A DNA stretch of 33,152 bases, taken from contig CAJXMG010000031.1 in NCBI GenBank assembly GCA_913056395.1, positions 1-33,152 on the forward strand. The letters run 5' to 3'. The stretch is from an uncultured bacterium (lineage in GTDB: Bacteria; Planctomycetota; UBA8108; UBA1146). Every line of letters begins with the position of its first letter. The first letter of the stretch is position 1. This document shows, one piece after another, positions 1-33,152 of this stretch. The notes beneath the pieces are model-generated. The model had not been told where the DNA came from and did not search any database. It was given only the letters and a program-made list of their open reading frames with translations. A program made the position numbers and the translations under genes.

Positions 1-699
1 GAAGACGTGGAAGCCTATTCATTCGGTCTCGTCTACGACTCCAATGACATCGATCCTCTTGCTGCGGAGGTCGGCTCTGCTGTTCTGGATGCGACCGGTC
101 CGGTAGGTCCCGACTTTTTCTTTGTCGATCTGATGCCCGCATCGGTTCCGGTGACGGGTAACGGATTAACGGTTGCCTGCATCCTTTCGCTGAGTTTCCC
201 GATCGTCACGATACCGGCAGGGATTCAGCAGGAGATCGCCGTCATCACCTTTGACTGTTTGCCCAGTGCCACTCCTGGTGCCGAGATTGCGGTCGATTTT
301 TCAGACCAGCTCGGGGATCCACAGATTCTTCTGGTGGCCAGCGTCATCGGTCAGGATCAATTTCTGGTGCCATTCTCCGGATTAATCACGGTGTTTGAGG
401 AGCCGCCTCCTCCACCGGGTCCCAGTTTTGTTCGTGGTGATGCCAACGGAGATGGAACTCTCGACATCTCCGATCCGGTACGGATCGGCGTTTACGTGGC
501 AAGAGGGGTCAACCAGCTGGCGTGTCTTGCCGCTGGCGATATCGATGACGATGGACTGATCCAGTTGTCGGATGTGGTTTCACTGCTGAGCTATCTCTTC
601 AGTGAGGGCGCCGCCCCGGTAGCCCCCTTCCCCGATTGCGGAGAAGACCCGACCACTGATCTCGATTGTCTGAACAGCCCCTGTCAGTTCCAGCCCTAG
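1..699 (+). CDS. Cohesin-like/dockerin-like surface protein, 3' part
   Basis: The reading frame is open from the first base, so the 5' end lies outside the window; 232 codons remain before the TAG stop. Residues about 1-135 form a cohesin-like beta module, with a GPDFF motif near residue 37, a hydrophobic VACILSL strand and a glycine-containing LGDP turn. A short proline linker follows, then a paired calcium-loop dockerin-like motif (RGDANGDGTLDISD and DIDDDGLIQLSD). The C terminus ends in a Cys/Pro-rich tail (APFPDCGEDP, then two more Cys). The fragment closely matches the C-terminal half of the protein at 16853-18121, so the two are paralogues. It is probably exported and cell-surface associated, with a role in adhesion or assembly; no enzymatic motif is seen. 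The gene converges on the CRTAC1-type gene and both stop codons share the sequence CTAG. Confidence 0.85.
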   Translation, partial: EDVEAYSFGLVYDSNDIDPLAAEVGSAVLDATGPVGPDFFFVDLMPASVPVTGNGLTVACILSLSFPIVTIPAGIQQEIAVITFDCLPSATPGAEIAVDFSDQLGDPQILLVASVIGQDQFLVPFSGLITVFEEPPPPPGPSFVRGDANGDGTLDISDPVRIGVYVARGVNQLACLAAGDIDDDGLIQLSDVVSLLSYLFSEGAAPVAPFPDCGEDPTTDLDCLNSPCQFQP

Positions 700-3600
700 T
701 CGGAGCGGGTGTTCCAGGTCTTTTCGTAATCGAGGCGATCCGGTGCCGGGTCATCTGCTTTCGGCGGATAGCCACTCATGTTCATGAAGGGCAATGGTCC
801 CACTCCGGCTCTTTCAGCGGTTAACGGATCGAGATCCTTGCACCAGCCAAAGGTGTCGAGCATCCACGTGCGTTTCCAACCGGGCTTGAGTGCTGGAAGT
901 TTCGAGGCGTCGAACTCGACGAGGAGTTCATCGCCACCCCCGAGGATGACGAAGCGGTCATCCGCTTCGAGCAGCAGTTCATCCACTCGTCCATGGCGGG
1001 TGACCTTGCCGTACTCCATCGCCCTGTAGTCCAGGGTGGGTTCCCGTTCTTCATAGTGATAGGTGTTCGGCTTCTTGCCGTCGTCGCTGTACTCCCGGGG
1101 GTAACCGCCATCCCGCAGGATCGCCGACTTCAACGCGAGCTCGGTGATGACCGCAGGATCAGTGATGGGAGCCAAGAAAACCTGATCCCAGTAAAGTTCC
1201 AGATTCGATTCGAAGCGGAAGTGACGTGCGCCCTGCGCGACCGCCTCGGTGACATCGAGGACCATCGTCTTTGGCATTCCCGCCGGATATCCGAACTCCT
1301 TGCCGATCAGTTGCCACTCCGAATCTTCATCCCTGCGCCATGAGATCGTCGGTGCAGAAAGGCGTTGTTCACCCTGCCATGCGGCAAAGTTGACCCGGGA
1401 ATACGGATACTCCACCCATCCATCGAGGAAGAGGGCGGTGCGCTGACCGGCAGCAGCAGGCGCTTCGTCGAACTCGAAGGTCCACGACTGGGGAGCACAG
1501 TAGCCGACCCACTCTGGCACCAGGGCTCGGGGGCCAATGTAGGTACGGTCCTGTTCACGAAGGGCGGAGACATCCTGTTCCCCATCGAGGTCGATGACCC
1601 TGTTGGGGAAGATCCGCAGAGATTTCTCGACGACCACCGGGTCGCCGGAGGGAGGGGGCCCCTGAACCGGAAAGTACTCTTCCGGATAGCAGTCACTGGC
1701 AGGAGGGTGGTCGACGGCGGTCAGCAGGAGGCGGTCGGTGTAACAGATCTCCTGCATCGGCTCCATGATGCTGAGGCGAACGACGCCATCGATGGCTTCC
1801 AGTTTTTCCGGGGCGATCCGTACCACTTCTGTCGGCTCGGAAGGCGCAAACTCACCGGGGCCGATCCAGAAGCCGAGACCACCTCCACCCATGAAGTCGG
1901 TGATAAAGTTCCAGCGACCATCCGCAAAGGTGAAGAGGATGGGGCAGGAAGAAGCCTTCCGCTGAATCTCCTCGATTTCCTGGCATTGATCGATAGCCAC
2001 ACCCAGCTCCGACTGGAGAACCCCGTCTGGCCAATCGAGGGTGACACTGTCGATGATGGTTCGCTCCCCGATGGAGATGATCAGCGGCTGGAAGCCGCGG
2101 GCGTTTTGCCCATGACTCCCTTCCTGATAACGGACCGTTGCCAGATCTCCACTGCGAAGTTCTACACGGGTACCAAAGCCCAACAGGTTGGTGCGGCGGT
2201 CATCGCCATCCCGGCGGCCACCCAGATGGGCTCGGAAGGTGTGGTGATTTGGATGATTTTGAGCAAACAGATTTCGCTGAAGTCGAAGCCCAAACTCATG
2301 GGGCTGGCTGCGATCGAGTCTGCCATCGGCCCCAACGCTTCCCTGCTTCGACAGGGTGATGAGGTCGATGTCGCCATCTCCATCGACATCCCCGCTGACC
2401 AGAATCGATCCGGGTACTTCTGAGGGAATGCGTGTCACGAAGATGTTCTGGGCTGAATCCCGTTCGAGGCTTGTACCGGTAGAGAAGGATCCCCCCGTGT
2501 CATAGCTTCCGACCGGATCGAGCCAGCCGTCGTGATCCAGATCGATGGGGTGGGGATTCAGGTAATCGACCGGTCCCTGAAAGTTGCCCTCCGCTAAGGT
2601 GGGGCGGGTGAAGAGAGGCACCCCGGCTTCCGAGCGGAAATTGCCGTGCCTGCGCAGAAAACCGATCACTCCCCTGGGCTCATCGGTGGGAAGGGTTCCA
2701 CGCCGAACAAAGAGCAGATCCTCTTTCAGGTCTCCGTCCAGATCAGCGAGACGTGGGCTCATCATGTTCTGAGTGAAGATCGCATCGTCGGCGTTGAAGA
2801 GGGGGCGCTCTTCCGGAGCCAGTTCAAACTGCCATTCGGGGGCTCCGGCGATCCAGGTCAATCCCTCATCGGTCAGCAGCAGCAGGTCGACATCCCGATC
2901 TTCATCCAGATCCCTGACCGCAACGATTTCCCGGACACCGGTGATCGCTGGCAATGCAGGGGATTCGATGATGGGACGGAAACTCTTGCCTTCGTTCAGG
3001 GCCAGTGAAAGCCCTCCCTCTGCATCGATCAGCAGCAAGTCCAGATCCGATTCCATATCGATGTCGGCGAGAAGTACCGAGGTGAACTCTCCGGGGAATT
3101 CACTGATCTCTTGTGTGAAGGATGGGGTTTCGGAGCCATCTCCCTTGAAGATGACGACCCGGTCCTTTTGTGCGACCACCAGATCGATGAGGCCGTCCTC
3201 GTCGACGTCGCCAACACAGAAGGTGCGAGCGTTATCGAGGGCAGTCAGGGGAGTCACCGTGTGGGTGGTCTCACTGAGACCAATGCTTCTGCCCTGTTTA
3301 CCGGCGATCCACAGGCTCGGGATGCAATCGAGGTCGGAATCGACGAGGGCCATGGGAGCATTCGAATCTCCGGAGTCGACCTGGTCGATCGGCTCTTCCC
3401 TGAACTCACTGCCGGGTTTCGGGGTGGCAGAGGCTCTCGACAGTTCCGGCTCAGCCCAATCCCGGATCGCTTCCGAGATCTTTCCCTGTTCCGTGTACTT
3501 GGTGCTGTGGGCCCTGCCCTGACCACTTTTTTCCAGCGCCTTGAAGGTGGCGAGGGCTTTGTTGGCTTCTTCAATGCGGCCCGATCGACGCCACATCAAC

Positions 3601-4160
3601 TGCAGGTTGTTCCACGCTCCGCGAATAGTCGGATCCAGCTGCACCGCCATTTCGAAATGGGGCAGAGCCAGTTCCTGTTGCCCGGTTCTCAGCAGGCCGA
3701 TGGCGACCTGGTAATGACAGTCCGAATCCCGGGGAGCGAGCTCGAGAGCCTTGCGAAACTCGACCAGCGCCGCTTCTTCTTCACCCTTGAAGCGGCGAAT
3801 GATGCCGAGATTGTAGGGAACACCCGGGTGATCCGGGCGAAGGTTGCGGGCCTTTTCAAAATTGACGATGGCTTTGTCGACACCCTTTTCAGCCTGATTG
3901 AGCTGAGCCACACCGAGGTTAAAGAGGGGAACGAAACTGTTGGGGGCCTGGCTGATCAGGTTGGTCAGTTCTTTTTCAGCGTCCTCGAAGCGGTGCTGGC
4001 TGATCAGGGCGTGACCCTTCAAATGAAGGGCTCGTAGTTCGGGCTTGCCGGCAGAGAGATCCACTTTGTTCCCACCTCCGCCCGTACAACCGAGGATGGT
4101 CAACAGCAGTATCGGTAGTGGAAGCAGGGTCAGGAGAAAAGAACCACGCATCGGCAGCAT
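696..4160 (-). CDS. CRTAC1-type lipoprotein: TPR, FG-GAP/VCBS and ASPIC/UnbV
   Basis: Large exported lipoprotein of 1154 residues. I start it at ATG 4160 because GGAGG lies 5 bases upstream and the product then begins with a lipoprotein signal peptide (basic start, Leu-rich core, lipobox ILGC, Cys25). An upstream in-frame start at 4223 would bury this signal. Residues about 40-210 hold four to five TPR units (NLGV, PYNLGII, CHYQVAI and similar). Residues about 270-620 hold FG-GAP/VCBS repeats with calcium-loop motifs such as DVDEDGLIDLV, DLDGDLKEDLL and DVDGDGDIDLI, as in integrin-like propellers. After that comes an ASPIC/UnbV domain (VELRSGD, DSVTLDWPDG) and a long conserved C-terminal region rich in Trp and Tyr. 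The family is common in Planctomycetota, Acidobacteriota and Bacteroidota. It probably acts in protein or glycan binding at the outer membrane; the actual substrate is unknown. The stop overlaps the stop of the converging gene. Confidence 0.88.
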   Translation of the reverse strand: MLPMRGSFLLTLLPLPILLLTILGCTGGGGNKVDLSAGKPELRALHLKGHALISQHRFEDAEKELTNLISQAPNSFVPLFNLGVAQLNQAEKGVDKAIVNFEKARNLRPDHPGVPYNLGIIRRFKGEEEAALVEFRKALELAPRDSDCHYQVAIGLLRTGQQELALPHFEMAVQLDPTIRGAWNNLQLMWRRSGRIEEANKALATFKALEKSGQGRAHSTKYTEQGKISEAIRDWAEPELSRASATPKPGSEFREEPIDQVDSGDSNAPMALVDSDLDCIPSLWIAGKQGRSIGLSETTHTVTPLTALDNARTFCVGDVDEDGLIDLVVAQKDRVVIFKGDGSETPSFTQEISEFPGEFTSVLLADIDMESDLDLLLIDAEGGLSLALNEGKSFRPIIESPALPAITGVREIVAVRDLDEDRDVDLLLLTDEGLTWIAGAPEWQFELAPEERPLFNADDAIFTQNMMSPRLADLDGDLKEDLLFVRRGTLPTDEPRGVIGFLRRHGNFRSEAGVPLFTRPTLAEGNFQGPVDYLNPHPIDLDHDGWLDPVGSYDTGGSFSTGTSLERDSAQNIFVTRIPSEVPGSILVSGDVDGDGDIDLITLSKQGSVGADGRLDRSQPHEFGLRLQRNLFAQNHPNHHTFRAHLGGRRDGDDRRTNLLGFGTRVELRSGDLATVRYQEGSHGQNARGFQPLIISIGERTIIDSVTLDWPDGVLQSELGVAIDQCQEIEEIQRKASSCPILFTFADGRWNFITDFMGGGGLGFWIGPGEFAPSEPTEVVRIAPEKLEAIDGVVRLSIMEPMQEICYTDRLLLTAVDHPPASDCYPEEYFPVQGPPPSGDPVVVEKSLRIFPNRVIDLDGEQDVSALREQDRTYIGPRALVPEWVGYCAPQSWTFEFDEAPAAAGQRTALFLDGWVEYPYSRVNFAAWQGEQRLSAPTISWRRDEDSEWQLIGKEFGYPAGMPKTMVLDVTEAVAQGARHFRFESNLELYWDQVFLAPITDPAVITELALKSAILRDGGYPREYSDDGKKPNTYHYEEREPTLDYRAMEYGKVTRHGRVDELLLEADDRFVILGGGDELLVEFDASKLPALKPGWKRTWMLDTFGWCKDLDPLTAERAGVGPLPFMNMSGYPPKADDPAPDRLDYEKTWNTRSD

Positions 4161-4259
4161 TGGGGCCTCCAGTCGGATTTGCCTCGAGTTCAAATCCAAG
4201 AATAAGGCAGATTCCGACCCCAAGGATCAGGAAATCACGGGATTCCGCGGAGTCGACAC

Positions 4260-4296
4260 AAAAAAAAGGCCCCCGATCTCCTAAGAGATCGGGGGC
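4260..4296 (-). terminator. Rho-independent terminator of the 4339-5871 gene
   Basis: A perfect 12-bp stem (4269-4280 pairing with 4285-4296; arm GCCCCCGATCTC) with a 4-base loop. On the - strand it is followed by one C and then eight T residues (4267-4260). It lies 42 bases past the stop of the beta-helix-like protein. It also separates that gene from the start of the CRTAC1-type gene further along the same strand, so the two are probably separate transcripts. Confidence 0.93.
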
Positions 4297-4338
4297 AATG
4301 CTTCAGATCAGACCACTATCGGCAGGCCTGAGAGAAAC

Positions 4339-5871
4339 TTAGTTGTCGTCCCAGGAAACCCACATGGAGCGAAGCCAGTTGGCGGATCCTGCGTTCGGGT
4401 CAACACCACCGCGGTATGCAGTGCCGTTGATTCCACCGTTGACCACACTGAGGTCCGGGCGGCAGAAGTCGTCGCTGGACGGATCCAGGCTCAGAAGAAC
4501 GCTGGTGGCACCTGCGAACTGGTTGTTGGTGAAGGTAGTCTGAAGAAGTTCACCGGTGGTGTAGGCGTAACCAGAGGCCACGGTCTCGTCGTCACCGGTC
4601 TCGAAGTCTTCGTTGTTGTTGGCGAAGGTGATTCCGTCGCAGGTAACCACACCGTTGGTGGTGGTGGCGGCATCGTCGATGTCCCAGCCTGCGTCAGCCC
4701 AGCCCTCAACGATTCCGTTGGTCCAGGTTCCCTGGCAACCACGACGGATCACGGCACCAGCGTCTGCACCCTGAGCACCCTGGGTGTCCTCACCGATCAC
4801 GGTGAAGTTGTTGATGGTGGCGTTGGTGAAGGGGGTGTCGGTGAAGTTCAGCTCGGAACCATCGAACTCGAAGCCACGGTCGTTGGCACCATCAAGGAAG
4901 TTGTTCTTGATACCGACGATGTTCTGGACGTTACCGTTCCAGCCGAAGGATCCGTCGAAGTCGTCGTCGTCCACACCGTAGCAGATACCGAACTCAAGGT
5001 TGGCACCGCCACCGAACCACTCGAAACCGTCGTCGAGGTTGGACTTGCACATCACGTGGTCGTAGCTGGTTCCAGAACCGCAGGAAGCAAGGGTGATGGA
5101 GTTGATCTCGTTGTTCGGGGAGATCTCGGTTCCACCAAACTCGCAGCGAACGTAAGACATGGTTCCGCTGTTCTCGTCAGCAACAGGGTTTGCACTTCCG
5201 TAGGTGGTGTTCTGAAGACCTTCAACGAGGGCGGTTCCACCAGGAATGTTGTTGGCGCCATTACCGATGACAATGATACCACCCCAGTCACCTGCAGAAC
5301 GGGTTCCACGGTCACTTCCGGAGGTGAAGACGATCGGTGCATTTTCAGTACCGATAGCATTCAGGACTCCACCACGCTCGATGGCAAGGAATCCCTGAGT
5401 GGCGTTGTCACCCACGATGGTGGTTCCGGCCTGAATGGTCATGGTCACACCGTCTTTGACGAAGGTCGGCTGAAGAAGCCAGGTCGTGTCATTGGTCAAG
5501 ACAATGTCAGCGGTGATGTCTCCACCGATGGTGGACACAGCCTTGCAGCCAAGGGTGTCCGGGGTGGGGTCTGCTTCCCAGGTCAGGAAAGGCTCGGCGG
5601 GAGCAACTCCACCTGAGAAAAGGAATCCCAAAAGGCTGACAGCGTCACCAATGTTGATGGAGCCGTCGTCGTTGATATCACTGGCGTCTTCACAAATGGG
5701 GGCTGAACCACCGGAGAAAAGGAAGCCAAGAATACCAACGGCGTCACCAATGTTGATGGCGCGATCCTGGTTGTGATCTCCACGCATGAACTGGGAAGAC
5801 TGTGCATTTGCAAAGTCTCCGAACTGAATGCAACTAAGCATAACAACCACAAAACTGATTTTACGGAACAT
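4339..5871 (-). CDS. Secreted beta-helix-like protein with N-terminal dockerin-like motif
   Basis: Product of 510 residues from ATG 5871, chosen because AGGAG lies about 8 bases upstream and the product then starts with a signal peptide (MFRK, hydrophobic core, ANA cleavage near residue 23). Residues about 29-95 carry two calcium-loop motifs (DHNQDRAINIGD and DINDDGSINIGD), each followed by a GFLFSGG helix end, as in dockerin type I pairs. The rest (about 110-510) is rich in Gly, Asn, Thr and Asp and reads like a right-handed beta-helix: AGTTIVGD, ERGGVLNAIGTENAPIVFTS, GDWGGIIVIGNG. That signature recurs in large uncharacterised secreted proteins of Bacteroidota and Gammaproteobacteria. No catalytic residues are recognisable. 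The dockerin-like motif is at the N terminus, unlike the other four proteins of this window that carry it at the C terminus. The gene has its own terminator. Confidence 0.85.
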   Translation of the reverse strand: MFRKISFVVVMLSCIQFGDFANAQSSQFMRGDHNQDRAINIGDAVGILGFLFSGGSAPICEDASDINDDGSINIGDAVSLLGFLFSGGVAPAEPFLTWEADPTPDTLGCKAVSTIGGDITADIVLTNDTTWLLQPTFVKDGVTMTIQAGTTIVGDNATQGFLAIERGGVLNAIGTENAPIVFTSGSDRGTRSAGDWGGIIVIGNGANNIPGGTALVEGLQNTTYGSANPVADENSGTMSYVRCEFGGTEISPNNEINSITLASCGSGTSYDHVMCKSNLDDGFEWFGGGANLEFGICYGVDDDDFDGSFGWNGNVQNIVGIKNNFLDGANDRGFEFDGSELNFTDTPFTNATINNFTVIGEDTQGAQGADAGAVIRRGCQGTWTNGIVEGWADAGWDIDDAATTTNGVVTCDGITFANNNEDFETGDDETVASGYAYTTGELLQTTFTNNQFAGATSVLLSLDPSSDDFCRPDLSVVNGGINGTAYRGGVDPNAGSANWLRSMWVSWDDN

Positions 5872-6323
5872 GATCTTCTCCTCTGACACTTTCAAAACTG
5901 CTGACTTTTGATCTACGTCAGCAAAATCCATGAACCCTGTTGTGTGCACTACCTGTGCTCACTTCTCAAATACCAAAAGTTGAAGGCTGAAAATGACTAT
6001 TCCCTGACCTTCATGCCAAGAGTGTGCACCACTTCAGTGAAGCAATAGTTAAGACGGAAACAGAATTTGTAGAAGATTTGGGCTGTCGGTTTTCGGGTTC
6101 CTGTTGTGGTCTTTATCTTTTCTTAACGAGGTTTGGTTACTTTCCCCGTGCTTGCATTCGTGTTTTTTGGAAAAGAAGTCCAACTTCTTGACATAACGGT
6201 CCGTTTGCCGGATTTCCTTCTTTCTCTACAGGGGTGTAGAGAGGGGTTTACAAGAGGGAAGCGATCCGGAGTCAATCGTTCAATCAAATCGCCAACCACC
6301 CGATTTTGAGCAAGTGGTGAATC
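5872..6323. promoter_or_regulatory. Divergent intergenic region before the TonB receptor gene
   Basis: This 452 bp region separates the - strand beta-helix-like gene from the + strand TonB operon, so it should hold promoters for both. I see a perfect -35 hexamer TTGACA at 6188-6193 on the + strand but no convincing -10 at 16-18 bp. A palindromic CTTCAGTGAAG lies at 6032-6042. GTGTGCAC[C/T]AC occurs twice in direct orientation (5942-5952 and 6022-6032). The inverted repeat at 6223-6242 is listed separately. No coding sequence is supported here; an open - strand frame across 6123-6392 lacks any protein features. Confidence 0.5.
6223..6242. promoter_or_regulatory. Perfect inverted repeat upstream of TonB receptor gene
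   Basis: Arms TCTCTACA and TGTAGAGA (8 bp each) flank a GGGG centre, ending 81 bases before the receptor start codon. AGGGG recurs just after the right arm. It could be an operator for a dimeric repressor or a hairpin in the 5' leader; no T-run follows, so it is not a typical terminator. Its regulator is not identifiable from the sequence. Confidence 0.55.
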
Positions 6324-9161
6324 ATGAATTTGAAGCTGACACTTCTGATCCCTCTCCTGTTTCATGTCTGCATGACAGACCTGATCGGGCAAGAATCTTC
6401 TGGATTACTCTCGGGAGTGGTTACGAGAGCCTCAGATAATTCCCCCATCGGCGCCGCAGCTATAAAAATAGAATCACCGGGACAGGCTGACGTCACTCTC
6501 GCAACGAGTCTTGACGGATCCTTTTCAGCTACGGTCAAGGCCGGTGAGTTAATCGTTGAGGTTTCAGCTCCTGGCTTTTTGACACAGCGGGTCCCTGTCA
6601 CCGTTACAACAGGAGATTCAATTAATCTTCCCGTGATTCTCCCAGAGGATTCGGAGGCCAGCACCATCGAAGTTCGAGGACGACTTCTCGAGGCGAGTGC
6701 CAGAAAGCAATTGCTGGAAAGGCGATTCGCTACAGAAGTGAGTGATCGAGTTGGTGCAGAAGAGATATCGAAGAGCGGTTCCTCTGATGCGGGTGAAGTG
6801 GTCAGTCGATTACCAGCGGTCACTATTGTGGGAGGAAAGTTCGCGTACGTGAGAGGTTTGGGTGGGCGATACAGTCAGACACTTTTGGATGGGACCAGTA
6901 TTCCTTCTCCAGAGCCGGCAAAAAAAGTAGTTCCTCTCGATCTTTTTCCTTCAAGCATTATCGAATCTGTAGTGGTCTCAAAGTCTTACTCGCCGGAATT
7001 ACCGGGAGAGTTTGCGGGTGGATCTGTTCGAATCACTACGGTGGGTGTTCCGGAAAGTGCATTCACAAAAATAGGATTTGGAACTTCTTATAATTCCCAG
7101 ACTACCTTTGAAAATTTTAATACTTACAAGGGAGGAAATTACGACTTTCTGGGATTTGATGATGGAACTCGCGGGCTTCCCGATGGATTTCCTTCGGTAA
7201 GAATTGCGATAGGAAATTTGGGCGCTGCTGGAGTACAGGCGGTCGGAAGAAGTTTCAACAACAACTGGGCGCTCATGGAATCAACGGCAATGCCGGGGTT
7301 CGGATTTGATTTTGCTTTCGGCGATAAAGTGGAATTAGACGGTTTGTCGAGATTTGGATATGTCGGATCGCTTTCATATTCAAACTCCTATCAGAACATT
7401 GAAGATCGCAGGAAAGTCGATTTTGGTGTCGCTGGAGAAGACCTTGTTCTTTTCAATGACTACACCATCGACTCCAGCTCTTTTGGTGTCGATCTCACAG
7501 GGATCTTCAGTATGACCTATGAGCACTCTCCGGCTCAAAAAATCTCTTTCCGCAATATTATGTCAAGGAACACCTCAGATTCGGTCAATCTCACAGAAGG
7601 CGTCAATGTTGATAATGGCGAGCCTGTTCGATTCACACAGTTCCGTTACATTGAGAGAGCCATCTTTAACTCCCAGTTAACCGGCGAGCATTTGCTTGTG
7701 GGAGATTCGTTGCTGACCTGGAAAACTTCCTTTTCCTATACGGAAAGGGATGAGCCTGATACGCGCTCCAACAAGTATGAGTTGTCAGCATTGCAGGTGG
7801 ATACGGATTCAGATGGAGTACCGGATACCATCGTTGAAAAGTATCGCTGGTATGACAAATCATTCAGCGGAAGCAGAGATTTCTACTTTCTGGATGAAAA
7901 TGTGATTGATACAACGGCCCAAATATCGATTCCCTTTAGCCCATTCGCCATGAAAGACCCCAATGCAGATCCTCTGGCATTGCTCCCATCCCAGTATCTG
8001 AAATTCGGTTTGGGAATGACTTTTCGGGATCGTAACTTTACAGCAAGGCTCTTCCGTTACAGGCGTTCGGGCATCAACGATGTTAACGGTGTCCCCATCG
8101 ATTTTTCACTTCCTGCTGAGCTTCTGTTTATCGATGAAAACATTCATCCGACTGGATTTGTTCTCGAAGAGTTCACTCGATCAACTGACAATTACGATGC
8201 TCAGCAGCAACTGTATTCAGGTTTTGCCGCGACTTCATTTCTGCTTTCCGAACAGTTCAGGGTGCAGGGTGGCTTGCGAATGGAAGCCTCGAACCAAGAG
8301 GTGCGCACATTTGAATTGTTCGGAAATGGTGAGATCGAAGCGGTTAATAAAACGACCGACCCACTACCGGCAATCAACCTGACTTATGAAGTGGAAGAAA
8401 ATCGACAACTGAGAGTCGGTCTCAGCCAGACAGTAAGTCGTCCCCAATTAAGGGAGCTCTCAGAGGCCCAGTACACGGATACTCTCGGAAGTTTTTCGGT
8501 TCAGGGAAATCCTGATTTGGAGACCGCAACACTACAAAACTTTGACGTTCGCTATGAAACATATCCTACTCCCGATGAAATTTTTTCGATGGGATTGTTT
8601 TACAAGCGTTTGGATAAGCCCATCGAACAGGTGCAACTGCAAGCCGCATCGGCCTTGATCAAGAGCTTCCTCAACGCCAAAGACGGAAACCTCTTCGGCA
8701 TTGAAATGGAAGCGCGGACAGATCTTTCCAGGTTGAATCCAGTGTTTGAAGGATTCCTGCTCAGCTTGAACCTGGCCTACATTGATAGTGAAGTAACAGC
8801 CATAGTTACTCCTTTGCTGGCTCAAACAAATTTGAAGAGACCTCTGCAAGGTCAACCTGAGTATGTGGCCAATTTGGGGATTTACTGGGAGAGTTCAGAT
8901 TTGGGTCTGGAGTCGAGTTTGCAGTTCAATACATTTGGTGAGCGTATCTCAAGTGTGGGGGCAAACGGATTGCCTGACGAATATGAGCAACCTCGATTGG
9001 ATCTCGATTGGGTAATTTCAAAAAGATTTGAGACCGGTAAGCTCAAATTGAAACTCACCAATATTCTCGACGAAGACTACAAATTTCAGGTCAATGATGC
9101 GATTGCTGAAAAGTATCGAAAAGGCATTGGTTGCAGCTTGAGCTATTCAGTGGATTTTTAG
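6324..9161 (+). CDS. TonB-dependent outer-membrane receptor with N-terminal regulatory-like domain
   Basis: Product of 945 residues with a signal peptide (MNLKLTLLIPLLF, about 1-22). Residues about 26-106 form a carboxypeptidase-regulatory-like (CarboxypepD_reg) beta domain (GVVTRASDNSPIGAA, DGSFSATVKAGE). A TonB-box-like segment STIEVRG follows at 113-119. The plug domain spans about 140-240 (SRLPAVTIVGGKFAYVRGLG, LLDGTSIPSPEPAKK, GEFAGGSVRITT), and the remainder is a 22-strand-type barrel ending in Tyr-Ser-Val-Asp-Phe, as expected for BAM-dependent assembly. In this family the receptor binds a large or scarce ligand and imports it using TonB energy. The ligand is unknown. It heads a co-directional run that includes its own ExbB/ExbD/TonB genes, so that transducer probably serves it. 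Confidence 0.93.
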   Translation: MNLKLTLLIPLLFHVCMTDLIGQESSGLLSGVVTRASDNSPIGAAAIKIESPGQADVTLATSLDGSFSATVKAGELIVEVSAPGFLTQRVPVTVTTGDSINLPVILPEDSEASTIEVRGRLLEASARKQLLERRFATEVSDRVGAEEISKSGSSDAGEVVSRLPAVTIVGGKFAYVRGLGGRYSQTLLDGTSIPSPEPAKKVVPLDLFPSSIIESVVVSKSYSPELPGEFAGGSVRITTVGVPESAFTKIGFGTSYNSQTTFENFNTYKGGNYDFLGFDDGTRGLPDGFPSVRIAIGNLGAAGVQAVGRSFNNNWALMESTAMPGFGFDFAFGDKVELDGLSRFGYVGSLSYSNSYQNIEDRRKVDFGVAGEDLVLFNDYTIDSSSFGVDLTGIFSMTYEHSPAQKISFRNIMSRNTSDSVNLTEGVNVDNGEPVRFTQFRYIERAIFNSQLTGEHLLVGDSLLTWKTSFSYTERDEPDTRSNKYELSALQVDTDSDGVPDTIVEKYRWYDKSFSGSRDFYFLDENVIDTTAQISIPFSPFAMKDPNADPLALLPSQYLKFGLGMTFRDRNFTARLFRYRRSGINDVNGVPIDFSLPAELLFIDENIHPTGFVLEEFTRSTDNYDAQQQLYSGFAATSFLLSEQFRVQGGLRMEASNQEVRTFELFGNGEIEAVNKTTDPLPAINLTYEVEENRQLRVGLSQTVSRPQLRELSEAQYTDTLGSFSVQGNPDLETATLQNFDVRYETYPTPDEIFSMGLFYKRLDKPIEQVQLQAASALIKSFLNAKDGNLFGIEMEARTDLSRLNPVFEGFLLSLNLAYIDSEVTAIVTPLLAQTNLKRPLQGQPEYVANLGIYWESSDLGLESSLQFNTFGERISSVGANGLPDEYEQPRLDLDWVISKRFETGKLKLKLTNILDEDYKFQVNDAIAEKYRKGIGCSLSYSVDF

Positions 9162-9172
9162 GTTGAAAGATA

Positions 9173-9799
9173 ATGTTTATTTCAAAAGACCTCATATTGA
9201 TCCTGCTTCTGTTGATTCTTTCCTCCTGCAATGCTGAACGGGGATCGGATTCCGTTGGCGTTAGTGAGCAAAGTAAAAAGCAGAATATTAACAAGGTCAG
9301 TTCCAAAGATACTCAGGAACACCTCGATCAAATTCCCCCTCCGCGATTGATCCCCGTTTTTGATCCAGAGGTAGAAACGAGGGAAATATCCGACATGGAT
9401 GAATTGAGTCGGGAGTTTCTGGTAGGCGTTGTGACGAGAGATGGCTTGAGAATCAAGAATCTGGTTGTAACGGAGCAATTCTATCTCGAGGTATTATGGC
9501 CTGAGTTTGAGAAAAGTATTCACATGTCTTCCAGAAAAGGCGAGTTCCACTGGGAATTGCTGAGAATGAAAAGCATGGGCGGAATGCTCGAAAAATTTGA
9601 CAGTTATGGTTGGGAACACCTCGAATATAAAGGCACGTTTTTTGACAGTGTGGAGTATTACAATGGCTTTAAACTTCACAATAAACCATTGGTCGAGGTG
9701 AAAGATAAATTGACGGGTGAAACCCAGATGTTGGAGTTGTTCGGTTCGGTTGTCGAATTGGATAATGGGACATTAAAGATTCTGTCGATCCCTGGTTGA
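9173..9799 (+). CDS. Small lipoprotein of unknown function in the TonB operon
   Basis: Product of 208 residues. The start ATG 9173 gives a lipoprotein signal peptide with lipobox LSSC (Cys19). The mature part has a polar, low-complexity linker to about residue 55 and then an alpha/beta region containing SREFLVGVVTRDGLRIKNL and a Trp/Tyr-rich centre (FHWELLRM, YGWEHLEYKGTFFDSVEYY). I do not recognise a family. It lies 11 bases after the receptor stop and about 33 bases before the DUF3450-like gene, so it is almost certainly co-transcribed. A role as a receptor accessory lipoprotein is an inference from position only. Confidence 0.8.
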   Translation: MFISKDLILILLLLILSSCNAERGSDSVGVSEQSKKQNINKVSSKDTQEHLDQIPPPRLIPVFDPEVETREISDMDELSREFLVGVVTRDGLRIKNLVVTEQFYLEVLWPEFEKSIHMSSRKGEFHWELLRMKSMGGMLEKFDSYGWEHLEYKGTFFDSVEYYNGFKLHNKPLVEVKDKLTGETQMLELFGSVVELDNGTLKILSIPG

Positions 9800-9832
9800 T
9801 CGAATCGCTGACTTACAGAGATGGAATACGTC

Positions 9833-10699
9833 ATGAAACGGGAAGAACGAGAAAAGTACATGGTGAGTTCTCGAAGCCTGATCCTTTTGCTTCTGCTGGG
9901 GATCTATTCTCAGTTTTCTTTGAATACAGTGGTTGGGCAAGATGCCAATACGGACGGAGAATCGACAGCCAAAACAAGCGCAGGTAGCCTGGAAATTGAG
10001 CTTTCTGCGCTTCAGGAAAAATTGCGTCGGCGTTCGCTGGAAGAGTTGGAGCGTCGCAAGGCCCAGTTGAACCGTCTCGATCAGTTGAGATACGAACTTC
10101 GTAATCAGGAGCGTTTAAATAACGCGATTCAGAAGCAGCTGTCAGAGCTTGATCAAAAAATATCCGAATCAGACGCAAAAACTTCAGTGGCAGTCAACGA
10201 ATCAATGGAAATCCAGAGCCAGGAAAATCGATTGAAAGAACGGGTCGTTGGATTTCTGCAGTCCCTCAAGAACCGAATCTCCAATGGTATTCCCTGGAAG
10301 AAGTCTGAAAGAGTGGCCTCTGTCGAGACTTCATTACAGTTAATCCGCAACGATGACACATCTGCTCAGGCTGCGATTGCTGCCGCAGGACGAATGGTCA
10401 AGGAGCAAGAAGCCCTTGGGCGGCTCGTGGAGTTTGGAATCATTGAAGTCGAAGTAGATGGCGAAACCAGGGGAATCGAAGGATTTCATTTTGGGCTCTT
10501 GGGAGTGGTTTTTTCAGATGCTGAAGGCAATGTCTTTGGCTGGGCTGGTCCAGGGCAATCTATTGAAAGCGGAATCTCTAAAGATTCTTCAGACTCTGCT
10601 ACAGGCTATCTGATGGCGGTTGATATTTTGAATCGGAAAAGAACTCCCGGGTTGGTGAACATTCAGGTTCCTTCGCTACAAGTGAAGGGAGACCAGTAA
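9833..10699 (+). CDS. DUF3450-like periplasmic coiled-coil protein
   Basis: Product of 288 residues from ATG 9833; ATG 9821 and ATG 9860 are in frame too and none has a strong ribosome site, so the start is uncertain by up to 13 codons. A signal peptide (LILLLLLGIYSQF) is followed by a long coiled coil (about 50-140, Leu/Glu/Arg/Gln heptads), then the segment NGIPWKKSERVASVE that matches the 'IP/ER' signature of DUF3450. A compact C-terminal beta-rich region follows (EVDGETRGIEGFHFGLLGVVF). In gammaproteobacterial TonB2-type clusters a DUF3450 gene sits directly before the long ExbB, exactly as here. It probably forms a periplasmic link of the energy-transducing complex. Its stop TAA overlaps the next start by one base (TAATG). 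Confidence 0.82.
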   Translation: MKREEREKYMVSSRSLILLLLLGIYSQFSLNTVVGQDANTDGESTAKTSAGSLEIELSALQEKLRRRSLEELERRKAQLNRLDQLRYELRNQERLNNAIQKQLSELDQKISESDAKTSVAVNESMEIQSQENRLKERVVGFLQSLKNRISNGIPWKKSERVASVETSLQLIRNDDTSAQAAIAAAGRMVKEQEALGRLVEFGIIEVEVDGETRGIEGFHFGLLGVVFSDAEGNVFGWAGPGQSIESGISKDSSDSATGYLMAVDILNRKRTPGLVNIQVPSLQVKGDQ

Positions 10700-12300
10700 T
10701 GTTTCGGTATTTGATTGTCCTGGGTTCTGTTTTTCTTTGTACATGTATTCAGGCGCAGGACGGCATCACCGTTGATGCGGGTTCAGCTCCCAGTGCACCT
10801 CCCCAAGTGAAGGCTGCTGAAAAGTCGGTATTGGAAGCTGCGATCGCAGATATCAGGGCCGAATTGGCAGTTCTCGAAGATCAGTGGGAAAAAGACAATA
10901 AAGAACTCTCTGAAGAAATTCGCTCACTGACTGAGTCTGTTTTTAATGCTGCCAGCAAGGAAACAGAACTTAGAAATCAGGTCACGGAACTTCAAAACAA
11001 GCTCGCTGATAAAGAGTTCAACCGTTTGGAAGTTGAAGCCAAAAGAGATTCGCTGAAGAGTATGTCTGCCGCTGTGAACAGTGAACTGAGAAATCAAATC
11101 GCTGATTTGAATGATCGGTTCTCCACTGGCGTATTTTCTCTCGAGGCTCCTGAATTTGGTCCTTCATTGGCGGCCAAGCTTGAGTTGGAGGCTTTGGATG
11201 AAAACAGGGATCTCGACTTTCTTTTGACGAGTTTCAATCAAGTCTTGTCTGCGGCTGAGACTACGAGTTCATTCAAGACTGATGTGCAAGTCGTGGCTGA
11301 TGGGCGTCGGATCGCCGAGGCTGATGTTCTTCGATTGGGACTGGTCGATAATTATTTCAGTCAGGGCCCATTCTCAGGGCGGCTGGTAAAAGATGAGATC
11401 ACAGGGGACACCCCTGAAGGGCTTTCGGAAGGTTTGACGAGTGAACAGGTTCTCCTGATTCGTGATTTCGTGGCTAACCCATCAGCGGGAGGAAAATTGC
11501 CCGTCGATGTGAGTGGGGGCGCCGGGTTCGCTTCTCTGGCGGCAGGAGACAGCTGGGCGGAATGGTTTGAAAAAGGTGGCAGCTTTATGTGGGGGCTTGT
11601 CGCTTTGGCGACCTTCTCCCTATTGATGATTTTCGAGCGCGCATTGGTGTTGTTTATCAAGTCGATGGGGATCCAGGCCTCGGTAGACAAGGTTCTCAAG
11701 CCCCTTCAAAACGGCGACATCGAAACTGCAATTCAAAAAGCGCGAGGTCTGAATAACCCCGTAGGAACAGTCATGCTGGCAGCCTTGGAAAATTCAGATC
11801 AACCAGAGGAGATCATCGAAAGTTCCATCGAGGATGCGATGATGACCGTTGCTCCGATTTACCGGTCAAGGCTCGCCATGATCGCTCTCTGCGCTGCAGT
11901 CGCTCCTTTGATGGGTTTGCTTGGTACTGTTACAGGAATGATTGGAACCTTCCAGAACTTGGTAATTTTCGGTGCCAGTGATCCACGAAATCTTGCAGGA
12001 GGGATATCGGAAGCACTGATTACCACCCAAGGCGGTCTCTACGTTGCGATCCCCAGTTTGTTGATGAGAGGGATACTCGGCTCCATCGCGGAAAAATCAG
12101 TTGGGAAAATAGAATCCGGAGCGATGTCTGCATTGATCGAAATTCTGAAAATGCGTGGTGAGATCGGCGATGAAGCGGGAATTCCACTTTCTGATCCAGT
12201 GTTAGATTCAGCTCCGAGTGATCTTAACGAGGAAAAACCTGAGACGACTCAGGATGGAGTCGATCTCGATTCTCCTGAGGAAGAGAAAATTAGCGGATGA
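10699..12300 (+). CDS. ttpC: TtpC-like long ExbB (MotA/TolQ/ExbB channel with periplasmic coiled coil)
   Basis: Product of 533 residues. A signal peptide (about 1-20, ending IQAQ) precedes a periplasmic coiled coil at about 45-150. A globular periplasmic region lies at about 155-285. The channel part follows: a first membrane helix at about 295-318 (FMWGLVALATFSLLMIFERA) and a pair of helices at about 394-460 with the family signature PLMGLLGTVTGMIGTF and LITTQGGLYVAIPS. The C-terminal tail is acidic. This layout matches TtpC of the Vibrio TonB2 system, which is needed there together with ExbB2 and ExbD2. It should form part of the inner-membrane proton channel that drives TonB. The start overlaps the previous stop by one base and the stop overlaps the next start (ATGA), so translation is coupled. 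Confidence 0.9.
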   Translation: MFRYLIVLGSVFLCTCIQAQDGITVDAGSAPSAPPQVKAAEKSVLEAAIADIRAELAVLEDQWEKDNKELSEEIRSLTESVFNAASKETELRNQVTELQNKLADKEFNRLEVEAKRDSLKSMSAAVNSELRNQIADLNDRFSTGVFSLEAPEFGPSLAAKLELEALDENRDLDFLLTSFNQVLSAAETTSSFKTDVQVVADGRRIAEADVLRLGLVDNYFSQGPFSGRLVKDEITGDTPEGLSEGLTSEQVLLIRDFVANPSAGGKLPVDVSGGAGFASLAAGDSWAEWFEKGGSFMWGLVALATFSLLMIFERALVLFIKSMGIQASVDKVLKPLQNGDIETAIQKARGLNNPVGTVMLAALENSDQPEEIIESSIEDAMMTVAPIYRSRLAMIALCAAVAPLMGLLGTVTGMIGTFQNLVIFGASDPRNLAGGISEALITTQGGLYVAIPSLLMRGILGSIAEKSVGKIESGAMSALIEILKMRGEIGDEAGIPLSDPVLDSAPSDLNEEKPETTQDGVDLDSPEEEKISG

Positions 12301-13019
12301 TGATTCTGGATCTCTTTGAACGACTGGGCAAGTTGATTGAGGAGGGGACCTTGGGTGTCATGGTTCCCCTGATGGGTACCTGTTTTGTGATTTGCTATCT
12401 TGCGGTGGATCGCTTTCGATATCTGTATGAACCCCGTTCGTTCTTCAGGTTCATCCCGACATTCCGGAGAAGCCTTTTAGAAGATAAAGTCGGCTTCCAA
12501 AAATGCCTGACCTCATTTTTGGAAGCAGATAATGCCGAAACCAGAAAGAAACTGGAGCTCGCTTGTCAGAAATATCAAACGCCACATGGTCGTTTCATTC
12601 AGCGATGCTTGCTGGGTCAAGGTCGTCGTGGAAGCAAGATTCAGCAACTGGAAACTCAACAAGCAGAGCTCTCTGAAAATCTGGCTATCGAAACCAGTAT
12701 TCCTCTGCTTTCAACATTTGCCAGAACTGCACCATTGATGGGATTGATGGGCACCGTCACCGGAATGATTGCCACTTTTTCAGCAATGATGCTCTCCTCT
12801 GGTACGGATCCCAAAGCGCTCTCTTCGGGAATTCGTATTGCTCTTTTAGCGACCAATGTTGGCTTGGTGGTTTCATTGCCTGGAATCGTCGCCTTGGGAA
12901 TTCTCTCACGGAGGGGGCAGGTTTTGCAGGAAGAGATTCGCAAAACTTCTCTTCTCCTTCGGAATCATAAAACGGAAAGTTCAAATTCCGATTTGAAAGG
13001 AGCCCGAATTGAAGAGTAG
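12297..13019 (+). CDS. exbB: ExbB-like proton-channel protein (second copy)
   Basis: Product of 240 residues, three membrane helices: about 18-35 (GVMVPLMGTCFVICYLAVDR), about 145-165 and about 180-205. The signature APLMGLMGTVTGMIATF and the helix RIALLATNVGLVVSLPGIVAL are diagnostic of the MotA/TolQ/ExbB family. It lacks the long periplasmic extension of the preceding gene, as ExbB2 does next to TtpC. It is somewhat longer than typical ExbB2 because of a larger cytoplasmic loop (about 45-125). ATG 12297 overlaps the previous stop by 4 bases; ATG 12300 is the next possible start. With ExbD it should form the proton-conducting channel for TonB. Confidence 0.92.
   Translation: MMILDLFERLGKLIEEGTLGVMVPLMGTCFVICYLAVDRFRYLYEPRSFFRFIPTFRRSLLEDKVGFQKCLTSFLEADNAETRKKLELACQKYQTPHGRFIQRCLLGQGRRGSKIQQLETQQAELSENLAIETSIPLLSTFARTAPLMGLMGTVTGMIATFSAMMLSSGTDPKALSSGIRIALLATNVGLVVSLPGIVALGILSRRGQVLQEEIRKTSLLLRNHKTESSNSDLKGARIEE
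12996..13011 (+). promoter_or_regulatory. Strong ribosome binding site for TTG-started exbD
   Basis: AAAGGAG lies 5 bases before TTG at 13009, inside the end of the preceding exbB gene. It decides the exbD start: the ExbD N terminus then has the usual short cytoplasmic segment before the membrane helix. Confidence 0.75.
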
Positions 13020-13416
13020 GCGAAATAGCGCTCTTGAAGAGGCCTCTGTGGATATGTCACCGATGATTGACATGACTTTCCTGTTGCTGATTTTCTTCAT
13101 CGTCAATATGAACTTCACGAAAGAAACCGGTATTGAGGTCAAGAGACCGACAGCAGCAACTGGTGAGGCCAAGACCGGAGATGTCATCATGGTTGGGATT
13201 TCATCTGCGGGAACCATTCATATGAATGGTAAACGGATTGATTTGAGTAATGTGCGTCCCACTGTCTCTCAAGCACGTAACAAGACACCCAAAGCGGCAC
13301 TGGTTGTCGTGGCAGATGAAGCTGTCAGGACAGGTTTGCTGACACGGGTGATTGACGAATGCAAGCTGGCCGGGGCTGAAGACATCAGTATTGCTACAGG
13401 GAATGGAAATCTGTGA
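13009..13416 (+). CDS. exbD: ExbD biopolymer transport protein
   Basis: Product of 135 residues, the usual ExbD length. A short cytoplasmic start precedes the single membrane helix SPMIDMTFLLLIFFIV at about 17-32; Asp21 is the membrane aspartate that carries protons in ExbD and TolR. The periplasmic domain follows (GTIHMNGKRIDLSNV, ALVVVADEAVRTGLLTRVID), ending with the typical AGAEDISIAT strand. The start codon is TTG, supported by a strong Shine-Dalgarno, and overlaps exbB by 11 bases. The stop overlaps the TonB start (GTGA). Confidence 0.94.
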   Translation: MKSRRNSALEEASVDMSPMIDMTFLLLIFFIVNMNFTKETGIEVKRPTAATGEAKTGDVIMVGISSAGTIHMNGKRIDLSNVRPTVSQARNKTPKAALVVVADEAVRTGLLTRVIDECKLAGAEDISIATGNGNL

Positions 13417-14234
13417 ATGCTGCCAAGTTGAACAGAAGCCCTGGAGGCTTTACCGGTATCCTGAAAACATTGGCACTTGGCGGAGGATTCGCTCTCTTTG
13501 TGCTTTTGGTATTGGCGTGGTTACAGCCGGTGGGCATTCAGGAAGAACGGGCAGTAGCACCCCAGTTTCGTTTTAAAGTGGCGCAAAAAAGAGCAGCAAA
13601 AGCTCCTCCCAGAAAGCCTCCCAAGCAAGAACCCAAACGTCGAGAAATGAAGCGGGATGAGCCCAAGCCTCAACAAAAAACGATCGCACGAAAGGCCAGG
13701 CCAAGGCGATCAGCCACACCCCGTAAAGCCTCCAGTATGCGCTCAGGTGTTCGCAGCGGCTTTTCCGGAATGAACTTGATGGCAGGACTGGGTGGTGCAG
13801 GTACGGGTGGAGTTTCTCTACCCACGTCCCAATCCTTTGATGCGATCGCAGGTGAGGCGATGGAGCTGGTGAATTATCAAGAACAGCGCCGTGCCATACG
13901 CGAAATGCGAGATCGGGGTCAACGTGAACGAAACTCAGGTGCTGGGGCTCTTTCACGTGAAGCTCGACCCGTGTACCTGAAAAAACCGGACTATCCAAAG
14001 AAGGCTTTGCAGAAACAGATCGGTGGCTTTGTTCGTTTGAGAATGCTGATCGACAGGGATGGGAAAATCGAGGAGTACGAAATCCTCTCTGCTCAACCAG
14101 CGGGCTTGTTTGAAGAGGCGATAGAAAAAGTTCTTGGACAATGGACTTTCGATGCGGCATTGGATGCCAATGGCAAGCCGATCGAATCGTGGAGAGAGTA
14201 CAACTACGTCTTCAAGATCGAGGATGCGAGATAA
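13413..14234 (+). CDS. tonB: TonB energy transducer
   Basis: Product of 273 residues with a GTG start overlapping the exbD stop; an ATG four bases later is out of frame, which supports GTG. One N-terminal membrane anchor (about 18-38, LALGGGFALFVLLVLAWL) is followed by a Lys/Pro/Arg-rich periplasmic spacer (about 55-105, PPRKPPKQEPKRRE). A Gly-rich stretch comes next, then the TonB C-terminal domain at about 185-270 (KPDYPKKALQKQIGGFVRLRM, IDRDGKIEEYEIL, EEAIEKVLGQWTF). TonB spans the periplasm and transfers proton-motive energy from ExbB/ExbD to outer-membrane receptors, here probably the receptor encoded at 6324-9161. Confidence 0.94.
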   Translation: MNAAKLNRSPGGFTGILKTLALGGGFALFVLLVLAWLQPVGIQEERAVAPQFRFKVAQKRAAKAPPRKPPKQEPKRREMKRDEPKPQQKTIARKARPRRSATPRKASSMRSGVRSGFSGMNLMAGLGGAGTGGVSLPTSQSFDAIAGEAMELVNYQEQRRAIREMRDRGQRERNSGAGALSREARPVYLKKPDYPKKALQKQIGGFVRLRMLIDRDGKIEEYEILSAQPAGLFEEAIEKVLGQWTFDAALDANGKPIESWREYNYVFKIEDAR

Positions 14235-14238
14235 GACA

Positions 14239-15828
14239 ATGAAGAATCAAATTCACCACTGTTTCGAACTACTCTTTATGAGCAACGGATATTTCCTGTT
14301 GATCTTGGGCTTGAGTTCCGGGTTGGTGGGTTGCAAGACGATGACTGAGGCTCAAAGGGCCGCTTATGAACAGGAACAGAAGCAAATTTCGGTAGCCGAT
14401 CAGGTTCAGGTTCAGAACAACGAAGCGGTGGCGCAACTCGATGAGGAAGAGCGTAAACTGAAGTTGCGAGCACTTCTGGTCAATCGCAGGGTTGATCGTC
14501 AGGAAGCATACAAGGAGGCCGTCTCCAGAGTCATGTCCGGAGACGCAGAAGGTTGCCTCGGGATTCTGGAACCACTATTGGCTGAAGATGAGGCTGCCAA
14601 GCGTACCTACGAAGAGGCACGGGCTGCAGGAAATGAAGATGAAGTTCTTGCGGATGAGTCGGGGGATCCCATCATTCCGCCCATGGAGTCCGTTGAGAAA
14701 GCCAACTATCTCGTGGTAATGGGTGCTGCAAAAAATGATAACGGGGATATGGATGGGGCGATCCGTGCATTCAGTGAGGCCGTTGATCTGGATTCCGGAA
14801 ATCGAATGGCCCGGATCAATCTTGGGAAACTGCAGTTTAGCAGTGGCAACTTTGAAGAGGCGATGAAGGCATTCAGCAAGGAGCTCGCTGCGGGTTACCG
14901 CTCAGGAGAGAATCTGTTTCTTTTGGCCCAAGCTCAATATGAGGTCGGTAGCCAGAAGGGGGATATGACTCTTCTGGAAGCTGCCAGAATCGCCATCGAT
15001 GAAGCCAGAGTTCAAGATCCAGGAAATGAAGAGTTTTTGAGCTGGGGGGCGACTCTCGATTTCGAGTTGAAGAGATACGAAGAAGCGATTCGAAAGCTCG
15101 ACAGCATTTTGACTCGATACCCAGCCAATGCTTATTATCTGGAGTTGAAAGCGCGTAGTTTTGAGGCGTTGGAACAACCGGCAGAAGCTGCCGACAGCTA
15201 TGAATCATACCTTCGCATCGTCGGAATCAATAAATCCACGAAGCAGGCTTGTCTTCAATTATCAGATATCTATTCACTCGATCTGAACCAACCAGATCGT
15301 GGGGCTATCTGGTTTTCCAGAGCGTTTTCTGATGATCTTCAGCAAATGTCAGCGAAAGAATGTTTTTACTACGGAACTTTGCTCGAAGAAGCGGGTCTTC
15401 TCGCTGACGCTTTGCAGGTGTATGCACAAGTTGAAGGAGATTCAGATCAGAAAGCAGAAGCCATTTCTCGAAAAGCTGCGATTCTGATGGGGTCGGGAAA
15501 GAATGATATGGCGATCGAAGCCCTTGAATCGGTGACTGACATTAATCGTAACGATGGCAAAACCTGGCTTCTTCTGGGTGATTTGTACCTGGATCAGGGA
15601 GACCTCGGTGAAGCTCGCGATTCATATGGGGTTGCAGCAGGTTTGCCGGTTTCAAAAGCGGACGGATTGGCGGGTCTCGCAGAAGTGGCATACGAGATGG
15701 GCAATCTCGAGCAGGCGGTTCGATACTACGAAGACGCTGTCGCTGAAAAACCCGAGGATTTGCGCTTTACGGGGGCATTGGAGCAGATTCGTGAAGAGTT
15801 GAAATTTGCTTCCTCTCGGGAAGGCTGA
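14239..15828 (+). CDS. TPR lipoprotein of the TonB2/TtpC-type operon
   Basis: Product of 529 residues starting at ATG 14239, four bases after the tonB stop. This start gives a lipoprotein signal peptide with lipobox GLVGC (Cys about 32); an upstream in-frame ATG at 14134 would lie inside tonB and hide the signal. After a charged coiled-coil-like part, at least seven TPR units run from about residue 155 to the end (NGDMDGAIRAFSEAVDLD, GNFEEAMKAFSKEL, KRYEEAIRKLDSIL, GDLGEARDSYGVAAGL, GNLEQAVRYYEDAV). A TPR protein is the standard last gene of TtpC/TonB2 clusters in Gammaproteobacteria. It is probably an outer-membrane lipoprotein that scaffolds or tunes the system; its exact role is not established. 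Confidence 0.9.
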   Translation: MKNQIHHCFELLFMSNGYFLLILGLSSGLVGCKTMTEAQRAAYEQEQKQISVADQVQVQNNEAVAQLDEEERKLKLRALLVNRRVDRQEAYKEAVSRVMSGDAEGCLGILEPLLAEDEAAKRTYEEARAAGNEDEVLADESGDPIIPPMESVEKANYLVVMGAAKNDNGDMDGAIRAFSEAVDLDSGNRMARINLGKLQFSSGNFEEAMKAFSKELAAGYRSGENLFLLAQAQYEVGSQKGDMTLLEAARIAIDEARVQDPGNEEFLSWGATLDFELKRYEEAIRKLDSILTRYPANAYYLELKARSFEALEQPAEAADSYESYLRIVGINKSTKQACLQLSDIYSLDLNQPDRGAIWFSRAFSDDLQQMSAKECFYYGTLLEEAGLLADALQVYAQVEGDSDQKAEAISRKAAILMGSGKNDMAIEALESVTDINRNDGKTWLLLGDLYLDQGDLGEARDSYGVAAGLPVSKADGLAGLAEVAYEMGNLEQAVRYYEDAVAEKPEDLRFTGALEQIREELKFASSREG

Positions 15829-16000
15829 GCGAATCTGCAGGCGTGCTTACAGGATCTTTATTTTCGTCTTAACAGTTTCTTGACGGTACCGTGGTTGAAT
15901 GCAGGAGACTTCAAACGGGTGGGATCCCGTTCTGATTCCCCATTCGGATCCTGTAAAGGATGAGAAGTCGGTGAGCTTTTCCCATTCTTCGGAGATTTGA

Positions 16001-16852
16001 ATGCCGTACAGGTATTGGACACTTTTGGTATCGCTACTGCTCATGGTTTCAGGTTGCCAGCAGCGAAGTCTCAATGATGGACCAACGACTATCGATACCG
16101 GCGAAACTGTTCCGGTCGAGGAATGTCCGGTTCCAGATTCGTCAACCGTTCCACTTCGTATCAACGAGTTGATGATTGAAAACCAGTCAACGATACCTAC
16201 GCAGGATAATGATTACCTACCCTGGATTGAACTCTACAACACAGGGTCTGAAGACTTTGACCTTGGTGGAGTCACTCTCTCCGATGAATTGGGAAATCCT
16301 GACAAGTGGCAGTTCCCCTGTGATCTGGAAAACTCTTTGATACCTCCAGGCGGATTCAGAGTGCTTTTCTTTGAAGGTACTGATGGAGATCCGGACAATG
16401 ACCGGATTGATTTCAACTTGCCATTGACCGATTTCACTTTGGTCTTGAATGGGTCTGTGGACCTTTTTGCTGTCAATCCTGATGCGCTGGGGCCAGATGA
16501 AGTTATTGGCTTGTTTCCTGATGGAGAGGGAGACCCGGCAAATCTGCAGTTACCCACTCCCGGTGAGCCCAATGCAGATAAAGAACTTCCGCCGATGTTC
16601 GTTCGTGGAGATCTTGATTTGAATGAGGTGGTCAATCAGGAGGACTTGAATCTTCTTCAGCAGCACTTCGACGGCGCCCCCATATTTACTCTTTGTCCTG
16701 ATCGGCTTGATGTTGATGACAACGGACTGATATCGGTGTCAGACCTGCTCTTTTTGGCGAAGTTCTTGGACGGCATTGTGGAAATGCCCATGCCTTATCC
16801 GAATGCAGGTTTAGACCCCACGGCGGATTCCATGAGTTGTGAGGGGCCTTAA
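16001..16852 (+). CDS. Lamin-tail-domain lipoprotein with C-terminal dockerin-like motif
   Basis: Product of 283 residues, with GGAG 7 bases before ATG 16001. A lipoprotein signal peptide ends in lipobox VSGC (Cys19). Residues about 50-180 form a lamin-tail-like (LTD) domain: LRINELMIEN, LPWIELYNTGSEDFDLGG and the capping strand LIPPGGFRVLFFEG. Residues about 200-250 have the paired calcium loops DLDLNEVVNQED and DVDDNGLISVSD, followed by a short tail with the pattern PYPNAGLDPT and one Cys. Lamin-tail domains in bacteria occur in secreted nucleases and surface proteins; no nuclease motif is seen here. The next gene starts directly at its stop (TAAATG). The 172 bp before it (15829-16000) hold only a 10-bp palindrome, ACGGTACCGT at 15883-15892, and no clear terminator. 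Confidence 0.85.
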   Translation: MPYRYWTLLVSLLLMVSGCQQRSLNDGPTTIDTGETVPVEECPVPDSSTVPLRINELMIENQSTIPTQDNDYLPWIELYNTGSEDFDLGGVTLSDELGNPDKWQFPCDLENSLIPPGGFRVLFFEGTDGDPDNDRIDFNLPLTDFTLVLNGSVDLFAVNPDALGPDEVIGLFPDGEGDPANLQLPTPGEPNADKELPPMFVRGDLDLNEVVNQEDLNLLQQHFDGAPIFTLCPDRLDVDDNGLISVSDLLFLAKFLDGIVEMPMPYPNAGLDPTADSMSCEGP

Positions 16853-18121
16853 ATGAGATTTTATTTTCTGATTTCTTTTTTGAGCCTCGCCTTGTGTAGT
16901 TCAGTCCACTCCCAAAGCTCTGATTACAACTTGTTCTTCAGTGATGGTTTTGGAGTCATTGGTGGGAATGCGCAAATTGATGTAATGCTTTCCATTGCTT
17001 CGGGGGTTGAGGAAATTTCCGGTTGGTCTTTGGGAGTTTGTCATTCGAGTTCTGCAATCGATATTGTTGACGTATTGGAAGGCTCTACTACTGCCGGTAT
17101 TGGCCCTGATTTTTCTGATCAGGCATTGATCCCTGGGCAGGGTTGGACAGTGGGGGTTCTCCTTTCATTTGTGGGGTCGACAACTTTGGGTGAGGGCAGT
17201 GGCTATTCACTTCATTCTGCTATCTACGAGGTCCTGGAGGATGGCGACCCTGTTTTGAATTATTGCTCTAGTTTGGGAAGTCCTCCGGTTGATACATTGG
17301 TAGCCTTTCCTGACAGCAGTACCGAAGTACCTTTTCAAGAAGCGGGTTCAATCACTATCAGTGATACACCGCCATTTACTTTGGCTGTTTCTTCCTCGAC
17401 AGTCGCCCCCGGTGGTTCAAGTGAACTCGATTTGATATTGGGGAATCCATTACCCATACAAGCGATTTCGTTTGGTTTGAACCTCGGGAGCGATCATTTG
17501 CAGCCGTTGAACATTATTCCGGGTTCAGCAATTGATCTTGCAACAGGGACGGCAGGTCCTGATTTTCTTGCGGTGGATATTGATGCGGGCTCTTCCACGG
17601 GAGCCACCTTCATGTGTGTACTTTCGCTCTCTGCCCCTTACGCAGAGATTCCGACAGGTAACGGAATGCAATTGGCAGTTGTTCAGTATGATTGTTCAGC
17701 AGATGCGCAACAGGGTGACACCTTCACTTCAAATCTGGTTGACGATTTGGGTTCGCCTCCTGTGCTTTTAAGCGCCACTGTTTCAGGTGTTGATACCGCA
17801 CTGGTAACGGAAAGCGGAATAATTACTGTGGATGGATCTGCCCAAGGGCCTTCTTTCATTCGCGGCGATGTCGATGCAGACCTTGATTTGGGGCTGGGCG
17901 ATCCGATTCAATTGATCAACTATTTGTTCACTTCAGGGCAAGAGCCCACTTGTCTCGCGACTGCAGACTTTGATGCGAATGGTGATTTGCAGTTGAATGA
18001 CATCATCAATCTCCTCGGGTTCTTGTTCAATGATGGCTCTGCTCCCGCCAGCCCTTTTCCAGATTGTGGACCTGACGATTCAATCAACAGTCTGGATTGC
18101 TCCGCCTACCCTTGCCCATAA
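16853..18121 (+). CDS. Secreted protein with two cohesin-like modules and dockerin-like tail
   Basis: Product of 422 residues with a signal peptide (MRFYFLISFLSLALCSS, cleavage near VHSQ). Two cohesin-like modules follow. The first (about 22-170) contains SGWSLGVCHSS, GPDFSDQ, GWTVGVLLSF and LGSPPVDTLVAFPD. The second (about 178-325) contains SFGLNLGSD, GPDFLAVDID, FMCVLSLS and LGSPPVLLSATVSG. The end has a dockerin-like pair (GDVDADLDLGLGD, DFDANGDLQLND) and the Cys/Pro-rich tail APASPFPDCGPDD with two further Cys. It is a close paralogue of the fragment at 1-699. It is probably a surface or matrix protein; the modules suggest protein-protein binding. No catalytic motif is visible. The start codon abuts the preceding stop, so the two genes are coupled. 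Confidence 0.87.
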   Translation: MRFYFLISFLSLALCSSVHSQSSDYNLFFSDGFGVIGGNAQIDVMLSIASGVEEISGWSLGVCHSSSAIDIVDVLEGSTTAGIGPDFSDQALIPGQGWTVGVLLSFVGSTTLGEGSGYSLHSAIYEVLEDGDPVLNYCSSLGSPPVDTLVAFPDSSTEVPFQEAGSITISDTPPFTLAVSSSTVAPGGSSELDLILGNPLPIQAISFGLNLGSDHLQPLNIIPGSAIDLATGTAGPDFLAVDIDAGSSTGATFMCVLSLSAPYAEIPTGNGMQLAVVQYDCSADAQQGDTFTSNLVDDLGSPPVLLSATVSGVDTALVTESGIITVDGSAQGPSFIRGDVDADLDLGLGDPIQLINYLFTSGQEPTCLATADFDANGDLQLNDIINLLGFLFNDGSAPASPFPDCGPDDSINSLDCSAYPCP

Positions 18122-18431
18122 TCGGGTGCCCAAGTTTAGGGCAATTTTTGAGCGGCCATACTCAACCGACAAGATTTGATGAAGACCGCAACCTCCAAAA
18201 TCAAAAAGTCGAGATAGTCACTGTATTTAAGCCGCTCCTACCTCATTGCAGCCTCAAGAATCTTCACACTCTTTGACTCTTGGGTTCACATAAATTTACT
18301 CACTCGTTGTCCTTGGCTTTTCCAGAACTTAACACCAGTACTGTCTATTAATGGGGCCGGAAGCCGTCGTCTTCCGAGAGTTCAATAGGTTTAGCCAAAC
18401 AGATTCTGTCCGACTTATGAGGAGGATCAAA
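18122..18431 (+). promoter_or_regulatory. Leader and candidate promoter of the 1990-residue protein gene
   Basis: A 310 bp gap without a gene. A possible promoter is TTGACT at 18273-18278, then 16 bp, then TTTACT at 18295-18300, giving a leader of about 125 bases. A 6-bp hairpin (CGGAAG 18358-18363 with CTTCCG 18371-18376) lies in that leader. A very strong ribosome site GAGGAGG ends 7 bases before ATG 18432. An upstream in-frame ATG at 18351 has no ribosome site and would place 27 polar residues ahead of the signal peptide. Confidence 0.5.
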
Positions 18432-21400
18432 ATGTCAAAGTATTGTTATAGAGTTGCATCAGTGTCCCTGGCACTGCTTGTTGCATTTCTATATTTCGGA
18501 ATCAACAGCGTTCAAGCCGGAGACAGTGTCTATCTCAATGAAATCAGAATAGACAATCCGGGAGCGGATACTGAATTTGTGGAGATTAAAGGTTTCCCTG
18601 GAACCACTCTCAACAACATTTTTTATATTGTGATCGGTGATGGTACCGGCGGCTCAGGTGTTGCCGAAAGAATCGTTGATCTTTCGGGCAATGTGATTGG
18701 TGCCAATGGAATCTATGTCGCCGATGGTTTCAGTATTGAAAACAGTGACAACCTGACACACCTTCTTGTTGTGGGTCAGCTGGATGCCCTCGGCGCTTCG
18801 CTAATGGTTTCTGAGCAGACCGATCTTGATCTCGATGACGACGGTGTCCTGGATTTGGTTGTGGATACCGATGGCGATGCTGTTGCGGATGCTCTTGCAT
18901 GGGTCGCCGTTCTCGATTCCGTTTCCACTGTGGAGACTTTTGATATTCCCGCTTCAGGTGAATACATTTACTCAACCACAACTGTCGGTCCCGACGGTAC
19001 TTTTCCTCCCGGGGCGATTCGTCGTTGTGGTCAGGGTTGGTTGATCTCTGATTTCGGTGGTGCAGACGATACTCCCGGAACTGAAAACATCTGTCCTGCT
19101 GAGGATTGCACCGACACCCTCGACAATGATGGAGACAACCTGATCGACTGTGATGATCCGGATTGCTTTGGCAATGCGGCCTGTGTGACACCAGCTCTCA
19201 GTGCCAACAGACTTGGCCTTGAAGTTCTTGGTTCATACACCACTGGTATCTTTGACGAGAGCGCTGCAGAGATCGTGGCCTACGACGCTGCTTCCGGAAA
19301 AGTCTTTGTGACCAACTCCGACAGCGGTTCAGTAGACGTTCTTCAACTGGATGCCGCAGGTAATCTGACAAAGATCAATACTCTGGCTGCTGCTGGTGCT
19401 CCGACTCATGTACGGGTTTGGGATGATGCTGGCACGAGCCGCATTGTCGCTTCTGTTCCTTCCGCTGTGTCCACGGATCCCGGAAAGCTTCAGGTCTTCG
19501 ATATTCCTGGCTCTGCTTACTCTGGGACTCCGATTCTCAGTGAGATTCGGATTGACCAGTCTGGTGCGGATAATGATGAGTATGTGGAAATCGCGGCGGC
19601 TCCCGGTACGGATCTGACGGGATTGACCTATGTGGTGATCGGTGATTTCCCTTCCGGCACAATCGAGACTGCAATCAGCCTTGATGGCCAAGTCGTCCCC
19701 GCAGATGGAACCTTCTTGATCGCGGAGACCTCCTTCACTTTGGGAACTGCAGATCTGACGGTTCCTTCGAATGATCTCAATCACGAGAACAGCCAGAATA
19801 GTACCTACTTTCTGGTCACCGGTTTTGCCAATGCTGTGGGTGACAATGTTGATACTGCTGGCGACGGTGTTCTGGAGTGGGGAGCCACAGTTGTTGACAG
19901 TGTGGCCCTGGTCGAGGATCCACTGGATGCAAATGGTCAAACGACCGCTGGTAACCTGATTTACTCCACCACCGTAGTCGGCCCTGATGGAACATTTGTT
20001 CCCGGACACGTTTCACGTTGTGGCAGTGATGGACCTGTGGCGGGTGACTGGATCGTCAGCGATTTCGATATTGCAGAGGGAACTGATACTCCTGGTTCAG
20101 CCAATGTTTGTGCAATCGCTACTTATGCTACGGGCGCTCTCCCTGATATGGTTTTCGTCTCAGGGAACTACGCACTTACGGCCGACGAAGGTGAGCCGAG
20201 TGGCGCTGTCGATCCGGATGGATCTGTAACAATTGTCGACCTGATGGCCGGCACCACCTCGACAGTCACATTTGATAGCCTGAATGGCACTGAGGATGCT
20301 CTTCGTGCACAAGGCATTCGGATTTTCCCCGGCAACTCCGCCAGTCAGGATCTGGAGCCGGAGTACATTGCTGTTTCGCCAGATGGAGCCACTGGCTATG
20401 CAGTGTGTCAGGAAGCGAACGCCGTGGTCGTCTTTGATATTGCCACTGCTTCCTTCACTGAGATAGTCGCATTTGGCCGTAAAGATCACTCCTTGCCCGG
20501 TAACGAGTTGGACCCGAGTGATCGTGACTCCGGCATCAATATCGGTAACTGGCCTGTACTTGGCATGCACATGCCAGACGCCGCCGTGGCCTACGGTGCC
20601 AATGGAAACACCTACCTCGTGACAGCCAACGAGGGAGATGCCAGAAGTGAGGATGAGCGGATTGAGGACTTCGTTCTCGATCCGACTGTTTTCCCCAATG
20701 CCGCTGATCTTCAGCAGCGTTCACAGTTGGGTCGCCTGGGAGCCTCCACCATCGATGGTGATATTGACGATGACGGAGACTACGATGAACTTCACGTTTA
20801 CGGTGCCCGTTCTTTCTCGATCTGGGATATGAGCAACGGCGGAGTTCTCGTCTACGATTCCGGCAGTGAGCTGGAGCGTGTCGTTGCCGGGTATGATTCT
20901 TTCGATTTCAACTCCAACAATGATGAGAATGACTCCTTTGAGAGCCGTTCTGATAACAAGGGTATCGAGCCTGAAGCTGTCACCATCGGTGAAATCAATG
21001 GCCGTACTATCGCTTTTGTTGGTGCTGAACGTCAAGGTGGCATTTACCTCTACGACGTCACAGATCCGGCGAACTCCTATCTGTTGAGTTACACCAACAA
21101 TCGTGACTTCAGCGGTAATGCTGAAGCAGGTACTGCCGGCGACCTTGGGCCTGAAGGCATCGTCTTTGTTCCCGCAGATCAAAACCCGACTGGATCCGCC
21201 ATCATCCTGGTGGCCAATGAGGTTTCCGGTTCGACCACGGCCTACCGTATCGTCGAGTTGCCGGATCAGGATTTGAGAACCGAGAGCAAAGAGGCTGAAT
21301 CTACCAAGTTGACCGATATCAGTGTTTATCTCGATAGTTACGGTGCCGATGTTGACGCATACAGTTACGGTGCCTGTCAGGATTCCACTCAGTTGAGCCT

Positions 21401-24400
21401 GGTTTCCGTCACCACCGGATCTGGTGTTGGAACACCTGAATTTGCCAACTACGAGGTCGTTGCCGGTGGATACACCGTTGGCGTTGTCATGTCTCTTGGC
21501 AGCAGTGGCTTGACGATTGCTCCGGGCTTCGGAATCGAGACGACCGTCGCCACTTACGATGTACTGGGTGCTGCTGGTTCGACCACCAGCATCGACATCT
21601 GTAATACGCTGGGATCTCCTGCTGTTGAAGCTTTGGCTGTTGCCGGTGGGGCTACCGCCGCAACCGGCGTAATCTCCGGTGAAGTAAGAATCATTGCACC
21701 GATTCCGGATTTCCAGTTTGCGATTGCTGATGCAACCGGTGAATACGGTACGGATGGAAATGGTACCGTAGCCACCTCGGTCAGCATTACCCAGACTTCC
21801 TCTGTGGCACCGATCGCCACGAGTGGATTCTCCATGGGAGTGCGCAATGAAGTTGCTGCCATGGCCGCCAAGGCTGTGACCGAACCGGTTCCGGGCGCTG
21901 CTCAGTTCTTCACCTCTTCCATTCTGGGTGGTGGTTGGACTCTGGGAGTCGTTTACGACTTCAATGGTGTCACCACGCTCAGTTACGAAGCGGAAACCAC
22001 GGTTGCCAATGTGGAGTACTCCCTGACCGGAGGATTGGCAGGTTCGACCGACACGGTGACGACAGATCTTGCTTTCGCTGACGATCTCGGGTCCCCGGCA
22101 GTCGAGAACCTGGTGACCTTCCCAGACGGAAGCACCCAGGCGCCGATCCTGGTGGGTGCTGCGGTGACTCTTTCACCGGCTCCTGCACCGTTCACCTACA
22201 CAATTGGCAATGCCAATGCTGAGTTTGATTCTCTCGGTGCCGGATCTTTTGCAACCAATGTCGCCCTCGCCCAGACCGCTGCTTCTGCCATTTCTGTGAG
22301 TGGTTTCTCACTCGCCGTGGCGCATGACCCGGTCGAGTTGCAGGCCCTTGGGGCAGATGCCCACCCGGATCTTGGATCACTCAATGGTGGCTCAGGGCCG
22401 GACTTCTTCCAGGCGACGATTGGCGCCAATGGTATGGCCATCGGCTGTATCTTTGACTTTGACAATGCCGAGCCTGTTGATTACTCCAGCGCTGCTGGTG
22501 TTGTGGTCCTCAACTACTCCTTGACCGGAGCTCAGGCTGGAGGACCCGGGGGAAGCACCACCCTCGCCGTGGTCAACGGATTTGGATCTCCTGCCACTGA
22601 TTCGCTGGTGACGGACTCCCTGGGTGTGACCTACCCGGCGGAAGGAGTGGATGGTGTAGTTACCCTGACCCCGCCGCCTCCTCCGTTTACTTTGACGGTG
22701 GCGGATGCCTCGGGTGTCTATGATGCCACCGGTTCCGGATCTGTTTCTGCTGCCCTCAGTATCGATCAGACCGGGACCATCGCTGCCAGCGGTTTCAGTG
22801 CCGCCGTCGCCCACAGCAGTGTTCAGCTTGAGGCAGACAGTGTCGTTGCCGGTTCTGGACTGTCGGGATTGAACAGCGGTGCGGGTCCTGACTTCTTTGA
22901 GGCCAGTCTGCTTTCCGGTGGGGTCACTGTCGGTTGTATCTTCAGCTTCGGCAACGGTGCTGGTAGCGACCAGATCACCTTCGCCGGTGAAGAAGTTGCT
23001 GTCGTCAACTACGCTCTGACCGGATTCAATGCCGGTAGCAGTGCCACTGTGACGACCGATTTGACCGTCACTGACGGCCTTGGCAACCCTGCTGTTGATA
23101 ACCTGGTGACGGATGCCGCTGGCGTGACTTACGCCATGGCTGGTGTGGATGGAACCGTGACTCTGTCTCCGGCACCCTCGCCCTTCGAGTTTGTCGTGGG
23201 CAATGGAAGCGGTGAGTACAACGGTACCAACGGTCAAGGATCCGGATCCACCTCTGTGGCGATTTTCCAGAACTCCGGTTCGGCGATCCCTCTCAGTGGA
23301 TTCCAGATGTCTCTTGAATGGGATGCCAGTGTGCTTTCCGTTGCGGCGATTTCACAAGGAGCTGCTCTTTCTGCCCTCGACGCCGGTGCTGGAGCTGAGT
23401 TCTTCCAGGCTTCGATTGCCGGTGCCACGGCAACTGTGGGTTGTGTCTTCGATTTTGACGGTGCAGAGCTTCTCGATTTCACCTCGGCTGCAGATGTGGT
23501 CGATCTGGCCTTCGACGTCAATGTGGCTGCCGGATCCACCAGCGTGATTTCCGCCGACGTGAGCATTGATTCCGAGGGTTCTGTCGAAAATCTGGTGAGC
23601 GATGCGGCTGGTAACACCTTTGACGCCGCAGGTTTCAATGGTTCTGTCACGGTTAACCCGGCGGCTCCGATCTTTACCTTCGCCGTCCCTGCAAGCACAC
23701 TTGTCGAGACAGGCGGAACGGATGTTGCCGTCTCCATTGAGGATCTCTCAGGCAGCACCGCTGTTGCTGGATTCTCCATGGGTATCAGTTACGACACTGC
23801 GGAGTACGACTTCGGAAGTGCAACCCCTGCCGGAGCTCTGGCAGCCGTCAGAGCGGGAGCCGGCCCGGAGTTCTTCGAGTCAAACGCCCTCGCTGACGGG
23901 GTGACGATCGGTTGTGTGACAGATTTCAGTGGTGTTGATACCGTGAACTACGCCACCTCTGAAACGGCCGTCAATCTGAACCTGGCTCTTTCTGCCACGG
24001 CTACAGGTGGGGTGACCGCTATCGATTTCACCGACAATCTGGGCGCACCTTCGGTACCGAACGTGGTCAGTGGATCTGACGGAACGACCTATGTCGCCTC
24101 TGGCGTTGGTGGAGAGCTTGCGGGTAGCACCGCAGTCGCCTTCCGTCGTTCCGATTGCAATACTGACGGGTTGATTGACATTGCCGACGGTATTTACACG
24201 CTCAACTTCCTCTTCCAGGGCGGATCTGCCGGAGAGTGTTTCGGGGCTTGTGATACCAACGCAGACTCAGTGATCGACGTTGCGGATGCCATTTACACCT
24301 TCACTTACCAGTTCAGTTCCGGCCCGATGCCGTCTGCTCCCTTCCCCGATTGTGGCGTGAGCCCCTCCGGTGAAGAGTGCAACAGTTATGATGGAGGGTG

Positions 24401-24404
24401 CTGA
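18432..24404 (+). CDS. Giant secreted protein: LTD, choice-of-anchor I propeller, six cohesin-like modules, dockerin-like tail
   Basis: Product of 1990 residues from ATG 18432 (strong GAGGAGG). A signal peptide (about 1-28, ending VQAG) is followed by a lamin-tail-like domain (about 32-220) and a Cys/Asp-rich loop (CTDTLDNDGDNLIDCDDPDC, about 225-250). A choice-of-anchor I beta-propeller runs over about 257-943, with hallmarks GIFDESAAEIVAYDAASG, DLEPEYIAVSPDG, FGRKDHSLPGNELDPSDRD, YLVTANEGDAR, YGARSFSIWD and DLGPEGIVF. A second lamin-tail-like domain (about 367-560) interrupts the propeller. Six cohesin-like modules of about 135-165 residues each (959-1903) follow, then the dockerin-like pair (DCNTDGLIDIAD, DTNADSVIDVAD) and the tail SAPFPDCGVSP with another two Cys. 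It is probably a cell-surface or matrix protein. No catalytic residues are assigned. It ends at a strong terminator. Confidence 0.92.
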   Translation: MSKYCYRVASVSLALLVAFLYFGINSVQAGDSVYLNEIRIDNPGADTEFVEIKGFPGTTLNNIFYIVIGDGTGGSGVAERIVDLSGNVIGANGIYVADGFSIENSDNLTHLLVVGQLDALGASLMVSEQTDLDLDDDGVLDLVVDTDGDAVADALAWVAVLDSVSTVETFDIPASGEYIYSTTTVGPDGTFPPGAIRRCGQGWLISDFGGADDTPGTENICPAEDCTDTLDNDGDNLIDCDDPDCFGNAACVTPALSANRLGLEVLGSYTTGIFDESAAEIVAYDAASGKVFVTNSDSGSVDVLQLDAAGNLTKINTLAAAGAPTHVRVWDDAGTSRIVASVPSAVSTDPGKLQVFDIPGSAYSGTPILSEIRIDQSGADNDEYVEIAAAPGTDLTGLTYVVIGDFPSGTIETAISLDGQVVPADGTFLIAETSFTLGTADLTVPSNDLNHENSQNSTYFLVTGFANAVGDNVDTAGDGVLEWGATVVDSVALVEDPLDANGQTTAGNLIYSTTVVGPDGTFVPGHVSRCGSDGPVAGDWIVSDFDIAEGTDTPGSANVCAIATYATGALPDMVFVSGNYALTADEGEPSGAVDPDGSVTIVDLMAGTTSTVTFDSLNGTEDALRAQGIRIFPGNSASQDLEPEYIAVSPDGATGYAVCQEANAVVVFDIATASFTEIVAFGRKDHSLPGNELDPSDRDSGINIGNWPVLGMHMPDAAVAYGANGNTYLVTANEGDARSEDERIEDFVLDPTVFPNAADLQQRSQLGRLGASTIDGDIDDDGDYDELHVYGARSFSIWDMSNGGVLVYDSGSELERVVAGYDSFDFNSNNDENDSFESRSDNKGIEPEAVTIGEINGRTIAFVGAERQGGIYLYDVTDPANSYLLSYTNNRDFSGNAEAGTAGDLGPEGIVFVPADQNPTGSAIILVANEVSGSTTAYRIVELPDQDLRTESKEAESTKLTDISVYLDSYGADVDAYSYGACQDSTQLSLVSVTTGSGVGTPEFANYEVVAGGYTVGVVMSLGSSGLTIAPGFGIETTVATYDVLGAAGSTTSIDICNTLGSPAVEALAVAGGATAATGVISGEVRIIAPIPDFQFAIADATGEYGTDGNGTVATSVSITQTSSVAPIATSGFSMGVRNEVAAMAAKAVTEPVPGAAQFFTSSILGGGWTLGVVYDFNGVTTLSYEAETTVANVEYSLTGGLAGSTDTVTTDLAFADDLGSPAVENLVTFPDGSTQAPILVGAAVTLSPAPAPFTYTIGNANAEFDSLGAGSFATNVALAQTAASAISVSGFSLAVAHDPVELQALGADAHPDLGSLNGGSGPDFFQATIGANGMAIGCIFDFDNAEPVDYSSAAGVVVLNYSLTGAQAGGPGGSTTLAVVNGFGSPATDSLVTDSLGVTYPAEGVDGVVTLTPPPPPFTLTVADASGVYDATGSGSVSAALSIDQTGTIAASGFSAAVAHSSVQLEADSVVAGSGLSGLNSGAGPDFFEASLLSGGVTVGCIFSFGNGAGSDQITFAGEEVAVVNYALTGFNAGSSATVTTDLTVTDGLGNPAVDNLVTDAAGVTYAMAGVDGTVTLSPAPSPFEFVVGNGSGEYNGTNGQGSGSTSVAIFQNSGSAIPLSGFQMSLEWDASVLSVAAISQGAALSALDAGAGAEFFQASIAGATATVGCVFDFDGAELLDFTSAADVVDLAFDVNVAAGSTSVISADVSIDSEGSVENLVSDAAGNTFDAAGFNGSVTVNPAAPIFTFAVPASTLVETGGTDVAVSIEDLSGSTAVAGFSMGISYDTAEYDFGSATPAGALAAVRAGAGPEFFESNALADGVTIGCVTDFSGVDTVNYATSETAVNLNLALSATATGGVTAIDFTDNLGAPSVPNVVSGSDGTTYVASGVGGELAGSTAVAFRRSDCNTDGLIDIADGIYTLNFLFQGGSAGECFGACDTNADSVIDVADAIYTFTYQFSSGPMPSAPFPDCGVSPSGEECNSYDGGC
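21306..24140 (+). repeat. Six tandem cohesin-like modules within the giant protein
   Basis: Module borders by reading frame are 21306-21707, 21708-22187, 22188-22682, 22683-23180, 23181-23669 and 23670-24140. Modules 2-5 begin at a PF[TE][YLF] or DFQF motif. Shared marks are SGF[SQ]M or SGFS near the start, GPDFF/GPEFF/GAEFF, a TVGCIF.F strand, LG.PAV.NLV and a closing G.V.G strand. Modules 3 and 4 are most alike, which suggests recent duplication; the first and the last are the most diverged. The same module occurs at 1-405 and twice in the 16853-18121 product. Confidence 0.85.
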
Positions 24405-24447
24405 TCTACCGTGTGGATTCGGTCATGAAGTGCTTTTGAGGCATTTG

Positions 24448-24484
24448 ACCCCGGTGTTCCTGCAAAGGGACACCGGGGTTTTTT
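24448..24484 (+). terminator. Rho-independent terminator after the giant gene
   Basis: A 10-bp perfect stem (ACCCCGGTGT 24448-24457 with ACACCGGGGT 24470-24479), a 12-base loop, and a run of six T ending at 24484. Two further GGCGGTTTTTT copies follow at 24487-24497 and 24500-24510, adding more T tracts. On the - strand no T run follows, so it does not clearly serve the converging epimerase gene. Confidence 0.93.
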
Positions 24485-24555
24485 AAGGCGGTTTTTTATG
24501 GCGGTTTTTTGGCCAGGGGGTCTGCGAGTTGGGAATACCTGATGAGCAGCAGGGG

Positions 24556-25518
24556 CTAGGTCAGCTGGTTTCGCAGGCAGGAAGGAAGATCGGGGTACCG
24601 GAATCGGTATCCACAGGCTTCCAGCTTTTGGGGAACGACCCGGGCTCCATCGACGACCAGTGCCTGACCCATTTCACCATAGAGGGTATTCAGGGCGAGG
24701 GCGGGAACTCGGGGTGCGACCGGCCTGCCCAGCTTGGAGGCGAGGATGGTCGTGAAGTCTTCATTGCGAACAGCTCCAGGGGCGGTGCAATTGATGGGGC
24801 CGCTCAGTTGATCGTCCCGAAGGACCCGCAGGATGATCTGCAGAAGATCGTCGAGGTCGATCCAGCTCATCCATTGGCGTCCACTTGAAATGGGGCCGCC
24901 GAGGAAGGCCTTGAAGATGGGGAGCAGTTTCTGGAGAACCCCACCGCGGGGAGTCAGCACCAGTCCGATTCGCAACAGTGCCCGACGGATTCCCGCCTCC
25001 TCCAGGGGTTGGGATGCGTTTTCCCAACCGCTGCAGACTTCACCCAGGAAGCCGCCGATGAAGGGGGTTTCCTCGGTCTGCGGATGAGGCAGTTTCTGGT
25101 CGTAGCCGCCGATGGCGCTGGCGGAAATGAAGTGTTTTGGCGGAGATTCCAGCTTGAGAAGGAGTTCACTCAGGTTGGCGGTCGCGGTTTCCCGGCTTTC
25201 GCGGATGCGTTTCTTGCGGGCGGCATTCCAGCGGCCGCCGGCGATGTTTTCACCGGCCAGATGAATCACCGCATGCAGATTTTCAAAGGCCCGGCGTTCT
25301 TCTTCCGGGATCTCCCCGGCGGGGACCAGAGGCTGCCAGCGAACTTCATCCGGAGATTGGGGAGCCCGGCGGACGGCGCGCAGAACCCGGTAGCCCTGTG
25401 CCTGGAGCAAGGGAGCAAGAGCACTGCCCACCACACCGGATGAGCCTGTTAAAAGAATCGCCTCACCACTCTGGGGAAGAGTGGTGAGGTCGGACTCGTG
25501 GGGGTGTGTTTGGGACAA
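24556..25518 (-). CDS. TIGR01777 family NAD(P)-dependent epimerase (extended SDR)
   Basis: Product of 320 residues. The N-terminal Rossmann motif LLTGSSGVVGSAL (about 22-34) binds NAD(P). Family marks are HLAGENIAGGRWNAARKKRIRESR (about 90-113), SASAIGGYD (about 132-140), LRIGLVLTPRGG and the WIDLDDLLQII segment. The C terminus has the small DUF1731-like part (PVAPRVPALALNTLYGEMG). The start is TTG 25518, 14 bases after the regulator stop on the same strand, with no clear ribosome site; no better in-frame start exists before the Rossmann motif. TIGR01777 epimerases often accompany LitR/CarH-type regulators and light-induced lipid genes. The substrate is unknown. A perfect 12-bp inverted repeat lies in codons 10-20. 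Confidence 0.88.
   Translation of the reverse strand: MSQTHPHESDLTTLPQSGEAILLTGSSGVVGSALAPLLQAQGYRVLRAVRRAPQSPDEVRWQPLVPAGEIPEEERRAFENLHAVIHLAGENIAGGRWNAARKKRIRESRETATANLSELLLKLESPPKHFISASAIGGYDQKLPHPQTEETPFIGGFLGEVCSGWENASQPLEEAGIRRALLRIGLVLTPRGGVLQKLLPIFKAFLGGPISSGRQWMSWIDLDDLLQIILRVLRDDQLSGPINCTAPGAVRNEDFTTILASKLGRPVAPRVPALALNTLYGEMGQALVVDGARVVPQKLEACGYRFRYPDLPSCLRNQLT
25461..25489. repeat. Perfect 12-bp inverted repeat in the epimerase 5' end
   Basis: Arms CCTCACCACTCT (25461-25472) and AGAGTGGTGAGG (25478-25489) with a 5-base centre. It is 30-58 bases inside the epimerase gene. In mRNA it would fold into a stable hairpin just after the start codon; as DNA it would be a good dimer-protein site. 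No T run follows on either strand. Confidence 0.7.
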
Positions 25519-25532
25519 GAGAACTCTGATTT

Positions 25533-26405
25533 CTAGATGTTGCTGGGAGAGAGCAGCCTCTCGCAGAACGCCCTGAACTGTTTCAGGGAGCGGAACTCAA
25601 TCAGGTTCGGGACAGGCCGGCGTGAAAGTTTGCCGGTCTGTCTACCACCGACGGCGAGAAGAACCCCGAGGGAATGAAGCTCTTCTGCCACCGCGTGAAT
25701 CTTCCGCTGCAACATCGGGATCGGGTCACTGGACGTCGTCGACAGCCACGCAATGTGCGGTCTCTCTTTACGACAGTATTCAACCAATGCCTCGAGGGGA
25801 AGGTCGGGGCCCAGATTGATGGACTTGTGTCCAAGATCCTGAACGATCAGGGAGACCATGGTCGTTGGAATTCGATAGGGGTCTCCGGAGGGTGCACCAC
25901 CTGCAGCGAGAACTCTTCCTTCTGCTGTCGGGAGCAAATTCTTCAGTGTTCCCAGGGTTTCCAGAAGCATCTGCGTCGCAGCATGCTCGTTGGCGATACC
26001 AATGGGAGATTTCACCCACTGCATTCCCAGTCTTGCGATCACCGGGGTTACCACGTCTTCCATCAGCTCGACGATGGGCATTCCGGAGAGGAACAACCCA
26101 AGGACGATTCGCTGGGATTCAGCCAGATCCTGGGCCTCGAGAGCCTGGTGCAGGATCTCGAAGGGCTCGCGCCCTCCGATCAGCCCGGAAGGCTCAATGG
26201 GCTCCGGAAGGCCGATGGACTCAGGATTGCGGAAGGGGATGCCCAGATCACGGGACATCTTGATCGCTTCCGAGATGCTGAATCGACGGTGGCCACCGCG
26301 GGTGCGGTCACTTTTGAGGATCCCCTTGTCGGACCAACGCTTCAGGGTCGAGGGGCTCACGCCGAAAGCGTTTGAGAGAATGGTGGGTGAGATGTAAGTA
26401 TTCAT
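25533..26405 (-). CDS. CarH/LitR-type MerR regulator with altered cobalamin-binding domain
   Basis: Product of 290 residues from ATG 26405. An N-terminal MerR helix-turn-helix (about 1-50, SPSTLKRWSDKGIL and RTRGGHRRFS) is followed by a four-helix B12-cap domain (about 80-160) and a Rossmann-like B12-binding domain (about 164-285). Trp130, Glu140 and His141 form the Wx9EH motif that contacts adenosylcobalamin in CarH. The lower-axial His of CarH (about 177) is Tyr here: the loop reads SGDPYRIP where CarH-type proteins have a [E/D]xH motif. In known members, B12 in the dark makes a DNA-binding tetramer and light releases it, turning on carotenoid, photolyase or lipid genes. It sits beside such lipid genes, so it is their likely regulator. 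Whether it still binds B12 is doubtful. Longer in-frame starts exist at 26414 and 26441, but both lie inside the promoter described below. Confidence 0.88.
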   Translation of the reverse strand: MNTYISPTILSNAFGVSPSTLKRWSDKGILKSDRTRGGHRRFSISEAIKMSRDLGIPFRNPESIGLPEPIEPSGLIGGREPFEILHQALEAQDLAESQRIVLGLFLSGMPIVELMEDVVTPVIARLGMQWVKSPIGIANEHAATQMLLETLGTLKNLLPTAEGRVLAAGGAPSGDPYRIPTTMVSLIVQDLGHKSINLGPDLPLEALVEYCRKERPHIAWLSTTSSDPIPMLQRKIHAVAEELHSLGVLLAVGGRQTGKLSRRPVPNLIEFRSLKQFRAFCERLLSPSNI

Positions 26406-26441
26406 GCCCTTAAGCATAGTGAACGATTTGAACGATTTCAA
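26406..26441 (-). promoter_or_regulatory. Candidate leaderless promoter with tandem operator repeats
   Basis: Read on the - strand: TTGAAA (26441-26436), 17 bp spacer, TATGCT (26418-26413), then 7 bases to the regulator ATG. Transcription would start at or next to the ATG, so the message would be leaderless. The 9-bp sequence GAACGATTT (+ strand) occurs twice back to back at 26421-26438 and fills the spacer, the usual binding place of MerR-family proteins. Direct-repeat operators are known for CarH. This fits autoregulation. Confidence 0.6.
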
Positions 26442-26472
26442 CCCCGAAGTCGGAACAGGGATAATTTGCCCG

Positions 26473-26484
26473 TAGTGGCCACTA
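26473..26484. promoter_or_regulatory. 12-bp perfect palindrome upstream of the regulator
   Basis: TAGTGGCCACTA, perfectly palindromic, lies 32 bp upstream of the -35 hexamer proposed for the regulator gene. It could be a dimer-protein site. The surrounding 26442-26650 region (about 210 bp) has no gene and is AT-richer than its neighbours; I see no clear terminator for the preceding methyltransferase gene in it. Confidence 0.45.
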
Positions 26485-26650
26485 GATGGCTTTAATCGGC
26501 TTTTTAGGGGTTCATGAGCGTTTCTGGTAATAAAAAGACATGGAAAATTGAGGGACGTTTTAGGTGATTTTTGGGCGAAATTCGTTCAGCTCACCCTTCG
26601 TCAGGGGGATGGGGAAGGGATGTGGAAAGCCACAGAAAAAATGCGGAAAG

Positions 26651-26689
26651 AAATTACAGAGAGAAATTACAGAGAAAAATTACAGCGAG
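26651..26689. repeat. Three tandem 13-bp repeats across the methyltransferase stop codon
   Basis: Units at 26651-26663, 26664-26676 and 26677-26689, consensus AAATTACAGAGAG with one change in each of the last two units. The stop codon of the - strand methyltransferase (26680-26682) lies in the third unit, and each unit contains TTA (TAA on the - strand). It looks like slipped-strand duplication at the gene end. Confidence 0.8.
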
Positions 26690-27960
26690 GGAAGCAACGG
26701 CTCTGTCGTCGCGCCGGATCTTTCCATGATCAACTGGGCATCGCCGATGGTTCGTTCCGCAAATCCACCTTCACAATAGCAAAGATAGAAATCCCACAAT
26801 CTGACAAAGGCATCATCCAGTCCCAGGGCTTTGACCTCATCGATTCGTGCGTGCACATTCTGTCGCCACTCCGCAAGAGTTCTCACGTAGTGCGAACCGA
26901 TCTCTTCCAGATGGACCAGTCTCAAATCGGAACTCTCTGCGGCGGCGGAAAGGAGTGCCGAGACAGAGGGGATGCAACTTCCAGGGAAGATGTAACGCTT
27001 GATAAAGTCGACTTCACGGGAAGCGGTTTCAAACCGGTGATCCTGAATGGTGATGCTTTGCAGGGCGAGACGTCCACCCGGTCGCAGAAGTTTTCCACAA
27101 CGATTCCAGAAGGTCCGGAATTGATTTTTCCCGATGGCCTCGATCATCTCCACGCTGACGATCTTGTCGTATTGCCCGTCGAGGTTTCGATAGTCTTCCA
27201 ACCGGAGGTCAATCTGATCCTGCAGCCCGCATTCGTCGATGCGCTGGCGCGCCATTCGATGTTGCTCTTTGGAAATGGTCGTCGTCGTCACCTTGCAGCC
27301 ATAGTTCTTGGCAGCGTGGATGGCCAATCCGCCCCAACCGGTACCGATCTCAAGGAGGTGGTCATCCCGATTCAGGTACAGTTTGCGGCACAGGCGATCC
27401 ATCTTCTCGACACTCGCTTCTTCCAGGGTCGAGGAGGGGCTTTCGAAGATGCCACAGGAATAGGCCATCGTCGGATCGAGCATCATCTCAAAGAAATCGT
27501 TGGAAAGGTCGTAGTGGGCTGAGATGTTCTTCCGCGCCCCCTCCAGGGAGTTCCAGTTCAGCAGGTGGTAGGCCCACAGGAACGGCTTGGAAAGCCACTG
27601 GAGACCACTGTCCATCGAGTCAACGGAGTCGAGGTTTCTCGCCAGAATCCGGACCACTGCAGTCAGATCATCGGTTTGCCACCAGCCGGCGACGTAGGCT
27701 TCGGCAGAGCCCACCGACCCGCGCAACATGGTGCTCCGATAGAAGCGACCGTCGTGGACCTCAATGGTTGCCTCAAGGCCATCCTCTGCCGGATTTCCCA
27801 GAGTCGTCTTTTTCGATCCTTCGCAAACATGGAGGAGTCCAGACTTGATCGATCCGAGGGATTTGAGCACCAGGCTGCGGGCGATGCTGCCGCTGACCGG
27901 ATTGGAAGAAGGGTTCGGTACCTTCGATGGGGATGAATCGGTGGTCGTCGGTGTGCTCAT
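26680..27960 (-). CDS. CFA-synthase-like SAM-dependent fatty-acyl methyltransferase
   Basis: Product of 426 residues, typical CFA family length. An N-terminal lipid-binding part (about 35-135) leads into the conserved NISAHYDLSNDFFEMMLD segment (145-162), YSCGIF with Cys169 (equivalent of E. coli CFA Cys139), the SAM motif EIGTGWGGLA (204-213), EMIEAIG with Glu274, and YIFPGSCIPS (323-332). The position of the bicarbonate-binding His of E. coli CFA (LHTI) is Gln301 here (LQSITI). The family methylates double bonds of phospholipid acyl chains. The Gln suggests that the product may be a methyl-branched chain, as in furan fatty acid pathways, rather than a cyclopropane; this is an inference. The start overlaps the DUF1365 stop (ATGA). 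It is the last gene of the lipid operon before the regulator. Confidence 0.9.
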   Translation of the reverse strand: MSTPTTTDSSPSKVPNPSSNPVSGSIARSLVLKSLGSIKSGLLHVCEGSKKTTLGNPAEDGLEATIEVHDGRFYRSTMLRGSVGSAEAYVAGWWQTDDLTAVVRILARNLDSVDSMDSGLQWLSKPFLWAYHLLNWNSLEGARKNISAHYDLSNDFFEMMLDPTMAYSCGIFESPSSTLEEASVEKMDRLCRKLYLNRDDHLLEIGTGWGGLAIHAAKNYGCKVTTTTISKEQHRMARQRIDECGLQDQIDLRLEDYRNLDGQYDKIVSVEMIEAIGKNQFRTFWNRCGKLLRPGGRLALQSITIQDHRFETASREVDFIKRYIFPGSCIPSVSALLSAAAESSDLRLVHLEEIGSHYVRTLAEWRQNVHARIDEVKALGLDDAFVRLWDFYLCYCEGGFAERTIGDAQLIMERSGATTEPLLPSL

Positions 27961-28766
27961 TTGATTTCAGCCTTTTCCTGATCACTATCCTGAGCGTTCA
28001 ACGTATCAGGATGAGGAATGTAGGGAATACCCTTGAGTCTTAATTTTGCTGCTTGCCAGTAAATGCCCAGCCAGCCCGCCAGAGTGACACACGGATTGCG
28101 CAGCAGAACCCGGGTCATGTTCTTGCGATTCCACTCCAGTCTTTCTCCGGAGAGTCGCGCTTCGAAGACTTTTCGACCCTCACTGAAATTCTGCATCCAC
28201 ACCGAAAGAGATTCGGTGGGTTCCGAAAAACCCCAGTCATAGGTGTGATCCATTTTGAAGAAGGGAGAGACATGGAAAGACTTTTCAAACCTCTGATGGG
28301 TCAGGGAGTCAGCGGAAGGCTCGGGTCTCTGGTCGGTCACATAGGAGTGACGCTCCAGCCAGGGAGTGTTGGTGATTTCTGAAACCACGGCCTGCAATCG
28401 GGTTCCCGATTCGTCGAAACAGTAATAGAAGGACACGGGGTTGAAGACGTATCCGAAGTACCGCGGGTGGGTCAGCAGCCTGACCGGGCCGGTCGGGCGG
28501 AAACCCAGATCCTCTTCCACCCGATCCAGAACCACTTCTTTCATGGCGATGGAGTGGTCACCGATGTAATCGGAGCGGCGAAAGCTGACGACATTACCCT
28601 TCTCCAGCGACCACAGGGGGTGAAGCTGGAACAGTTCCGGAATCTCGTCGAGATCGATGTACAGGTGGTGAATCTTGTAGCGGAAGCGATTTCGCTTGGG
28701 CGTGAAGCGGTCATGCTCCACATGGCCGACGTAGATGGCACTTTGGAGTTTGGTATCAGCCGGCAT
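27957..28766 (-). CDS. DUF1365 protein
   Basis: Product of 269 residues from ATG 28766, chosen because GGAGGAG lies 8 bases upstream; an in-frame ATG at 28805 has no such site. The DUF1365 signature is clear: SAIYVGHVEHDRFTPKRNRF at the start, HHLYIDLDEIPEL, then LLTHPRYFGYVFNPVSFYYC and later ITNTPWLERHSYV and FHVSPFF. DUF1365 genes nearly always lie next to an FAD oxidoreductase and a CFA-like methyltransferase, as here, and take part in stress-linked lipid modification, but the reaction is not known. It overlaps the upstream oxidoreductase gene by 11 bases and the downstream methyltransferase gene by 4. Confidence 0.92.
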   Translation of the reverse strand: MPADTKLQSAIYVGHVEHDRFTPKRNRFRYKIHHLYIDLDEIPELFQLHPLWSLEKGNVVSFRRSDYIGDHSIAMKEVVLDRVEEDLGFRPTGPVRLLTHPRYFGYVFNPVSFYYCFDESGTRLQAVVSEITNTPWLERHSYVTDQRPEPSADSLTHQRFEKSFHVSPFFKMDHTYDWGFSEPTESLSVWMQNFSEGRKVFEARLSGERLEWNRKNMTRVLLRNPCVTLAGWLGIYWQAAKLRLKGIPYIPHPDTLNAQDSDQEKAEIK

Positions 28767-30036
28767 CGCTGAACTCCTCCAGCCCTCGGCCAAATTTTTG
28801 GGCAACCCGCATACCGCTCACCACACCGTCTTCATGGAAACCGTTGGCCCAGTAGGCACCACAAAAGTGCACTCCGTGAATGCCATCGATTTCCTCATGT
28901 CGAGACTGGGCAGCGATGGCCCGGTTATCGAAGAGGGGGTGTTCATAGACCATCTCCTCGATCACTTTTTCCCGCTGGATCCCCAGCTCCGCATCGGGGC
29001 CGGGATCATTGAGGGTGACGACGTAATCCCTTGGAGCCTGGTCAAAACCCTGAAGGCTGTTCATCCAGTAACTGACGAGCAGGTCCTTTTGTCGGGAACC
29101 GGTTTTGACATTCCATGCAGCCCATGCTCGTTTCCGTTTTGGAAGCAGGCGAGTGTCATGGTGAAGAGTGGTCGGATTTTTGGAGTATTTGAAGTTGCCG
29201 AGAACATCTCTTTCAGCCTCAGTGGCATCGGAAAGCATTCGCAGCGCCTGATCGCCATGACAGGCGAGAATGATTTTGTCGAAGGCGGTTTCCTCACCCG
29301 CGGAGGTTTTCAGGAGAGGCTTGCCATCCTTTCGGCGAATCGACTCGACAGGAGTATTCAGGTGAATCCTGTCTGCGAAGGGACGGGTCATCGGTTCGAT
29401 ATATGACCAGGATCCACCTTTGACCGTTCTCCAGATCGGCCGCCCCGAGATTTTCAAAAAGCCGTGATTGTCGAAGAAGCGAATCAGGGACAGAAGCGGG
29501 TAATCCCGGATCTCAGTCAGTGAGGTGGACCACACCGCTGCTGCCATCGGGATCAGATGATCGTCGATGAAGGATTTCGAATAGCCCTGTGCATCGAGCC
29601 ATTCTCCGAGTCGCGTATCTGATGAAATGGTGCTCTTCAGATCCTGTGCCGAGCGGTAGAAGCGCAAGATACCGCTGATCATCGACCAGAAGCGGTATCG
29701 CAGCAGATTAGTCGGTTGGGCGAGGAGACCAGCCAGATTTGTAGCGTTGTATTCAAAGTCCGACTCGGGATTGAACACACTGAAAGACATGTTCGATTCA
29801 CGGCTTTCCACTCCCAACCGATCGAAGATCTCGATCAGGTTGGGGTAGGTCTTTTCATTGAAGACGATGAAGCCGGTGTCGACGGGACGGGTGCCACCCT
29901 CTTCCTCGACAGGGATGGTGTGGGTGTGACCACCTATGTAGTCTCCCGCCTCAAATACATGAATGTCGTGTTCACGGCAGAGCATGCGTGAGCAGACAAG
30001 TCCGGAGATTCCTGTTCCAACGACGGCGATCTTCAT
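28756..30036 (-). CDS. FAD-dependent amine-oxidase-like oxidoreductase
   Basis: Product of 426 residues. The N-terminal dinucleotide motif VVGTGISGLVCSRML (about 4-18) with downstream HVFEAGDYIGGHTHT (31-45) is the FAD-binding pattern of the amine-oxidase/phytoene-desaturase-like superfamily. DTGFIVFNEKTYPNL (about 53-67) is the usual second motif of this subfamily, and the C-terminal FCGAYWANGFHEDGVVSG closes the FAD site. It is the standard partner of DUF1365 and CFA-like genes and probably oxidises or reduces an acyl chain intermediate. The exact substrate is unknown. The start overlaps the desaturase stop (ATGA). Confidence 0.92.
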   Translation of the reverse strand: MKIAVVGTGISGLVCSRMLCREHDIHVFEAGDYIGGHTHTIPVEEEGGTRPVDTGFIVFNEKTYPNLIEIFDRLGVESRESNMSFSVFNPESDFEYNATNLAGLLAQPTNLLRYRFWSMISGILRFYRSAQDLKSTISSDTRLGEWLDAQGYSKSFIDDHLIPMAAAVWSTSLTEIRDYPLLSLIRFFDNHGFLKISGRPIWRTVKGGSWSYIEPMTRPFADRIHLNTPVESIRRKDGKPLLKTSAGEETAFDKIILACHGDQALRMLSDATEAERDVLGNFKYSKNPTTLHHDTRLLPKRKRAWAAWNVKTGSRQKDLLVSYWMNSLQGFDQAPRDYVVTLNDPGPDAELGIQREKVIEEMVYEHPLFDNRAIAAQSRHEEIDGIHGVHFCGAYWANGFHEDGVVSGMRVAQKFGRGLEEFSDAG

Positions 30037-30974
30037 GGGGCCCTGGAGGACTCGCGAACACCCTCTGGTATCTGTTTGAGACCGCTGACCAATCCAACAC
30101 AGGATCCGAGCCAGAGAATGTAGTAGGTGATGTCAAACTCCCACCAGTAGAACCCCTGACGTGCAGTGTGTTGGTAATGGTGGTGATTGTTGTGCCAGCC
30201 TTCACCGAGGGTCAGGATCGCGAGAAACCAGTTGTTGCGGCTGTCATCCCCGGTTTCGTAGCGTGTGGATCCCCATCTGTGAGCCAGGGAATTGATCGTG
30301 AAGGTGCCATGCCAAAGCAGAACCGTTGAGACGAAGCCTCCCCAGACCAGCATCTGCCAGCCATTGGTACCCAGCTCAGGAGAGTATGTCGCCAGTACGT
30401 CACCGATCAGGTAACACATGCCCCAATAGAGCAGAGGGACCACGTAGTCATAGCGGTCGAGGAATCGGAGTTCCGGGTAACGATTCAGATCCTTGACCAA
30501 CTCTTCCTTGATCGGGAAATTCTTGTCGGCAAGGAACCACAAAACATGGCTCCACCAGAAACCATCCTGTTTGGGTGAATGGGAATCGACCGGTTCGTCG
30601 CTGTGACGATGATGGTGCCGATGATGCGAGGCCCACCAGATCGGTCCCCGCTGGGCAGAACTGGCTCCGAGAACCGCGCCCAGAAATTGAACGACTCGCG
30701 AAGTGCGAAAAGTACGGTGCGAGAAGTAGCGGTGGTAGAAGCCTGTGATGCCAAACATTCTGACAAAGTAAAACAGGACACAAAGCCCGATGGCGATGGG
30801 ACTGACCCCGACCCAATAAAGGGAAATCAGGGCCAGGTGACTGAGCCAGAATGGACTCGATCGCAACCAGTCGATGTGCCTGGGATCCTTGTCCCCGGAG
30901 GCTTCAAAGGTCGAATTGTCAAAAGCAGCTTTGAGGTGGTAGGTCAAACTGCGGTTTTTGGTTTTTGGATTCAT
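30033..30974 (-). CDS. Membrane fatty-acid desaturase (acyl-CoA/lipid delta-9 type)
   Basis: Product of 313 residues. Three histidine boxes bind the di-iron centre: HRYFSH (81-86), HHRHHHRH (117-124) and HNNHHHYQH (261-269, in GEGWHNNHH). Hydrophobic membrane pairs lie at about 42-75 and about 175-230. The pattern matches stearoyl-CoA desaturase-like enzymes that use O2. In the operon it would create the double bond that the CFA-like enzymes modify. It is 7 bases after the CNMT-like gene and overlaps the oxidoreductase gene. Confidence 0.94.
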   Translation of the reverse strand: MNPKTKNRSLTYHLKAAFDNSTFEASGDKDPRHIDWLRSSPFWLSHLALISLYWVGVSPIAIGLCVLFYFVRMFGITGFYHRYFSHRTFRTSRVVQFLGAVLGASSAQRGPIWWASHHRHHHRHSDEPVDSHSPKQDGFWWSHVLWFLADKNFPIKEELVKDLNRYPELRFLDRYDYVVPLLYWGMCYLIGDVLATYSPELGTNGWQMLVWGGFVSTVLLWHGTFTINSLAHRWGSTRYETGDDSRNNWFLAILTLGEGWHNNHHHYQHTARQGFYWWEFDITYYILWLGSCVGLVSGLKQIPEGVRESSRAP

Positions 30975-30981
30975 GATCGTT

Positions 30982-32010
30982 TTACTTTTTTAACAGGAAG
31001 TGTGAGACGCCCCACTGTTCGCCATTTTGGTAACCAAACAGTTCTGAGCAGGCGATGAAGAAGATTCTCCAGCGGTGGAACCAGCGTTTGGCCTCACGAT
31101 GGCCGTATGTACTCTCAAGAATCGGCATGATTTCTGACCGCTGCTTGTGCATGTTCTCCAGCCAGTGATCCGATGTTTTCTGGTAGTGAGTACCGTTCAC
31201 AAACCACGATGACTCCAGGTTGAGTGGAGTTTGCAGGCAATCAAAGATTTGGTGGCTCGGCATCATTCCTCCGGAGAAGAAGTGTTTGGCCATCCACTCA
31301 TCATCATTTTCCTTGAGAAAGTGGTAAGCGTGGATTCGGTGGCTGAAGACGTGAAGGAACAGTTTTGCCCCTTCTGCCATGACTCCGTTCAACTTGGAGA
31401 TCAACAGCTCCCAATTCTTCATGTGTTCAAACATTTCGACTGAGACGACCCGGTCAAACTCGCCTTCCGGCTCAAAGTCATTCATGTCACAGGTCTGAAC
31501 CTGAAGATTTTCCAGATTTCTCTCTGCAGCCTGTCCATCGATCCACGCTTTTTGTGAAGCGGAGTTGCTGACGGAGTGAATGGTGGCATTGGGGTAGTGC
31601 TCCGCCATCCAGAGTGAGAGGGAGCCCCAACCGCAGCCCAACTCAAGAATCCGCATCCCGTCCTCGATCTGGGCTCGCTCGCACGTGAGACGGAGCATCG
31701 TCGCTTCCGCCTGATCGAGGGTGTCGCCGGGGTTCTCGTAATAGCAGGAGGAGTATTTACGATGTTTTCCCAGAACGTGACCAAAGAAATTCGCCGGAAC
31801 TTCGTAATGTTGTTCATTGGCCAGTTCGGGAACTTCTGCAATTGGGGACTGTCGAAGGGTGTCGACGAACCGTTGTAAAACAGTGGCGTGGTTTCCGGCG
31901 GCTTGCTCTTCCGACTCTTGCAACCGTTCGCGAACCTGCCCATGAACTCCGAAGCGGATCACGGATTCAGGAAAGACTCCCCGTTCAGCGAGGTCGATGG
32001 CTAGGGACAT
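30982..32010 (-). CDS. CNMT-like SAM-dependent methyltransferase (CFA superfamily)
   Basis: Product of 342 residues with GAGG 8 bases before ATG 32010. It resembles plant (S)-coclaurine N-methyltransferase-like proteins more than bacterial CFA: NEQHYEVPANFFGHVLGKH (about 65-83), KYSSCYY with Cys89, SAM motif LELGCGWGSLSLWMAE (122-137), VSVEMFEHMKNW, FSGGMMPSHQ, SSWFVNGTHYQKTS and the end FFIACSELFGYQNGEQWGVSHF. Such proteins belong to the same superfamily as CFA synthases. In this operon the acceptor is probably a lipid chain rather than an alkaloid, but that is inferred from context. It is the first gene of the lipid operon. Confidence 0.9.
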   Translation of the reverse strand: MSLAIDLAERGVFPESVIRFGVHGQVRERLQESEEQAAGNHATVLQRFVDTLRQSPIAEVPELANEQHYEVPANFFGHVLGKHRKYSSCYYENPGDTLDQAEATMLRLTCERAQIEDGMRILELGCGWGSLSLWMAEHYPNATIHSVSNSASQKAWIDGQAAERNLENLQVQTCDMNDFEPEGEFDRVVSVEMFEHMKNWELLISKLNGVMAEGAKLFLHVFSHRIHAYHFLKENDDEWMAKHFFSGGMMPSHQIFDCLQTPLNLESSWFVNGTHYQKTSDHWLENMHKQRSEIMPILESTYGHREAKRWFHRWRIFFIACSELFGYQNGEQWGVSHFLLKK

Positions 32011-32216
32011 TTTAATTTCCTCACTCCAGTAAGACGGATCAGATCAGCAGATCATCCCGAAGATGTCCCGGCAGGGCAAGATCAGAATACAGGCCCCATC
32101 GGTTTGTATTTATTTGACCCTGTGACTCCCAATTCGGTGCAGGGTCTGATCAATTGGAGGCACGGGTCCGCATAATCAAGGCTGACCACGCAATCAGACC
32201 TCCGAGGAGAACAGTT
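32011..32216. promoter_or_regulatory. Divergent promoter region of the lipid genes
   Basis: 206 bp between the - strand lipid operon and the + strand DUF2878 gene. An inverted repeat of 7-bp arms (GACCCTG 32116-32122, CAGGGTC 32140-32146) with a 17-base centre is visible, and AGATCA recurs between 32035 and 32085. No hexamer pair with good spacing is convincing on either strand. The GAACGATTT repeat found at the regulator gene does not recur here. Confidence 0.45.
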
Positions 32217-32786
32217 TTGAAAAAAAGTGTCGTGATCTCTGCCCTGCTTTACTACGCCGGTTGGTTGGGAGCGATTCTGGGGGCCGCCCAGGGTGAGCCT
32301 TTGGTGGGTTCTATGACCGCAATGGCGATTTTGCTGATCGGTTTGATTCAGGGGGGGCGACCGGAGGTTGGCTTTGCCGGTTTGGCGCTCTTGCTGGGAC
32401 TGGGGTTCGAAACCCTGCTTCTGGAACTGCAATGGGTGGCCTATTCACCGGAGGTGAAGAGCCCCCTGGGGTGGAATCCTCCCATCTGGATGCTGCTCCT
32501 GTGGCCTCTTTTGATGCGCACCCTCGCCGATGGGCAGTGTCTGGCGTGGACCAAGGGCCGCTGGGTGATTTGCATCATCTTCGGAGCGGTGGGTGGGGGC
32601 CTCGCCTACTACGGAGGGCAATCGTTAGGGGCACTCCAGTTTCTGCAAGAAGACAAAATCATGACCGCGATCGGAATCGGGTTCGGCTGGGGAATCCTCT
32701 TCCCTGCAATGGCGATGGGTCGGCAATACATGGAAACACAAATGTTCATGAGTGATTCGAATTTGAAGGAGAAGAAAGATGACTGA
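32217..32786 (+). CDS. DUF2878 membrane protein
   Basis: Product of 189 residues from TTG 32217, chosen because GAGGAG lies 8 bases upstream; an in-frame TTG at 32154 would add 21 polar residues. Five to six membrane helices fill the protein (VVISALLYYAGWLGAILGAA, SMTAMAILLIGLIQGG, VGFAGLALLLGLGFETLL, WMLLLWPLLM, WVICIIFGAVGGGLAYYGG, IGIGFGWGILFPAMA). DUF2878 and DUF1295 genes are frequent partners in lipid clusters with CFA, DUF1365 and FAD oxidoreductase genes. Function unknown. Its stop overlaps the next gene by 8 bases. Confidence 0.82.
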   Translation: MKKSVVISALLYYAGWLGAILGAAQGEPLVGSMTAMAILLIGLIQGGRPEVGFAGLALLLGLGFETLLLELQWVAYSPEVKSPLGWNPPIWMLLLWPLLMRTLADGQCLAWTKGRWVICIIFGAVGGGLAYYGGQSLGALQFLQEDKIMTAIGIGFGWGILFPAMAMGRQYMETQMFMSDSNLKEKKDD

Positions 32787-33152
32787 AGTCGGGGAGACCG
32801 TACTTTTCGGCTGGCTGATTCTGGCGGTCGTCATGCACCTTCTTTGGATGTGGCAGAAGAAGACAGGGCGGGCGGGGTTTGTCGACGTGGCCTGGTCACT
32901 GGGGACTTCAGCTCTGGCCATCGGATTTTGTGTTGTTGGAAGTGGGCTTCAGGAACGTCGTCTGATTCTTGGCGTGTTGATGGGGCTGTGGGGGTTGCGA
33001 CTCACGGCCCACTTGTGGAATCGTCTGTCGCGAGAGAAAGAGGACGGTCGCTACGAAAGCTACCGCAAGGAAAAGGGGCAAAAGGCGGCGGACCGTTTCT
33101 ACATGATCTTTTTCCAAATGCAGGCTGTATTCGCTCTCATATTTGCCAGCCC
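32779..33152 (+). CDS. DUF1295 membrane protein, 5' part
   Basis: ATG 32779 opens a frame that runs off the end of the window after 124 codons, so the C-terminal half is missing. AAGGAGAAG lies just upstream. The first helix (LFGWLILAVVMHLLWMW), the motif GRAGFVDVAWSLGTSALAI and GLWGLRLTAHLWNRLSREKEDGRY are the DUF1295 signature (steroid-5-alpha-reductase-like fold), with the Tyr/Arg-rich segment YESYRKEKGQ. DUF1295 proteins are predicted lipid or sterol-type reductases of the inner membrane. It overlaps the DUF2878 gene by 8 bases. Confidence 0.88.
   Translation, partial: MTEVGETVLFGWLILAVVMHLLWMWQKKTGRAGFVDVAWSLGTSALAIGFCVVGSGLQERRLILGVLMGLWGLRLTAHLWNRLSREKEDGRYESYRKEKGQKAADRFYMIFFQMQAVFALIFAS

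Follow-up and report, generated by a model that had tools for sequence, protein, structure and literature searches.

The window, that is, the whole 33,152-nucleotide stretch of DNA analysed here, carries a gene for a MerR-type regulator, with an oxidoreductase gene downstream, a run of lipid-enzyme genes upstream and an operator-like repeat directly ahead of it (Table 1). The open frame, strand and coordinates given for the regulator in the preliminary description are correct. An ATG at 26405 was taken as the start codon over a TTG at 26441; the ATG is favoured because the promoter-like TTGAAA-N17-TATGCT occupies 26441–26413.

Table 1. Features of the window at and around the regulator gene.
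Feature	Position	Strand	Basis or remark
TIGR01777 family oxidoreductase	24556..25518	-	same strand, 14 bp past the regulator
Tyr-type CarH/LitR-like MerR regulator, 290 aa	25533..26405	-	open frame, domain matches, alignments
Codon of Trp220	25746..25748	-	family-specific, two before the SxT motif
Codon of Tyr177	25875..25877	-	lower-axial His column; alignments and family conservation
Codons of Glu140-His141	25983..25988	-	Wx9EH
Codon of Trp130	26016..26018	-	Wx9EH, upper-face cap
Promoter-like site TTGAAA-N17-TATGCT	26413..26441	-	encloses the repeat
Operator-like tandem 9-bp direct repeat AAATCGTTCAAATCGTTCAC	26419..26438	-	
Cyclopropane-fatty-acyl-phospholipid synthase (CFA) family (UfaM/CFA-like)	26680..27960	-	
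DUF1365 protein (UfaO-like)	27957..28805	-	
FAD-dependent amine-oxidase-family protein (putatively UfaD-like)	28756..30036	-	
Fatty acid desaturase	30033..30974	-	
Second CFA-synthase-family methyltransferase	30982..32010	-	
DUF2878 protein	32154..32786	+	
DUF1295 protein	32779..33152	+	cut by the window end

The regulator is composed of a MerR domain, a CarH-type cap and a B12-type Rossmann domain. The MerR domain matches PF00376 at 33.7 bits (cut-off 28.2), and the protein thus shares the N-terminal MerR domain of CarH and class I LitR. Among the other Pfam families, B12-binding_2 scores narrowly below its cut-off (22.4 versus 23) and B12-binding far below (21.4 versus 32.1); the NCBIfam CarH equivalog, with 54.1 bits against a cut-off of 400, does not cover the protein. 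The chain stops at residue 290, ∼36 residues past the GG motif, and so has no C-terminal biliverdin-binding domain of the photocobilin type. AlphaFold models of the full protein and of its cap-Rossmann part, each built from seven near-identical rows, had mean pLDDT values of 54.6 and 53.5 with the Tyr177 region below 50, and were not used. The protein is encoded at 87–99% identity in six named metagenome-assembled genome records, Planctomycetota or unclassified, whose names, such as TMED53, suggest a marine origin.

The neighbours, which the preliminary description had called lipid genes of the light/oxidative-stress type, are confirmed by domain matches. In Rhodobacter, furan fatty acids are made by the methyltransferase UfaM together with UfaD, which binds NAD/FAD, and UfaO, a DUF1365 protein (PMC7380195), and the RpoE singlet-oxygen regulon includes phrA, cfaS, RSP_1090/1091 and the fasciclin gene RSP_1409 (PMC7074977). 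The gap between the CFA gene and the regulator (26640–26700) contains a short imperfect tandem repeat of GAGAGAAATTACA-like units. Further along the window, 18351–24404 is an open frame of 2017 residues with repeated domains and a dockerin-like end, as judged by eye, which probably encodes a large secreted protein. Rfam searches gave no match in the window or in the locus of a second family gene of the same genome (L115, see below).

Tyr177 in the lower-axial column of a Planctomycetota clade

As first described, the upper-face motif Wx9EH of the four-helix cap is formed by W130, E140 and H141, close to the numbering of Thermus CarH (W131/E141/H142/H177; PMC11796333), and Y177 lies within SGDPYRIP with Pro180 in place of the next Gly. 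Pairwise, multiple and profile-profile alignments agree that this CarH-like protein has Tyr in the lower-axial column. HMMER sets its GDPY opposite GERH of Thermus CarH and GDLH of CtMerR; when 21 other loci and the Thermus CarH and CtMerR chains are aligned together with it, Y177 stands in the His column; and the HH-suite comparison of 77 Tyr-family members with 13 His-type proteins places H over Y at a probability of 100. Another His as the lower-axial ligand, the outcome that the preliminary description had named as speaking against its proposal, was found neither by HMMER nor by HH-suite nor by counting: apart from H141 (His in 47/77), His occurs in at most 25 of the 77 members in any column of the cap or Rossmann domain.

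The motif D/ExHx2G/P is broken in the window protein at the lower-axial His, and the remaining B12 motif is present as P180-x41-S222-x-T224-x28-GG, the last gap being 28 residues versus 22–27. GMQW, EH and GPDLP of the SignatureFinder signature are also present, with GDPY instead of GxxH, so that three of its four elements are found. The lower-axial His counts as a hallmark of B12 photoreceptors and belongs to the signature with which one published study looked for them (GxxW, EH, GxxH, GxxxP; PMC11796333), so the Tyr family would escape that filter. No such family was found in the open-licence literature on CarH, planctomycetes and photoreceptors, which is weak evidence of absence.

The Tyr substitution is a trait of a whole Planctomycetota clade and no local oddity. 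A full-length relative scoring above 200 bits is encoded in 73 of 392 Planctomycetota genomes. Six-frame reading frames were used for the loci, longest-ORF calling having missed several focal genes (10 loci shown), and the 115 frames above 200 bits from the fetched loci were reduced to 77 members by dropping those contained in others or more than 97% identical. At position 177, 67 of these have Tyr, 3 have His and 7 have another residue (S, S, N, G, T, C, F); the comparison set, selected as His-type relatives, has His in 13/13. Frames at or below 200 bits were left out; two of them, in L133 (170 bits) and L113 (136 bits), carry Asp as residue 177 and have neither W130 nor E140, and would add to the non-Tyr side on which the pocket is lost.

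In a quick IQ-TREE analysis computed without column 177, a branch with SH-aLRT 94 sets the family apart from the other sequences, each of the three His members falls at a different place inside it, and the states of residue 177 require 10 changes. On this single quick tree, 36 of whose 87 inner branches are supported at less than 80, Tyr thus seems to be the ancestral state and His a later one. The window protein has all the features by which the clade is defined here, namely G169, GDxY, W220 and the upstream 9-bp tandem repeat. Another Tyr-type protein of the window genome (L115, 8962–9861) contains GDPYTLP and is 37% identical to the window protein. No Tyr member outside Planctomycetota was found in viral contigs, where the one match was confined to the DNA-binding part, or in the two plasmid records inspected (Caballeronia and Rhizobium, His in both); the plasmid search returned 27 records, none with 80% coverage, and a second, uninformative plasmid query, part of an L101 frame without Pfam match, returned none. 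The frame on the Rhizobium sp. TH2 plasmid (L190, 4910–5750), where the PLSDB table lists no feature, has a QRWVD recognition helix and the His-type GERH and is divergent from a fasciclin gene.

The best PDB match is CtMerR (8jbs/8jbt), a B12-dependent green-light receptor (PMC11796333), at 3.7e-25 with the protein and 1.6e-54 with the profile. It shares the KRWSD-type recognition helix, the cap, the Rossmann domain and the GDxx[H/Y] motif with the window protein, but has His (GDLH), binds AdoCbl and carries Cys at the position of W220. Thermus CarH and class I LitR have the same domain order, Wx9EH, GxxxP, SxT and GG at nearly equal residue numbers; in comparison with Thermus CarH, the window protein has Tyr for the lower-axial His, Pro for Gly, W220 and another recognition helix.

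Operator-like 9-bp repeats and a candidate regulon

The stretch directly upstream of the regulator is an island of conservation in the genus (TTGAAATCGTTCAAATCGTTCACTATGCT in the window), in which two abutting 9-bp repeats are flanked by promoter-like hexamers. A TTGAAA-N17-TATGCT-type site is weak taken alone (1 found versus 0.5 expected). The repeat recurs in the family. An unguided direct-repeat scan of 65 upstream regions gave four with period 9 against 0.4 expected from shuffles; these are the window and three others, all with WCGTYCA or nearly so. Matches to TCGTTCAAATCGTTCA at 12 or more of 16 positions were found in 27 of the 65 regions, the window included, versus 0.86 expected by first-order Markov resampling, and a weight matrix reached at least 12 bits in 39/65 versus 0.65 expected, a count favoured by training on the same regions; its scores across the regions leave the interval between 11.5 and 5.8 bits empty. 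Two head-to-tail 9-bp repeats (AAWCGTTCA) are likely the family's own operator, which would differ from the 11-bp tandem repeats of CarH and class I LitR. The CarH-type operator nnnnTnnACAn is not represented in the window by three tandem TnnACA at 11-bp spacing with at most one mismatch, and the class II LitR operator TGTACA-N12-TGTACA has two window matches at two mismatches (0.92 expected), none at the regulator promoter.

Over 1.08 Mb around 64 family loci, the matrix found 93 sites of at least 17 bits, versus 2 in one shuffled copy; 237 kb around 13 control loci that encode His-type proteins gave 1 site. Most of the 93 (72) lie near the start of a family frame and 13 near no labelled gene. 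The remaining ones are close to frames for fasciclin, photolyase, FAD-oxidoreductase, TIGR01777 or DUF2867, frequently within a divergent region that is shared, and sites apart from a regulator promoter include one at a photolyase gene (L081) and one at a fasciclin gene (L139). Position and co-occurrence suggest that the family protein binds the repeats, although another regulator of the same genes is possible.

With two mismatches allowed, the repeat occurs at four places in the window genome. Only one further copy of the 17-base repeat is exact (L166, 9732–9755, on contig G000:C12); it lies between an mtnA-like gene and a gene for a secreted-looking fasciclin-CIA30 protein and could control the former, the latter or both. 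A copy is present at this place in six of the seven genomes of the genus (exact in four, with one mismatch in two) and was not seen in the 83% complete G006. The window's only strong site is the regulator's own promoter, which would drive the TIGR01777 gene too; no copy of at least 9 bits precedes the lipid operon.

Within 6.5 kb of the 64 loci, a set of DUF1365, CFA and FAD-oxidoreductase genes was found in 14, photolyase in 9, fasciclin in 9 and TIGR01777 in 5 (photolyase and fasciclin were grouped by BLAST clustering, with two members and one member, respectively, checked in families). At least one of these four markers is present at 34 loci and none at 30. The marker-free loci would suit a redox or lipid-stress regulator without any light response, all the more as the light response of the family is itself predicted from sequence. 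Against such a regulator stand the photolyase genes at 9 loci, the DUF1365 lipid sets at 14 and the repeat copies at the photolyase genes of L081 and L111, and we regard it as very unlikely.

At the paralogue locus, the photolyase frame starts 4 bases ahead of the paralogue stop, with an uncertain TTG start, and scores 374 bits for TIGR00591 against a cut-off of 550. The region upstream of the paralogue has one 19.8-bit and one 14.4-bit repeat site. Over L115 7427–12509 (G000:C3), the paralogue is flanked by this photolyase frame and by a divergent gene of the SOUL heme-binding family; just past the trio is a hemB-like gene, as judged by eye. The arrangement resembles Vibrio VCA0056, a MerR-type gene beside phr with a blue-light response (PMC5241685), a likeness drawn from its description only.

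Pocket conservation and the candidate cofactor

Conservation was computed as relative entropy over 210 cap and Rossmann positions of the 77 members. W220 ranks first, followed by W130, Y177, D175 and P203; E140, G169, G199, G254 and H141 rank 9th to 13th, G127, G253 and S222 rank 16th, 17th and 19th, and G174 of GDPY ranks 43rd. Residue 141 is His in 47 members and Arg in 29. G127, E140, G199, P203, G253 and G254 are retained in all 67 Tyr members. Among the 10 non-Tyr members, G127 and G253 are kept in 7 (p = 0.0016 each) and E140 and P203 in 8 (p = 0.015 each), and W130 is retained in 8 versus 64 of 67 Tyr members (p = 0.08 without a gapped row), with kinship ignored in all these tests. The association of Tyr with a fully intact pocket, His members excluded, is weak (p = 0.067). 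The residues of GxxW, EH and GxxxP are kept by the Tyr members, so the light-responsive signature is intact except for the His.

The upper-face cap and the rest of the B12 motif, retained together with Tyr, argue for a cofactor that is still bound. Such retention is no proof of B12 use, because CarA functions independently of B12 although its B12 motif is intact. In the window genome, B12-binding domains occur in long frames whose size fits methionine synthase and mutases (enzyme names being tentative), and one PduO adenosyltransferase is encoded, so AdoCbl is probably available in the host. PduO is encoded in 69 of the 73 family genomes and in 206 of 319 others (p = 3e-8, ancestry ignored); the four family genomes without it all have B12-binding domains above the cut-off, and one has a BtuR-type enzyme. 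This association fits cobalamin use without proving it, since other B12 enzymes, encoded in 5/5 genomes checked, could explain the retention of PduO.

Residues other than His on the lower face have been described. A review from 2025 lists Cys, Arg and residues that are uncharged or hydrophobic, and its main text contains no word that starts with Tyr (PMC13331322); with Arg in this place, one cobalamin-domain protein bound OHCbl only, and neither AdoCbl nor MeCbl (PMC11796333). Mmp10 was considered as a precedent for Tyr-ligated cobalamin and dropped, its Tyr23 being on the upper side at 4.8 Å with Leu below (PMC8828468).

The main and strong rival is B12 independence. The cofactor would have been lost, the regulator would sense a partner protein or an oxidant, as in class II LitR/LOV and CarA/CarS, and Tyr177 and W220 would have a structural role, filling a pocket left vacant. 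The lower-axial His is gone in 74/77 members, and the bulky W220 stands where solved relatives have small residues. Regulation without B12 has precedents in class II LitR (PMC9758184) and in Myxococcus CarA, a CarH paralogue (PMC9304148). Class II LitR of Pseudomonas (PplR1, PmlR2) is a LitR/CarH-like repressor of light-response genes including photolyase and UfaM, similar genes that Pseudomonas thus runs without B12, and B12 use is not proven for it, as for the Tyr family. Both precedents differ from the Tyr family in what they keep. Class II LitR retains the helical part alone and has lost similarity in the Rossmann domain, whereas this domain of the window protein aligns with CarH, CtMerR and methionine synthase; in CarA the B12 motif is intact, His included, and the Trp is gone, the reverse of the window protein. 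W130, E140, P203 and GG are moreover among the most conserved positions and are retained with Tyr. A short LOV partner, as class II LitR has, is not apparent either: the strict LOV motif is present in 10 of the 392 Planctomycetota genomes and in none of the seven of the genus (G000–G006), although degenerate LOV domains or other partners would escape this search. Loss of the cofactor is a serious possibility, if a doubtful one, and a retained cofactor with a non-His lower face is modestly favoured.

The sharpest hallmark of the family is W220 (W in 75 and F in 2 of the 77 members), two positions ahead of S222. The aligned residue is Cys in 8jbs, Ala in 8j2w, 8j2x and 8j2y, Gly in 1y80 and Val in 3whp. 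In AerR, a conserved Gly and a Thr/Ser hydrogen-bond dimethylbenzimidazole (PMC9144470); the GG and S222 of the Tyr family are likely the counterparts of these groups, and W220 may fill the pocket of the nucleotide tail. The pocket could accordingly have been rebuilt for a cofactor that has no tail (for example heme, a porphyrin or an incomplete corrinoid); W220 would then stand in place of the tail, and Tyr177 would be an axial ligand or stacking partner. This would agree with the conservation of W220 alongside a strict G169 and with the SOUL-family gene adjoining the paralogue, and a B12-type domain that binds heme with an altered metal ligand is known, SCHIC of AppA (PMC9144470). SCHIC, however, has lost the Trp cap that the Tyr family keeps, has its His shifted by two and contains an added loop. 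The GG and S222, as likely tail contacts, are retained, and the placement of W220 in the tail pocket is tentative. A tail-less cofactor is unlikely.

We favour, at a probability of about 0.42, an autoregulated repressor of a light/photo-oxidative-stress regulon that has probably retained cobalamin without His ligation. Starting from what was computed directly (the Tyr position, its conservation, the upper pocket, the repeats and the neighbours), members of the clade would bind the two head-to-tail repeats over their own promoters and repress them, and would do likewise at photo-oxidative-stress promoters such as those of photolyase, furan-fatty-acid-type lipid enzymes and fasciclin. Cobalamin would lie under the W130/E140 cap, with Tyr177 toward the lower side of cobalt, where it would either ligate the metal as phenolate or plug the site and so hold cobalt five-coordinate. 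Light, or a light-made oxidant, would change the cofactor and thereby release the DNA. The preliminary description had offered a B12-independent regulator, Tyr ligation or another cofactor; none of the three is proved, while the Tyr substitution and the light/oxidative-stress neighbourhood that it pointed out have held and extend across the family.

A broader proposal, possible but short of probable, is a clade of light- or photo-oxidant-responsive repressors whose B12-type domain holds a tetrapyrrole by the conserved Tyr, either cobalamin in a Tyr-on state or a tail-less one with W220 in the nucleotide pocket. If true, the clade would represent a second chemical route to gene control of the CarH type and would use a 9-bp repeat operator of its own. 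If cobalamin is bound, the clade provides a natural test of how the lower ligand controls Co–C photochemistry; if none is bound, it is a clear example from nature of B12 loss throughout a large clade. In both cases, Planctomycetota gain a candidate light-stress regulon with a predictable operator, testable in cultured members.

Position 132, two residues after W130, is His in 23, Cys in 21 and Asp in 14 of the 77 members, and Lys in the window protein. Cys132 pairs with Arg141 (21 of the 29 Arg rows), and His132 or Asp132 with His141; residue 132 could be an alternative upper-face ligand.
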